Shown: in pieces, positions 1 through 64,000 of the stretch | Numbering within the stretch: the first letter of the stretch is position 1 | How the letters are laid out: the number at the start of each line of letters is the position of its first letter | The notes under the pieces: generated by a model | The model's database searches: none | Told to the model about the DNA's origin: nothing | What the model saw: only the letters and a program-made list of their open reading frames with translations | Translations under genes and position numbers: made by a program | NCBI RefSeq assembly: GCF_015864825.1 | Contig: NZ_JADYWL010000007.1 | Location: 62,001-126,000, forward strand | Direction: 5' to 3' | From: Psychrobacter sp. NZS113 | GTDB taxonomy: Bacteria; Pseudomonadota; Gammaproteobacteria; Pseudomonadales; Moraxellaceae | DNA length: 64,000 nt

Positions 1-737
1 AGGTGAGCTTGATATGCAGGTTCCCAACCTGCGCCGCGTACTTGGTAATGCAACTTAACGCTACTTGGCGAGCGACTGGCGGTACGTACACTCACCTGTG
101 TCACATTATTAAAGGTTGATGTCGCGCTGCCTGACATAAGCTGATTAAGTGCATCTTGAGCACGCGCCTGACGCTGTTGAATCTTTAAAATTCTTTGGTT
201 AATACTAGTCGCTTGAGTTTCTATATCACGCGCACTATTAGCAATTGTACTATCCGTATTAACCTGCGTGGCTTTGGTCAAATTCTGTAAATATGCTTTT
301 GCTAAGCGTGCTGCTTCCAATTCTGCATTGATATTGGCTAAAGTGTTTTGCTGCGTCTGCACCTTAGCATCACCTTGATATTGGCATTGCGCTGCTTGCT
401 CTCCAGTCAATTCTTCAATACTGATTTCACCGACGTTGACGTTACCCACCGCCTGTACACTCAAGCTCTCTTTATCCATATGAGGTGACAAACATGAAAA
501 CACAACGGTTTGTTCACCGTTACCTGTGATAGGCAACGCCCGTGTCACGCTTGCCAAACCTTGATAAATAGTGACTTGTTCAACGTTGCTCGTTGCCGCT
601 TGCGCCGAAGACAATCCCAATACGGTACTACCACCAAACATAAGCGGCAAAACCAAAAATCTAGTCATTTTATTAAGCGGCGGTAATGCGCTGCCATGGT
701 CTGTTGAAACAGACGCCTGTATTACATGTGCGTTCAT
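1..737 (-). CDS. DUF4139 / mucoidy-inhibitor-MuiA-like exported protein (5' part only)
   Basis: Minus-strand reading frame open from 737 down to the window edge, so only the first ~245 residues are visible. The ATG at 737 is preceded by AAGGA with 7-base spacing. An in-frame ATG at 668 is an alternative and would start directly at the signal peptide (MTRFLVLPLMFGG...SSAQAA). The mature part opens with VEQVTIYQGLASVTRALPI, typical of the DUF4140 N-terminal domain. A Gln/Ala-rich coiled-coil stretch follows, and the visible end (KLHYQVRGAGWEPAYQAH) matches the start of a DUF4139 domain. The biochemical role of the family is unknown. It is divergent from urtA with about 390 bp between. The family call is from recalled motifs. 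Confidence 0.8.
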   Translation of the reverse strand, partial: MNAHVIQASVSTDHGSALPPLNKMTRFLVLPLMFGGSTVLGLSSAQAATSNVEQVTIYQGLASVTRALPITGNGEQTVVFSCLSPHMDKESLSVQAVGNVNVGEISIEELTGEQAAQCQYQGDAKVQTQQNTLANINAELEAARLAKAYLQNLTKATQVNTDSTIANSARDIETQATSINQRILKIQQRQARAQDALNQLMSGSATSTFNNVTQVSVRTASRSPSSVKLHYQVRGAGWEPAYQAH

Positions 738-1124
738 ACATCATTCCTTAGAAGTAAAATCCATTATGGCAGCAGCGCACTTTTACTATCAGACTTGCCA
801 TCATATAAGCGCGCAAGACAATTTCTATCAAAAATAGTATCTTTCAAAGATATAACCGTAGCGTTTTTGACACTTTTTAGCAACAAATGTCTCTATCAAA
901 GCTAACGTCATATTTTTATATTGTGCACGGTTTCTCTATTTATTCCCTTTTATGGTGCAACTTACCAAAATCTATGCACTAGATTAATGAAAAAACGCAA
1001 CAATTTTTAATTATTGTGCTGTTATTTCCCAAATAACGGCCTTTTTAACTTGGCACGGAACTTGAACTATTAATCACTGTTAAGTAACAATATTTTATTT
1101 TTTGTATTTACTTAGGAGATGTCC
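738..1124. other. Intergenic region between DUF4139 gene and urtA
   Basis: Divergent, AT-rich promoter region of about 390 bp with no open frame worth reporting. It holds the sigma54-type promoter at 1051-1066. TGCAC-type half sites lie at 922-928, 953-959 (TGGTGCA) and 975-981, and could be remnants of NtrC-type enhancer sites. Their spacing does not form a clean consensus palindrome, so this is only suggestive. Confidence 0.5.
1051..1066 (+). promoter_or_regulatory. sigma54 (-24/-12) promoter of urt operon
   Basis: TGGCACGGAACTTGAA has the -24 GG and a -12 element TTGA at the correct distance (TGGCAC-N5-TTGAA). It lies about 60 bp before the urtA start. The same layout occurs before glnK at 45269-45284. 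The -12 element has GA instead of the consensus GC, but both copies share that deviation. Urea transport is a classic NtrC/sigma54 target, which supports the assignment. Confidence 0.7.
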
Positions 1125-2477
1125 ATGTTTTCGTTACCAATTTTAGCCAACCCTCAGTTTGTTGAGTCGAATATTCCTAGCAAACTCAAATCACGCGTTT
1201 CACTATTGGCGATAGCTGTCATCAGTAGTTTGAGTCTCGCTGCCTGTCAAAAACCTGCAGAAACTGCGACATCGACAGAAACTACAGCCGAAACGACTAC
1301 AGAAACAACGACTGAGCCTGCCGCTGATGGCGATACCATCAAAGTAGGTATCTTGCATTCATTGTCTGGCACTATGGCCATCTCCGAAACCTCTCTAAAA
1401 GATACCGCATTAATGACCATTGATGAAATCAATGCGAATGGCGGTGTACTGGGCAAGCAGCTAGAGCCTGTGGTCGTTGACCCTGCCTCTGATTGGCCAT
1501 TGTTTGCCGAAAAAGCCCGTCAGCTATTAACTCAAGATAAAGTGGATGTCATCTTTGGCGGTTGGACTTCCGTATCGCGTAAATCAGTATTACCCGTGGT
1601 TGAAGAGTTAAACGGGTTGATGTTTTACCCAGTGCAGTACGAAGGACAAGAGCAATCAGAAAATATTTTTTACACTGGTGCTGCGCCAAATCAGCAAGCC
1701 ATTCCAGCGGTAGAGTATTTAATGAGTGAAGAAGGCGGCGGTGCAGAGCGCTTTGTATTGCTGGGTACTGATTACGTCTATCCACGCACCACCAACCAGA
1801 TTTTAAAGGCATTTTTGAAGTCAAAAGGCGTGGCTGATGCAGACATCATGGAAGAGTACACACCATTTGGTTTCAGCAATTATCAAACCATCGTATCTAA
1901 CGTCAAAAAGTTCTCGACGGGTAAAAAGACAGCGGTAATTTCTACTATCAACGGCGATTCAAACGTTCCGTTTTATCGTGAACTGGCCAACCAAGGTATC
2001 AAAGCGTCAGAAATTCCAGTCATGGCATTCTCAGTAGGTGAAGAAGAGTTACGCGGTATTGACACCAGTCTACTGCAAGGTCATTTGGCGGCATGGAACT
2101 ACTTTATGTCAATCAAAAATCCAACCAACAGCGAATTCACCAAACGCTATAAGCAATATGCATTAGACCAAAACCTACCAAATGCTGAAAAAGTCGTGAC
2201 CAATGATCCAATGGAAGCCACCTATGTCGGTATCAATATGTGGAAACAAGCCGTTGAAAAAGCAGGCACTACTGATGTCGATAAAGTACGTATCAGCATG
2301 GCTGGTCAGACGTTTGATGCGCCTTCTGGTTACACATTAAAAATGGATGACACAAATCATCATTTGTGGAAGCCTGTGATGATTGGTCAAATTCGTGCGG
2401 ATGGACAGTTTGACACGATTTTTAAAACGCCAGAGGTCATTCAAGCTCAGCCTTGGAGCGAGTACATTCCTAAATAG
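1125..2477 (+). CDS. urtA: Urea ABC transporter substrate-binding protein UrtA
   Basis: Periplasmic urea-binding component, 450 aa. The N-terminus carries a lipoprotein-type signal (hydrophobic run ending LSLAAC, Cys about residue 41). A Thr/Glu-rich linker follows, then the type-1 periplasmic binding fold starting IKVGILHSLSGTMA. The FGGWTSVSRKSVLPV and LMFYPVQYEGQE stretches are typical of UrtA/AmiC-like proteins. An ATG at 1119 overlaps the Shine-Dalgarno sequence TTAGGAG, so the ATG at 1125 with 6-base spacing is the better start. It is first in urtABCDE and closest to the sigma54 promoter. The Thr/Glu linker is low complexity and probably tethers the domain to the membrane. Confidence 0.93.
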   Translation: MFSLPILANPQFVESNIPSKLKSRVSLLAIAVISSLSLAACQKPAETATSTETTAETTTETTTEPAADGDTIKVGILHSLSGTMAISETSLKDTALMTIDEINANGGVLGKQLEPVVVDPASDWPLFAEKARQLLTQDKVDVIFGGWTSVSRKSVLPVVEELNGLMFYPVQYEGQEQSENIFYTGAAPNQQAIPAVEYLMSEEGGGAERFVLLGTDYVYPRTTNQILKAFLKSKGVADADIMEEYTPFGFSNYQTIVSNVKKFSTGKKTAVISTINGDSNVPFYRELANQGIKASEIPVMAFSVGEEELRGIDTSLLQGHLAAWNYFMSIKNPTNSEFTKRYKQYALDQNLPNAEKVVTNDPMEATYVGINMWKQAVEKAGTTDVDKVRISMAGQTFDAPSGYTLKMDDTNHHLWKPVMIGQIRADGQFDTIFKTPEVIQAQPWSEYIPK

Positions 2478-2653
2478 GCTGTCCACTGAATAAATTTGTG
2501 CTGACAGGTGCATGAATCGATGACCCAGTACCTACTCTCCACATTTATTTTCAACACGTTATATATCTATACACCTTATCTATACCTCTATTGCTTAGTA
2601 CGCTAAGCAGTAGAGCCAAGAATTTGTTGACCGTGGAACACAGGGAGCCGCAT

Positions 2654-4492
2654 ATGCAGCGTCACACTTTATGCCCCATTGCAGGGCAAATATCATCTAA
2701 GAATGGTAATGATCAGCAAGCACCAACAAGCAGGTTCATGAGACACGCTGCGATTTTTTCAATATCTATACCTATGCGGCTACTTGCTCTGACTGCATTA
2801 TTTATAACAATTCTCACTACCTCTGCGCATGCGGACCATGACGGTCAACCACATGACCATGATACAAATACCGCTCATAGTGACCAACCACTGGTCACAA
2901 CTGCGAACGTATCTACTTCTACTCAAGCCAGCACCTCAGATACCTCAAAGATTTCAACAGCAACTTCTACAAGTTCAGGCGATGCCATTCAACAATTTGT
3001 GGCGGGTGATTTTAGCCAGCGTCAAGCCATGCTAAGTGACTGGCCTGGATCGGTTGAAAGTTTAGATAGCTTGGTTGAATTCATTGCAAATGATGAACTG
3101 TATCAAGGCAATAGTGGGCAAACGTATTTACTGAATAAAGACGATCAGTTATTTACCTATCCCAATAAAGAAGAGACAGCCGACTGGCCTAGTGACTTAT
3201 CACAAATAACCTTGACCAATGCGCTGCGCTCGGCGCTGATTTTTGGACAAGCTAAGGTTAAGCTAGCATCTGACAAACCTGCACAGCGACTACAAGCAGT
3301 TGATATTTTAGCCAACAACATTGACCAAGTAGACCCAGCCATTATTACGGCAGCAGCAGCAAATGAAGACAGTGCTAAAGTCAAAAAAGCGCTAACTGCA
3401 TTACAAGCTCGTATAGATTTCAAAAATGGTGACCTACCCACTCAAATCACAGCCGTAAAGCTACTTGCTGATAGTGATAGCCCACAAGTATTAGTCGATA
3501 TCGAGTCTGCCCTTGCCGCTGATAATTTAGATTCTGCACTTGAAGCAGCACTTGTCGACGCTGAATCTAGCGTGTCACGCCGTATCAAAATCAGCACATG
3601 GACCGGTCACATTTTCACCGGTATGAGTACCGCCAGTATTTTACTGCTAGCGGCTCTTGGCCTTGCCATTACCTTTGGCTTGCTTGGCGTAATTAATATG
3701 GCGCATGGTGAGCTGATTATGATTGGGGCTTATACCACATATATGGTGCAAAATTTCTTTCAAGCTTATATGCCAGATATGGCAGGCTGGTATTTGCTTG
3801 CCGCTATTCCAGCTGCTTTTTTGGTCAGTGCCATCATCGGTATGATAATCGAGCGCATTGTCATTCGTCCACTATATGGTCGTGAGCTAGAGACATTATT
3901 GGCAACCTTTGGCGTCAGTCTGATTCTGATGCAATTAGTACGTATGATTTTTGGTGCGCAAAACGTTGAAGTCAGTAACGTGGCATGGCTCAGCGGTGCA
4001 TATCAAGTGTCATCAAGTTTGGTACTACCTTATAACCGTATCGCCATTATTGGTTTTACGGTCATCATCGTGGCGCTACTGGTGTACTTACTTAATAAGA
4101 CCCGATTTGGATTGTTTATACGAGCAGTCACCCAAAACCGCCAGATGGCAAAAGCAGTTGGCATTCCTTCTGCACGTATCGATATGATGGCCTTTGGTTT
4201 GGGCTCTGGACTTGCCGGCATGGCAGGCTGCGCGCTTGCTCAAGTAGGCAATGTGGGTCCTGACTTGGGTCAAACCTATATCATTGATACGTTCTTGGTC
4301 GTCGTGGTGGGCGGTGTCGGTCAAGTATGGGGTGCAGTACTAGCAGCCTTAGGACTTGGTGTGAGTGGCACGGTACTCGAGATTGGTATTGGTGCAGTAT
4401 TGGCAAAAATTGTGTTGTTGGTTCTTGTGATTCTGTTCATTCAGAAACGGCCACAAGGTTTATTTGCACTCAAAGGCCGCTTTGTTGAATAA
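2654..4492 (+). CDS. urtB: Urea ABC transporter permease UrtB
   Basis: Inner-membrane permease of the branched-chain amino acid (LivH) class, 612 aa. The ATG at 2654 follows GGGAG with 6-base spacing. Upstream in-frame TTG codons lack such a site. The protein has a signal-like hydrophobic segment, a His/Asp-rich stretch, and a periplasmic region of about 250 residues. The LivH-like membrane domain follows from about residue 325, including GLLGVINMAHGELIMIGAY and VVVVGGVGQVWGAV. Large N-terminal periplasmic extensions are normal for UrtB, but the His-rich segment is notable. It partners with UrtC. Confidence 0.92.
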   Translation: MQRHTLCPIAGQISSKNGNDQQAPTSRFMRHAAIFSISIPMRLLALTALFITILTTSAHADHDGQPHDHDTNTAHSDQPLVTTANVSTSTQASTSDTSKISTATSTSSGDAIQQFVAGDFSQRQAMLSDWPGSVESLDSLVEFIANDELYQGNSGQTYLLNKDDQLFTYPNKEETADWPSDLSQITLTNALRSALIFGQAKVKLASDKPAQRLQAVDILANNIDQVDPAIITAAAANEDSAKVKKALTALQARIDFKNGDLPTQITAVKLLADSDSPQVLVDIESALAADNLDSALEAALVDAESSVSRRIKISTWTGHIFTGMSTASILLLAALGLAITFGLLGVINMAHGELIMIGAYTTYMVQNFFQAYMPDMAGWYLLAAIPAAFLVSAIIGMIIERIVIRPLYGRELETLLATFGVSLILMQLVRMIFGAQNVEVSNVAWLSGAYQVSSSLVLPYNRIAIIGFTVIIVALLVYLLNKTRFGLFIRAVTQNRQMAKAVGIPSARIDMMAFGLGSGLAGMAGCALAQVGNVGPDLGQTYIIDTFLVVVVGGVGQVWGAVLAALGLGVSGTVLEIGIGAVLAKIVLLVLVILFIQKRPQGLFALKGRFVE

Positions 4493-4502
4493 GGAGACTC
4501 CT

Positions 4503-5573
4503 ATGATACTGACCAAATTACTGTCTGATACCCCGCGTAGTGCTATTTTAATTGGATTATGTTTTGCCGTACTACTTATACTGCCTTGGCTACATCTTAT
4601 GCCAGAGAGCTCACCTTTTTATCTTTCGGCCTACTGGATCACCCTGATTGGCAAAATTATGGCTCTAGCCATGGTGGCTTTGGCGTTAGATCTTGTCTGG
4701 GGCTATGCTGGTATTTTGAGCTTGGGACATGGCCTGTACTTTGCTTTGGGTGGTTATGCGTTTGGCATGTACCTAACACGTGAGACTGCTGGCGACGCGC
4801 TTCCTGATTTCATGCGGTTTTTGAGCTGGACCGAGATGCCATGGTACTGGGCTGGCACGCAGCATTTTTGGTGGGCGGTCGCACTGGTTGTATTAGTGCC
4901 TGGCTTAGTTGCATTTATCTTTGGTTTTTTTGCCTTTCGCTCCAAAATCAAAGGCGTTTACTTTTCTATCATCACTCAAGCCATGGTCTACGCGGCAGCC
5001 TTGCTGTTCTTCCGTAATGAAACGGGCTTTGGCGGCAATAACGGCTTTACTGGTTTTACGACCCTACTCGGCTACGACATTACCGCGGCCTCTACGCGCT
5101 CAATGCTGTGCTTTGTCACTGCCGTCGCATTGTTAGTCTCTTATATGGGTTTGCGTCATTTAATGAACCAGCCTTATGGACGAGTGCTAGGTGCCATTCG
5201 TGACAGCGAAAACCGCCTGCAATATTTGGGCTATCGTACATTGTGGTACAAGCTATCCGCTTGGGTATTATCCGCCGTCATCGCTGGTATCGCAGGTGCA
5301 CTATATGTGCCGCAGGTAGGCATTATCAATCCAAGTGAAATGAATCCTGTGAACTCAATTGAAATGGCCGTCTGGGTAGCAACGGGTGGTAGAGGTAAAT
5401 TGATCGGTGCAATTTTAGGAACTGGTGTGGTCAACTCGGTCAAAACTTACTTCACTGTCGCCTACCCTGAGTTTTGGCTACTGATATTAGGTGGACTGTT
5501 CGTCGTCGTGACGTTGTTTTTGCCCAATGGCATTATGGGCTTGTTCGATCGCTTCAAAAAGGAGAAACAATAA
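4503..5573 (+). CDS. urtC: Urea ABC transporter permease UrtC
   Basis: Second inner-membrane permease (LivM class), 356 aa with about nine hydrophobic segments. It has the family signatures LVWGYAGILSLGHGLYFALG and GAIRDSENRLQYLGY. The ATG at 4503 has AAGGAG 4-5 bases upstream and lies 10 bp after the urtB stop. Its TAA shares a base with the urtD ATG (TAATG), so translation of C and D is probably coupled. UrtB and UrtC form the membrane channel fed by UrtA. Confidence 0.93.
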   Translation: MILTKLLSDTPRSAILIGLCFAVLLILPWLHLMPESSPFYLSAYWITLIGKIMALAMVALALDLVWGYAGILSLGHGLYFALGGYAFGMYLTRETAGDALPDFMRFLSWTEMPWYWAGTQHFWWAVALVVLVPGLVAFIFGFFAFRSKIKGVYFSIITQAMVYAAALLFFRNETGFGGNNGFTGFTTLLGYDITAASTRSMLCFVTAVALLVSYMGLRHLMNQPYGRVLGAIRDSENRLQYLGYRTLWYKLSAWVLSAVIAGIAGALYVPQVGIINPSEMNPVNSIEMAVWVATGGRGKLIGAILGTGVVNSVKTYFTVAYPEFWLLILGGLFVVVTLFLPNGIMGLFDRFKKEKQ

Positions 5574-6418
5574 TGCTAAATGATAAACCGTCAACGACTG
5601 AGCAAATTATTAATGAGTATGGACGTACTCATGGCGGTACTGGCCGCAGTCATCCAAAGCCATCAGGCGTCGATTTTAGCCATGGTATTGCATTGTATTT
5701 AGAAGACTTAAGTGTTTGGTTCGACTCTTTTCGCGCACTCAATAACTTATCGTTATACATTGAAGAAGGTGAGCTACGCTGCATTATTGGCCCTAATGGT
5801 GCGGGTAAAACCACACTAATGGATGTCATCACGGGCAAAACTCGCCCCACTGAGGGCAGTGTATTTTTTGGGCAAACCCACAACCTTGCTAGTATGTCGA
5901 CCGAAGAAATTGCTGAAGCTGGCATCGGACGTAAGTTTCAAAAACCTACTGTCTTTGAAAATTTTACGGTGATGGACAATTTGTTACTTGCTGCGCCGAA
6001 AGACAAGCGTGTAGTCAAAAGCTTATTCAACAAACTCAATGCTGATACCCGCGATACCCTTGACGCTACCCTACAGCAAATCCGCCTGACAGATAAAACT
6101 AACAAGCCTGCCGGCTTACTTTCACACGGGCAAAAACAATGGTTAGAGATTGGCATGCTACTGATGCAGAGCCCCAAGCTGATTTTACTTGATGAGCCTG
6201 TGGCTGGTATGACCGATGCCGAAACAGAACATACGGCCGAGCTGTGTCTAAGACTTAAAGAGAATCATACCTTGATTGTGGTCGAGCACGACATGACCTT
6301 TATTGATGCCATTAGTGAAAAAGTCACCGTATTGGCGCAAGGAGCAATTTTGGCCGAAGGCACGTTAGCGGAAGTGCAAGCCAATGAAGCAGTGATTGAG
6401 TCCTATTTAGGTCGATAG
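5573..6418 (+). CDS. urtD: Urea ABC transporter ATP-binding protein UrtD
   Basis: LivG-class ATPase of 281 aa. Visible motifs are Walker A GPNGAGKTT, the signature region LLSHGQKQWLEIGM and Walker B LILLDEPVAGM, followed by a switch His in VVEHDM. The start at 5573 overlaps the urtC stop (TAATG), with AGGAG just upstream. The first ~45 residues are a hydrophilic extension before the ATPase core, as in other UrtD proteins. The signature has SHGQ in place of LSGGQ, which is usual for UrtD. Confidence 0.93.
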   Translation: MLNDKPSTTEQIINEYGRTHGGTGRSHPKPSGVDFSHGIALYLEDLSVWFDSFRALNNLSLYIEEGELRCIIGPNGAGKTTLMDVITGKTRPTEGSVFFGQTHNLASMSTEEIAEAGIGRKFQKPTVFENFTVMDNLLLAAPKDKRVVKSLFNKLNADTRDTLDATLQQIRLTDKTNKPAGLLSHGQKQWLEIGMLLMQSPKLILLDEPVAGMTDAETEHTAELCLRLKENHTLIVVEHDMTFIDAISEKVTVLAQGAILAEGTLAEVQANEAVIESYLGR

Positions 6419-6493
6419 TTAGATTGCTAGCTGGGTTGATAACTGAATTGATAGTAGTACCGACAAATTGCCATGCCGTTTAGAGATTAGGAG

Positions 6494-6532
6494 ATGATTC
6501 AAATGTTAGGAGACAGCCATGTTACACGTTAA
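6494..6532 (+). other. Short upstream frame overlapping the urtE start
   Basis: A 12-codon frame (ATG at 6494, TAA at 6530-6532) has its own TTAGGAG directly upstream. It reads out of frame through the real urtE Shine-Dalgarno and start codon. It could couple or dampen urtE translation, or be a chance product of a duplicated TTAGGAG motif. Confidence 0.3.
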
Positions 6533-7217
6533 CGATATCAATCAGTACTATGGTGGCAGCCATATTTTACGAGACGTCTCGCTTACAGCACCTATCGGCG
6601 AATGCAGTGTGGTACTTGGACGTAACGGCGTGGGTAAAACCACCCTACTCAAATGTTTGATGGGGATACTACCAATTAAATCAGGGCAAATCCTGCTCAA
6701 TGATAAAGACATTAGCAAGATGTCATCCGAGCAGCGAGTACGAGCAGGTTTGGCTTATGTACCACAAGGGCGCGATATTTTTTCGACACTGACGGTAGAA
6801 GAAAACATCTTAATTGGTATGGCCAAATTTTCACGTAGCAAGGCAAAACACGTACCCAAACATTTATACGATATTTTCCCCGTACTCGATGAGATGAAAC
6901 ATCGTCGTGGTGGTGATTTATCTGGTGGTCAGCAGCAGCAACTTGCCATTGCACGCGCCTTAGCCTCTGAGCCGACTGTACTGATTTTGGATGAACCAAC
7001 TGAAGGTATCCAGCCTTCTATTATTAAAGATATTGGCCGAGTTCTACGCGACTTAGCGGACAAAGGCGACATGGCAATTGTACTGGTTGAGCAATTTTAT
7101 GAGTTCGCAGAAGAACTGGCTGATAATTACACCGTGCTATCACGCGGCAAAGTAGTGTCACAAGGCGCAGGCGACACGATGGTCGAAAACAACGTACAGG
7201 ATCTGGTCGCTATCTAG
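6519..7217 (+). CDS. urtE: Urea ABC transporter ATP-binding protein UrtE
   Basis: LivF-class ATPase of 232 aa, the last gene of the urt operon. Walker A is GRNGVGKTT, the signature LSGGQQQQLAIARAL, and Walker B LILDEPTEGIQP. TEGIQPSI is characteristic of UrtE. The start has TTAGGAG with 6-base spacing. A 100-bp gap separates it from urtD, unlike the tight spacing of urtB-C-D, and contains a short overlapping frame. UrtD and UrtE together energise UrtBC. Confidence 0.93.
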   Translation: MLHVNDINQYYGGSHILRDVSLTAPIGECSVVLGRNGVGKTTLLKCLMGILPIKSGQILLNDKDISKMSSEQRVRAGLAYVPQGRDIFSTLTVEENILIGMAKFSRSKAKHVPKHLYDIFPVLDEMKHRRGGDLSGGQQQQLAIARALASEPTVLILDEPTEGIQPSIIKDIGRVLRDLADKGDMAIVLVEQFYEFAEELADNYTVLSRGKVVSQGAGDTMVENNVQDLVAI

Positions 7218-7537
7218 CTGCTTTTACTTAACTGTATTTATTTATGAGCATTTGGTAGTGAACGCTCAATAAGGCTAAAAATTGCGTTTTTATCCTAAGC
7301 TGCTAGCTACCAAGATTGGTGCTTGTTCTACAGGTCATCACGAAACCTTTTCACAATTACAGTCATTTGTCCTATTTCCTCCATCATCTTACTTGCTTCC
7401 TACCCTATGTATTCTGCACTGTATCGACCGTTCAACTTCTCGATGCTAACTGATTGTCATCATAGCAATTGTGTATGCTCGACGAATGAAATTTGCTATT
7501 ATAGTCAGCACTTTATTACCAATATTATGATGCCCTT
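7218..7537 (+). other. Intergenic region urtE-lgt
   Basis: About 320 bp with no convincing gene. The 3' half contains an extended -10 promoter candidate for lgt (TGCTATTAT at 7494-7502). No strong intrinsic terminator for the urt operon is visible; a weak TGAGC/GCTCA pair near 7234-7260 is the only candidate. Confidence 0.4.
7494..7502 (+). promoter_or_regulatory. Extended -10 promoter candidate for lgt
   Basis: TGCTATTAT matches the extended -10 form TGnTATAAT with one mismatch, 35-40 bp before the lgt start. The -35 position is weak, as is common for extended -10 promoters. Assigned from motif and position only. Confidence 0.35.
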
Positions 7538-8422
7538 ATGATGATTCATCCTCAGTACGATCCTGTAGCATTAGCCATTGGGCCTGTTGAAGTCCATTGG
7601 TATGGGCTGATGTATTTACTGGCATTTGCTGCCGCTTATGGCCTAGCGTGGTATCGCAGCACCAAACGCGATAACTGGACCACCGACATGGTGTCCGACT
7701 TAGTATTCTTTGGTGCACTTGGCGTTATTTTAGGTGGCCGTGTTGGCTACGTCTTGTTTTATCAATTCGGTGAGTTGCTACAAAATCCTGCCTATCTCTT
7801 CAAGGTCTGGGAAGGCGGTATGTCATTCCATGGTGGCTTGATCGGTGTCATGCTTGGTATGCTATATTTCGCTCGTAAGTATAAAAAGACACCATTCCAA
7901 GTACTGGATTTTATCGTGCCATGCGTACCAACGGGTTTATTGTTTGGCCGCATTGGTAACTACATCAATGGTGAGCTATGGGGCCGTGTCTCTGACGGCG
8001 GCTATAATTGGTTGACGTACTTCCCGCAAGCAGCTGCTGCTGATATGCAACAATTGCAGACCAATCCTGAACTACAAGAGCTAATGGCTGAAGTCAACGG
8101 TCAGTATCTGCTGCCTCGCCATCCTTCACAATTGTATGAAGCGCTTGCTGAAGGTTTACTGCTGTTCTTATTCTTATGGTGGTATTCATCAAAACCACGC
8201 CCTCGTATGGCAGCGACCGGTATTTTTATGTTAGGTTATGGTGTTAGCCGTTTCATCATCGAGTTCTTTCGCCAGCCAGACGTTGACCAAGGATTCATCT
8301 TGTTAGGCTGGATAACCAAAGGGCAAATGCTAAGCGCCCCGATGATAATCATTGGCTTTATCCTATTAATCTATGCCTACAAACGCGGCATCTATGACTG
8401 GGGTAAGCAAGCTGCTTATTAA
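7538..8422 (+). CDS. lgt: Phosphatidylglycerol-prolipoprotein diacylglyceryl transferase
   Basis: Transfers diacylglycerol from phosphatidylglycerol to the lipobox Cys of prolipoproteins, in the inner membrane. 294 aa (293 if the second ATG at 7541 is used). Signatures: VHWYGLMYLLAF near the start, GGMSFHGGLIG, and the Lgt signature GRIGNYINGELWGR, with about seven membrane segments. RHPSQLYEA is also typical. No strong ribosome-binding site is seen. It precedes thyA, a common order in proteobacteria. Confidence 0.97.
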   Translation: MMIHPQYDPVALAIGPVEVHWYGLMYLLAFAAAYGLAWYRSTKRDNWTTDMVSDLVFFGALGVILGGRVGYVLFYQFGELLQNPAYLFKVWEGGMSFHGGLIGVMLGMLYFARKYKKTPFQVLDFIVPCVPTGLLFGRIGNYINGELWGRVSDGGYNWLTYFPQAAAADMQQLQTNPELQELMAEVNGQYLLPRHPSQLYEALAEGLLLFLFLWWYSSKPRPRMAATGIFMLGYGVSRFIIEFFRQPDVDQGFILLGWITKGQMLSAPMIIIGFILLIYAYKRGIYDWGKQAAY

Positions 8423-8467
8423 GCTATATACCAATCAGTGTACTAAACAATACCGACGAGCATTTTT

Positions 8468-9328
8468 ATGATTAACAGCAATAATGAGCAGGGCTACTTA
8501 GACTTGCTCAAACACGTTTTAACCACAGGCACTGAAAAAGGCGATCGTACTGGCACTGGTACGCTCAGCCACTTTGGTGCGCAGCTACGTTTTGACCTAG
8601 CGTCAGGCTTTCCGCTATTGACCACCAAAAAAGTCCATTTTAAATCCATCGCCTACGAGCTGTTTTGGTTTTTAAGTGGCAGTACTCACGTTGATTACCT
8701 GCAAGCCAATGGCGTACGAATTTGGAATGAATGGGCTACGGCAGAGCAGACAGCACGCTTTAATCGACCTGCTGGTGATTTGGGTCCTGTCTATGGCCAT
8801 CAATGGCGCAATTATGGCGCAACCAAAGATGAAGACGGCAATTACCATGCTGATGGTGTTGATCAAATCACTCAGGTTATCGAGCAAATAAAGACCAATC
8901 CTAATTCACGCCGTTTGATTGTGTCTGGTTGGAACCCTGGCGAAGCAGATCAAGTCGCCTTACCGCCTTGTCATACCATGTTTCAATTCTTCGTCGCGGA
9001 CAATAAACTGTCATGCCAGCTCTATCAGCGCTCAGCAGATTTATTTTTAGGTGTGCCATTTAATATCGCCAGCTATGCCCTGCTTACCCATATGGTCGCG
9101 CAAATTTGTGATCTAGAAGTGGGTGAATTCATCTGGACAGGTGGTGATTGCCACATTTATCAAAACCACCGTGAGCAAGTTGAGTTACAGTTGACGCGTT
9201 CGCTATATACACTGCCAACATTGAAACTTAACCCTAATGTTAATGATATTTTTGCCTTCAATTACGAAGACATTAGCATTGAGGGTTATGAGTCGCATCC
9301 TGCTATCAAAGCGAAGGTTGCGGTATAG
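8468..9328 (+). CDS. thyA: Thymidylate synthase
   Basis: Converts dUMP and methylene-tetrahydrofolate to dTMP and dihydrofolate. 286 aa, slightly longer than the 264-aa E. coli enzyme because of an insertion around residues 91-103. The nucleophile Cys168 sits in LPPCHT. DRTGTGT, the [13 protein letters not shown] folate/dUMP region and the HIYQNH stretch are present. 45 bp follow lgt and folA starts 64 bp downstream, so the dihydrofolate produced here is recycled by the next gene's product. Confidence 0.98.
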
Positions 9329-9392
9329 TGCTTGTCTGATTAATAGCTATGAATAAGCTTAAAATTGTAAAAGATAATAAAAAGGATAGATT

Positions 9393-9962
9393 ATGAGTTA
9401 TGCCCACACCGAAGTTGCCCAAATCGCTGCTATCAGTAGCAACCGTTGTATCGGTAAAGATAATGAGCTGCCGTGGCATATCTCAGCAGACTTGCAGCAC
9501 TTCAAAAAGATGACGATCAAAGAAAATGATGGTGGTATACAAGGTATCGTCATTATGGGTCGTAAGACGTTTGAATCGATGGGCAGCAAGCCTTTGCCAA
9601 AACGCGTTAGCTTTATCATCAGCAGCCAGTTGGATTATGCTGAGCAAAAAGGTCTTATCGGCAAAGACAATGCTTATGTAGTACACAACCTAGATGATGC
9701 TTTGACACAAGCAGCCAGTCTGGCGCATGGCGCGCATCTGGATACTATTTGGGTCATTGGCGGCGAGCGTGTCTTTAGCGATGCCTTGATGTATACCGAC
9801 CGTATTGAGCTGACCCACGTAGATACTGAAATAACCGATGGTGATGCGTTCTATCCTGAATTGCCAAGTGAATTTGAAGTGGCAGAAGAGTCTGAGCAGA
9901 TGCATGATGAGAAAAGTGCGTTAGATTTTAAATTTGTGACTTATAAAAGTAAACAAGGCTAA
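9393..9962 (+). CDS. folA: Dihydrofolate reductase
   Basis: NADPH-dependent reduction of dihydrofolate to tetrahydrofolate, 189 aa (E. coli 159). The active-site region CIGKDNELPWHISADLQHF holds the catalytic acid after the PW. IVIMGRKTFES is the NADPH-binding motif and IWVIGGERVF the second. The ATG at 9393 follows AAGGA. Paired with thyA, which uses up reduced folate. Confidence 0.96.
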   Translation: MSYAHTEVAQIAAISSNRCIGKDNELPWHISADLQHFKKMTIKENDGGIQGIVIMGRKTFESMGSKPLPKRVSFIISSQLDYAEQKGLIGKDNAYVVHNLDDALTQAASLAHGAHLDTIWVIGGERVFSDALMYTDRIELTHVDTEITDGDAFYPELPSEFEVAEESEQMHDEKSALDFKFVTYKSKQG

Positions 9963-10006
9963 TGCCATTTAGTGTGGCCATTTGTCATTTATAAACTATT
10001 ACTAAG

Positions 10007-10060
10007 GAGAAACCAAATATGCAAAATTAAAAAAGCCCAGCAAAATTAATTGCTGAGCTT
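10007..10060 (+). other. Orphan ribosome-binding site, 3-codon frame and hairpin
   Basis: A strong AAGGAG is followed by ATG CAA AAT TAA, then immediately a 9/10-bp hairpin at 10033-10060 (AAGCCCAGCA / TGCTGAGCTT). Read on the minus strand, the hairpin has a T-run like an intrinsic terminator. It may be a remnant of a gene start, a leader peptide, or a terminator. I cannot tell which. Confidence 0.35.
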
Positions 10061-10225
10061 AAAAAACTTTTAGATACGACAACTGTGGAGCTAGGCTCCC
10101 TTGTTAGCATACTAATAAATTTTATTTACCTTGGACGGTTCATATATTTTATAGTAAATGCTAATAAGTGTCTACGTCTAGTCTCCATGGTTATGAATTC
10201 CTAATCATAATTGTGGAGGTCACTA

Positions 10226-10357
10226 ATGGCTATTCAATGCGGTTATCCTAAAGCTGTGCATGTTCGTTGGTATTTACGCTATCGATTTAATCGTTGGGAG
10301 CGCGTTTGCGAACACTGCCGTAGCTATCCAAACCAGCAGCTAAGTTTTGATTTTTAG
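10226..10357 (+). CDS. Small hypothetical protein (43 aa) with CxxC motif
   Basis: ATG at 10226 with a strong GGAGG and 6-base spacing, TAG at 10355-10357, then an excellent intrinsic terminator at 10396-10432. The product is Trp/Tyr/Arg-rich (VHVRWYLRYRFNRWERV) and has CEHC at residues 28-31 plus Cys5 and His12. This could bind a metal or nucleic acid. No membrane segment or signal. It is flanked by folA (+) and uvrC (-). I do not recognise the family. The gene call rests on the ribosome-binding site, terminator and compact open frame. Confidence 0.7.
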   Translation: MAIQCGYPKAVHVRWYLRYRFNRWERVCEHCRSYPNQQLSFDF

Positions 10358-10395
10358 AGATTAGAGGTTTTAATCTGCTAAATATTACTAACGTT

Positions 10396-10432
10396 AAAAC
10401 GACAACAGATTTGGTTCTGTTGTCGTTTTTTT
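10396..10432 (+). terminator. Intrinsic terminator after the 43-aa gene
   Basis: Perfect stem AAAACGACAACAGA / TCTGTTGTCGTTTT with a 6-base loop and a T7 tail on the + strand. Its reverse complement may also stop uvrC transcription, which ends at 10444. Confidence 0.9.
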
Positions 10433-10443
10433 AATATGTACAG

Positions 10444-12297
10444 CTACTCATGCAACACTTTATAGACGGTTTTTGCTAGTACTGGCCCAATACCTTGCAC
10501 CCCTGACAACTCTTGCTGAGACGCACCAAGCAATTGCTGCATACCACCAAAGTGATTGAGCAAGTCACGACGGCGCTTTTCGCCCAGTCCTGGTATCACT
10601 TCTAGTACTGACGACGAACGACGCTTATCACGCTTTTTACGGTGCGCTGTAATCGCAAAACGATGTGCCTCATCTCGGATATGCATCAATAAATGCAGCG
10701 CTTTACTATCCATCGGTAGATCTAATGGCTCATGATCGATAAAGTGCAATACTTCAAGCCCAGCCTTACGCCCTTCTCCTTTTGCTACACTAATAAGCAA
10801 AGTATCACCAAGAATACCCAACTCAGTCAATACTTCTTTAGCAATACCAAGCTGACCTTTACCGCCATCAATAAGCAATAAATCCGGCAACGGTTGCTTT
10901 TTATAACGCCGTGTCAGCACTTGTTTCATCGCTGCATAATCATCACCGCCTACGATGTCATGGATTGCATACTGACGATAATCACGCCGACGCGAGCCAC
11001 CTTGGTCAAATACCACGCAACTACCAATGGTCGCTTCACCCATCGTATGTGAGATATCAAAACACTCAATCCGATCAATAGTTCGATCGGTGACATCCGC
11101 CAATACATCTTTTAATGCCCCAAAGCGTGCATGCAATTCTAAATAATCGCCGAGCTTAGTTTTTAGCGCGTTATTGGTATTCAGTTTTGCCAAATCCAAC
11201 CACTCTGCACGATGTTCACGTACATTAGTTTTGATGACGACTTTGCTACCAAAGTGCGTGGCTAAGGCTTCGCTCACCGCCACCTGATCTGGCAACTCAT
11301 GAGTTAGCATAATTTCTGCTGGCAAATCATCAGTGACTTGAAAATAGAAAGAGGTAATAAAAGCAGACAAATTATCCGCGAGCGATTCGCTGCTGTCGAC
11401 ATCCGGGAAATAGTTCTTACCACCCAGTACCCGCCCGCCGCGGACAGTCAGTACGTTGACACATGTCATGCCTGCCTGACTGGCAATAGCAATCACATCC
11501 GCCTCACCTTGTACGGTATAGACAGCTTGCTTGGCCTGCACTTCACGCAGCATAGAAAGCTGATCGCGATAAAATACTGCTTTTTCAAAATCTAACTCTT
11601 CAGCTGATGCTTCCATTTTTTCAATCAGAGTCGTATGAATATCACCAGAGTCACCCTTTAAAAAACGAATGGTATTGTTAACGTCCTCTGCATACTCTTC
11701 TGCTGATACCAGACCCACGCAAGGCGCACGGCAACGCTTAATCTGATACTCAAGACAAGGGCGCTTACGTTGATTAAAGAAAGTATTGGTACATTGGCGC
11801 ATTTGAAACATTTTCTGCATCAGCACCAACGTCTCTTTTGCCGCATGAGCAGAGGGAAACGGCCCAAAGAATCGACCTTTTTGATGATTACCTTTGCCGC
11901 GACCATACGCCAATCTCGGATAGGGCTTGTCAGCTGAGATAAACACATAGAGGTAAGACTTATCATCACGCAATAGCACATTATAGGGCGGACGATATTC
12001 TTTAATTAGGTTTTGCTCAAGCAGTAGTGCTTCAGTCTCACTACGCGTGATAATGGTTTCGATATCATGGATACGCGCCACTAATGCTCGTGTCTTTGGA
12101 TGATCGATCGTCTTTGCAAAGTAGCTGTTTACACGGCTTTTAAGTGATTTAGCTTTACCAACGTATAAAATATCACCGTTTTTCCCCAGCATCTTATACA
12201 CGCCTGGCAAATTTGGTAGGCGCTGAATTAGATGCTTAAGACGGGCTTTTTTATCGTCGATAGGGCTTGATTCTGAGACATTAACCATAGAATTCAT
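10444..12297 (-). CDS. uvrC: UvrABC excinuclease subunit C
   Basis: Nucleotide excision repair nuclease, 617 aa, making the 3' and 5' incisions at UvrAB-marked damage. The N-terminal GIY-YIG domain reads LPGVYKMLG...[15 protein letters not shown] Cys-rich zone ([13 protein letters not shown]) and a UVR motif ([22 protein letters not shown]) follow. The C-terminal endonuclease has [10 protein letters not shown] and [10 protein letters not shown]. It ends in a helix-hairpin-helix pair ([35 protein letters not shown]). Length is normal. Confidence 0.98.
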
Positions 12298-12381
12298 TGC
12301 TCTTAAAAGTCTTATAATACTGCTAGTTATGGGGCGGGAGTCATTGTTTTACAAGCCAATTATTATCATAGCATCATCCAT

Positions 12382-12404
12382 AAAAAAGCCAGCTTTCGCT
12401 GACT
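12382..12404 (-). terminator. Intrinsic terminator of the DUF3360-like gene
   Basis: On the minus strand, GTCAGC-GAAA-GCTGGC followed by T6. It lies about 40 bp after the stop codon of the membrane protein at 12442-13968. Confidence 0.85.
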
Positions 12405-12441
12405 TAGTTTGTTCTATTATCGTTTATTCAGCAACATACTA

Positions 12442-13968
12442 CTAATGACGGAAGTTAGCCATTAAAGCTGGGATACCCGGCAGCATACCAACGATAGCCA
12501 TCACACCAGTCAATACGACAAACATAATACCCGGTATGATCCAGCGGCTCATCTTAGTCAAATTAGCGCTACGTTCTTTAGAGCCAATCAAGCCCAAGTT
12601 ATCGAGCAACAACGTGAGTGACCAACCGAATGCCGGATTTACCAATGCAGAAGCAAACACCACAATAGCGGCAGACTGCGTGGTTTTACCTTCGCGCGTC
12701 ATCTCCATGCCAGCTTCAAGAAGCGGGATAAACACCCCAACGATCAATGCCACACACATCACTGGCTGCCAGATAGCCAAATCCATCGGATAGCCCCAAA
12801 CCCCTGCGATAATACAGAACAATGCCGTCAGTAAAGCACCGGCAGGAATCGGACGTTTGGCAATCGCCGCTGGGACAATATAAGTGCCCCATGATGATGC
12901 AAAGTTAGCACCACCCAATACAGAGCCTACTACCTGACGAAACGAAGCGCTGGTCATGGTGTCATCGATATCCATGAGTACCTTTTCAGTACGTTTAGGA
13001 TAGCTGATTTTTTGAAAGACCTGATGACCTAAAAAATCTGGTGACCACATCGCAACTGCCAAAATAGCAAATGGCAGTACGACAATAAAGCTTTCAACCG
13101 TCGGTAATCCTAGCATCCAACCGGTATTCTCACCCCACCAATACATCGGGTTCATATTCGGCAAGCCTGGTGCCGTTTTAAACTCAAAGGGCGCGCCCAA
13201 TGCAAAGGCGAGACCACCACCTAAGACACAGCTGAGCGGTACCGCAAGCCAACGTTTTTGCCAATGTTCAAGTAATGCATATAGCAGGATAGTTGCCAAA
13301 ATAATAAAAAAGGCAACATGCGACATGCCAATACCTTCTGCCCAAGCAAAAAGGTTTTTGACCTGCGAGGTGGTACCGATAAACCCTAAGTAAATCAAGA
13401 GGCCACCGCACACACCTTTACTGGTCAGATTTGCTAGCAGACTGCCCCCTTTACTGATTGCCAATAGCAAGCCAAAGGCACCGATGAGCAGACCAAACGC
13501 CATTGGGTGACCACCAGCGGCCACTACAATAGGAATAAGCGGAATGAGGGGGCCGTGAGTACCTGCAAGGTTGGCTGTCGGCAGTAAAAAACCTGAAAAC
13601 AAGATAATAAAAAATGAAACAATTAATAGCTCATAACGAACGTTTTCTAAAACAAACGCATCGCCCAAACCAAGTGGACCTGCAAATGTTGCAGCAATCG
13701 CACCTACCATAACCACTTTACCAATCGTCGCCGCCATTGCAGGAATAGTATCTTCATACTCAAAGCGATAGTCACGAAACGGTAAATTGGGACGCCAGCG
13801 TTTGGGCTGCATGATTTGCAATTCATGATTGAGATAATCATCACGACTCTCAAAACTCGAACTTGGTTTGTGCAACTCAATATAGCTACCTGATGACTCT
13901 GTGTCGTAATCGGACGGGTTTGACGGTTGTTGATTAGACCCTGAAGAAGGGATCTGAGAGTTACTCAT
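12442..13968 (-). CDS. Polytopic membrane protein, DUF3360-like (putative transporter)
   Basis: 508 aa. The first ~65 residues are hydrophilic and Ser/Gln/Pro-rich. About 11-12 hydrophobic segments follow, with stretches such as TANLAGTHGPLIPLIPIV, AMWSPDFLGHQVFQ and GANFASSWGTYIVPAAIAKR. The layout resembles SulP/NCS2-fold permeases, and I recall DUF3360 proteins of this length. The substrate is unknown. The ATG at 13968 has AAGGA with 6-base spacing. It is monocistronic, with a terminator downstream and an AT-rich 515-bp region upstream. The family name is recalled with moderate certainty. Confidence 0.65.
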   Translation of the reverse strand: MSNSQIPSSGSNQQPSNPSDYDTESSGSYIELHKPSSSFESRDDYLNHELQIMQPKRWRPNLPFRDYRFEYEDTIPAMAATIGKVVMVGAIAATFAGPLGLGDAFVLENVRYELLIVSFFIILFSGFLLPTANLAGTHGPLIPLIPIVVAAGGHPMAFGLLIGAFGLLLAISKGGSLLANLTSKGVCGGLLIYLGFIGTTSQVKNLFAWAEGIGMSHVAFFIILATILLYALLEHWQKRWLAVPLSCVLGGGLAFALGAPFEFKTAPGLPNMNPMYWWGENTGWMLGLPTVESFIVVLPFAILAVAMWSPDFLGHQVFQKISYPKRTEKVLMDIDDTMTSASFRQVVGSVLGGANFASSWGTYIVPAAIAKRPIPAGALLTALFCIIAGVWGYPMDLAIWQPVMCVALIVGVFIPLLEAGMEMTREGKTTQSAAIVVFASALVNPAFGWSLTLLLDNLGLIGSKERSANLTKMSRWIIPGIMFVVLTGVMAIVGMLPGIPALMANFRH

Positions 13969-14483
13969 CACATTTCCTTGTGTCGACTGAGACTTTGATT
14001 AACTGATAATTTAATAGTGAAACTTTATATGACTAAAGCGTTCATTAAAAATTGCAAGCCATTGTATGACATGAGAACTCGAAATGCGAACTTAGAACCA
14101 CTTAAAAACACCATGCATAATTATAATATATAAATTAAAGTTTCTATTTAATACGAAATTTAGCTCAATAGAAAACCATAAGGAAAAAGTGTACTTAATA
14201 TAGGCTTTAAATTGAAATAAATGACCCTTTTCTTAATAATCATCTATATCTAGACATTTGTTATCATATAACTAAATATCAAAGATAGTTATAATAAATA
14301 GCTTATTATAACTTTGAGGTAACTATAGAAAATCCATCTCAGTTACGCTTTAAAGCTAGCGGTCTTGGTATTTTTTACTTATGATAAATACCCCCTAATG
14401 ATTATGCTCAATATAGATATCTTTCAAATAACAGCTGTATCAAAATAAATAGAAAAACTTAAAAGCAATAACAGGATAAGTTC
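13969..14483. other. AT-rich divergent intergenic region
   Basis: About 515 bp between the DUF3360-like gene (-) and the DUF4442 gene (+). Strongly AT-rich, with many short TATA-like strings. No convincing gene, repeat or clear -35/-10 pair was found. Confidence 0.4.
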
Positions 14484-15047
14484 ATGCGTTTACTACCATC
14501 CAATTTTGAGACCTTAAAACGTCGAGCTAAACAAAGCATTATGCCATTACTGACACCGCATTTACTCAAGCTGCGCATCAACACCTACGCGCCTTATGTC
14601 GGTGCAGGTATCAAAATCGACCATATAAGTCTGGATCAAGGTCTGTGCGTCGTCAGCATGGGGCTTAATGCTTTGAACAAAAATATCGTCGGTACTCAGT
14701 TTGGTGGTAGTTTATATTCAATGGTTGATCCATTTTATATGATTATGCTCATGCACCAGTTAGGTAGTAGCTATGTTGTGTGGGACAAAAGCTCACATAT
14801 CGATTTTGTTGCGCCGGGCTATAGCAAAGTTACCGCACGCATGAAGATTGCCAGCTCTGAAATCATTACCATTCAAGAAATGGCAAAAGATGGTGATGCT
14901 GTCTTTCGTGAATATAAAGTCGATATAGTCGATGAGCAGCAAAAAGTTATTGCGGTCGTCACAAAGACGATATATATCCGACTGCGTAAGTACAGCAAAT
15001 CTAAAGACCAAAGCAGCCGTATAGATAATTTTGATGACGAAGATTAG
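14484..15047 (+). CDS. DUF4442 hotdog-fold protein (thioesterase-like)
   Basis: 187 aa, no signal peptide. GTQFGGSLYSMVDPFYMIML is the hallmark of DUF4442/PaaI-like hotdog proteins, and VVWDKSSHIDFVAPGYSKV matches the strand that follows. A basic/acidic C-terminal tail (residues ~168-187) ends in DDED. Family members may act on acyl-CoA, but no substrate is established here. The start at 14484 follows CAGGATAAG. A bidirectional terminator lies just downstream. Confidence 0.75.
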   Translation: MRLLPSNFETLKRRAKQSIMPLLTPHLLKLRINTYAPYVGAGIKIDHISLDQGLCVVSMGLNALNKNIVGTQFGGSLYSMVDPFYMIMLMHQLGSSYVVWDKSSHIDFVAPGYSKVTARMKIASSEIITIQEMAKDGDAVFREYKVDIVDEQQKVIAVVTKTIYIRLRKYSKSKDQSSRIDNFDDED

Positions 15048-15097
15048 AGCGTACTGAACATGTCATACCTAACCCAAATTTAAAACCCCACATACAA

Positions 15098-15142
15098 AAA
15101 CCCCAACCTAGCTTTCGCATAGATTGGGGTTCCGTCTTTTTT
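15098..15142. terminator. Bidirectional terminator between DUF4442 gene and rplS
   Basis: Stem built on AACCCCAA / TTGGGGTT with an internal paired section. TCTTTTTT follows on the + strand, and a shorter T-run on the minus strand. It serves the convergent DUF4442 gene and the rpsP-rplS cluster. Confidence 0.85.
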
Positions 15143-15243
15143 GGTATGGCCCGCTTATTTATATGATAAACCTATGAATAAGGGCTTGTATCTACTTTTG
15201 CGTAGTTGCCTTGCCACTTCATTAGCAGCTCAGCAACCGTAGC

Positions 15244-15267
15244 AAGTTTGAGCAGTTGCTCAAACTT
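15244..15267 (-). repeat. Perfect 11-bp inverted repeat at the rplS stop
   Basis: AAGTTTGAGCA-GT-TGCTCAAACTT, starting inside the rplS stop codon (15266-15268). No T-run follows, so it is not a classical terminator. It may be an RNA-stabilising 3' hairpin. Confidence 0.6.
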
Positions 15268-15658
15268 ATGCTTTAGCGGCAGCTTTCTTTGGAGCAGTTG
15301 CACGCGGAGCAAGTTTTTCGCGGATACGTGCTGATTTACCAGAACGCTCACGTAAGTAGTACAATTTCGCACGGCGAACAGCACCACGGCGTTTAACTTC
15401 AATGCTTTCAATGATTGGTGAATGCAATTGGAATGCACGCTCAACACCAACACCGCTTGAGATTTTACGTACGGTAAACGCTGAGTTTAGACCGCGGTTA
15501 CGCTTAGCAATTACAATGCCTTCAAAAGCCTGTAAACGCTCACGCTCACCTTCACGTACTTTCACTTGAACCACAACGGTATCGCCGGGTGCGAAGCTTG
15601 GGCGCTCAATCAATTGAGCATTTTCGATGACCTGAACTAATGGATGCTTGTTGCTCAT
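15266..15658 (-). CDS. rplS: 50S ribosomal protein L19
   Basis: 130 aa, at the 30S-50S interface. Signatures: [48 protein letters not shown] and [12 protein letters not shown]. The Ala/Lys C-terminal tail is normal for L19. Last in rpsP-rimM-trmD-rplS, with 212 bp after trmD. Confidence 0.98.
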
Positions 15659-15870
15659 GAGAGTTATCTCCTCACATTAGATAATAGAGGCTTAACGCAT
15701 ATCACCTGTTTGTAATAATTAATCGCGTCTCTTTATAGTGAGACACAACGTAAATGGGTTATAACCAACGGCCACTATGCTATGACCTGTTTTATTATTG
15801 CTCAAAATTTTGTTTCTTAACTGTTTATCGAATCTGTAACTTATAAGATAGTTTTTTATCGAAACTAACC

Positions 15871-16644
15871 TTATAAAGTCTTATTTTTCTCTGCTTTTGC
15901 CAATGCTTTTAACCACTTTGCTTGCTCTACCGTTGGTGTAAACGCTTGCCACAAGTCTGGACGACGCGCTTGCGTGCGACTGACTTGCTGACTAAAGCGC
16001 CACTTAGCGATATTGGCATGGTGACCTGACAGTAAAACCTCAGGAACCGCCATACCAGCAAAATCATGTGGCTTAGTATAATGTGGACAATCAAGCAATC
16101 CATCGACGAAGGAGTCTTGCTCAGCTGACTTGTCATCACCCATAATGTCAGGCAGACGACGTATCACACTATCCATTAGCACCATTGCTGGTAGCTCACC
16201 ACCAGTCAAGACATAATCACCTAGTGACACTTCCATATCGACATATTGTGACAGTAAGCGCTCATCAATACCTTCATAACGACCGCATAATAAAATCATG
16301 CCATCGTAATCAGTCATACTGACCACACTACTCTCACTGAGCGTCTGCCCTTGTGGCGACATATAAACCACCGGACAGTGCTCACTATCGACACGGCAGC
16401 CATGTTGACTGGCCCGTAAGCGCGCATCCTCAATAGCTTTTGACAATGGCTCAGCCATCATCAGCATTCCAGGACCGCCACCATACGGGCGTTCATCAAT
16501 ACGGCGATAGTTATCAGTGGTATAATCACGTGGATTAATGCATTCTATCGTCACTTGCTCCTGAGTGACTGCCCGCCCCGTGATACCAAAATCACGAATC
16601 GTGGCAAACATCTCAGGAAAAATACTAATAACGGCAAAATACAT
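15871..16644 (-). CDS. trmD: tRNA (guanosine(37)-N1)-methyltransferase
   Basis: Methylates G37 of tRNAs with SAM, preventing +1 frameshifting. 257 aa. The SPOUT knot region is [13 protein letters not shown]...[27 protein letters not shown] is diagnostic. Third in the ribosomal cluster, 103 bp after rimM. Confidence 0.98.
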
Positions 16645-16747
16645 CTGATGTCTACTTGGCGTAGTGGTTAATAATGGTTAAATGAATCGGTACAATTATC
16701 GATGACACTTAACAATAAAGCCGAAACTTATATCGTTAAAGCTGATA

Positions 16748-17281
16748 TCAATAATCACTTGGCCAAGACACAAGCACTGTTTTGTCAGTCATATTGACCT
16801 TCATTACCGTTTGCTTATGCCATGGAATCAGGCGCTCTTCATTATCCAAACTGTCTGAGTTTGCCGTTACACGCATGATGTCATGGGCACCGGTCTCAAA
16901 CATTTCAGTGATATTGCCTAGATATTCATCTTGCTCGTTCATCACGCGCAAGCTGACCAAATCCGACCAATAATATTCGTCTTCAGCTGTCTCAGGCAAA
17001 ACGTTTTGTTCGACCCAAACGGTAACACCGTTCATGGTCTCAGCAACATTACGATCAGGAACTTGCTCAAATTGAGCCACGATTCCTGTTCCTTGCTCAC
17101 GCCAAGCTTTAACAGTCAAAGGTTTCATGCCTGTGGCAGTTTTCATCCACCACGGATGCATGTCAAATATTGCCGTACGATCATCTGTATCGCTAAAGAC
17201 CCAAAGCCAGCCTTTAATACCATAAGGCTTTTTCAGCTGACCAATTTTCATAAGGGCACTAGCGTTTGGAACTGATGACAT
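16748..17281 (-). CDS. rimM: 16S rRNA processing protein RimM
   Basis: 30S maturation factor binding S19. 177 aa, with the N-terminal RimM barrel (IGQLKKPYGIKGWLWVFSDT) and a C-terminal PRC barrel (YYWSDLVSLRVMNEQDEYLG). Between rpsP (188 bp) and trmD (103 bp). The rpsP-rimM gap contains a short CTGGT-TAG-ACCAG hairpin. Confidence 0.97.
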   Translation of the reverse strand: MSSVPNASALMKIGQLKKPYGIKGWLWVFSDTDDRTAIFDMHPWWMKTATGMKPLTVKAWREQGTGIVAQFEQVPDRNVAETMNGVTVWVEQNVLPETAEDEYYWSDLVSLRVMNEQDEYLGNITEMFETGAHDIMRVTANSDSLDNEERLIPWHKQTVMKVNMTDKTVLVSWPSDY

Positions 17282-17469
17282 AACGGCTAACCTAACGATG
17301 ATTAAAACAGAAATTATAATTACATTTCAATCAAAAGCGATAAACGCAATCAAAATCAATAAACAGTTAATGGCGCACCCTGGTTAGACCAGTTACGCTA
17401 TATTTGCTAAAGTCTACTGAGATATGCTCATGATCTTGCTATCAGCATCTCAGTAATAGTAACGAAAAC

Positions 17470-17739
17470 TTAAGCAGTTGCTTCAGTTTGTGCTACAGAC
17501 TTGTTGTAAGCTTTTGCTAATGAAGCAACGCGATCTGAAGGTTGTGCACCTTTTGCGACCCACGCATTGTACGCTTCCATGTTTAGGCGTACTGCTTCTT
17601 CTGAATCTTTAGCGAGTGGGTTAAAAAAGCCGATGTTTTCAATATAGCGACCGTCACGCGCGCGGCGTTGATCAGCAACAACTACTTGATAAAATGGGCG
17701 TTTCTTGGCACCGCCCCGTGCTAAACGAATAACAACCAT
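17470..17739 (-). CDS. rpsP: 30S ribosomal protein S16
   Basis: 89 aa, typical length. Starts [20 protein letters not shown] and contains [16 protein letters not shown]. First gene of rpsP-rimM-trmD-rplS. Confidence 0.98.
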
Positions 17740-18034
17740 GTGAATTCTCTCTTTCGCAGGTATACCAAAAAGGGCATAATTATATCACAGTCTTTATTTA
17801 TTGAAAACATAAACTGTGCTTATTTAATTATTTATTAACAATAGCTTAAATACACATCGATGTAAAACATAATTACTCATAACCTTTTATTTTCAATCAG
17901 TAATTTGACTGTCTTCAGCATATGGAATGGCTAAAAGACAAGGTCACTTTATCCCGATTCTCACACGCATTTTAGAAGGCCATATGGTTAGGTTATCGAG
18001 TAAAAGCGACGTCGGTACCTTTCAGTGATTATGC

Positions 18035-18141
18035 TATAGTCGAATTGAAATAATTTCGATACAAGGAAACCGAGTGCAAGTTATACATTAGTATGCTTAG
18101 CAAGGATGAAGATGTAGCGGATTTATATGAATTTGACTGTA
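18035..18141. repeat. Small inverted-repeat element (MITE-like), copy 1
   Basis: About 107 bp, bounded by TATAGTC and GACTGTA. It aligns along its length with 52229-52336, sharing GATACAAGGAA and CCGAGTG among other stretches, and both copies have imperfect terminal inverted repeats. No coding capacity. It resembles non-autonomous intergenic repeats. The mobilising element is not known from this window. Confidence 0.6.
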
Positions 18142-18179
18142 TTCTATGATATGTCTAACTACCTAATATGCGAGTTACT

Positions 18180-18207
18180 CAGTATACGTATCAAGCCATG
18201 TATACTG
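18180..18207. promoter_or_regulatory. 8-bp dyad upstream of EnvZ-like kinase
   Basis: CAGTATAC and GTATACTG separated by 12 bases, about 150 bp before the kinase gene. It could be an operator or a hairpin. Assigned on symmetry only. Confidence 0.3.
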
Positions 18208-18358
18208 ACCAAGATAAATGTACTTACCAAGTTCGATACCGTCACCTAGTTGATAATAACCAAGTCTAAAAAGCAGAGTTCATCCTATAAGCAGTATAAT
18301 AACGGTTTGGCTCAATAGTCGATTTAATAAAATACCTCTCTCAACATGTTGGATTCAT

Positions 18359-19837
18359 ATGACCACCTCACACCCAAAACCACGTCGTAAAGGTTGGCTG
18401 CCACGCTCCTACTCCAACACTTGGCTGACAACCTTGATGGTCTCCTTTATTGTCCTTATCAGTGTTGGCTTGTCGATTTTATTTTTTTGGCGAAGCTTGT
18501 ATTTACCAGAGTTAAAAAACCACGCTCGCTATTTGACAAGCGAGCTACAGCTGATGAACAGTGTCAATCAAGACTGGAAAGACCGCCCTGAGGTACGCCG
18601 GTGGATTTATCAGCATTCTCATGTGGTGTTGGTGAATAATCCGAATGACTTTCCAGAAGTGTCTGATAAAGCATTTGTTGGGGTCTTTACCGATGTGTTG
18701 CAACGCGAAATCGGTGCGCAGTTAGGTCGGCCTGTTGAGGTGTATTTCAAGTTCAAACCGACACCGCAGCTTTGGATACAAGACAGTCAAGACGACAGTT
18801 TTTGGATACGCGAACCAGTGGTTTATTATTCACAGTACAGTCCAGGATTGTTGGTACTATTCCTTATTGGATTGCCCATTTTATCGCTGCTGACTATTAT
18901 CTTACTGGCACGACAATTGAACCGCCCATTACGATATTTACAGCGTGCTGCAACCAATTATATTCGTCTTGGTCACGCAACTACTTTACCAACGCAAAAG
19001 GGTCCTACAGAGATACGCCAAGTCAATATGGCATTCAACCGTCTATTTACGACATTAAACCAAGCGCAAAAAGAACGCACAATTATGCTTGCTGGTATCT
19101 CACATGATCTGCGTACACCTTTGACTCGTATGCGTTTGACGGCAGAAATGCTACCAGACGACTTCTTTCGAGAAGGACTGATTTACGACATCGAAGACAT
19201 GGATGCGATTTTAGAGCAATTCATATCATTTATGAAAGACGGTTCCGATGAGCCAGTACGACTAACCAATTTGGATACTATTTTTAATGAAATCATGGTG
19301 CAGTTTGCACCGATGGAGTTTATTTATCAGTCCGAGTGCCACAAAGTAGTCCCGGTACGTCCAATGTCCATCAAGCGCCTCGTCATAAATCTGGTAAATA
19401 ATTCCAAGCGCTATGGTAAGGGACCTATTTATCTATCAGCGACTGTTGTGCCAACATTTATAGAGACAGTAGAGGATGAAGATAGCGATGTAATCAGTGA
19501 AAACGTCGTCAATAAGGAAGCCCAAGAGCAGTTGTTGATATGTGTACGCGACTGTGGTGACGGTGTTGCAGAGGATCAATTAGAACGTATCATGCAGCCT
19601 TTTGAACGGGGGGAGACAGCACGTACCACACAAGGTAGTGGTTTAGGTTTGGCTATCGTAGATCGTATTGCAAGATTGCATCATGGCACAGTAGAAGCTA
19701 TTAACCATCCCGAAGGCGGTCTACAGGTTTGTGTACGTATACCTTTGCTTTCTAAAGTTGCTGGAGATAAAACTGTAGCAGCTGATACTGAAGAGTTCTC
19801 TGGCTCTGATAACAACCTATTGAATAAAAATGACTAG
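18359..19837 (+). CDS. EnvZ-like sensor histidine kinase
   Basis: 492 aa, with two membrane segments (about 22-45 and 163-184) around a ~115-residue periplasmic part. An HAMP-like linker follows, then the dimerisation box AGISHDLRTPLTRMR with His249. The N box is LVINLVNNSKRYG, and the G boxes are RDCGDGVAED and GSGLGLAIVDR. The box sequence is of the EnvZ type. No response regulator is adjacent (rpsP upstream, a small minus-strand gene downstream), so its partner is elsewhere or has been lost. The C-terminal ~35 residues are an acidic tail. Confidence 0.85.
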   Translation: MTTSHPKPRRKGWLPRSYSNTWLTTLMVSFIVLISVGLSILFFWRSLYLPELKNHARYLTSELQLMNSVNQDWKDRPEVRRWIYQHSHVVLVNNPNDFPEVSDKAFVGVFTDVLQREIGAQLGRPVEVYFKFKPTPQLWIQDSQDDSFWIREPVVYYSQYSPGLLVLFLIGLPILSLLTIILLARQLNRPLRYLQRAATNYIRLGHATTLPTQKGPTEIRQVNMAFNRLFTTLNQAQKERTIMLAGISHDLRTPLTRMRLTAEMLPDDFFREGLIYDIEDMDAILEQFISFMKDGSDEPVRLTNLDTIFNEIMVQFAPMEFIYQSECHKVVPVRPMSIKRLVINLVNNSKRYGKGPIYLSATVVPTFIETVEDEDSDVISENVVNKEAQEQLLICVRDCGDGVAEDQLERIMQPFERGETARTTQGSGLGLAIVDRIARLHHGTVEAINHPEGGLQVCVRIPLLSKVAGDKTVAADTEEFSGSDNNLLNKND

Positions 19838-19893
19838 ACTAAACCTGACTAGAGCTAGAAATTTTTTCATTGCAATTTTTGCATGAATAAAAA

Positions 19894-20073
19894 CTAGTCT
19901 CTAGTTCCGATGACAGGAGGAATATACTGGGCGCTATTGGTAAACTCTAATGGCTGAACAATACTTTCTTGCGCTGCTTTTAACGTTTGAGTAGTCGAGG
20001 GCTGCTGTAAGAACAAGTAATACCCTAGCGTTATCGCGTTTAAAACCACCAAACCACCAAATAAATATGGCAT
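19894..20073 (-). CDS. Small membrane protein (59 aa), unknown function
   Basis: ATG at 20073 preceded by a near-ideal AGGAGG with 7-base spacing, TAG at 19894-19896. The N-terminus is one hydrophobic segment (MPYLFGGLVVLNAITLGYYL). A polar, Gln/Thr-rich tail ends IPPVIGTRD, giving a single-pass topology with the tail probably periplasmic or cytoplasmic (undetermined). It follows bfmS on the minus strand with ~180 bp between, so it may be co-transcribed and could modulate the kinase, but that is only inference. I do not recognise the family. Confidence 0.7.
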   Translation of the reverse strand: MPYLFGGLVVLNAITLGYYLFLQQPSTTQTLKAAQESIVQPLEFTNSAQYIPPVIGTRD

Positions 20074-20250
20074 CCTTTGCCCTCCTCTACTTTCAAAAAA
20101 TCTACTTTTAAAACCATTATTGGTACTGCAGTACTGCTGATGATTACAGCTAAAAAATGAGTAGACTGGTAGTAATTTATAGCCTATTAGTTAATATCAT
20201 AACTACTCTTTAAAAGTAGCTATAACATCATATGCTGCCTTTATTTATCA

Positions 20251-21939
20251 TCACTTATCATCGAAACCACGCTCACTTTTCTCTTGCGTTAACTCGTCAG
20301 CAGCCAGAATTTGTGTCAGTGGTTTAATCGGCCATGTCATGACAAATCGGGCACCGCCAAGTGGCTCGCTCTCATCGACTTTCATACTACCATTAAACCA
20401 AAAAGCAATACGCGATACAATAGATAGGCCCAGACCGTAGCCACCTGATGCCCGCGTACGACTATCATCTAAGCGTGAAAATGGAATGAATACTTTCTCA
20501 CGATCTGCCTCTGGAATACCATGACCATCATCTTCAACACTAACAAAAGCATTACCTCTTTTGACACCTGCACTAATGACAATCGTGGTCTCTGCATAGC
20601 GTAATGCATTGCCTGCAAGGTTTTGAATCACACGATGGAGATAGCGTCGATCTGCAATGGCGGTTACTTTAGCATTTGGTAGTTTAGTCACTATCTTAAT
20701 TGGCTTACCTAGTGCATTGGTCTCTCGTTCGATCTGCTCAAGCAACTCTCTAAGATTGACTGGTTCCAAATCTAGTTTTGGCGATCCTTCTTCAAGCTTA
20801 GCATAGGTCAAAATCTCATCAATCAAACCATTAAGCGCTTCAATATCTTCATCGATATAGTCGCGCTGCATAAAGCGTGAGTCTTCGTCATCAGTATCAG
20901 CAAGCATATCGACAGCAAAGCGAATACGAGCCACAGGCGTACGTAACTCATGTGACACCGCACGCGTCAGCTCTCGTTGCGACTCAATCAAACGTTTGAT
21001 ATGTGAGGTCATCGCATTAAAGGTCGCTGCTAAACGGGCAATTTCATCTTGCCCAATTACTTGTACCTGACTTTCAAGGTTACCTTTACTAACTTCATTG
21101 ACACCGACTTGGATCAACTGCAGTTTGCGTTCAAGTGGGAAAATCAGTGCATATACACCCAAGCTGATCAAAAACATGCTAATAAGAATCATACTTATAA
21201 TTAAATTGAGCGGGAACCAGTTAAATAAAGGTACTGGACCGATCAAAATTGCCATGTCATTGATTTCGGAAGGTACGACTATCTGGATAGCTGAGTTACT
21301 TTTACTGCTGTTGGTATCCTGTAGTGAGATAACAACCTCATCACGGCGTAAACGCCCCATCTGATCCGTATCTAAATTCAGCGTGTTGACTGCTTTGAAT
21401 TCTAATGGGAATGAAAATTTCTCTTCTAACTGAGCCAAGCGTGCACGCTTATCAGGCAGTGTCACGTGATAGGACAAATCATCTAATAAGAGCACGGCTA
21501 TTGCACGTACTTGCTGTTCAGTAACCTGCGTGACCCTAGCCGTTAGGACATTTTGATTGTCAGGTAAACGATAATAGACGTCAGCGTGCACAGGCTGAGT
21601 AACATATCGGACCACTGTATTACCATTTTCAAAACGTCGCAATTCGCTGGCATTAAAGTCCACGTCAGTAATAGGCACAATACTGAATTTTGAGCCAAAC
21701 AAACTACTCGCATCAGACAGCCAATACTCACGCTGCTCCTCACTCTCCTGATGCGAAATGCCTTCGCTCACCAGATGAAAGGCACCCGTAGCCATATTTT
21801 CACGATAGGACTGTACACGTTCTTTATTGATTGTATCCATCAATAACTGAGCAAATAGCGCCACACATAAGCAGACTATGAGTAGTCCAGCATAGATACG
21901 AACAAAAATACTGTGTTTTAAAGAAGAGACTAATGACAT
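20251..21939 (-). CDS. bfmS: BfmS-like sensor histidine kinase
   Basis: 562 aa from the ATG at 21939; a TTG at 21954 is a weaker option. Two membrane segments (about 10-35 and 235-258) flank a long periplasmic sensor. HAMP comes next, then AVSHELRTPVARIR with the phospho-accepting His, the N box QNLAGNALRYAETT, and the G boxes EDDGHGIPE and GGYGLGLSIVSR. It is adjacent to a BfmR-type regulator and resembles RstB/BfmS, which in Acinetobacter control envelope and biofilm genes. It is preceded by a strong terminator, so expression may be independent of bfmR. Confidence 0.88.
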   Translation of the reverse strand: MSLVSSLKHSIFVRIYAGLLIVCLCVALFAQLLMDTINKERVQSYRENMATGAFHLVSEGISHQESEEQREYWLSDASSLFGSKFSIVPITDVDFNASELRRFENGNTVVRYVTQPVHADVYYRLPDNQNVLTARVTQVTEQQVRAIAVLLLDDLSYHVTLPDKRARLAQLEEKFSFPLEFKAVNTLNLDTDQMGRLRRDEVVISLQDTNSSKSNSAIQIVVPSEINDMAILIGPVPLFNWFPLNLIISMILISMFLISLGVYALIFPLERKLQLIQVGVNEVSKGNLESQVQVIGQDEIARLAATFNAMTSHIKRLIESQRELTRAVSHELRTPVARIRFAVDMLADTDDEDSRFMQRDYIDEDIEALNGLIDEILTYAKLEEGSPKLDLEPVNLRELLEQIERETNALGKPIKIVTKLPNAKVTAIADRRYLHRVIQNLAGNALRYAETTIVISAGVKRGNAFVSVEDDGHGIPEADREKVFIPFSRLDDSRTRASGGYGLGLSIVSRIAFWFNGSMKVDESEPLGGARFVMTWPIKPLTQILAADELTQEKSERGFDDK

Positions 21940-22175
21940 ACGTGCCGTGACCAACTTGATGAATAAAAATTGCTGATATCATGCAGCATAGAAGTGCTAT
22001 GTAACAAATAATATCAAACACTATGGAGTGAAAATTATCCTAGCTATTATGTTTTTTATGTTGAGCCAACACCTAAAACACGCTGTACCACGTGTATGGT
22101 CTCAGTCACTACAATAATTGTTTAATTAAACCACATAACACTATGATTAAGTTTAAAAATTCGGTTTTAGCCATA

Positions 22176-22203
22176 AAAAAACCAGCATAGTTGCTGGTTT
22201 TTT
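22176..22203. terminator. Bidirectional terminator between bfmR and bfmS
   Basis: AAAAAACCAGCA-TAGT-TGCTGGTTTTTT, a perfect 12-bp stem with T-runs on both strands. It lies about 45 bp after the bfmR stop and ~235 bp before bfmS, in the middle of what is usually one operon. Confidence 0.9.
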
Positions 22204-22249
22204 ATATGACGACTATCAATAGTAAATAATTACTTCAAAATAATGAGAA

Positions 22250-22966
22250 TTAGTTACCTTCTTTCACGAATAAATAACCTTTGCTGCGTACGGTTTTGAT
22301 ACGTTTAGGGTTTTCTGGATCATCACCAATCTTTGGACGAATACGTGAGATACGTACGTCAATTGAACGATCTTGCCCATCATACTCAATACCGCGTAGA
22401 CGCTCAAAAATATCTTCACGAGATAAAATACGACCAGCATTAGAAGCCAACAACCATAAAAGATCATATTCAGCACTGGTGAAATCAACCAGTTCATCAC
22501 CTAAATTCACTGAACGACCACCATTATCGATGACTAACTCACCAAATTCTAAACGCTGTGGCACATCTTCTGATGGTGCATTTTCTGAACGGCGTAATAG
22601 CGCACGAATACGTGCAAGCAAGACACGTGGCTGAGCAGGTTTTGCGACATAATCATCGGCACCCATCTCAAGACCTAGTACCTGATCCATATCTTCAGTA
22701 CGAGCCGTTAGCATCAGAATAGGATTTTGGTAATGCGGGCGAACTTCACGACAAACCGTTAATCCATCACTACCAGGAAGCATCACATCAAGCACAACCA
22801 AATCTGGTTGCTCATTGACGATACGGCGAATAGCACGATTACCATCTGTTTCAATCGCTACTTCTAAACCGTTTTTGACCAAGTAATCTTGGGTCAGCAT
22901 GGCCAGACGCTCATCATCCTCAACAATCAAGATTCGGGGGGTGTTGTCTTCTTCATTCGTTGTCAT
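22250..22966 (-). CDS. bfmR: BfmR-like OmpR-family response regulator
   Basis: 238 aa. The receiver domain (1-125) has the acidic pair in VEDDER, phospho-acceptor Asp60 in VVLDVMLPG and Lys in VAKPAQPR. The C-terminal winged helix ends RTVRSKGYLFV-like (here KTVRSKGYLFVKEGN). Very long identical stretches with recalled Acinetobacter BfmR, e.g. LEMGADDYVAKP and RISRIRPKIGDDPENPKRIK. The start at 22966 follows AGAGGA. Paired with bfmS. Confidence 0.93.
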   Translation of the reverse strand: MTTNEEDNTPRILIVEDDERLAMLTQDYLVKNGLEVAIETDGNRAIRRIVNEQPDLVVLDVMLPGSDGLTVCREVRPHYQNPILMLTARTEDMDQVLGLEMGADDYVAKPAQPRVLLARIRALLRRSENAPSEDVPQRLEFGELVIDNGGRSVNLGDELVDFTSAEYDLLWLLASNAGRILSREDIFERLRGIEYDGQDRSIDVRISRIRPKIGDDPENPKRIKTVRSKGYLFVKEGN

Positions 22967-23504
22967 TGTTATATCCTCTAATACATCTAATTTAAAAGTA
23001 GTAAAAGTAAGAGCGGTAAATTAATAGCACCATCACGTGGCACAATTGATGTTCGTATAGCTGTTACAAACTTGGTAGCACAGTATACTATTAAATATAC
23101 AGCTTCCTATACTATAGCTTATAGTCGTTAACAAAACCTATAAACTACACCTATTAAAACGTTAGTTTACGTCCAAAAAACATGCGATTTACGCAAATAA
23201 CAGCAGACAAGTTGGTTTTATCGCTCTTCGAATGCATAAATACTGGTAAGTAAACTAAACACTTGAGCCTTTTAATGGGCTTCCAATCGCTTTACTCTCA
23301 CTCAAAGTTTACTCTCTACGACATATAATATAGCGACATATTGATGTTGTCGCCAGTGACTTTTTAGAAATTGTCCAATATTCGTTGATTCATATATAGT
23401 TGGTATGGTCACTCTAAAAACAGGCATAAAAAAACAGCCCATAATGGACTGTTTTTTTATCATCGAAAGACTAAGAACAAAGCCTAGCCTTTCAAACAAA
23501 GATT
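22967..23504. other. Intergenic region bfmR - atpC
   Basis: About 540 bp. The half nearest bfmR (22967-23300) is an AT-rich presumed promoter region with no clear gene. The half nearest atpC holds the ATP synthase terminator at 23428-23458. Confidence 0.45.
23428..23458. terminator. Intrinsic terminator of the ATP synthase operon
   Basis: AAAAAAACAG / CTGTTTTTTT with an inner CCAT/ATGG pair, 47 bp after the atpC stop. The T-run faces both strands. Confidence 0.88.
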
Positions 23505-23921
23505 TTAAGCACGGTTTTTGTACTTACGGATAGTTTGTAGCTGTGCCACAGACTCTGCTAATGATGCTAAAGCTGCATTAGTCTGTACAGTATCCGATTG
23601 ATTGACAAGCATTTGCTCAGCCTTTTTACGTGCTTCAACAATTTTGCTTTCATCAAGGTTATGTGCACGCATGGCTGTATCAGCCAATACGGTAACCATC
23701 TTCGGCTGTACTTCTAATACACCGCCTGATACATAGATCACTTCTTCTTCACCGTTTGGTGTTTGCACTCGCATCGCACCCGGTTTTAGCAAAGTAATAA
23801 GCGGTGTGTGACCTGGCAATACACCAATCTCGCCTTCGGTACCCGTAGCTATTAACATGCTAATTTCGCCTGAATACAACTCTTCACGAGCACTTACGAC
23901 GCGACATTGTAACGTTGCCAT
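23505..23921 (-). CDS. atpC: F1 ATP synthase epsilon subunit
   Basis: 138 aa. Beta-sandwich (VVSAREELYSGEISMLIATGTEGEIGVLPGHTPLI) plus a C-terminal helical hairpin. The rotor subunit couples gamma to the c-ring and can inhibit hydrolysis. Last of atpBEFHAGDC, 105 bp after atpD. Confidence 0.96.
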   Translation of the reverse strand: MATLQCRVVSAREELYSGEISMLIATGTEGEIGVLPGHTPLITLLKPGAMRVQTPNGEEEVIYVSGGVLEVQPKMVTVLADTAMRAHNLDESKIVEARKKAEQMLVNQSDTVQTNAALASLAESVAQLQTIRKYKNRA

Positions 23922-24026
23922 ACTTAACTCCTTACGATCAAAAACACAATCAAAACTGCGATGCGTTACTTAGTGGTAAATAGACTTATTACGGCCTATT
24001 TACCTTTTAGCAAATGCTAGCACAAC

Positions 24027-25478
<1,452 letters not shown>

Positions 25479-25498
25479 CTATATATAGGTGTAGTCAA

Positions 25499-26380
25499 TT
25501 ATGAAACAGCAGCAGCACCGCCAACGATTTCCGAGATTTCTCGAGTAATCGCCGCTTGACGCAGCTTGTTATAAACCAACTGTAAATCGTTAATAAGGTC
25601 ACCAGCATTATCTGTAGCCGCTTTCATCGCAACCATACGTGACGACTGTTCAGAGGCAATGTTTTCCATTACCGCTTGATAAACAATCGACTCAATATAA
25701 CGGCCAAGCAATTCATCAATCAAAGTCTTGATGTCAGGCTCGTAGATATAATCCCAACTAAGTTCAGTCTGCATGCCGCTGTCTTCATCAATAAGCGATC
25801 CCTCTGGAAGAGGTACTAACTGAGTGACTGTCGGCTTTTGAGTCATGGCATTGATAAACTGGTTATATACCACGTAGATACGGTCTAAATTACCGTTACT
25901 ATAGTCCTCAAGCATCGCCTGAACAGGTGCATTTAATTGCTCAAACGTTGGCTTATCACCATAATCGGTCACGGCCGAGGTAACTTTACCACCAAAGTTT
26001 TTGAAAAAACTCACACCTTTAGCGCCAATGGCTGCAAACTCAGTCTGTACAGACTGGTCTTGGTATTGCTGGATACTTTTAGTTAAAGCTTTAAATAGGT
26101 TGACGTTCAAACCACCCGCTAGACCGCGGTCAGAGGTAATGACGATATAGCCAACCTTATTGACAGGGCGCGATACCATGTACGGATGTTTGTAGTCTGA
26201 TGAAGCATGCACCAAATGTGAGATAACCCGGCGCATACTATCAGCATACGGGCGACCCACTTCCATGCGCTCTTGTGCACGGCGCATTTTACTTGCCGCA
26301 ACCATTTGCATCGCGCGAGTAATTTTTTGGGTGCTTTTAATACTGGTGACTTTGGCACGTATCTCTTTTAAGCTTGCCAT
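25499..26380 (-). CDS. atpG: F1 ATP synthase gamma subunit
   Basis: 293 aa. The N-terminal helix begins [20 protein letters not shown] and the C-terminal helix ends [21 protein letters not shown], together the rotating shaft. Sits between atpA (217 bp) and atpD (38 bp). Confidence 0.97.
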
Positions 26381-26596
26381 AATGATTCCAATATAAGAGG
26401 GTTAAAAAGCATTGGCGCAAGCGACAATCATTTAATATACAACATTAATCTGACAGAGTAATATTTTATATCTTGTGCATTACGCGATCTAATACCGTTA
26501 ATGGTTAAAACAGTGGCGCAAATATCTAATCAGACAACGCGCCACTTTATTAGCTATCACAGATAGCCGTAACCAAATCCGGCTTAACCCGTTAAA

Positions 26597-28141
26597 TTAA
26601 TAACTGTGATTTTGTTTAAATGTCTCTAGAGCTGACTTTAAACGACCTGCGATATCATCGTTGTAGTTCGCAGTGTCATCAATCTCACGCATCAATTCAC
26701 TCTGCTCATCATGCATATAGCGTAAGTAAGCTTCTTCGAAAGAACCAATTTTTTCAACAGGCACGTCAGATAAAAATCCTTCATTCGAAGCATAGATAAC
26801 TGCTGCTTGCTCAGAGATAGACATTGGCTGATACTGCTTCTGCTTCATGAGTTCGGTAACGCGCTCACCATGGTCAAGCTGTTCACGAGTCGCATCATCA
26901 AGATCTGAGGCAAACTGAGCGAATGCTGCTAGTTCACGATACTGAGCTAGTGCGGTACGGATACCACCAGATAGCTTTTTGATGATCTTAGTCTGTGCAG
27001 CACCACCAACACGAGATACCGAAATACCAGCGTTGACTGCTGGACGGAGACCTGAGGCGAATAAACTAGCCTCTAGGAAGATCTGACCATCAGTAATCGA
27101 AATCACGTTAGTCGGTACGAATGCAGAGACGTCACCAGCTTGGGTTTCGATAATTGGCAATGCAGTTAAAGAACCGGTTTTACCAACAACTTCACCATTA
27201 GTGAACTTTTCTACATAATTAGCATTTACACGTGATGCACGCTCAAGTAAACGTGAATGTAAATAGAATACGTCACCAGGATATGCTTCACGACCTGGCG
27301 GACGACGTAGCAATAGTGAAATCTGACGATAAGCAACAGCTTGCTTTGATAAATCATCAAATACAATCAGAGCATCTTCGCCGCGATCACGGAAGTATTC
27401 GCCCATCGTACAACCTGAGTACGGTGCGATATACTGTAGTGCTGCTGGCTCTGATGCTGATGCAACCACAACAGTGGTGTACTCTAATGCACCAGTTTGC
27501 TCAAGCTTACGTACAACGTTAGCAATAGTAGAACGTTTCTGTCCAATTGCCACGTAAACACACTTAATGCCAGATGATTTCTGTGCAATAATCGCATCGA
27601 TAGCCATTGCGGTTTTACCCGTCTGACGGTCACCAATGATAAGCTCACGCTGACCACGACCGATTGGGATCATAGTATCAACGGCTTTGTAACCAGTCAT
27701 GACTGGTTGATCTACTGACTGACGATCGATAACACCTGGGGCGATCTTTTCGACTTTGTCAGTCATTTTGGCATCGATAGGACCTTTGCCATCGATAGGA
27801 TTACCCAAAGCATCAACAACACGGCCTAGCAGCTCAGGACCTACGGGTACTTCAAGAATGCGACCAGTACAATAGGCTTTTTGACCTTCTTGTAACTTTA
27901 GGAAGTCACCTAGTACTACCGCACCAACAGAATCACGCTCTAAGTTAAGCGCCATTCCATAGACTTCACCTTCAAACTCAATCATTTCGCCGTACATGGC
28001 ATCTTCAAGACCATGAATCTGCACGATACCGTCAGATACTTTGACAATCGTGCCTTCATTCTTTGCAGTTGCACCCGCATCAAGGTCTTGAATACGCTGC
28101 TTAATCAGGTTACTGATTTCCGCTGGATTCAATTGTTGCAT
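26597..28141 (-). CDS. atpA: F1 ATP synthase alpha subunit
   Basis: 514 aa, non-catalytic nucleotide-binding subunit. Starts [18 protein letters not shown]-loop [15 protein letters not shown] and the alpha signature [14 protein letters not shown]. Typical length and order. Confidence 0.98.
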
Positions 28142-28234
28142 TGCCTTGTTTCCTTTAATTTATGATAACCCGCCCACTGACTTAAATGCTCTTACTATCA
28201 CGCAGATATTAAATGACTGCGTTGATAAATGGCA

Positions 28235-28858
28235 TTAGGCAGTTAGCTGTGTTTTTAACTGTTGTAACTTGCCGCGCATCGAATCATCAATGATTTTGTC
28301 ACCGACTTTGATCGTAGCACCTGCCAATAGACTTGGATCAACTGATTCGTGAATCACTACACTAGCATTTAGCGAGGCAGCGAGACGTGTTTGAATCATT
28401 TGACGTTGGTCATCCGTTAATGGATAAGCAGAAGTCACATATGCGTCAAGCTGCTTTAAGCTTACTGCCTTGTGATGGCGATAATGCTCATAAACTTCAG
28501 GAAGCAGCGCCAGACGCTCTTGTTCTGCCAGCTGCTTAATAAAATTATTGAGCGCTGGTGATACTTTAGGATAGCTAATACTATTACCGTAGCGAGAACC
28601 TTTGTTCTCACCTAATAGCTGTTTAAAAGCAGAGTCGTTATCACCAGCCACTTGTGAGTCATAAAGATCAACCAAAGCAGCTGACTTATGCTCAGCCGTA
28701 ACGGCTGGATTTTCTAGCCAAGTACGGAACGCTTTGTCATTGACAATTGCACCAGCGATAAACAAGAAATTTTCCCACTCGTCTACGGCCCCGTTTTCAT
28801 TGGCATAGTCAAACGCGGCTCTAGCGTAGGGTCGTGCTAAGGTTGATAAGTCAGCCAT
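28235..28858 (-). CDS. atpH: F1 ATP synthase delta subunit
   Basis: 207 aa. The peripheral-stalk cap starts [17 protein letters not shown] and ends in the conserved SVRG-like [13 protein letters not shown]. It is about 30 residues longer than the E. coli protein. The extra block lies around residues 72-98 ([17 protein letters not shown]...), between the N-terminal helical domain and the linker. Order and neighbours are otherwise canonical. Confidence 0.94.
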
Positions 28859-28871
28859 TATATCCTCACAG

Positions 28872-29342
28872 TTACAGCTTCGCCGCCAGTTGGTCTAGCA
28901 TACTGGCATGTTTTTGCACATCGACTTTGTCTTGCAAAATCTTTTCTGCACCAAGTACAGCCAGTTCAGCAACTTGAGCACGTAATGACTCACGCGCCTG
29001 ATTGATTTCCTGGTCGATAGACGCTTGCGCTTGTTGACGAATGCGCTCGCCTTCCACTTGGGCCTGCGTTTTTGCATCTTCGACAAGCTGGTTGGCACTC
29101 TTGTTCGCTTGCTCGATTAGAGCAGCAGCTTTAGTCTTTGCAAGAGTAAGCTCCTGCTGGACATCTTGCTCCGCGGTCGCCAGGTCTGCTTTTGCTTTTT
29201 CTGCGGCATTCAGGCCTTCAGCAATTTTACGCTGACGCTCATTGATGGCACCAATAAGTGGTGGCCACACGAATTTCATGCAGAACATCACAAAGATTGC
29301 AAAAGCAATGGCTTGACCGATGAGGGTAGAATTGATATTCAC
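28872..29342 (-). CDS. atpF: Fo ATP synthase b subunit
   Basis: 156 aa. One N-terminal membrane helix ([20 protein letters not shown]) and a long Ala/Gln/Glu-rich coiled coil that dimerises as the peripheral stalk. GTG start at 29342 with AGAGGTG-type ribosome-binding site. Confidence 0.95.
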
Positions 29343-29459
29343 GTGATCACCTCTTTGTTAATGAAAAATCAGTTTCATTGATCATATTTGATAGCCAAAC
29401 TTTGGCTATGGTTAAGATACAAACTTTGACTACCAAACATTTACAACTGAGCTTTCTGA

Positions 29460-29726
<267 letters not shown>

Positions 29727-29741
29727 CTATTGAATGTCTAA

Positions 29742-31306
<1,565 letters not shown>

Positions 31307-31705
31307 CTAGCGTATATGCCACAACATCCAACTGTGACTAATTTGCATTACCATAAAACCGATAAACAGCGCAGGCGCAGATAGGGGTTGTACGGTAATA
31401 AAAATTAGTGCGAAACCAAACACGGTCAATAGCCATTTTGCCATTTGACCTCGATATAGCTGGCTAACAATATGTTGGCGCGCGCGATATCCAGTATGCC
31501 AAAAGATAAAAAAAGCAAATACGGCTTGAGTAGTAAAACTTAGCAACGCACCAATTGCAGCGCTTTTCGTTACAGTAAGCTCACTATCTAACCAAATAGC
31601 ATCTAGAATCCAAACAACAATAATCAGGATAAACAATATCCAGGCTTGGCGTTTGATGTAGATACCAATTTTATCTTTCTGCGTGCGTTTGGCAGGCTTG
31701 GTCAT
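31307..31705 (-). CDS. atpI: ATP synthase subunit I
   Basis: 132 aa with four hydrophobic segments and a Lys/Arg-rich N-terminus (TKPAKRTQKDK). Matches the AtpI pattern (AIGALLSFTTQAVFAFFIFWHTG). AtpI helps c-ring assembly or Mg2+ supply, and it is normally the first gene of the atp operon. Here it is ~700 bp upstream of atpB. Confidence 0.8.
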   Translation of the reverse strand: MTKPAKRTQKDKIGIYIKRQAWILFILIIVVWILDAIWLDSELTVTKSAAIGALLSFTTQAVFAFFIFWHTGYRARQHIVSQLYRGQMAKWLLTVFGFALIFITVQPLSAPALFIGFMVMQISHSWMLWHIR

Positions 31706-31970
31706 CGGTATTCCTATAGCCTTACAATATTGGGATAATCTAGTATCCTTGTGACACTTTTATCCGTGAATCGCTCACTCTACAGGTACAGCCTTTCAAC
31801 CAAAATTAAACGCCACTTATTATAAGGAGCATGTGAATTTTAAGCAAGCATAATATGAAATTTGTCAACTATTTAGCATGAAAACACACCTCAAACTAGG
31901 CCACACTTCATTTGAAAGCACTTAGTTTGAGGCATGGTAACATTTATTTGAAGAATACTTCGATTTATTC
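31706..31970. other. Intergenic region atpI-znuA
   Basis: 265 bp holding the znuA terminator (31884-31932) and the presumed atpI promoter. No gene seen. Confidence 0.45.
31884..31932 (-). terminator. Hairpin terminator after znuA
   Basis: Perfect 10-bp outer stem CCTCAAACTA / TAGTTTGAGG with further inner pairing, followed on the minus strand by TGTGTTTTC. 39 bp after the znuA stop. Confidence 0.7.
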
Positions 31971-32855
31971 CTACTTACCATCCACACAATTGTTAATTTG
32001 CTGTGCCATATTCGTCCACCCTTCTACAAAATCTTGAGTGTCGCTCATGTCTTCGATTTGAGCAGTGGTACTAATTGGTTGCAATTTAGCAAGTAGTCCT
32101 TTAGAAACTGCGCCTTGATTAACCATACACATCTGCTTAACAGGACGATTCTCATTCAACCAACGCAATTGACTGGCTTTCGGAGAGATATGGTGGTCTG
32201 GGCTTAAACTACCTGCTAACTTTACATGAGCAGCTTTTTCAATATATTGGTAGGCATCATGATAAGCCCAGTAAGGACGGCTAGTCTGTGACGATTGTTG
32301 TACAGTGTTGACGGCTTTATCCATACGTGCAGCAAACTTTTCAACGTTGGCTTGATAGGTATTTGCGTACTCTGGATTAGCGCGACTATGTATCACTGCC
32401 AATGCACGGGTAATGGCTTTGGCGTTTTCAGGATCTAGCCAAATATGCGGATCAAGTGTGTCTGCAATTGGCTCGCCTTTCACGTCACGAAGCGGATAAC
32501 GGTTGAAGGCCTTAAAGTCGAACATAGCAATGGCATTAGGTGCTGTCTGTAAGCTGCCAGTTAGGCTGTTTTCTAATGAAGGTCCAAACCAAACGACGAA
32601 CTTGCTGTCTTTAATCGCTTTTATATCGCTTGGACTGACGCTTCCATGATGCCCCACATCACCTGGTTGCAGAATTCTATTGGCTGATGGTGTTCCTTCA
32701 GTCACCGCTTCACTGAGTAAAAACATCGGATAGTTGCTCACACTAACCGTTGCTGCTTGAGCATTTAGCGTTAAAAATCCTAGTACTGCTCCAGAAACTA
32801 GCAGACGTTTTATCTTGATAATTGGACGTAGTAACTGATTGAAAGCTGAGTTCAT
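31971..32855 (-). CDS. znuA: Zinc ABC transporter substrate-binding protein ZnuA
   Basis: 294 aa from the ATG at 32855. A longer frame to 32924 begins with a repetitive AT-rich leader without a signal peptide, so the shorter start is preferred. Signal peptide LVSGAVLGFLTLNAQAA. Metal-ligand candidates: His in GDVGHHG, DPHIWLDP, and DHHISPK. No long His-rich loop, unlike many ZnuA proteins. Divergent from zur across a Zur-type box. Confidence 0.88.
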   Translation of the reverse strand: MNSAFNQLLRPIIKIKRLLVSGAVLGFLTLNAQAATVSVSNYPMFLLSEAVTEGTPSANRILQPGDVGHHGSVSPSDIKAIKDSKFVVWFGPSLENSLTGSLQTAPNAIAMFDFKAFNRYPLRDVKGEPIADTLDPHIWLDPENAKAITRALAVIHSRANPEYANTYQANVEKFAARMDKAVNTVQQSSQTSRPYWAYHDAYQYIEKAAHVKLAGSLSPDHHISPKASQLRWLNENRPVKQMCMVNQGAVSKGLLAKLQPISTTAQIEDMSDTQDFVEGWTNMAQQINNCVDGK

Positions 32856-32983
32856 AGTAGGTGTCTTTGGTATATGATTGTTTGATATATGATTGGTATA
32901 TAATTGATAGTGTTGAGATATCATGTTTACTGAAGAGTGACAATACAGTAGATAACTGAAGACAGCTTATCTGCTTTTCATTT

Positions 32984-33008
32984 TATTATGTTATACTATA
33001 ACAATAAA
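32984..33008. promoter_or_regulatory. Zur operator between znuA and zur
   Basis: GTTATA-C-TATAAC (32990-33002) with AT-rich arms that continue the symmetry (TTTTATTAT and AATAAAAAA). It closely matches the Gram-negative Zur consensus core GTTATA-n-TATAAC. It lies ~130 bp before znuA and ~45 bp before zur, so it can control both. Confidence 0.8.
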
Positions 33009-33050
33009 AAATATAATAAAACAGCCATTTTATTTTTAGGAGTCCGCACC

Positions 33051-33599
33051 ATGTCTACCCACTCATCAGTTTGTGAACACTTACATGATGCGCAAGACTT
33101 TACGCCGCATGACGTATTAGAACGTCTGGCAGCAGCAAAAGAGCAATGTCGCTTAAATGGCTCACGCTTTACGGCTTTACGTCAGCAAATATATCAGTTG
33201 ATATTAGAAGCCAATAAGCCTATTGGTGCCTATGACTTAATTGCTCAGTTACAAAGCATGCGCCTGTCAGATGCTAGCAATAGTGATGAGACAAAAGAGC
33301 AGCTTGGCAAAAGACAAACTAAAAAGAACGTCGCTCCACCAACGGTTTATCGCAGTTTGGAGTTTTTATTGAGCGAAGGTTTGATTCATCAACTAACGTC
33401 TATTAACGCTTATGTTCCTTGTTGTCACCCGAGAGCACAGCATACGGCGGCTTTTTTGATTTGTGGTCAGTGCCAGCGGGTACAAGAATGTAGCAGCTTG
33501 CCAGTACAAGAGATGATGAGCTTTGCTGAGCAAGATGTTGGCTTTGTCGTGGAGCATAGTGTGATCGAGCTTAGAGGTCGGTGCCAAGCTTGCCAATAA
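33051..33599 (+). CDS. zur: Zinc uptake regulator Zur (Fur family)
   Basis: 182 aa from ATG at 33051 (AGGAG, 8-base spacing). Winged helix with PPTVYRSLEFLLSEGLIHQL and the structural zinc Cys pairs CGQC and CQAC. A ~20-residue Lys/Gln/Ser-rich insertion (about 75-97) separates the first helices from the recognition helix, which E. coli Zur lacks. Zinc-loaded Zur represses znu genes, and its own operator sits upstream. Confidence 0.9.
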   Translation: MSTHSSVCEHLHDAQDFTPHDVLERLAAAKEQCRLNGSRFTALRQQIYQLILEANKPIGAYDLIAQLQSMRLSDASNSDETKEQLGKRQTKKNVAPPTVYRSLEFLLSEGLIHQLTSINAYVPCCHPRAQHTAAFLICGQCQRVQECSSLPVQEMMSFAEQDVGFVVEHSVIELRGRCQACQ

Positions 33600-33700
33600 C
33601 CTATAAGTCTTGTTTTCATTATTTTTAATACTTTTTATTGGTTTTTAATAGCAATATTCTGATTATTTTTATCCTTTACTTATCCATTCGTTGTCATATT

Positions 33701-34504
33701 ATGAGCCTGTCTACCTTACCATCTAATCAGCCTGTCCTACCTATTGCTGACGGCAATACTGCGAACGATGCTAGCCAGCTGCTGAGCCTACGCAATATCA
33801 GCTACTATATTGGGCAGCAACGCCTGCTCTCAAATATTGATATTGATATTTCTGTCAATGAAACGGTTAGCCTCGTTGGACCTAACGGTGCTGGAAAATC
33901 AACGCTTGTCAAACTCATCTTAGGTTTGATTGAGCCAACCAAGGGTAGTTTAACCGCACACCAACCATTGCAACTTGGCTATGTGCCACAGCGATTTACG
34001 ATCCCGCCAATATTGCCATTGCGAGTCAGTGATCTACTGGGTCAAGCAAATAAAAAACGTCTAACCGCTGAGCAGCGCCAGTTCATATTTGATAATTTAT
34101 CATTGACGCACTTGCTATCACGGCAAATGCTGCATCTGTCAGGTGGTGAGACACAGCGGGTATTATTAGCACGTGCCTTGCTAGATAAACCCAATTTATT
34201 GATTTTAGATGAGCCCATGCAAGGGCTTGATCCTGATACTGAGGTCTGGCTCTATCAGTTCATTGATAAGCTACCAGATTTCTTGCGTTGTGCCATGTTA
34301 GTGATATCGCATGATTTGCACTGGGTAATGAGAGGTAGTCGGCGCGTTATTTGTCTCAATAAACATATTTGCTGCGAGGGGCAACCAAGTGAGCTTGCTA
34401 TTAGCACCGAATTTAAAAAGTTATTCGGTCATTATTATGAGCAGCCATATGTACATCAGCCACATGCTTGCCAGCATCACGCACCGAATGATATCGAACA
34501 ATAA
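33701..34504 (+). CDS. znuC: Zinc ABC transporter ATPase ZnuC
   Basis: 267 aa from ATG at 33701. Walker A GPNGAGKSTL, signature LSGGETQRVLLARAL, Walker B LLILDEPMQGLD, switch VISHDLHW. The C-terminal tail has a His/Cys-rich stretch (HYYEQPYVHQPHACQHH). 101 bp after zur, 99 bp before znuB. Confidence 0.93.
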   Translation: MSLSTLPSNQPVLPIADGNTANDASQLLSLRNISYYIGQQRLLSNIDIDISVNETVSLVGPNGAGKSTLVKLILGLIEPTKGSLTAHQPLQLGYVPQRFTIPPILPLRVSDLLGQANKKRLTAEQRQFIFDNLSLTHLLSRQMLHLSGGETQRVLLARALLDKPNLLILDEPMQGLDPDTEVWLYQFIDKLPDFLRCAMLVISHDLHWVMRGSRRVICLNKHICCEGQPSELAISTEFKKLFGHYYEQPYVHQPHACQHHAPNDIEQ

Positions 34505-34603
34505 CCATCAAAACCAAATATGGCACAGCTATGTTCAGTAAAGTGCTTTTGACACTTACTGATACTGTTTTGAGCCTTTATAAAAATTTTACGGATATTT
34601 ATT

Positions 34604-35422
34604 ATGACCACTTGGTTAGCCATTATCGCTCCTGCTTGGATCGCTGGCAGTATTTTAGCACTACTATCAGCGCCTTTGGGTTGTTTAGTATTGTGGCGCC
34701 GTATGGCATTCTTTGCCGATGCTCTAGCACATGGCACCTTACTTGGTGTCGCCTTAGCTGCTTGGTGGCAACTGCCGATGGGTATTGGTGTTTTGTTAGT
34801 CAGTATCGCAGTAGTGTTAGGACTGGTACTGATTGATGATGAGCGTCTACCTGCTGATGCAGTACTAGCTGTCGTTGCAGTGTCATTATTATGTTTAGGA
34901 TTATTGACCTTAACCCAGCTGACAGATCAGCAAGCCAATGTACTAGGATTTTTATTTGGTAATTTATTAGAGCTAGATTGGGCTGACTTACCTCTACTTG
35001 CGGGTAGCGTGCTAGTGGGTTTGGGTTTACTACGCTATATATGGCCGGCGCAAATCAAGCTTGCTACTCACGAAGCATTGGCACGTATCCAAGGTATCAA
35101 TCCAACACGCCAGCGATTGTTCTTTATGGGAATATTGGCAGGGTTCTGCGCTGTTGCGCTACAAGCGGTCGGCAGCTTACTCATCAGTGGTTTGTTGGTG
35201 TTACCAGCACTAACCGCACGCTTATGGGTAACATCACCAAAACAAATGGTCATTATATCTTTAGTTATCGCTCAGTTAGGTGTTACTTTAGGAGTTTGGG
35301 GCAGCATTTGGCTAGATATTCAGACGGGTCTCTCTATTGTATTAATATTAGCCATTCTGTTTTTTGTCGCACTTATTTGCTCAAAATTAATCACCGCAAA
35401 ATTTTGGTCAGCTCGCCACTAA
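34604..35422 (+). CDS. znuB: Zinc ABC transporter permease ZnuB
   Basis: 272 aa, about eight membrane segments, ABC-3 family (LGCLVLWRRMAFFADALAHG, AVGSLLISGLLVLPALTARL). Pairs with ZnuC and receives zinc from ZnuA. Confidence 0.93.
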   Translation: MTTWLAIIAPAWIAGSILALLSAPLGCLVLWRRMAFFADALAHGTLLGVALAAWWQLPMGIGVLLVSIAVVLGLVLIDDERLPADAVLAVVAVSLLCLGLLTLTQLTDQQANVLGFLFGNLLELDWADLPLLAGSVLVGLGLLRYIWPAQIKLATHEALARIQGINPTRQRLFFMGILAGFCAVALQAVGSLLISGLLVLPALTARLWVTSPKQMVIISLVIAQLGVTLGVWGSIWLDIQTGLSIVLILAILFFVALICSKLITAKFWSARH

Positions 35423-35699
35423 TGGTTAACAATCTGTTGCAGGTTCTGATTTAATTCAACTTTATTTGATTAATATTGCTAGAGCTTTGTTTTACTTTGT
35501 GTTATAAACTTTCCTCATCACTATCAGTATCATTAATAATAAAAAAATGCCTATAATAGCTATTGAAAATATAGTGTATTAACTGGAGCTAAATATCATA
35601 TATGATGGAAAAAAGTAGTGAAAACAGATAATAGTGACTCGTTTACTTATGGTCATGTTGACAGCGTCAATTGCTCTGTTTTAATAAGGGACTGACCCA

Positions 35700-36548
35700 A
35701 TGCCAAGCAATACTATCAGTAGAATCAGTACGCCAGATGAGCAAGTTAATATCTTACAAGTCACCGATTTACACTTATTGACACCTAGCGCTTTTATTAC
35801 GGATAACGATAATATTGACAGTGATGAAGCCGTCATTTATCAACATAGTTTTGAAAAGGTGCTTCAACAAGCACTAAATGAAGATATTCGCTGTGATCTC
35901 ATTATCGTGACAGGTGACTTGGTCAATAAAATCATACCTACGATTTATGACCATATCTTTAAGGTATTACAAGCGACTGAAATTCCTTTTGCTTGTATTG
36001 CTGGTAATCATGATGTGACTGACGAAGTTGGCTGCCATTTACCATTTTTGCAGCGCACATTGGTTGCTCAGCCTGCTGACTCTCGGTTATTGAACCAACA
36101 TATTATTGAAACTGAGCATTGGCAGCTATTGCTATTAGACTCATCTATTAGTGGGGAAGTTGCAGGCGAAATAACACCTGCCGATATGGACTGGCTATGT
36201 GAGAGACTCGATGCCTGTGACAAGCCTACGCTACTCGCCCTACACCATCATGTTGTACCGGTAGGCTCTGCCTGGATTGATGCTCATATGGTAGAAAATA
36301 GCGAAGATTTTTGGCAGCATATGAGAGCCTTTGAGCAGCTAAAAGTAATCATTAGTGGACATATTCACCAAGACCAAGTCCGCTATCGTCAGGGCGTTTC
36401 TGTCTACACCACACCCTCGACCTGCTATCAGTTCATGCCTAACGAAGATAACTTTGCTTATGATGAAGACGCTCGACCTGGTTACCGTTGGTTGCAATTA
36501 GCCAACAATGGAACGGTTGCAAGCTGGGTTGAAAGACTGGATACTTGA
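35700..36548 (+). CDS. cpdA: 3',5'-cAMP phosphodiesterase CpdA
   Basis: 282 aa calcineurin-type metallophosphatase. Metal ligands in QVTDLHLL, VTGDLVNK, AGNHDVT, ALHHHVVP and SGHIHQDQ, the CpdA/Icc order. The ATG at 35700 follows AAGGGA. Hydrolyses cAMP. A palindrome TTGAC-AGC-GTCAA lies at about 35658-35670 just upstream. Confidence 0.85.
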   Translation: MPSNTISRISTPDEQVNILQVTDLHLLTPSAFITDNDNIDSDEAVIYQHSFEKVLQQALNEDIRCDLIIVTGDLVNKIIPTIYDHIFKVLQATEIPFACIAGNHDVTDEVGCHLPFLQRTLVAQPADSRLLNQHIIETEHWQLLLLDSSISGEVAGEITPADMDWLCERLDACDKPTLLALHHHVVPVGSAWIDAHMVENSEDFWQHMRAFEQLKVIISGHIHQDQVRYRQGVSVYTTPSTCYQFMPNEDNFAYDEDARPGYRWLQLANNGTVASWVERLDT

Positions 36549-37035
36549 TGCCCATAAATATTGGCATAAAAATAACTTTAGCCCTTATATACTAAGCATT
36601 TAGCTTAGGTTTCTCGGGCTAATATAATGTGGCTAGCAAAGTAAAATAGCCTCCAGTGTAAAAAATAACTTCATTATTATTAGAAACAATGATACAACTT
36701 ATAAAATGAAGACTGCCTAACTTCTACCATTAGGTACTATCATAACGGCTAGGATGGCTGAGCCGACCATAATTGAGATTTTGATCTTATTGGTTTGCAG
36801 TGTTTTTTAGACAAAACTGTTTAAATAAAGATAAGCGTAACCATATATTTGACCATCGCTATGCTGATGTCAGGCTAGCAAGATAACTATATTATTAGAT
36901 CAGCTGTGTTACTTGTGTTACCAAGTGGTAAAACGTTTTATAAATGGAAAGCATTATAGCGTTCGTAAAATTAATAACGTCTTATCTGTTGATACGTCGT
37001 TTTATTGAATTAATTTGAAAAAGTAGGATACCCAT
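36549..37035. other. Intergenic region cpdA-dksA
   Basis: About 490 bp. A nested hairpin near 36571-36626 (TTAGCCC / GGGCTAA outside, CTAAG / CTTAG inside) could be part of the cpdA 3' end, but has no T-run. No gene seen. dksA promoter not identified. Confidence 0.4.
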
Positions 37036-37473
37036 ATGAGCACCGTGACCACGAATCCGAGTGAAGTGAAGTTTACTCCTTATGTGCCAGCCAAAGACGA
37101 AGAATATATGTCTGATGCTCAGTTAGAGCATTTTAAAGCGATTTTATTGGACTGGAAAAACCAACTGATTGGCGAAGCAGATCGTACCAAGACTTATATC
37201 CAAGATGAGTCAAGCGCCATGCCAGATATCAATGATCGCGCAACCCAAGAAGAAGAGTTTGCGCTGGCTTTGCGTACGCGTGACCGTGAACGCAAACTCA
37301 TTCGCAAAATCGATAAATCTATGTCAGAAATCGAAAATGATGACTATGGCTTTTGTGAGACTTGTGGTGTAGAGATTGGTCTGCGTCGCCTTGAAGCACG
37401 CCCAACAGCGACTCAGTGTATCGACTGTAAAACGCTATCTGAAATCAAAGAACGTCAGAACCAAGGCGCTTAG
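37036..37473 (+). CDS. dksA: RNA polymerase-binding transcription factor DksA
   Basis: 145 aa. Coiled-coil with the tip motif PDINDRA (DxxDxA) needed for action in the RNAP secondary channel, and a C4 zinc finger CETCGVEIGLRRLEARP...CIDC. Works with ppGpp in the stringent response. Terminator at 37516-37551, gluQ downstream (conserved pairing). Confidence 0.97.
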   Translation: MSTVTTNPSEVKFTPYVPAKDEEYMSDAQLEHFKAILLDWKNQLIGEADRTKTYIQDESSAMPDINDRATQEEEFALALRTRDRERKLIRKIDKSMSEIENDDYGFCETCGVEIGLRRLEARPTATQCIDCKTLSEIKERQNQGA

Positions 37474-37777
37474 ATAAGATAGCTTCAATCAAGCATAAGA
37501 AGACCCTAGTTAAGTACGAGCGACCATGTTATTGGTCGCTCGTTGCGTTTTAGGCTATCGTTTCTTTGTTCCATGACTTGTAGTCAATCTATCACTATAG
37601 CCGCTGACGATAATAGCCCCTAACGATAAGTGTTAAAAAAACAATTTTATTTTTTAGAAGTAAGACCTCTAACAAATTATCTCATTTAATAAATATCTTT
37701 TTTAACCCAACTTTATTATTCTATCTAAATAATACTATCATCGATAACTACCTATTTTAAAAACGATCAAGATTCCT
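37474..37777. other. Intergenic region dksA-gluQ
   Basis: About 300 bp with the dksA terminator (37516-37551) and an AT-rich stretch that presumably carries the gluQ promoter. No gene seen. Confidence 0.4.
37516..37551 (+). terminator. Intrinsic terminator after dksA
   Basis: ACGAGCGACC / GGTCGCTCGT, a perfect 10-bp stem with an 8-base loop, then TGCGTTTT. Confidence 0.85.
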
Positions 37778-38701
37778 ATGCCTACTCTTCCTCAGCCTAT
37801 CGGCCGTTTCGCACCTTCACCTACTGGTGAGCTGCACCTTGGCTCTTTAACGACAGCACTTGCCAGCTTCTGCCATATCAAATCACTGGGTGGTCAATGG
37901 CTATTGCGCATTGAAGATACCGATACTGAACGCTGCGATCAGCAGTTCACTGAGCAAATCTTGATTGATTTAGAAGCGCTTGGTCTACACTGGGATGGCG
38001 ATGTCATTTATCAATCTGAGCGTATTGATATCTATAATGATTACTTAAACTCTGCCCTGCGTCCACTCACTTACGGCTGCCAATGCTCACGTAAAGGCTT
38101 AGAGCAGTATTGGTCACAAGAAGAACAGAGCCAAATTCATAATGAAAACCAGCCAAATAGAAAGCGTTACCCACGCCGCTGTGTCGCCGCTGACCTTGAC
38201 AGACAGCAGCATAAACTGCGCATACAGTTACCAGATTATAGAATTGGCTTTAATGACGGCATCCAAGGAATACAATGGGATAACCCGCAACAAACCTTAG
38301 GCGATATGGTGGCCCGTCGTCAAGATGGCATGATCAATTATATTTTGGCTGCGAGTCTCGATGATGGCCTGCAACAGGTTACTCACATCATGCGTGGTTT
38401 GGATATATTACCCATGACCACAGCACAAATCAGCATCATGAATGCTGCTCACTTACCCGCTATCGACCACTGGTATCACTTGCCATTGATATGCAACCCT
38501 GATGGGCAAAAACTCTCCAAACAAAACCTTGCACAACCCATTGATACACGAAATCCAAGTCAGTTAATCGCTCATGCACTAAAACTATTACAACAACCCG
38601 TCGTTGATAGAGATACCCCTGAAAATATGCTCAAGCAAGCCATTGCGCAATGGGACAATACCCCACTACAGAGCAAGCAACAGTTAAATTTATCTAACTG
38701 A
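37778..38701 (+). CDS. gluQ: Glutamyl-Q tRNA(Asp) synthetase
   Basis: 307 aa. Truncated GluRS-like: HIGH-like [24 protein letters not shown], Zn ligands in [14 protein letters not shown]...RYPRRC, and KMSKS-like DGQKLSKQN. No anticodon-binding domain. Charges queuosine-34 of tRNA-Asp with glutamate. dksA-gluQ order is typical. Confidence 0.95.
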
Positions 38702-38716
38702 TAAAAAGCAGATAAC

Positions 38717-38747
38717 AAAAAGCGCCACTCATTAGCGACGCTCTTTT
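38717..38747. terminator. Bidirectional terminator gluQ / ftsW
   Basis: AAAAAGCG and CGCTCTTTT arms around an imperfect stem between convergent gluQ and ftsW. T-runs on both strands. Confidence 0.65.
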
Positions 38748-38811
38748 AAAGGCAACCAGATACTAGTTATTAAACACCTTGTTATTGAGCATCATGCATA
38801 ATCATAAAATG

Positions 38812-40008
38812 CTAATAATAACGACACTGGCTTTTTTCGATCTCAGGGCTTTCTTTATAAATTTTCAGCAATAGCGCAACCATCACTAGGCTAATCAACA
38901 TAGATGAGCCACCATAACTGAAGAATGGCATGGTCAAACCTTTGGTTGGAATCGCGCCCATGTTCATCGCTGCATTAATAATCGTCTGGGCAATAAAAAC
39001 CACACCAATACCAAAGGCCGTATAGCTCATGCGCATCTGTCGACGTTTTAACGCGTTATAACTGATACGCATCGCACTACCGATAATCAGGGCTTCGAGC
39101 ACCAACACCATAGTGACCCCAACAAAGCCTAACTCTTCACCCGTAATTGCTAGTAAAAAATCCGTGTGTGCCTCTGGCAAATGCGATAATTTTTGCACGC
39201 TCTCACCATAGCCAACACCCGTAAACTGCCCACGACCAAAGGCAATCAAACTACGTGCTAACTGATAATCGGTATCTTGCACATCATCGAACGGATCCAT
39301 GAACGACATCACACGTACCAATCGATACTGTGCTGTTGTGACCATCAATACTGCGCCACCAACAGCAGCCGCTGCCAATGCTAAGAAGTGCTTGTAAGGC
39401 GCACCAGCGATATAAAATATCGCAAAAATGGTACCCAAAATCACGACAAAAGAACCAAAATCTGGCTGCGATAAGAGCAGCATGGTAATGAGCGCGACCA
39501 CTAGCATAATTCGTAAAAAGCCATCCAACCCATTACGAACTTCGAAAGACCGGCGCACCACAAAGTCAGACACAAAGACAATCATGACTAGCTTGGCAAG
39601 CTCTGCTACCTGAAAGTTAAACACACCCAAATTCAACCAGCGCTTAGAGCCATTAATAGGCGTACTGAACAAGGTTGCTACTAATAGCACACCCGTAATA
39701 CCCAATAAAATAAACTGGGTTTCGGTTTTATATAGTCTTCGTAAAGACACGCTATAATAAGGAATAGCTGCAATAACCAGACCAATCGTCATATACAACA
39801 GTTGGTTGTTAAAAAAGTACAGCTCTGTCATACCGCGACTGAGCGCAAAAGGAATAGACGCAGAAGCGACCATTAGTAAACTGAGCACCAGCATACAGCC
39901 GACGCTCGATATCAAAACAGCACGTGCTGACGGCATAGAAAGAATACCATCAGAGCCAGCGGCTTGTTTTGGTTGGGACGAGGAACGAAAAAAAGAAGGG
40001 AGCGCCAT
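38812..40008 (-). CDS. ftsW: Peptidoglycan polymerase FtsW
   Basis: 398 aa SEDS protein, ~10 membrane segments. Signatures NGSKRWLNLG, GVGYGESVQKLSHLPEAHTD and PTKGLTMPFFSYGGSSM. Septal glycan polymerase acting with FtsI. Downstream of murD with a 272-bp gap rather than the usual tight dcw spacing. Confidence 0.95.
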   Translation of the reverse strand: MALPSFFRSSSQPKQAAGSDGILSMPSARAVLISSVGCMLVLSLLMVASASIPFALSRGMTELYFFNNQLLYMTIGLVIAAIPYYSVSLRRLYKTETQFILLGITGVLLVATLFSTPINGSKRWLNLGVFNFQVAELAKLVMIVFVSDFVVRRSFEVRNGLDGFLRIMLVVALITMLLLSQPDFGSFVVILGTIFAIFYIAGAPYKHFLALAAAAVGGAVLMVTTAQYRLVRVMSFMDPFDDVQDTDYQLARSLIAFGRGQFTGVGYGESVQKLSHLPEAHTDFLLAITGEELGFVGVTMVLVLEALIIGSAMRISYNALKRRQMRMSYTAFGIGVVFIAQTIINAAMNMGAIPTKGLTMPFFSYGGSSMLISLVMVALLLKIYKESPEIEKSQCRYY

Positions 40009-40280
40009 AATTTTATATACACTAACGAACGAAAAACACGGCGTCTATGAAACGCCACCGTTTAAAAAATATGAAGAAGATAATACCAAACAAATCACTT
40101 GTCTGGTTATGATTGACAGTAGCAGCAATCTATAAGCAAAACAATCATTTATAAAGAAAATGCTTTCTGACAATAAACACCAACTAAATAACGTTTTATT
40201 ATTCTATATTGTTGTTTATTCTCAGAACAACTAATTATCAAGCCAGTTAGGTATCAAGCCAATTAGCATTTATGCTAGTT

Positions 40281-41696
40281 TCATTGCACACATTCTAGCT
40301 GGCTGACCAATTGACTAAAATGCTCACCGCGAGCAGCGTAGCCCCTATACTGATCAAAGCTGGCACAAGCAGGAGACAGTAGCACCGCTTGTACTTGCGA
40401 TAGGCTGCTTGATGTCACCTGCTGAATCGTAGCAAAAGCTTTTTCTAGCGTTTGGCACTGATGTAATGCCACATCAGCACTAATCTTCGCTGCACGCAAA
40501 TGTTGCTCAATCAGCTGAGCATCTTCACCGATAAACAGCACTTGACTGACATATTGATTGATGAACGGCGTCAGTTCGCCAAACGCTTGGCCTTTACCCT
40601 GTCCACCTAAAATCAATAATAGCTTGCCGTCTTTTGGCGCATAGACCGCACCTAGCCCTTCGATTGCGGCCATGGTCGAGCCAATATTGGTGCCTTTTGA
40701 ATCATTAAAATAATCAATGTCGGCAGCATGAGCGACATATTCACAGCGATGCTCAAGTCCAGTGAAGTGCTGTAACGTGTCTAGCATACTATCAAGTGGT
40801 AAACCTGCGAGCTCGCCTAAGGCTAAGGCTGCCTGTGCATTGAGCAAATTATGACGACCTTTAATCAACAGTTTGTCTGCCGACAGTAGCAATTCTGTAC
40901 CACGAGCAAGATAAATTTGACCTTCAGGATCAATGATAAGACCATACTGGCCTTTATCAGGAGCATGAATACCTGTGCTCACTCTGGTTAAATTATCAGC
41001 GACTAGCGGGCGCGTCAGTGCGTCTTCACGATTAATAACGATGGACTTAGCACCCTGAAAAACACGGTGCTTGGCTTGATGATAACCCAACATATCGCCA
41101 TGACGGTCTAAATGGTCAGGTGACATATTGAGAACTGTCGCCACCTGCGCACCCAAATTGGTGACGGTCTCTAGCTGAAAACTGGATAATTCCAGTACAG
41201 CCAATGCCATTTCAGGATTATCAAGTAGCGTGAGCGCTGGCACACCAATATTGCCACCGACACCAACATTAACACCAGCATCTGTAGCCATTTGACCGAC
41301 CAACGTGGTCACGGTACTTTTAGCATTAGAGCCTGTAATAGCCACGATCGGCACCGTACAGGCTTCGCAGAATAGCTGAATATCACTGACCACTGGAATG
41401 TGAGCTTGCCGTGCAGCAGCAACAGCTTCGGTAGCCAAAGAGATACCAGGGCTGATAATGATACGTGCTGCTTGCTGCAACAGCTCGGCATCGATTGCAC
41501 CGAACTGACGGATATCAACTTCAGCTGGTAATTGATCCGCTAATTTAGGTGCTTCTTGTGCATCAGTAACTGCTACCTGATAGCCTTGCTTGGCCAGATA
41601 GCGCGCAACGGATAGACCAGATTGCCCCAAGCCGACCACGACCTGTAGACCACTACCTTTATGAAGTAAGGCATCTGTTGCAATGTTGGTGGTCAT
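40281..41696 (-). CDS. murD: UDP-N-acetylmuramoyl-L-alanine--D-glutamate ligase
   Basis: 471 aa. Rossmann-like N-terminus VVVGLGQSGLSVARYL, P-loop TGSNAKSTVTTLVG (the NAK form is usual in Pseudomonadales), and NMSPDHLDRHG. Adds D-Glu to UDP-MurNAc-L-Ala. Starts with AAGGA. Detached from mraY by ~16.8 kb. Confidence 0.97.
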   Translation of the reverse strand: MTTNIATDALLHKGSGLQVVVGLGQSGLSVARYLAKQGYQVAVTDAQEAPKLADQLPAEVDIRQFGAIDAELLQQAARIIISPGISLATEAVAAARQAHIPVVSDIQLFCEACTVPIVAITGSNAKSTVTTLVGQMATDAGVNVGVGGNIGVPALTLLDNPEMALAVLELSSFQLETVTNLGAQVATVLNMSPDHLDRHGDMLGYHQAKHRVFQGAKSIVINREDALTRPLVADNLTRVSTGIHAPDKGQYGLIIDPEGQIYLARGTELLLSADKLLIKGRHNLLNAQAALALGELAGLPLDSMLDTLQHFTGLEHRCEYVAHAADIDYFNDSKGTNIGSTMAAIEGLGAVYAPKDGKLLLILGGQGKGQAFGELTPFINQYVSQVLFIGEDAQLIEQHLRAAKISADVALHQCQTLEKAFATIQQVTSSSLSQVQAVLLSPACASFDQYRGYAARGEHFSQLVSQLECVQ

Positions 41697-42357
41697 ATAT
41701 ATTCCTTCTATTTTACGAGCAAAACGGCATCAAGCAGACCTAATCTGTAAAGAGTCCAAACAATGCCTTCAAGATGAGAAGCATCATAACGGTATCGTTC
41801 AGATTTCGGTACTGGTTTTTTATGACTTTATGCTATTATGCGCCTGTTTTTATATTAAGTGGCTAGTGCTATAATAGTCGCCCTGAGCTATGAATGGTTG
41901 GGTATTCCCCCAAGCATTTTAGTTTAGCATGTTGCCACAGTTAACGCGCTATTCGCGTGTGATTGTCACTTATCTTTAACAGAGATTAGTGTTGCGGTCA
42001 TGCTCTATCAAGCGACAATGTTTGTTTGACAGATTATTTACCACCCTCTACCGCACAAAGTCATTACTGACTCTATTCATTATTGTAGGTGCTATTTTAC
42101 GCAACCTATTTTAAACAATATTTTTTAGGTAATCTCACTGAATTTATCATCGTATTAGTGATTGGTGAGCGTATTAGTGATACCAATCATAAATCAGTAG
42201 ACATACTTATTATCGACCTTTAATAATTCAATGCCACCACATGATGCAATGCGTGTCGTGGTAAAAGAAAGATGGATAGCTACTTTTGTAGCGACGCGAT
42301 CATTTTATTAATGAGTAATGATTACTTTTTTTGCCTCTAACCCTATGCAGTTTACTT
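41697..42357. other. Intergenic region murD / sulP
   Basis: About 660 bp, no gene. Contains an extended -10 element TGCTATAAT (41867-41875) pointing to sulP. Also a 12-bp direct repeat CGTATTAGTGAT at 42151-42162 and 42170-42181, with a GATTGGT / ACCAATC dyad around it (42160-42188), a possible operator. Confidence 0.45.
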
Positions 42358-43857
42358 ATGACATCTTTTATTGATAACTTACGTGACGAGTGGTTTTCCA
42401 ACGTTCGCGGTGACGTCTTATCAGGTTTGGTCGTCGCACTGGCACTGATTCCTGAAGCTATTGCTTTTTCTATTATCGCGGGTGTTGACCCAAAAGTCGG
42501 CTTATATGCCTCATTTTGTATCGCTGTCGTGATTAGTTTCGTTGGTGGTCGTCCGGGTATGATTTCGGCGGCGACAGGAGCCATGGCCCTAGTGATGGTT
42601 GATTTAGTCGCCGATCATGGTTTGCAATACTTACTGGCCGCTACCTTATTATGTGGTGGTATTCAGGTTGTGATGGGCTTATTAAAGCTAGGCAACTTGA
42701 TGCGCTTTGTCTCTCGTTCAGTAGTCATTGGCTTCGTCAATGCACTGGCTATATTGATATTTGCAGCTCAGATTCCTGAGCTTAATCCCATGACTGAACG
42801 CGTTGGCATGACTGTTTATATCATGACGGCGGCCGGCTTAGCGATTATTTACCTGTTTCCGCTTATCCCTAAGATTGGGCGTGTGATTCCCTCACCACTT
42901 ATTTGTATCGTTGGCTTAACGGCTGTTGCGATGTATATGAATCTCGATATTCGTAACGTCGGCAGTATGGGCGATTTACCAGACTCATTACCGATGTTTT
43001 TATTACCTGACATTCCATTGAATCTACAAACCCTACTGATTATTGCGCCTTACTCTATCGCGCTAGCCATTGTCGGTTTATTAGAATCTATGATGACAGC
43101 GACTATCGTTGATGAATTGACTGATACGCCAAGTGATAAGAATAAAGAATGCCGTGGTCAAGGTATTGCCAACGTTGTATCTGGTTTCTTTGGTGGCATG
43201 GCAGGCTGTGCGATGATTGGTCAGTCGATGATTAACGTCAAATCTGGCGGGCGCACGCGTTTGTCTACTTTGATGGCAGGTGTTGTCCTACTCATCATGG
43301 TTGTATTCTTAAGTGAATGGGTCAGCCAAATTCCGATGGCGGCATTGGTTGCTGTCATGATTATGGTGTCTATTGGGACGTTTAATTGGCAGTCTATTCG
43401 CGAGTTTAAAACGCATCCAATGTCATTTAACATTGTCATGCTAGCGACTGTTTTGACGACGGTATTTACGCATAACTTAGCGTATGGTGTGGGCGTGGGT
43501 GTTCTACTATCTGCTCTAGCATTTGCCAATAAGATTGGTCAGTTCTTAACCATCTTTAGTGAGTATGATGATAGCAGCAACACTCGCTATTATTATGTGC
43601 AAGGGCAAGTATTCTTTGCATCTACCACACAATTCTTAGGTAGCTTCGATACAAAAGAAGCACTAGATAGCATTGAAATCGATGTCAGCCAAGCACATTT
43701 CTGGGACGTCAGTGCCGTAGATACCTTGGACAAGTTGGTCATGCGCTTGCAACGTGAAGGTATTGATGTCAAAGTGGTTGGACTCAACAATGCAAGTCGA
43801 ACACTGATTGATCGCTTCTCTGTCCATGATCGCCGAGATATTGGCCTATTGGATTAA
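42358..43857 (+). CDS. SulP family anion transporter with STAS domain
   Basis: 499 aa from the ATG at 42358 (an earlier TTG at 42331 is less likely). About 11-12 membrane segments with the SulP signature [20 protein letters not shown] and [16 protein letters not shown]. Then a C-terminal STAS domain (about 390-499, [18 protein letters not shown]). Likely carries sulfate, bicarbonate or dicarboxylate; not resolved from sequence. A Usp-domain protein follows after a long RNA hairpin, a pairing common for SulP genes. Confidence 0.9.
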
Positions 43858-43935
43858 GCAAAGCTGCGTCTGCATGCTAAATGCTGGCGTTACTTGATAG
43901 CGTATAAATAGACAATTGAATAAATAGTTTAATAC

Positions 43936-44010
43936 ACAGCTGCAGTGGTTGAGAGGATTGGGTATCAGCATTACCGTCCAATTCTTGAACCAAGCAGCTG
44001 TATTTTTATT
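43936..44010 (+). ncRNA. Structured RNA / attenuator between sulP and usp
   Basis: Three nested helices in order: ACAGCTGC / GCAGCTGT (43936-43943 with 43994-44001), TGGTT / AACCA (43946-43950 with 43988-43992), ATTGG / CCAAT (43957-43961 with 43978-43982). A T-rich run follows. This could be a terminator or a cis-regulatory leader of usp. No known riboswitch match is recognised. Confidence 0.55.
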
Positions 44011-44032
44011 ATTAGAATGATGTGGTGGTCTT

Positions 44033-44887
44033 ATGAGTAATTTAAAACCAGATAGCGTAATCGCCTGCTTGGACTGCCCTGATCATGTGCAAGCAGTGTT
44101 AGAGGCCAGCATGTGGGCCTCGACTCGCCTACAAGCGCCTATCGGACTGTTGCACTCTGTACCGAGCTTACAACAAAAAGCAGCGGTGAATTATTCTGGC
44201 TGTTTGAACATCGATGATGAAAACATGCTGCTCGAGCAATTCACAACCAAAGAGCATTTGAGTAATTGTGAGCTAAAGTCGCAAGGCAAGCTATTGCTAC
44301 ATCAAGCCACAACCTATTGTGAGCAGCAGCGCAAAAAGCTGAAGACATATACCTTGCATCGGCACGAAAACCTCAATGAAAGTATCGATTATGTCGATGA
44401 TAAGGCGCAACTCATCATCATAGGCCATAATGTTACCTGCAAAGCAACATTGAGCCAGCTGGTTAGAGTCAGTCACTGCCCCATTTTGGTGACTCATGCA
44501 CCATTTTTGCCCCCTACGACTGCGCTATTTGCGTTTGATAACAGTCCAACGTCGCATAAATTGCTCAATTGGCTCTGCAAAACATCGCTTGTACGTGCAT
44601 TAACTGTGCATATTGTCATGATCGGCAAAGAAAACTCAGAAAACTGTGATGCCCTACGTGAGGCTTATGCGCGTCTCAAACAAGCAGGTATTAAATCTAA
44701 AAAAGCATTGCTAGACTGCCGTGATGTCACAGCTGCTCTACATTATTATCAGAATGAAAATGATATCGGACTGCTAATGACAGGTGCCTTTGGTCAATCT
44801 CGTATACGTACGCTATTACAAGGTAGCGATACCAAAAAACTCCTAGGCAGTACTAAAACGCCTTATCTTCTATTCCCTAAAGCGTAG
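44033..44887 (+). CDS. Universal stress protein, tandem Usp domains
   Basis: 284 aa, two Usp domains (about 1-155 and 160-284). First ends LIIIGHNVTCKATLSQLVRVSHCPILVTH, second ends LLMTGAFGQSRIRTLLQGSDTKKLL...TPYLLFPK. The GxxGxR-like glycine loop is loosely present in the second domain only. Follows sulP; a regulatory link is inferred. Confidence 0.8.
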   Translation: MSNLKPDSVIACLDCPDHVQAVLEASMWASTRLQAPIGLLHSVPSLQQKAAVNYSGCLNIDDENMLLEQFTTKEHLSNCELKSQGKLLLHQATTYCEQQRKKLKTYTLHRHENLNESIDYVDDKAQLIIIGHNVTCKATLSQLVRVSHCPILVTHAPFLPPTTALFAFDNSPTSHKLLNWLCKTSLVRALTVHIVMIGKENSENCDALREAYARLKQAGIKSKKALLDCRDVTAALHYYQNENDIGLLMTGAFGQSRIRTLLQGSDTKKLLGSTKTPYLLFPKA

Positions 44888-45706
<819 letters not shown>

Positions 45707-45812
45707 ATTTGAGGCCATATCTATAAGCATAGATTTATAGATACAGGCTCTTACAGCATTCTTATCTATCGGTCATACCGATATCTATATTGTAAATTCA
45801 AGGGGAATTTAA

Positions 45813-47075
45813 ATGGAAAGTCAAATCTTTGAGCTCCAGTATGCGCTCGATACGTTTTACTTTTTGATCTGTGGGGCGTTGGTCATGTGGATGGCAGCCG
45901 GCTTCACTATGCTCGAGGCCGGACTGGTCCGATCAAAAAATACGGTCGAAATCTTAACTAAGAATGTCGCGCTATTTGCAACGGCCAGTATCATGTACAT
46001 GGTATGCGGCTACGCTATTATGTATGGTGGCGATCTGTTTTTAAGCGGAATTGCAGGCGGTGACACCTTAGTAGAAGACGCATTAGCAGCCTCTGCCGAA
46101 AATGGCTTTGGTGGCGACTCCGTCTACTCTGCAGCCTCAGACTTTTTCTTCCAAGTAGTCTTTGTAGCGACCTGTATGTCAATCGTTTCAGGTGCAGTTG
46201 CTGAACGTATGAAACTATGGTCTTTCTTATTATTTGCTGTCGTCATGACTGGTGTTATTTATCCACTAGAAGGTAGTTGGACGTGGGGCGGCAATGATGT
46301 ATTTGGCATGTTCAACTTAGGTGACATGGGCTTCTCTGATTTTGCAGGTTCTGGTATCGTCCATATGGCAGGTGCTGCAGCTGCATTGGCAGGTGTACTA
46401 CTGTTAGGTGCACGTAAAGGTAAATATGGTCCTAATGGCGAGATACGTGCCATTCCAGGTGCTAATCTACCATTAGCAGCACTTGGTACACTAATCTTGT
46501 GGATGGGTTGGTTCGGCTTTAACGGCGGTTCAGTACTCAAGCTTGGCGATATCGCCAGTGCAAACTCAGTTGCGATGGTCTTTTTAAATACTAATGCAGC
46601 AGCAGCAGGCGGTGCAATTGGTGCTTTAATAATAGCACGCATCATCTTTGGCAAAGCTGACTTAACGATGCTCTTAAATGGTGCACTTGCAGGGCTAGTC
46701 GCTATCACAGCAGAACCCTCTACTCCATCTGCATTACAAGCCACATTGTTTGGTGTAATCGCTGGCGTTATCGTTGTGCTATCTATCTTAGCATTAGATA
46801 AAATAAAAATAGATGATCCAGTCGGTGCTATCTCAGTTCATGGCGTAGTTGGTCTGTTTGGTCTGCTTATTGTACCAATTACCAATCCAGCGGCATCGTT
46901 CGTCGGTCAGATTGCTGGTGCGGCTACCATCTTTGTTTGGGTATTCGTTGCTAGCTTAATCGCTTGGGCAATTATTAAAGCAGTTATCGGCCTACGTATC
47001 TCTGAAGAAGATGAGTATGAAGGTGCAGATATAGCAGAATGTGGTATGGAAGCTTATCCTGAGTTCGTGAGATAA
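45813..47075 (+). CDS. amtB: Ammonium transporter AmtB
   Basis: 420 aa, about 11 membrane segments. Starts FELQYALDTFYFLICGALVMWM. Signatures DFAGSGIVHMAGAAAALAGVLLLGARKGK and HGVVGLFGLL. Ends with an acidic C-terminus (EEDEYEGADIAECGMEAYPEF). Conducts ammonia and is gated by GlnK. Its 3' end is copied at 47334-47527. Confidence 0.95.
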   Translation: MESQIFELQYALDTFYFLICGALVMWMAAGFTMLEAGLVRSKNTVEILTKNVALFATASIMYMVCGYAIMYGGDLFLSGIAGGDTLVEDALAASAENGFGGDSVYSAASDFFFQVVFVATCMSIVSGAVAERMKLWSFLLFAVVMTGVIYPLEGSWTWGGNDVFGMFNLGDMGFSDFAGSGIVHMAGAAAALAGVLLLGARKGKYGPNGEIRAIPGANLPLAALGTLILWMGWFGFNGGSVLKLGDIASANSVAMVFLNTNAAAAGGAIGALIIARIIFGKADLTMLLNGALAGLVAITAEPSTPSALQATLFGVIAGVIVVLSILALDKIKIDDPVGAISVHGVVGLFGLLIVPITNPAASFVGQIAGAATIFVWVFVASLIAWAIIKAVIGLRISEEDEYEGADIAECGMEAYPEFVR

Positions 47076-47108
47076 ATACTTTGAAATCATACTAAAATAT
47101 AAGCCCTA

Positions 47109-47148
47109 AAAATCCCGCGATACCTTTTGGTAGAGCGGGATTTTTTTG
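47109..47148 (+). terminator. Intrinsic terminator of glnK-amtB
   Basis: AAAAATCCCGC / GCGGGATTTTTTT with an inner ACC/GGT pair. Copied almost unchanged at 47479-47518 in the duplicated block. Confidence 0.92.
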
Positions 47149-47157
47149 ATCAAAATT

Positions 47158-47331
47158 AGGGTGTGTCCTCATTTCAAAAATGATGGTAAAAATGAGATAA
47201 GTTGCAGTCAAACGAGGAAAATAGTGCAGGTAATATCGAGATATTAGTTAACTATTTGACGCTGTTTGGCAAGATTTAACCATTTTTAACCCATTTAGAT
47301 TACCATCGATTGAATTGAGGACATGCCCTAG
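47158..47331. mobile_element. Small inverted-repeat element (MITE) between two amtB ends
   Basis: About 174 bp, no coding capacity. Terminal inverted repeats: TAGGGTGTGTCCTCATTTCAA on the left agrees with the reverse complement of the right end (TAGGGCATGTCCTCAATTCAA), and the match continues into TGGTAA. Ends are TA, suggesting a TA target. Parent transposase not in window. Confidence 0.7.
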
Positions 47332-47333
47332 TA

Positions 47334-47527
47334 TCGTTTGGGCAATTATTAAAGCCGTTATTGACCTACGTCTCTCTGAAGATGAGTACGAAGGTGCAGA
47401 TATAGCAGAATGTGGTATGGGAGCTTATCCCTAGTTCGTGAGATAAATACTTTGAAATCATACTAAAACATAGGCATTAAAAATCCCGCGATACCTTTCG
47501 GTAGAGCGGGATTTTTTTGATCAAAAT
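47334..47527 (+). pseudogene. Duplicated 3' end of amtB with its terminator
   Basis: Aligns with 46959-47157. It contains the last ~38 codons of amtB with a 3-bp deletion, an altered stop region (TCCCTAG for TCCTGAG), and the same terminator hairpin. No start codon, so it is non-functional as a gene. The divergence suggests the duplication is old. Confidence 0.85.
47479..47518 (+). terminator. Second copy of amtB terminator
   Basis: Same hairpin as 47109-47148 with T/C change in the loop. Being a strong palindrome, it may also stop the minus-strand DUF2147 gene (ends at 47558). Confidence 0.8.
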
Positions 47528-47557
47528 GAACATCGATAAAAGAAAAACTATATTAGA

Positions 47558-47941
47558 TTACTTCTTTTTCCATGTTTGACTGCGAGAAAATGGACCGATA
47601 TAACCTTTTAGGTTTAGGGTGCTACCATTTAGGCTGGCAGTCATACGATAATCTTTACCCTTCTCAGGATCCGTAATCGTACCACCGCTATATTTACCAC
47701 CACCGTCAGCTTTTAGACCTTTGATGACTTTCATACCAACGTGCTTTTTACCTGTTGCTGAGTTAGTAGCGATAAGTGTCCCAGTTAGCACACCATTTGA
47801 CTCAGTGATTTTTACTGTGCCTTTTGGTTTACCTTCATCAAATGTCTGCCAAGTTGTATTGGCGAGCGGATCAGCGGCAAATGCCATAGTGGCTAGACTG
47901 ATACCTGCAACTGCTAAAGCGGTTTTTGTAAATAATTTCAT
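47558..47941 (-). CDS. DUF2147 exported protein
   Basis: 127 aa from the ATG at 47941 (AAGGGAG ahead). Signal peptide LAVAGISLATMAFAA. Mature part has the DUF2147 pattern (NTTWQTFDEGKPKGTVKITE, YSGGTITDPEKGKDYRM, LKGYIGPFSRSQTWKKK). Function of the family not established. Predicted periplasmic or outer-surface. Confidence 0.8.
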   Translation of the reverse strand: MKLFTKTALAVAGISLATMAFAADPLANTTWQTFDEGKPKGTVKITESNGVLTGTLIATNSATGKKHVGMKVIKGLKADGGGKYSGGTITDPEKGKDYRMTASLNGSTLNLKGYIGPFSRSQTWKKK

Positions 47942-48199
47942 AAATTGACTCCCTTCATACAATGATTACTCGAAACATTATGTTTCTGATATTCCATGCT
48001 TATCCGTTGCTAGAATACTTTCTTACAAGCTTGACGATCTCATACTAATTGAAAGCCGATTACTACCATTGCTTATCAGCCTCTTCAAAGCTTTGAGTGA
48101 TATAAGCAATGTCTTAATTCATTATAAGCAATTTTCGGACTTTGCCTAGTAGTTTTTTACACTTTATTATTTCTGTAAAAACAAAACTATATCAAAGAG

Positions 48200-48475
48200 T
48201 TATAGAAAAGGATTATCTATATCTTTGCCCAATTGGTCATCCTTTTCTTTTGACTTACCTTCATTCTTACTATAGGTGTCATCAACTTCAAAAGCTTGGA
48301 TAATTTTAGTGGTTAGTGCATGTAGCTGCTGGGCTTGCTCATATCCAGATGCATCTAAAGTCAGATCAAGATCGCCATAAATAATGATTTTGTCTTCTTG
48401 ATTTTCAATGACAAGCTCACCTATCTGCATACTTTGGTGGTTATTGGCAAAAGGTTCAATCATTTGGTCATCCAT
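48200..48475 (-). CDS. Hypothetical protein (91 aa)
   Basis: No signal peptide. MQIGELVIENQEDKIIIYGD then DLTLDASGYEQAQQLHALTT, an acidic/Lys-rich tail. Similar short proteins are recalled in Acinetobacter but without function. Start uncertain: ATG at 48475 or 48463, AGGA is close to both. 66 bp from nuclease stop. Confidence 0.55.
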   Translation of the reverse strand: MDDQMIEPFANNHQSMQIGELVIENQEDKIIIYGDLDLTLDASGYEQAQQLHALTTKIIQAFEVDDTYSKNEGKSKEKDDQLGKDIDNPFL

Positions 48476-48549
48476 CCTATTAATAACATCTTATATTATT
48501 TCCAAATATCATTACTTTCAATTATATGCCTATTTTTACATATAAATCT

Positions 48550-49443
48550 CTATGCTTGCAGCTGACCCAATAGCCACTCAATAATCGCCCAAACAAATAG
48601 CATCCAAGTAGGCTCTTCTGTTGGTGCATCAGGTATGTTCGAGCTTTCGCCCGCTTTTAAGGGCAAGTCAAATGCTTGTTTTTTGGTTTGAGAGTCCAGC
48701 ATTGGTAAGACGTCGATACCAGTTTCGGCAGCCAACTCATCAATACTGATGACTTCTATACGCTCTGACTCATCGTTTGGTGCGTAGTATACCCCTGCTT
48801 GATTGGTCGCTGGAATATAGACAGCTTTGAAGAAATGACTGGGTACGAGCACACGGTCAGCGAGCTGCTTGGTTTTTTTATTCGTAAATGAAACCCCTGT
48901 AATCGTATAGACTTCGCCATACTGCTGAGTCAGATAACGAGTCGCCGATTCAATGTTGCGCCAAATATAACGATTATTGCGGGGTGACTGTGGCGCAATA
49001 TTGGCCAAACTGAAGCTGTCATATTGCTGGCTGCGATTGGCCATATCTGCATTGGGTGCTAAATGTCCGCGATCATAGCCAGAACCTGAATAGTCTGATA
49101 ATGAAGCACGTGCTGAGTCTGGAAGCTTGCTTTCCTCGTGGAAACTGTCTTCACGATCAATCTCTTTGGCTTGCTGTAAGCGCTTGCGGTCTAGGTGTTC
49201 TGCCGACCATAGCGGTGTACGCGATACACCTGAGTACATGACGGCAAAACCATCCATACATAGCGCTTGTGTCTTGTTACTTAGTTTGTCATTGGTAAAT
49301 TCAGGGTAGACACCACCATAAAAAGACTCACTACACTGGGTAAAATCATCAGCGTGCGCTGAGGTTATGCTTACTACAACTGTCATAATAGTCATTATGA
49401 TGCTGTTCTTGAGATTGTATTTGAGCCTACCAACACTTATCAT
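48550..49443 (-). CDS. Secreted DNA/RNA non-specific endonuclease (NUC1 type)
   Basis: 297 aa. Signal peptide (residues ~1-31, ending SITSAHA). Active-site DRGH at 124-127 in YDRGHLAPNADM, metal-ligand Asn in APQSPRNNRYIW. Extra C-terminal hydrophobic helix (WMLFVWAIIEWLLGQL, last ~20 residues), unusual for this family and possibly a membrane anchor. Probably degrades nucleic acid in the periplasm or outside. Next to a decayed mobile remnant and tRNA-Ser. Confidence 0.85.
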   Translation of the reverse strand: MISVGRLKYNLKNSIIMTIMTVVVSITSAHADDFTQCSESFYGGVYPEFTNDKLSNKTQALCMDGFAVMYSGVSRTPLWSAEHLDRKRLQQAKEIDREDSFHEESKLPDSARASLSDYSGSGYDRGHLAPNADMANRSQQYDSFSLANIAPQSPRNNRYIWRNIESATRYLTQQYGEVYTITGVSFTNKKTKQLADRVLVPSHFFKAVYIPATNQAGVYYAPNDESERIEVISIDELAAETGIDVLPMLDSQTKKQAFDLPLKAGESSNIPDAPTEEPTWMLFVWAIIEWLLGQLQA

Positions 49444-49527
49444 TCAGTCTTCTACCGTCTTTGCTTATTGTTACGTATACGCTATCCTAGCAGGCGTCTG
49501 CAAATAAAGAAAGATAAGGCGTAAGTG

Positions 49528-49556
49528 GTGACATTTTAAATGGTATCCGCTATACT
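49528..49556 (+). promoter_or_regulatory. Promoter of tRNA-Ser
   Basis: GTGACA (-35, 49528-49533), 17-base spacer, TATACT (-10, 49551-49556), about 17 bp before the tRNA 5' end. Confidence 0.7.
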
Positions 49557-49572
49557 GAGCCAGTCAAAAAAC

Positions 49573-49663
49573 GGTGAAGTGGGTGAGTGGCTGAAACCGC
49601 ACGCCTGGAAAGTGTGTATGCGTTAATAGCGTATCGAGGGTTCGAATCCCTCCTTCACCGCCA
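49573..49663 (+). tRNA. tRNA-Ser(GGA)
   Basis: 91 nt including the encoded CCA. Closely resembles the E. coli tRNA-Ser GGA: GGTGAAG acceptor, long variable arm (TATGCG-TTAA-...), GGTTCGAATCC T-arm and CTTCACCGCCA 3' end. Anticodon GGA in the loop CCTGGAAAG. Confidence 0.97.
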
Positions 49664-50119
49664 ATCTTATTCTGCTTAATCCAAGCATCAGCTTTCCTAT
49701 CTTGTTCTACCTTCTTATATATCCCTTGCTTCCTTTAGTAGTAGGACTTTCTGTCTATACTTATTACCTTCTGCTGTCTGCAATATTCCTATCCAACTCT
49801 ATTTACTTCTATGCATCCTACGTATGATGTTAGTTTATTTGCAGTGGTTAACTAATCAAACTAAAATCAACAATATAATGACCTTTTTCTTGCCAAGAAC
49901 GTCGCAACTAAAAAAGTGACGCACCATACAGAATGAGTAGGACAACTATCTACGATATATTAGTTAAAAAACCTAAATGCTATGACGCCACCTTTCCTAT
50001 TCAGGTCAAGCTATCAAAAGACCTATGGCATGGGTAGATAGTAAGATTGTAGAGTGGTTAAATGATATGATTTAGTTGAAACAACATATCAACGTGCTCT
50101 ATTAAGGTTGGGAAACTTT
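49664..50119 (+). other. Region downstream of tRNA-Ser with phage remnant
   Basis: About 455 bp between tRNA-Ser and the LRR gene. Contains the frameshifted AlpA-like gene (49878-50075). No direct repeat of the tRNA 3' end was seen downstream within the window. Confidence 0.5.
49878..50075 (+). pseudogene. AlpA-family phage transcriptional regulator, frameshifted
   Basis: Three frames together give one AlpA-like protein: LPRTSQLKK (49878-49919), then MSRTTIYDILVKKPKCYDA...FPIQVKLS (49933-50010 or so), then RPMAWVDSKIVEWLNDMI to the TAG at 50073-50075. The parts lie in the usual order of AlpA (helix-turn-helix then wing-less C-terminus, WVDSEI-type motif). Indels break the frame twice. AlpA genes are typical of integrative elements, and this one sits 215 bp from tRNA-Ser. 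Confidence 0.75.
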
Positions 50120-51274
50120 ATGCCTCAAAATTCTAATGATACTGATCAAAAATCAAATGAATCTTATGCTCTTACAGAGCTTGACATAAGTAGCAATGCA
50201 CTCAATTCAGTAATAGCAGCGTGTAAGGTAACCACTAACAGTTTCTGGATGCAGAAAATATGGGATTGGGCAGATAGTTTTGACATCAATGATGATGCTA
50301 TATCTCGTGATAAAGAAGCTTTGCTAGCATTAAAAAGCATCGTTTTGGAAGCTCAAATTTTTACCGAACTACCTGAAAGTATCGGACAGCTTAAGAATTT
50401 AGATCGGCTTGTTCTTAATTATAATAGTCTTAGAGAGTTACCTGAGAGCCTTGGAAAACTTCTCAACTTAATTCAACTTGATCTTAATGGCAACAATCTC
50501 AAAGAACTGCCTGAAAGTATTGGACAGCTTAGTCACTTAACTCAACTTGGTCTCACTGGCAACAATCTCAAAGAACTACCTGAAAGTATTGGACAGCTTA
50601 GTCACTTAGCTCAACTGACGCTTGGTAGTAATACCCTTAATGAATTACCTGAGAGCATCGGGCAGCTTCATAATTTGACTTATCTTTCTCTTTTTGACAA
50701 TAATCTCAGCTCTTTACCCACCAGCATTGGACAGCTTAATAACCTAATTTATTTATTTCTTGCTAATAACCATTTGAGCGCATTACCTAAGAGTATTTGT
50801 CAGCTTAGCAACTTGGTGACACTGACGCTTAGTGGCAATAAAATCAGTGTATTACCCGAAAGCTTTGGTGAGCTTAACAACCTAACTCAACTGACTCTCA
50901 GTCATAACAACCTTAATGAATTACCTACTAACATTGGACAGCTTGATCGTTTAGAGATACTGAATCTTGATAACAATAACCTCAGTGAGCTACCTGAAAG
51001 TATCGGACAGCTTGGCAACTTGACTAAACTGGTGCTTAGTGACAATAAGCTCAGCGAACTACCTACAAGTATCGAACAACTTAAGCATTTGGAGATACTT
51101 GATCTTTCCAATAATAGTTTTACTGAATTACCTGAGAGTATCGGGCATATATGTCACTTAAAAACGTTATATATTGAAGGCAATAACATTCAGAAACTGC
51201 CTGAAAGTATTAAGCATAATAGCAAATTGCATATTTATGACGATAACGACCTATTAGGTAAGGCGCACTACTAA
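50120..51274 (+). CDS. Leucine-rich repeat protein
   Basis: 384 aa from ATG at 50120 (GGGA ahead; TTG at 50108 is an alternative). No signal peptide, so probably cytoplasmic. N-terminal ~85 residues are unique (WMQKIWDWADSFDIN). Then 12 full repeats of 23 aa plus a partial thirteenth, consensus LPESIGQLxxLxxLxLxxNxL. The DNA repeats are 69 bp and two neighbours (50490-50625) are nearly identical. Similar proteins often bind protein partners; target unknown. May have come with the mobile remnant next door. Confidence 0.85.
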   Translation: MPQNSNDTDQKSNESYALTELDISSNALNSVIAACKVTTNSFWMQKIWDWADSFDINDDAISRDKEALLALKSIVLEAQIFTELPESIGQLKNLDRLVLNYNSLRELPESLGKLLNLIQLDLNGNNLKELPESIGQLSHLTQLGLTGNNLKELPESIGQLSHLAQLTLGSNTLNELPESIGQLHNLTYLSLFDNNLSSLPTSIGQLNNLIYLFLANNHLSALPKSICQLSNLVTLTLSGNKISVLPESFGELNNLTQLTLSHNNLNELPTNIGQLDRLEILNLDNNNLSELPESIGQLGNLTKLVLSDNKLSELPTSIEQLKHLEILDLSNNSFTELPESIGHICHLKTLYIEGNNIQKLPESIKHNSKLHIYDDNDLLGKAHY

Positions 51275-51422
51275 ATAGATAATTTTTCCGAAGATGATTA
51301 AAAATATAAACCGAAGTCCTATTTGAAGACTGCCATACGTAGCAGATGTCATTACCCAAAAATTGAATTATAGTAGCTATTTATAGTATTAAATTGAATT
51401 GAACCAACTAAAGGACTAAATC

Positions 51423-52136
51423 ATGAAAACACTAGGATTGTGTATCATAGCAGGGCTAGGTTTAAGCGCTTGTGCTAGTGGTATGAGCAATGGAACGATG
51501 GGCAATAATCAAAATAATAATACTGATAAAATTGTCACGCAATACCCCATTGAGACTGCGATGCTCAACATCTATACCAAACAACGTAGTGAAAAATTGG
51601 TTGCTATTGTAGGCAATCAAAGTGCCTCAGCGGACATTCAAATCACGCCTAAGGGCAGCTTTCAATTCAATAATAAAGCGGTGCAAGGTGCCGAAGTAAA
51701 TACTATCAATAAAGTGAATAATCGAATTACTGATCAGTCAGTCGCTATCAATTACTTCACCCTGAATCCACTAGTGTTTCATGGCTTCACGGATAGCACG
51801 GGCAAATACTCACTATCAAACCAGACAACCATCATTCCTAAAATGGCTACAGTCGGCGACTCAAATAAGTTGATTACTGAAACCGTCTATGCTGATAGCA
51901 GTATGCGTAAAAAAATAGGGTCGTATGAGCAAGACTGGGCTCTTACGCGAGACACCAATAATACGGCATGGCTCTGTATAGAAAACTCAAAAAACTTATT
52001 ACTGAGCTCTGATCCTATAGGAACTTCATCCGAATGCTACAAAATCAATGCTAAAGGCGATATCTTAGCGAGCAAGGTGACACTAAGTCAGCCATCTACG
52101 AATGGCACTAAGACGGTGGTATTTACCAGTCAGTAG
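51423..52136 (+). CDS. Lipoprotein of unknown function
   Basis: 237 aa. Lipobox LSAC (Cys about residue 17), then an Asn-rich linker and a beta-rich domain. No family recognised. Preceded by AAAGGAC. Followed by MITE-like copy 2 and a strong terminator. Confidence 0.7.
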   Translation: MKTLGLCIIAGLGLSACASGMSNGTMGNNQNNNTDKIVTQYPIETAMLNIYTKQRSEKLVAIVGNQSASADIQITPKGSFQFNNKAVQGAEVNTINKVNNRITDQSVAINYFTLNPLVFHGFTDSTGKYSLSNQTTIIPKMATVGDSNKLITETVYADSSMRKKIGSYEQDWALTRDTNNTAWLCIENSKNLLLSSDPIGTSSECYKINAKGDILASKVTLSQPSTNGTKTVVFTSQ

Positions 52137-52228
52137 TTTATGCGCATATCGTTGTATATAGAGTACGCATTGGATACTCATACAAATAGCGAGGTTTTTT
52201 CTAACGTATGACCTATTTTTAGGTTATA

Positions 52229-52336
52229 TATAGTCGGTTCAATATGATTTGGATACAAGGAAGCCGAGTGAAAGCACTACAAGTAGTAGGCTAAGCGAGA
52301 CTGACACCGTACCCAATTTATAGAGGATTGACTAGA
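52229..52336. repeat. Small inverted-repeat element (MITE-like), copy 2
   Basis: About 108 bp. Begins TATAGTC, ends GACTAGA. Left end and reverse-complemented right end agree in about 19 of 28 positions. Aligns with 18035-18141. Lies between the lipoprotein gene and its terminator (overlap of 2 bp). Confidence 0.65.
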
Positions 52337-52371
52337 GCAAGCCAACGATATACTTGGCTTGCTCCATTTTT
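52335..52371 (+). terminator. Intrinsic terminator after the lipoprotein gene
   Basis: GAGCAAGCCAA / TTGGCTTGCTC, perfect 11-bp stem, 8-base loop, then CATTTTT. Confidence 0.85.
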
Positions 52372-52444
52372 CTAAAATAATTCCCGCCAACCTAAATATG
52401 TGTGTTGTCAGCTCGTTTGGAACAACACCAATACTTTTCAGGTT

Positions 52445-53509
52445 TTATGATCCATTTACTGTGTAGCGTACGATAACTTCATTATCGAGTACTACATTGG
52501 TTGACCAAATGAATTCAGCATCTGCTTTTTCATTATCAAAAATATCTATGAAATTGGTATAAGCTGATTTGTTGTCTACCCCAATGGTTTGATTACTATA
52601 GGTGGTAGCGTTCGGCCAACTAGAGTCATCAAAGTCTGCTTGTTGCCAGTTGGTAGGCAATTCCCAGTGCAAGCCATAATCTGCCGAACCATCTTGCACA
52701 TTAGCTGTGGTAACACAATTACTAGACAGTCGCTCGCTACCTGACTCACTAACACAGGACAAGTCTCTAATCGGTGCGGTATAAAAAGTTTGTGCTTTCC
52801 AGGTTTCATCAGTCTTGGCGATGATGCTATTGTATTTATCTTTGATCACAGCGACTAGACCACCATCTCCTGCATGAAATTCTGAGCCATTATTACTCTC
52901 TGAACCAACACCTAAGTTTTCTTCCCAATCTACCAAATGCATAGCAACGGTAAACGGTGCTTTTGCTTTGAAACGTACAATGTTTGAATTGAACTGAGTA
53001 AACGGTACATTGTCACGCCCGACGGCTACGCCATTGACGTACATCTCAAAGTAATTATCTGCAAAGACATAAGCGGTATACACCTCACCATCTGCGTCTA
53101 CTTCAATGATGTCCGAACCATCAAGTTGAGCTAAAGCTTCACTTGCGGTGCGATAGTCGTTGCCCGTACAAGGGTTGTTTAAGTCAGACGCCACTGGGAA
53201 ATCTGTATTGAGCAAATTGGTTGCTGCTGGTACTGTCCACGATTTACCATCAGTTGACTGGATACTGCCGATGTTGGTTTGACGACCGCGGTCACATTCA
53301 TAGGCATTTGTCACGTCAGTCTGAGCAACACCTTGAGTTAAGCTAGCGGTGCCAGTATAGCTGCTGGCATCTGCACTGCTATTTACTGATGCTGTCGTTT
53401 GCTCATTGGCATCGGTGGCCGCTGAGTCTATCTGAGTTTGGCTACACGCCGCCAGCAATACAGCAGATACTGTCGTGGTTAGCAAAGCAGGTATTAAAAT
53501 AGGTTTCAT
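52445..53509 (-). CDS. Lipoprotein with jelly-roll-like domain
   Basis: 354 aa. Lipobox LLAAC (Cys about 22), a Thr/Ser-rich linker, then a domain with DNYFEMYVNGVAVGRDNVPF and D-x-W-like segments (DWEENLG, DDSSWPNATTY) of the kind found in beta-galactosidase-like jelly rolls. Cys in CDRGRQ, CTGND and CVSESG/SNCVTT could form disulfides. Function unknown. Downstream (minus) of the YHYH gene with 81 bp between. Confidence 0.6.
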   Translation of the reverse strand: MKPILIPALLTTTVSAVLLAACSQTQIDSAATDANEQTTASVNSSADASSYTGTASLTQGVAQTDVTNAYECDRGRQTNIGSIQSTDGKSWTVPAATNLLNTDFPVASDLNNPCTGNDYRTASEALAQLDGSDIIEVDADGEVYTAYVFADNYFEMYVNGVAVGRDNVPFTQFNSNIVRFKAKAPFTVAMHLVDWEENLGVGSESNNGSEFHAGDGGLVAVIKDKYNSIIAKTDETWKAQTFYTAPIRDLSCVSESGSERLSSNCVTTANVQDGSADYGLHWELPTNWQQADFDDSSWPNATTYSNQTIGVDNKSAYTNFIDIFDNEKADAEFIWSTNVVLDNEVIVRYTVNGS

Positions 53510-53590
53510 TAGGATTCCTTAGCATTATATAAGATGGTTTTTGAAATCAGCTTATTATTTCTATAACTGATCATTATCATTGAATGCACA

Positions 53591-55129
53591 CTATTTTTTC
53601 TGTATGTCATCAGTGCGTTTATAAGTCTGTACGGTCGTACCCTCTGGATCAATAAATTCAAAAGTATAAATATCTTTGGTCGCTTCAGTAGCGCCCCAAC
53701 CATAGTTAAGCTTATGCTCTTGACCGTCATGGGTATACGTTAGACTGTATTGAGTCGGACTTATAATCTTATAATCTGTGATCTCAGCTCCGCGCAAAGG
53801 CGTCAGCGCTGGGCGAACGCCATGAGTATGTGCTTGCGGTGAAATTTCATTTTCTGGTGCTTTCGTATCTGGGTTTATAGTGACCTTACCGCGCAAACCG
53901 GCAATTAAATACGGAAACTCTGAAGTAGCATGGTATTCATAGCTACCGTCTTCATTGAATTTGCCTAAATATTCATCAAGCTCATCATCGGTTTCACCAT
54001 AGACAGGAAAGCCGTCTAGTGCATAAGCAATGGGCTTACCTTCACCAACTTGTGACTGTAGATGGGTTGGTGCAAGATGATAGTGGTAGTCATCAGCGCG
54101 TCCAGAATGCCCGCCCCAATTGTCTAACTCTCCGAATGCTTTGGCATCCTCACCACGATTGTTTAATGGGTTAAATATAGGAATGCCATTAGCTGCAATA
54201 GCGATGGCCCCTTTCATAAAATTGTCTTTGGCCATTAAAGGCTCATCGGCAAGCTCAGGCTGTAAAGGAATGACCCAACTGTTCTCATTGGTATAATCCT
54301 GGTCTATAGGTACTTGCTGTTGCCAACTGGTGATACCTGTCATCATTTCGTGGCTTGGGATACCATTTGATTCGACATACAGATATTTATCATCATGATG
54401 AGTACTGACGTTATCGAATGAGCCAAATACTGACGTCATAAAATCAATATCATTGGCTGGTACGGGCAAATGAGCAACCGCCTCTTTCGTCTTTTCACCG
54501 ATATTTTGAGCCGTCTCAGTACTGCTACAAGCCACAAGCAAAGCAGCTGAACCCAATACTCCAAAAACTGAATAGGTGATTTTTGACGGTCGGTTTTTCT
54601 TGTGGCGTATATTCAAAACATAGAACAAAACCAAACCACTCGCTAAGACCAAGCCACCCAACAAGTAGAAGAATAAGACAGAGCGTGTGTCACTGTTATC
54701 CGTCATGACAAACGTTGCCGCATCAGCTTTATTTAGTGCCGTTCCATTATCGTTAGCGATAACAGTAGTATCGTTTGGATTTTGGATAGCCGTTAATTGA
54801 TTACTACTTACTAGATTGTCAATCACTGCTAGCTGATTGATCGCTTGAATATGGGCGTTTTTTTCCAAAATATAGGTTTGATCATCGGCTGAAAAGTCCG
54901 ACAAATCAAAAGAGAGCAACTGATGGTGGCTATCCGTTAAATAAACAGTACCATCTTCTAGTTTGATAAAATCAGCAGCGACACTAGGCTGGCCTGTGAT
55001 CTGCCACTCTTTGGCAGGCATGGTATGTTCACTAAGGTCATGCGCGTAGGCAGAGGTCAGTGATGAAACTTGTATGGCAGTGACAATAGCAAGCAAGCTG
55101 AAAGCTTTAGCTGTTTTTGTAAGGGTCAT
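53591..55129 (-). CDS. YHYH-domain membrane protein
   Basis: 512 aa. Signal peptide (SAYAH), a ~120-residue N-terminal domain, a membrane helix (about 151-172), positively charged IRHKKNRPSK, a second hydrophobic segment (185-200) ending LLVAC with Cys201, then the YHYH domain: SNGIPSHEMMTG, ANGIPIFNPLNN, DDYHYHLAP and YALDGFPVYGE, with HTHGVRP near the end. Predicted topology places the YHYH domain outside the inner membrane. His clusters suggest metal binding. Function unknown. Forms an apparent operon with the lipoprotein gene. Confidence 0.8.
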   Translation of the reverse strand: MTLTKTAKAFSLLAIVTAIQVSSLTSAYAHDLSEHTMPAKEWQITGQPSVAADFIKLEDGTVYLTDSHHQLLSFDLSDFSADDQTYILEKNAHIQAINQLAVIDNLVSSNQLTAIQNPNDTTVIANDNGTALNKADAATFVMTDNSDTRSVLFFYLLGGLVLASGLVLFYVLNIRHKKNRPSKITYSVFGVLGSAALLVACSSTETAQNIGEKTKEAVAHLPVPANDIDFMTSVFGSFDNVSTHHDDKYLYVESNGIPSHEMMTGITSWQQQVPIDQDYTNENSWVIPLQPELADEPLMAKDNFMKGAIAIAANGIPIFNPLNNRGEDAKAFGELDNWGGHSGRADDYHYHLAPTHLQSQVGEGKPIAYALDGFPVYGETDDELDEYLGKFNEDGSYEYHATSEFPYLIAGLRGKVTINPDTKAPENEISPQAHTHGVRPALTPLRGAEITDYKIISPTQYSLTYTHDGQEHKLNYGWGATEATKDIYTFEFIDPEGTTVQTYKRTDDIQKK

Positions 55130-55749
55130 AACATGCTCTCGTTTGGATTGATATTTGAAAGTTAGTCATAGTCAGACAGAGGTACTTATGCGCACCTGTC
55201 TAAACGTCGTGGCTACTTATCATTATTCACTCAAAAAATTATAGTGACCAAATAATAAACTCATTGTATTACAGCGATAATATCAATTATTACTTTAGAC
55301 AAACTTTAAGAAATGTAATAGCTCAGAACTATTATTTCAATATCCTCAATTATTACCACCTATTGCTTAACTATCTATCTTCTTTGTATGTTGATGTTTA
55401 TTGTCGAATATCGCGTTAGCTTTTTGATGTTTTACTTCAGTGCTATGATATTTGACATACTCAATCGCAGTATTATCATAGTCATTCCACTATAAAAGTT
55501 TTACTGCGTTAACATATTACTTAAATAGATGATCAGATAATAACAGATAAAACAAGTATCTCATTCGCCCTACCAGTGTCATGTAACGAGAGAAAATAAG
55601 AAAATTGAGTAGCTATAAAACCTTGCACTCGCTAACAAAAAGCCAACTTCATTGTTGAGCGTTTATTTGTAGTATCGGTACTTAGTATATTGAACGATCA
55701 ATCAAATTCAACATAAATAAATTTTAATAAAACGATAAGGATAAAAACG
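55130..55749. other. Divergent intergenic region YHYH / peroxiredoxin-like
   Basis: About 620 bp, AT-rich, no gene. Contains TTGACA (55452-55457) with a -10-like TATCAT after 16 bases, embedded in a bulged inverted repeat (55443-55481). Confidence 0.45.
55443..55481 (+). promoter_or_regulatory. Promoter and dyad upstream of peroxiredoxin-like gene
   Basis: CTATGAT / ATCATAG (7 bp) and inner ATACT / AGTAT overlap a TTGACA-N16-TATCAT candidate promoter. It could be an operator for either divergent gene. About 270 bp from the peroxiredoxin start, so a leader would be long. Confidence 0.35.
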
Positions 55750-56292
55750 ATGTCAACAGACTACACTCAAAAACTTCATGCTGGCGTAAAATTCCCAGAG
55801 ATAGAAGTAACCATGCTAAATGGCGAAGTAAAATCATTGGGTACGCCCGAAAATGGTCATGACTGGAAAATGGTCGTCATTTATCGCGGTAAACATTGCC
55901 CAAAATGCACTCAATATCTCACTCAGCTTGAGTCTATAAAAGAGTCGTTTGCTAAGGTAGGCGTTGATATCATCGCCATCTCAGGTGATAGCAAAGAGCA
56001 ACTAGACGCGCACCTAGAAGAGTTAGACATTAACTTCCCTATCGCTTACGGTCTAACTGTTGAGCAGATGCACATGCTAGGTCTATACATCTCTGACCCA
56101 CGCTCAGAGAAAGAAACCGACCATCCATTCGCTGAGCCTGGCTTGTTTATTATCAATGCAGAAGGTGATATTCAGATACTCGATATCTCAAATGCACCAT
56201 TTGCTCGTCCAGATCTAGAAGTGCTCGCTGGTGGTTTAGCTTTTATTAGAAATCCAGAAAATAACTACCCTATCCGTGGTATGCATCGCTAG
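55750..56292 (+). CDS. Peroxiredoxin-like / AhpC-TSA family protein
   Basis: 180 aa, no signal. Thioredoxin fold with CPKC (HCPKCTQY), in place of the usual TxxC of peroxiredoxins, and VDIIAISGDSKEQLDAHL. Likely a thiol redox enzyme. The ATG follows AAGGA. Monocistronic with a strong terminator. Confidence 0.8.
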   Translation: MSTDYTQKLHAGVKFPEIEVTMLNGEVKSLGTPENGHDWKMVVIYRGKHCPKCTQYLTQLESIKESFAKVGVDIIAISGDSKEQLDAHLEELDINFPIAYGLTVEQMHMLGLYISDPRSEKETDHPFAEPGLFIINAEGDIQILDISNAPFARPDLEVLAGGLAFIRNPENNYPIRGMHR

Positions 56293-56325
56293 AAGTTGTT
56301 TAAATAGCAATTTTATATATCTTCC

Positions 56326-56359
56326 AAAAAAAGAGCTCCCCATTAGGGAGCTCTTTTTT
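56326..56359 (+). terminator. Intrinsic terminator after peroxiredoxin-like gene
   Basis: AAAAAAGAGCTCCC-CATTA-GGGAGCTCTTTTTT, near perfect stem with T6. Confidence 0.93.
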
Positions 56360-56498
56360 ATTTGATGATTGATAACCCGCCTTAAAAATCCATATTGTAT
56401 CCATCTATCATAATGTACGACTGTGATAATCTTAGGCTCGGCACCTTCAAAACCACTCTCTCATATATCGATTATCTACATACAAGCGTATTATTTCT

Positions 56499-57293
56499 AT
56501 GTCAAAAATACTATTTATCACCACTCGTGTCATCTTAGTCACTATCGGTATCGTGATCATCGTTGACTGTGTTGCTTTGATAGCGGTTGGTAAAATTAAT
56601 TTTGGCTCGGTAGTACCGTTGCTATTAGGGATAGTCTTTGTCGCTCATGGGCTATTTTGGCAAACTATTCGCAGATATTGCTGCCAGAACCTTTGGTTGA
56701 ACCGACTCTGGTATGGACTGTGGGCTGTATTTACGATTTGGCTCATCAGCTTTATGATCTTTATCTACTCCTTACAGCAGCAGATTACGCTTAGCACACA
56801 GCCTGCATCGACCGTGGCAGCGATTATTGTACTGGGTTCAGGGACGGTAGCAGGCAAGCCAACACCGACCCTCGCCAAACGCTTGGACACCGCTGTACCA
56901 CTGATCGAATCACAACCTAATGCATTGGTCATAACCAGTGGCGGCGTGGGCTTTCAGCGTACACGTAGCGAGGCTGATATTATGGCAACGTACTTACATG
57001 AGACCCACGGCATAGCATTCGAGCGTATTTTACAAGAAGGTAAAAGCACCAGTACCGAAGAAAACTTAGCCAATAGCCGAGACATCTTAGAAGCAAACGG
57101 GCTGTCTATCGCTGAGCCTATTGCTATTGTGACCAGTGACTTTCATACCATTCGCGCAGCCAGTATCGCCAAGCATCAAGGCTATGAACAGCCTATCACT
57201 GTCGCCAGTCCTACGCCTTTATCTATTCGCTATAATGCATGGTTTCGAGAGTACTTTGCCTTTGTGAGTGGCTGGCTATTAGGAGAGTATTAA
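56499..57293 (+). CDS. YdcF/SanA-like DUF218 membrane protein
   Basis: 264 aa. Three hydrophobic segments in the first 95 residues, then the DUF218 domain with AAIIVLGSG, ITSGGVG, EGKSTSTEENLANSR and AIVTSDFHTIRA. Related proteins (ElyC, SanA, YdcF) act in envelope/peptidoglycan maintenance; the reaction is not settled. Independent of its neighbours. Confidence 0.8.
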   Translation: MSKILFITTRVILVTIGIVIIVDCVALIAVGKINFGSVVPLLLGIVFVAHGLFWQTIRRYCCQNLWLNRLWYGLWAVFTIWLISFMIFIYSLQQQITLSTQPASTVAAIIVLGSGTVAGKPTPTLAKRLDTAVPLIESQPNALVITSGGVGFQRTRSEADIMATYLHETHGIAFERILQEGKSTSTEENLANSRDILEANGLSIAEPIAIVTSDFHTIRAASIAKHQGYEQPITVASPTPLSIRYNAWFREYFAFVSGWLLGEY

Positions 57294-57353
57294 TGCTAGC
57301 CATATTCTAGTCATCAGTACGGTATATCTATATAGGTACACTGTTAGAAGCAG

Positions 57354-58274
57354 CTACTTATCGGTCGTCTTTTGCAAGACATAGACCACAAACTTTGCCT
57401 CAGTATTAAATGGCTTCATTTCCACAGCTTCTAGCAACGTCTGTCTTTTCTCGTTACGTGCACGATAGGCATAAGGGGTCATGGCCATTAAATCAGCCAA
57501 ATCACCTGCTGATAACGTCAATTCTGTACTGATACGATGAGTATCTAATAGCGTGAAATACGGAGACAACTCTGTCAGAAATTTATCAGAATCATGCTCG
57601 CGCACATCATCGAATAAGGCATCACGCACCGTTGCCAAGTGACCTGCATCAGGCTTGGCAATGATTAAATAGCCATCATCAGCCAATACTTCAGCAAAAG
57701 CCTCTGGCAAAATGGGACTAAAAATACTACTGATACCCGTCACACTACGAGCGCGTAATGGCAAGTGTGCAGCACTGGTGACCAGCGGATAAATCGCCGT
57801 CATCTGAGCAGATGGCTCTTTATTCTGCTGATACCATAACTGGCCTACTGCTTTGCTGACTTTGGCCAATTCAACCAATGCAGGTTTACTGATATCAGCA
57901 GCGATTAAAGTATCGATAACTTCAGTGCCCAGTTGCGCCATTGCCTGTGTGTAGTAGCCTTCTCCACAACCAATATCCAACCAATTTACCTGCTCATTTG
58001 ACGACAATAACGCCACCATTTTTTGGCAGATTAAATCGTTCAATGGCTTATAGTGTTCAGCATGCAAAAATCGCTTGCGTGCCTCAATAGACTGCTGACT
58101 ATCGCCCGGTGCTTTGGATTTTTTTTGTTGGACTGGCAGTAGGTTGACATAACCCTGACGCGCCACATCAAATGGATGTACCGTTTGTTTAGGGTGTAGG
58201 CTACCATCACAGCGCCACGTATCTGTAGCAGGCTGTAGTGGAGATTGACAAAGGGGGCAGATAAATAAAGACAC
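57354..58274 (-). CDS. rlmA: 23S rRNA (guanine-N1)-methyltransferase RlmA-like
   Basis: 306 aa from GTG at 58274; a TTG at 58295 is possible. N-terminal zinc ribbon CPLCQSPL...WRCDGSLHP, then HPFDVARQGYVNLLPVQQKK and the SAM motif LDIGCGEGYYTQ. A frame extending to 58382 would begin inside the mraY terminator, so the short start is preferred. Modifies G745 of 23S rRNA in the E. coli homologue. Confidence 0.85.
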   Translation of the reverse strand: MSLFICPLCQSPLQPATDTWRCDGSLHPKQTVHPFDVARQGYVNLLPVQQKKSKAPGDSQQSIEARKRFLHAEHYKPLNDLICQKMVALLSSNEQVNWLDIGCGEGYYTQAMAQLGTEVIDTLIAADISKPALVELAKVSKAVGQLWYQQNKEPSAQMTAIYPLVTSAAHLPLRARSVTGISSIFSPILPEAFAEVLADDGYLIIAKPDAGHLATVRDALFDDVREHDSDKFLTELSPYFTLLDTHRISTELTLSAGDLADLMAMTPYAYRARNEKRQTLLEAVEMKPFNTEAKFVVYVLQKTTDK

Positions 58275-58372
58275 GAGTTTCTCAAAGTCATACAAATATG
58301 ACTGACATTTTAGCAAAATTCGAGTTAGTTCATGCAGAAAAGAAGCTATTAAAAACGTGATGACTGGAAAAC

Positions 58373-58408
58373 AAAAAGCCACTTCAAATAGATTTGAAGT
58401 GGCTTTTT
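58373..58408 (-). terminator. Terminator after mraY
   Basis: AAAAAGCCACTTCAAA-TAGA-TTTGAAGTGGCTTTTT, perfect 16-bp stem. T-run on both strands. About 95 bp after the mraY stop. Confidence 0.95.
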
Positions 58409-58454
58409 AGTCAACAGTATTGATATTAATTCAACGTCAATCAGAATGACGGTA

Positions 58455-58519
58455 TCAACGTCGCTTTGAAATTAACGAACCTTTAAAGTTAACGTAGCTT
58501 TATTAACGTAGCTTTAAAG
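58455..58519 (-). repeat. Four tandem 17-bp repeats at the mraY stop
   Basis: Units at 58455-58471, 58472-58488, 58489-58502 (14 bp) and 58503-58519, consensus TTAACGTAGCTTTAAAG. The last unit encodes the C-terminus and stop of mraY. Each unit carries TTAACG-like stop-bearing sequence on the minus strand. Confidence 0.8.
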
Positions 58520-59621
58520 TCATGAGACCTAAAATAACAAGAATGATAGCGATAATCCAAAACCTTGCCACCACTTGCGTTTCTTTCCAGCCAATTTCTT
58601 CAAAGTGATGATGTAATGGTGCCATACGAAACACGCGTTTTTTACGCAGTTTATACGAGCCTACTTGTAGCATAACAGACAGTGCTTCAGCGACGAACAA
58701 ACCACCCATAATGGCGAAGGCAATCTCTTGACGAGTCATAACCGCAATCGTACCGAGCATCGCACCGAGGGCAAGTGCGCCGACATCACCCATAAATACT
58801 TGTGCTGGATGCGCATTGAACCATAAGAAACCAAGTCCTGCGCCAATCATCGAGCCACAAACAATAATGACTTCAGAGTTGTAGGCGATATAAGGCACAT
58901 GCAAGTAATCAGCAAAGCGTACATCACCTGATACATAGGCCATCGCCCCTAAACCTGCTGCGACTAAAACCACTGGTAAGATAGCCAAACCATCTAAACC
59001 GTCGGTCAAGTTGACAGCATTGGATGAGCCGTTGATCACAAAGTAGGTAAAGATAATAAAACCAATACCAAAAGGCACTGCCGAAAATGGAATCATCCAA
59101 TCTTTAAAGATAGGCAATAACAGATCCTGCATCTCACGAGTAGTCGCGATATCTGGCTGTAGCGTCGCAATATAATACAAAGACACTCCAACGAACAACG
59201 CGCCCATCGAGAGCCAGAAATATTTTTTGCGAGCGATTAAGCCTTTGGGATTTTTATACTTAATCTTGAGCCAATCATCTGCCCAACCCACTGCCCCAAA
59301 AATAATCATGACAACGAGTAAAATCCAAACGTAAGGATTATTTAAGCGTGCCCAAAGCAATGTCGATATCCCAATCGCGCTCAAAATCAACACCCCACCC
59401 ATAGTCGGGGTACCCGTTTTGGCCAAATGTGATTGTGGCCCATCACTACGAATCGCCTGACCATACTTTAATGCACGCAGGTGTCGAATGACACGTCCAC
59501 CAAAAATCATGCTAAAGGCAAGCGCGGTCACGACCGCAAGTAACGCTCTCAACGTCAATGAAGAAACCGCAGAAAACGGCGTATAATACTGGCCAAGCCA
59601 GCCAAACAACCAAACTAACAC
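58503..59621 (-). CDS. mraY: Phospho-N-acetylmuramoyl-pentapeptide-transferase
   Basis: 372 aa, 10 membrane segments. Makes lipid [38 protein letters not shown] and [12 protein letters not shown] are diagnostic. GTG start at 59621 with AGGAG, 3 bases after the murF stop. Confidence 0.98.
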
Positions 59622-59624
59622 CGC

Positions 59625-61085
59625 CTACTCCTCGACTAGCGCATTTATAAGGGTTTCCATTTCCATGGAACGAGAGCCTTTGAACAACACAGTACAAGGC
59701 TTCGCTTGTTGCGCTTGCAAATACGGCTGTAAATACTGTAATAAACTGTCTTTATCCGTGAATGCATGAGCGCTAATATCAGCAATCTCTTTCGCACCCG
59801 CCACGGTATAAGGGGCATACTCACCAACACAAAGCAGCACATTGATGCCTGTGGTCGCAATCGTACGACCCAAACTTTGATGTTCACTAATAGCTGCTTC
59901 ACCTAGCTCACCGATATCACCGAGCACCATCACTTGCGTACCAGTCTGCGCTGCCAATACTTTAGCAGCTGCACGCACCGAATGGGGGTTGGCATTATAA
60001 GTGTCATCAATTAAGCGATGCATACCGAGCAACTGACTGTTCAAACGTCCCTTGGCTGGACGGGCATTTTCAAGACCAATCACGATATCACTCACGTCGA
60101 TATTTAGTGCATGCGCACAGGCAGCAGCGGCCAAAGCATTATTGACATTGTGCTCACCAGCCAGTGGCAAGTTGATATCATGAACTTGGCTGCCAATATG
60201 CAATTTAAACTCACTGCGCTCAGGCTCTACATCGAGATGGCTAGCACTAACGTCCGTATTACCAAAGCCAATTACATGAGACGTCTGCTTTTCAGCGATA
60301 CGGCGCAATTGATTGGTAAAATCATCCTTATCAGGAACGATGGCACACTGGTTATCGGTTAATGTACTATAAATCTCTGCTTTGGTTTGGCAGATACCTT
60401 CGCGACTACCGAATTCACCCAAATGCGCAGTGCCAATATTCAGGATACAAGCCACGTCAGGCTGAACAATCTCAGTCGTATAGGCAATCTCACCAATATG
60501 ATTAGCGCCCAACTCTAAGATAGCATAGCGGTGATGATCCGACAGCTCAAGTAGCATCATCGGTACGCCCAAGTCATTATTTAGGTTGCCACGGGTAATC
60601 AGTGTCGGCGCCAATCTACCAAAGATACTACCAAGCATCTCTTTGCAGGTGGTCTTACCACTAGAACCAGTGATTGCAATTACGGTCAAATCTGCGTGCT
60701 GCTGACGACGATAAGCGGCCAGCTGACCTAGGGCTAAACGCGTATCACTCACTACCAACTGCGGAATGCTATTTGGACTGGTAACAGGACGCGATACGAT
60801 AGCAGCGATTGCACCTTGTGATGCTGCCATATCGATATAATCATGACCATCAAAATTGTGGCCGCTCAGCGCTAAAAATATATCACCTGGCTTTATCGTG
60901 CGGGTATCGGTAGCGATACGATTGCCAGTGACAGCATCGTTTGATAGCACTGTCTGTCCTGCATTTATTTGTTCTGGTGATAACTGCCAATGACCATCAA
61001 GAGATGCTGTCGCGGCAAGCAGATTATCTACTTGCCAGACATACAGCCCTTGCGACTGAGTGGCAGTATCGTTGTCGGCTGTCAT
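59625..61085 (-). CDS. murF: UDP-MurNAc-tripeptide--D-Ala-D-Ala ligase
   Basis: 486 aa. P-loop TGSSGKTTCKEML, LTRGNLNNDLGVPM, LELGANHIGEI. Adds D-Ala-D-Ala to the tripeptide. Start has AAGG ahead. 107 bp from murE. Confidence 0.97.
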   Translation of the reverse strand: MTADNDTATQSQGLYVWQVDNLLAATASLDGHWQLSPEQINAGQTVLSNDAVTGNRIATDTRTIKPGDIFLALSGHNFDGHDYIDMAASQGAIAAIVSRPVTSPNSIPQLVVSDTRLALGQLAAYRRQQHADLTVIAITGSSGKTTCKEMLGSIFGRLAPTLITRGNLNNDLGVPMMLLELSDHHRYAILELGANHIGEIAYTTEIVQPDVACILNIGTAHLGEFGSREGICQTKAEIYSTLTDNQCAIVPDKDDFTNQLRRIAEKQTSHVIGFGNTDVSASHLDVEPERSEFKLHIGSQVHDINLPLAGEHNVNNALAAAACAHALNIDVSDIVIGLENARPAKGRLNSQLLGMHRLIDDTYNANPHSVRAAAKVLAAQTGTQVMVLGDIGELGEAAISEHQSLGRTIATTGINVLLCVGEYAPYTVAGAKEIADISAHAFTDKDSLLQYLQPYLQAQQAKPCTVLFKGSRSMEMETLINALVEE

Positions 61086-61125
61086 AGTGATTACCTTATA
61101 TGATGACTACTTAATTTTTATAAAC

Positions 61126-61192
61126 ATTAGGGTCTGTTGAACATTCAAATATTAGGGCTGCTGATTGCTAAAATTGCACCAAGGCCAATTGC
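61126..61192 (-). other. murE-murF intergenic sequence with TAGGGTCTGTTGAAC-like end
   Basis: Contains TAGGGTCTGTTGAACATTC, a string reminiscent of repeat-element ends, in a 107-bp gap. No second inverted end is seen, so it is only a candidate relic. Confidence 0.25.
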
Positions 61193-62944
61193 TTATACTC
61201 GGCCCGCTTGCGCTAGCGTTTGCTGCAAGATGACACTGTCATCAAAATCATAACGGAAATGATTAATCTCTTGATAAGTCTCGTGTCCTTTACCAGCGAT
61301 AACAACAATATCATCGGCAGCGGCATGACTGACAGCATACTCAATGGCGGCTTGGCGGGCAGGTTCGATATGCGTACGTTGATATTGCTCTGTACTCATA
61401 CCAGCTTGCATGTCTTGTAAAATCACATTGGGATCTTCGGTACGTGGATTATCAGCCGTTAAAATAACTTGGTCGGCACCCGCCAATCCTGCTTGCACCA
61501 TCAATGGACGCTTGCCAGCATCACGGTCGCCGCCACAGCCAAACACCGCCCACAGCTGTCCCTTACAATGAGTCTTGAGACTGGCCAGCACTTGGCTCAG
61601 CGCATCAGGGGTGTGCGCATAATCTACGATGAAACAGCCATCATTAGATGGCACACGCTGCATACGTCCAACAGCACCTTGTAACTGCGGCACAACGGCG
61701 GCTATACGTTCAATATCACTATATATACCGTTATCAGTATCATTCGAGTTCACACTAAGCGCCACTGAAGCAGCAATAGCCGCGAGCAAATTAGCAACGT
61801 TAAAGCGTCCTAATAATGGGCTCACGATGTTTATGTTGCTTATATCGTGATTGCTAGAACCATTACTATTCATATCACTACGTAAGGTAATTTCGACACC
61901 TTGTAGGCTTGGCTTAATGTCAGCCGCCACAAAAGTAGCCGTCTTTGATGAATCTAAGCTATAGGTCCAAACAATTACATTGCTAGCCTGCGCAGTATCA
62001 ATCATAACCTGTGCATACTCGTCATCGATATTAATAATGGCATGCGTCAAATCTGGAAAATGTGCTCTATCAAACAACTTGGCTTTTGCCGCTGCATACT
62101 CTGCCATATCGGCATGATAATCTAAATGGTCACGACTTAAATTGGTATAAATCGCCACAGACACTGGCATGCCTTGCAAGCGCTGCTGATCTAATCCGTG
62201 AGAGCTGGCTTCTAATGCCAATAGTTCAGCGCGCTCTGTGCCCATTTGATATAAGAATTGCTGGACAGCTAAAGCATCGCCTGTCGTATGGCTGGCTTGT
62301 ACCAATGCGCCAAGTCGACCATTACCCGCTGTACCCATCACTGCACTACTCATGCCAGTTAATTGGGTTAATTGCGCTACCAATTGGCTGATAGTGGTTT
62401 TGCCATTGGTGCCCGTGACAGCAACGACCTTTGGTAAGGTCGCTGACTTCTGATACTGCAAACGAGATTGGATTAAATCACCTAAAAAGTCACGGATATT
62501 GGGTACGTATAATACAGGACAAGATAGCGCAGCTAATTGTTGCTGTGCGTTCGAGATACTACCCCCTGATGAGCTAATATCGGCAGAATTTGATACATTC
62601 GCCGTAGTAAACAGAGCGATAGGATCGACTTCCGATAGAATAAAGGCCGCATTTTTAGCAGCTTGAGATAGATAGTTGCGGCTTTTTTGACAGTTTGGTG
62701 TCTGGCTTTTTAAGAGAATAAATGCATCATTGGTTTCGAGCTGACGACTGTCTAGACGAAACTGCTGAAATGGGATAGTGGCAATTACATCGATATGGTT
62801 CGATTTGTCTTGAGTCGCTGCCTGAGTATCCGATGCCACTACCATCGCCGTCCATGCCTGCTGTAAACCCTGTTTATGACTACTATTGGCTTCAAGCAAT
62901 TGTTGCAAGGTAACAGGAGCATCGTTTGGCGATAAGATAGTCAT
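61193..62944 (-). CDS. murE: UDP-MurNAc-L-Ala-D-Glu--meso-DAP ligase
   Basis: 583 aa from ATG at 62944 (TTAGGA ahead; TTG at 62950 alternative). P-loop TGTNGKTTISQL, NLSRDHLDYH, and the DAP-selecting DNPRTEDP motif. About 90 residues longer than E. coli MurE, mostly low-complexity Ser/Asn/Gln loops (e.g. about 115-145 and around 355-365). Confidence 0.97.
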   Translation of the reverse strand: MTILSPNDAPVTLQQLLEANSSHKQGLQQAWTAMVVASDTQAATQDKSNHIDVIATIPFQQFRLDSRQLETNDAFILLKSQTPNCQKSRNYLSQAAKNAAFILSEVDPIALFTTANVSNSADISSSGGSISNAQQQLAALSCPVLYVPNIRDFLGDLIQSRLQYQKSATLPKVVAVTGTNGKTTISQLVAQLTQLTGMSSAVMGTAGNGRLGALVQASHTTGDALAVQQFLYQMGTERAELLALEASSHGLDQQRLQGMPVSVAIYTNLSRDHLDYHADMAEYAAAKAKLFDRAHFPDLTHAIINIDDEYAQVMIDTAQASNVIVWTYSLDSSKTATFVAADIKPSLQGVEITLRSDMNSNGSSNHDISNINIVSPLLGRFNVANLLAAIAASVALSVNSNDTDNGIYSDIERIAAVVPQLQGAVGRMQRVPSNDGCFIVDYAHTPDALSQVLASLKTHCKGQLWAVFGCGGDRDAGKRPLMVQAGLAGADQVILTADNPRTEDPNVILQDMQAGMSTEQYQRTHIEPARQAAIEYAVSHAAADDIVVIAGKGHETYQEINHFRYDFDDSVILQQTLAQAGRV

Positions 62945-63022
62945 TGGCAAATCCTAAATGGTTAAAACAAATCGAATAATTAAGCGCTAAGCATGCAAAA
63001 ACGGTCAGTTACACCCTTACTA

Positions 63023-64000
63023 CTATGGCTCTTCCGTTTTTAACGGCTTGTCTAAAGGTACATTATATAAACGTAGCGCCTCTTTCATAACGTTATGGAA
63101 CACAGGGGCTACCGTCAAGCCAGCATAAATTTGACCGCGTGGATCTTCAATGAGCATCACACCGACTAACTTTGGATTGGACGCTGGCGCCATACCAGCA
63201 AAGACGTTGCGGTACTGGTCGGTATAATAGCCACCATCTGGGTTGATACGGCGCGATGTACCTGTTTTACCAGCGACGCGATAACCATCGATAGCAGCGG
63301 CTTTGGCTGTACCACCCTGCTCGGTGACACTTTCTAGCATTTGGACAATCGACATTGCCTTTTCATGCGCCATGATACGCTTGCTCGGCAGCGGCTTATC
63401 ATTTTTGGTTAGGGTCAATGGATGCATGACGCCACCTGCCGCTAGCGCTGAGTAAGCTTGCGCCACCTGTGCCAGGGTCACTTGTAGACCATAACCATAA
63501 CTGACAGTTGCACGGCGTGCTGTTTCTTTCTCTTTTGGTGTCACAATCAGACCACTGCCCTCACCAGGGAACTGTAATGGTGTCTTCGCGCCAAAACCAA
63601 ACTGCCTTTGCATATTACTAATAGCATCAGCTGGCAGGGATAGCGCAATCTTGGTAGAGGCCACGTTACTAGATTTCTGTAATAGCGTTGCCAGATTGAT
63701 CATACCCAGATTATTGTGATCGCGAATAGTATAGCCACGAACACGGATAGATCCAGGATTGGTATCGATTAAAGAAGTCGGCGTATATTTACCAGAATCT
63801 AAAGCAGCAGCAACCGTAAACGGCTTCATTACTGAACCCGGTTCAAATACATCAAGAAGCGCACGGTTACGCTGGTTTTCACCAGTCATCTCATTTAGAT
63901 TGTTTGAATTAAATGATGGCCATGTCGATAGTGCAAGCACTTCACCTGTTTGCACATCGACGATCATACCCGTCGACCAACGTGCTTTTTGCAAACGACC
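63023..64000 (-). CDS. ftsI: Septal transpeptidase FtsI/PBP3 (3' part)
   Basis: Frame open to the window end, so the N-terminus is missing; about 325 residues seen. Transpeptidase motifs SxxK (PGSVMKPF), SSN and KTGTS. Cross-links septal peptidoglycan with FtsW. 72 bp upstream of murE on the same strand. Confidence 0.95.
   Translation of the reverse strand, partial: GRLQKARWSTGMIVDVQTGEVLALSTWPSFNSNNLNEMTGENQRNRALLDVFEPGSVMKPFTVAAALDSGKYTPTSLIDTNPGSIRVRGYTIRDHNNLGMINLATLLQKSSNVASTKIALSLPADAISNMQRQFGFGAKTPLQFPGEGSGLIVTPKEKETARRATVSYGYGLQVTLAQVAQAYSALAAGGVMHPLTLTKNDKPLPSKRIMAHEKAMSIVQMLESVTEQGGTAKAAAIDGYRVAGKTGTSRRINPDGGYYTDQYRNVFAGMAPASNPKLVGVMLIEDPRGQIYAGLTVAPVFHNVMKEALRLYNVPLDKPLKTEEP

Follow-up and report, generated by a model that had tools for sequence, protein, structure and literature searches.

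The 512-aa YHYH protein encoded in the analyzed DNA is probably more than one half of a neighbor pair: it appears to be a precursor with an internal lipoprotein signal that belongs to a surface module. We consider it fairly likely that this protein is a two-in-one envelope precursor, which is cut at the internal signal, and that its YHYH product acts with the lipoprotein encoded next to it. The surface pair was previously unstudied. The window, i.e., the whole analyzed stretch of 64,000 nucleotides, comes from Psychrobacter sp. NZS113 (G000:C46 in the genome set). An earlier, sequence-only reading of it had proposed an envelope system in which a lipoprotein is paired with a membrane protein that has two helices and an external domain. 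The envelope pair is supported by our analysis, but the two-helix membrane protein is likely a two-product precursor instead. The two genes and their parts are arranged in the window as follows:

53591..55129, minus strand: gene of the putative YHYH precursor, 512 aa (open reading frame with a PF14240 match)
55043..55129, minus strand: Sec signal peptide, residues 1-29, with a predicted signal peptidase I site between A29 and H30
54851..55018, minus strand: SHD1-like (Sla1 homology domain 1) fold, residues 38-93
54608..54676, minus strand: first membrane helix, about residues 152-174 (modeled helix 147-175; hydropathy segments)
54530..54583, minus strand: second membrane helix, residues 183-200, the proposed internal lipoprotein signal peptide (model, hydropathy)
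54527..54541, minus strand: internal lipobox LLVAC, residues 197-201 (C201 codon at 54527-54529)
53990..54280, minus strand: YHYH domain core, residues 284-380 (PF14240, 8.5e-15)
54077-54088, minus strand: YHYH motif, residues 348-351
52445..53509, minus strand: partner lipoprotein gene, 354 aa (open reading frame; homolog at 55 of the best 80 of 583 YHYH loci)
53444..53446, minus strand: partner lipobox Cys22 (LLAAC; C22 in at least 90% of 48 sequences)
52544..53149, minus strand: sugar-binding-like beta-sandwich of the partner, residues 121-322

The layout described from the letters alone is real: a signal peptide, an SHD1-like domain, a two-helix hairpin ending in LLVAC, and a YHYH domain follow one another, and the partner gene lies 81 bp downstream on the same strand. 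A29, at the predicted cleavage site, is present in 115 of the 120 rows of the alignment of Cys-bearing relatives. Residues 38-93 have the fold of an SHD1 domain; PF03983 (SHD1) gave no Pfam match to the window protein at E ≤ 1. The second membrane helix is preceded by a basic loop, and C201 at its end is the sole Cys of the protein. The PF14240 score of the YHYH domain (55.7 bits) is above the gathering cut-off of 25; the model of the YHYH core is poor (mean pLDDT 57.9).

The DNA around the window copy is Psychrobacter-like, and the six closest named loci among the best 80 of 583 (L038-L043) are all from Psychrobacter. A gene of an AhpC/TSA peroxiredoxin (55750-56292) is divergent from the YHYH gene. 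It is absent from the nearby open reading frames listed for four of the six Psychrobacter loci (L038, L040, L041, L042), and thus it probably lies outside the module. On the other side of the pair, the window encodes a 388-aa leucine-rich-repeat protein (PF13855) with a regular run of repeats (50108-51274) and a DNA/RNA non-specific endonuclease (PF01223, 7.5e-45) whose start is signal-like and whose C-terminal end is hydrophobic (48550-49443). A terminator-like hairpin of 11 pairs with a T run on the plus strand (52335-52364) would serve the plus-strand lipoprotein gene at 51423-52136, not the YHYH pair.

The internal lipobox is a hallmark of the family. Among the matches listed, the window protein and 120 relatives were aligned, and Cys occupies the lipobox place in 119 of these 121 proteins; the exceptions are P0005, which lacks the hairpin, and P0100, which has Phe. 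In the 119 proteins, the residue preceding this Cys is always one of three: G in 42, S in 39 and A in 38. In the set of loci it is A in 23, S in 12, G in 11 and T in one (L079; n = 47). LLVAC conforms to a PROSITE-like lipobox pattern (basic n-region, h-region, [LVI]-x-[GAS]-C), but its position is not that of an N-terminal type II signal, as the Cys is residue 201 and follows the SHD1-like domain and a helix. The strict pattern was found in 43 of 80 YHYH proteins and in 1 of 654 other open reading frames of at least 200 aa at the same best 80 of 583 loci. The residues that follow the Cys are variable, as would be expected of a cleavage site; an acidic run, as in surface-export signals, occurs there in only 18 of 118 proteins. 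Relatives without SHD1 and the first helix are plain lipoproteins (P0119 and six loci), and in P0119, L082, L084, L088 and L107 the lipobox Cys starts the equivalent region. Three other YHYH proteins found in the window genome start like ordinary lipoproteins, and the genome has an LspA gene. The lipobox-like end is probably the site of cleavage and lipidation.

If the hairpin were left uncut, the YHYH part would be held at the inner membrane and the Cys would have some other role, such as another acylation or packing. Two properties of helix 2 would suit such a protein: the -3 residue is often Phe or Ile rather than Leu, and the hydrophobic stretch is slightly long. Counted from the last basic residue, the Cys follows at a distance of 14-24 (median 18) in the 47 internal-Cys proteins; in the partner lipoproteins this distance has a mode of 15 (101 of 120), which makes helix 2 slightly longer than a usual lipoprotein signal. 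However, we find an uncut hairpin unlikely in view of the restriction of the -1 residue to G, A or S in all the 119 Cys proteins among the matches listed and of the plain lipoprotein relatives with Cys at the equivalent place. Moreover, an internal disulfide would need a second Cys, which the window protein does not have, and the T9SS sorting domain carried by 13 of 13 Phe forms (see below) would be senseless on an uncut protein of the inner membrane.

It is also conceivable that the YHYH lipoprotein is made mainly from a second translation start between the helices, in which case helix 2 would be the N-terminal signal of a nested gene. Indeed, 42 of 47 internal-Cys genes have a potential start codon (ATG, GTG or TTG) at a distance of 14-40 codons upstream of the Cys, and 18 have an ATG. 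However, the commonest position of such a codon is common to only 14 of the 47, and in the window gene all codons of this kind are TTG. At one Psychrobacter locus (L043:2466-3991) the YHYH gene is broken at the hairpin into an SHD1-helix frame and a YHYH lipoprotein frame that starts just before helix 2, as if a nested start were in use; this locus comes from a MAG, and the break may be a natural split or an assembly error. All in all, a nested start seems improbable to us.

Cleavage within the precursor is also suggested by a group of relatives in which the Cys is replaced. The loci compared here are the best 80 of 583 confirmed stretches and thus represent the closest relatives; matches to the YHYH protein numbered at least 3,459 in the first search and at least 5,001 in the Phe-form search. 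Of the 74 loci from other organisms than Psychrobacter, 46 show the internal Cys, 13 have Phe together with a T9SS tail, and 6 encode plain N-terminal lipoproteins; the remainder comprises 3 fusions with the partner, 1 Phe form without a tail, and 5 others. The 13 Phe forms have about 90 extra C-terminal residues, with the T9SS type A sorting domain TIGR04183 in all of them. No such tail domain was found among the 120 relatives listed for the window protein. The Phe-form search was seeded with the 13 tail-bearing proteins, so it tests whether Cys co-occurs with the tail and not how frequent the two states are. Of the 120 proteins listed from it, 119 have PF18962 and 119 have Phe at the Cys place, and the preceding residue is S in 70, A in 27, G in 22 and N in 1. 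The residue before the Phe thus stays small, and the -3 residue of these helices is mostly Leu (95 of 119), which does not make a classical signal peptidase I site. As the 13 loci form one clade, within Bacteroidota (SH-aLRT 99), the switch is a single event and the counts cannot be treated as independent. Phe without a tail occurs in L051 and its near twin P0100, and the partner at L051 is still a lipoprotein.

The anchor of the partner appears to have switched as well. Among the 33 internal-Cys loci whose partner gene is separate, an N-terminal lipobox was recognized by pattern in 30 partners (the exceptions are L068, L080 and L095), and in all 33 the domain is followed by 3 residues at most. 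A partner is present at nine of the 13 Phe-form loci; in eight cases it has 85-97 residues beyond the domain, and in the ninth (L108) it is cut short. Judged by eye, 7 of these 9 partners start like type I signal peptides; the start at L114 is ambiguous, and the L108 partner has LLGC within its signal. PF18962 was detected in 6 of the 7 Phe-form partners scanned, two of them below the cut-off, and the L096 partner gave no match. The partner of the Phe clade is therefore mostly devoid of a lipobox and usually tailed, a pattern that points to one shared switch of anchor. A T9SS-tailed domain cannot stay at the inner membrane, which means that the YHYH part would be released from the hairpin in the Phe forms; by parsimony, we infer its release in the Cys forms too, there by LspA.

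The two genes go together. A profile search with the lipoprotein (E up to 1e-5) detected a partner homolog at 55 of the best 80 of 583 YHYH loci: 50 are neighbors within two open reading frames, 3 are fused to the YHYH gene (L078, L085, L087), and 2 (L110, L114) are separated from it by about 4.9 kb. The partner may precede or follow the YHYH gene, and one neighboring partner (L082) is on the opposite strand. Seven of the 55 match the jelly-roll part only (L073, L078, L082, L085, L087, L107, L111). The partner is missing at the other 25 of these 80 loci, 6 of which are at contig ends. Lack of co-occurrence in other genomes had been named in advance as the observation that would speak against the pair; the 55 loci, with three fusions among them, do not bear it out. 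The partner has the beta-sandwich fold of the GH78-type sugar-binding domain (CBM67) and resembles both the sugar-binding domain of GH78 rhamnosidase and a Pleurotus lectin; in contrast to the rhamnosidase, it has no catalytic domain. PF08531 matched it with E 0.012 and two paralogs with 0.0035 and 0.026, all below the cut-off. Thus, the partner is probably a sugar-binding beta-sandwich of the rhamnosidase/lectin kind.

Within the genus, the distribution is patchy. A YHYH match of some kind was found in 10 of 100 genomes; in 8 the gene is of the window type (two copies are broken), and the lipoprotein adjoins it in all 8, while G001 and G081 have distant paralogs only. Matches to the partner occur in 12 of the 100 genomes, including a remnant in G003, two weak N-terminal matches, and a solo paralog in G042. 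One of the genomes retains just the C-terminal end of the partner gene as a remnant, beside a 2200-aa open reading frame (L122:6936-7193). In a quick, midpoint-rooted tree of the YHYH part, Psychrobacter falls into a group of 15 rows, 11 of which are Bacteroidota (SH-aLRT 90). This grouping and the patchy presence make transfer from Bacteroidota likely, and the window copy was probably acquired in this way.

A second YHYH locus is also found in the genus (L118:4406-10291, L120:4086-11710, L123:4957-10878, L124:3365-7339). In G015 and G017 it has a PEBP-like gene and a 64% partner paralog besides two YHYH lipoproteins; in G000 and G081 it has no partner paralog. The PEBP family of the gene was established on the G000 copy. 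This locus also encodes a protein that begins with His after its signal. In the window genome a PAP2-type phosphatase gene comes next to it, and look-alike open reading frames are present in L120 and L123.

Neighboring genes were counted at the 74 non-Psychrobacter loci among the best 80 of 583. Within four genes, PEBP (PF01161) is encoded at 32 loci (four of these are fusions with YHYH), Lcl_C proteins at 20, and metallophosphoesterases with purple-acid-phosphatase-like parts at 19, the last two counts being made with trimmed seeds. LytS-type kinases are nearby at 13 loci and LytTR regulators at 14, ECF sigma factors at 6, and Metal_resist, multicopper oxidase and HupE/UreJ at 4 each. The clusters of His noted in the letters had been taken as a hint at metal, and the conserved residues of the YHYH domain would fit a metal site: in each of the two protein sets, conservation reaches at least 95% at H260, H341, H349, H351, H400, D328, D336, D346 and D347. 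A survey of jumbo phages (PMC7824862) predicts for such domains a Zn2+ site and a metal-dependent hydrolase, a SAR11 phage paper (PMC7029224) places them with carbohydrate-binding, host-recognition domains, and a diatom paper (PMC11992049) with families more abundant in temperate waters. H30 (codon 55040-55042), the predicted first residue of the mature protein, is found without exception wherever the alignment has no gap there (117 of 117 rows in the Cys set, 120 of 120 in the Phe set), and may provide a metal site at the N terminus. Hairpin-less forms from Planctomycetota (L103, L116, L117) are likewise predicted to start with His once mature.

The module could thus serve mainly the uptake or detoxification of copper or another metal, bound by the His-starting SHD1 piece and the YHYH domain. 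The invariance of H30 (237 of 237 non-gap rows in the two sets) and the occasional Metal_resist, multicopper oxidase and ECF sigma neighbors are in line with that. We hold this for possible but rather doubtful, as metal-type neighbors are few, and the commoner PEBP proteins and metallophosphoesterases, together with the jelly-roll partner, suggest instead the hydrolysis of surface or extracellular material. The YHYH domain itself may act as a metal-dependent hydrolase.

Taken together, the data are consistent with the following course of events in the two-in-one precursor. Export by Sec and cleavage by signal peptidase I would expose the N-terminal SHD1-like domain, beginning with the invariant His, and the hairpin would cross the inner membrane twice. 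Helix 2 is laid out like a lipoprotein signal peptide, with basic residues, a hydrophobic stretch and LLVAC, so that Lgt could lipidate C201 and LspA could cut between A200 and C201. Residues 30-200 would then remain in the membrane as the SHD1 piece, and residues 201-512 would become the YHYH lipoprotein. In E. coli, Ser at +2 directs a lipoprotein through Lol to the outer membrane. The YHYH lipoprotein, which has Ser at +2, would be sorted likewise and would work with the neighboring lipoprotein, perhaps in a physical complex, in a module that frequently includes a PEBP protein or metallophosphoesterases too. We give an even chance to the fullest version, in which the internal LspA-cut signal makes two proteins, one clade of Bacteroidota swapped the anchor of the whole operon from lipid to T9SS in concert, by exchanging Cys for Phe where the cut would fall and adding a sorting domain to each of the two proteins, YHYH always leaves the hairpin, and the SHD1 His may bind copper.

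Signal peptides of lipoproteins are normally sought at N termini, and annotation would therefore miss internal ones. If precursors are cut internally by LspA, a single gene could place two linked domains in different membranes at a fixed ratio. The Cys-or-Phe position, matched by the anchor of the partner, would provide a readout, in sequence, of the destination of the surface complex. YHYH itself gains a frequent partner and a compartment to test, the published accounts examined being predictions only.

Among known systems, NCBIfam NF033207 (midcut-by-XrtH) shares, going by its name, the idea of an envelope protein cleaved centrally, but its cutter is by name an exosortase, not LspA, and only 1 of 51 relatives matches it, weakly (0.052). 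The putative C-terminal anchoring domain NF058595 ('lipo-invert') is matched by 19 of 51 relatives at E ≤ 0.5 (best 0.0017) and by the window protein at 0.043 over the hairpin (residues 142-206; 14.1 bits, below the curated cut-off of 37); it is by name a model of a C-terminal tail, whereas in the window protein a 300-aa domain comes after the hairpin. By its PF14240 match (8.5e-15), its YHYH motif and its conserved His and Asp, the protein belongs with the YHYH family, but differs from the predicted Zn2+ metallohydrolase of phage tails, as that is described in the excerpt of the survey (PMC7824862), in being a putative precursor with SHD1 and a hairpin, and part of a bacterial envelope pair. 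The closest parallel in processing would be the lipoproteins handled by Lgt and LspA: helix 2 resembles their type II signal peptide with LLVAC at its end, but here the signal is internal: it ends at residue 201, with a signal peptide, a domain and a further helix ahead of it.
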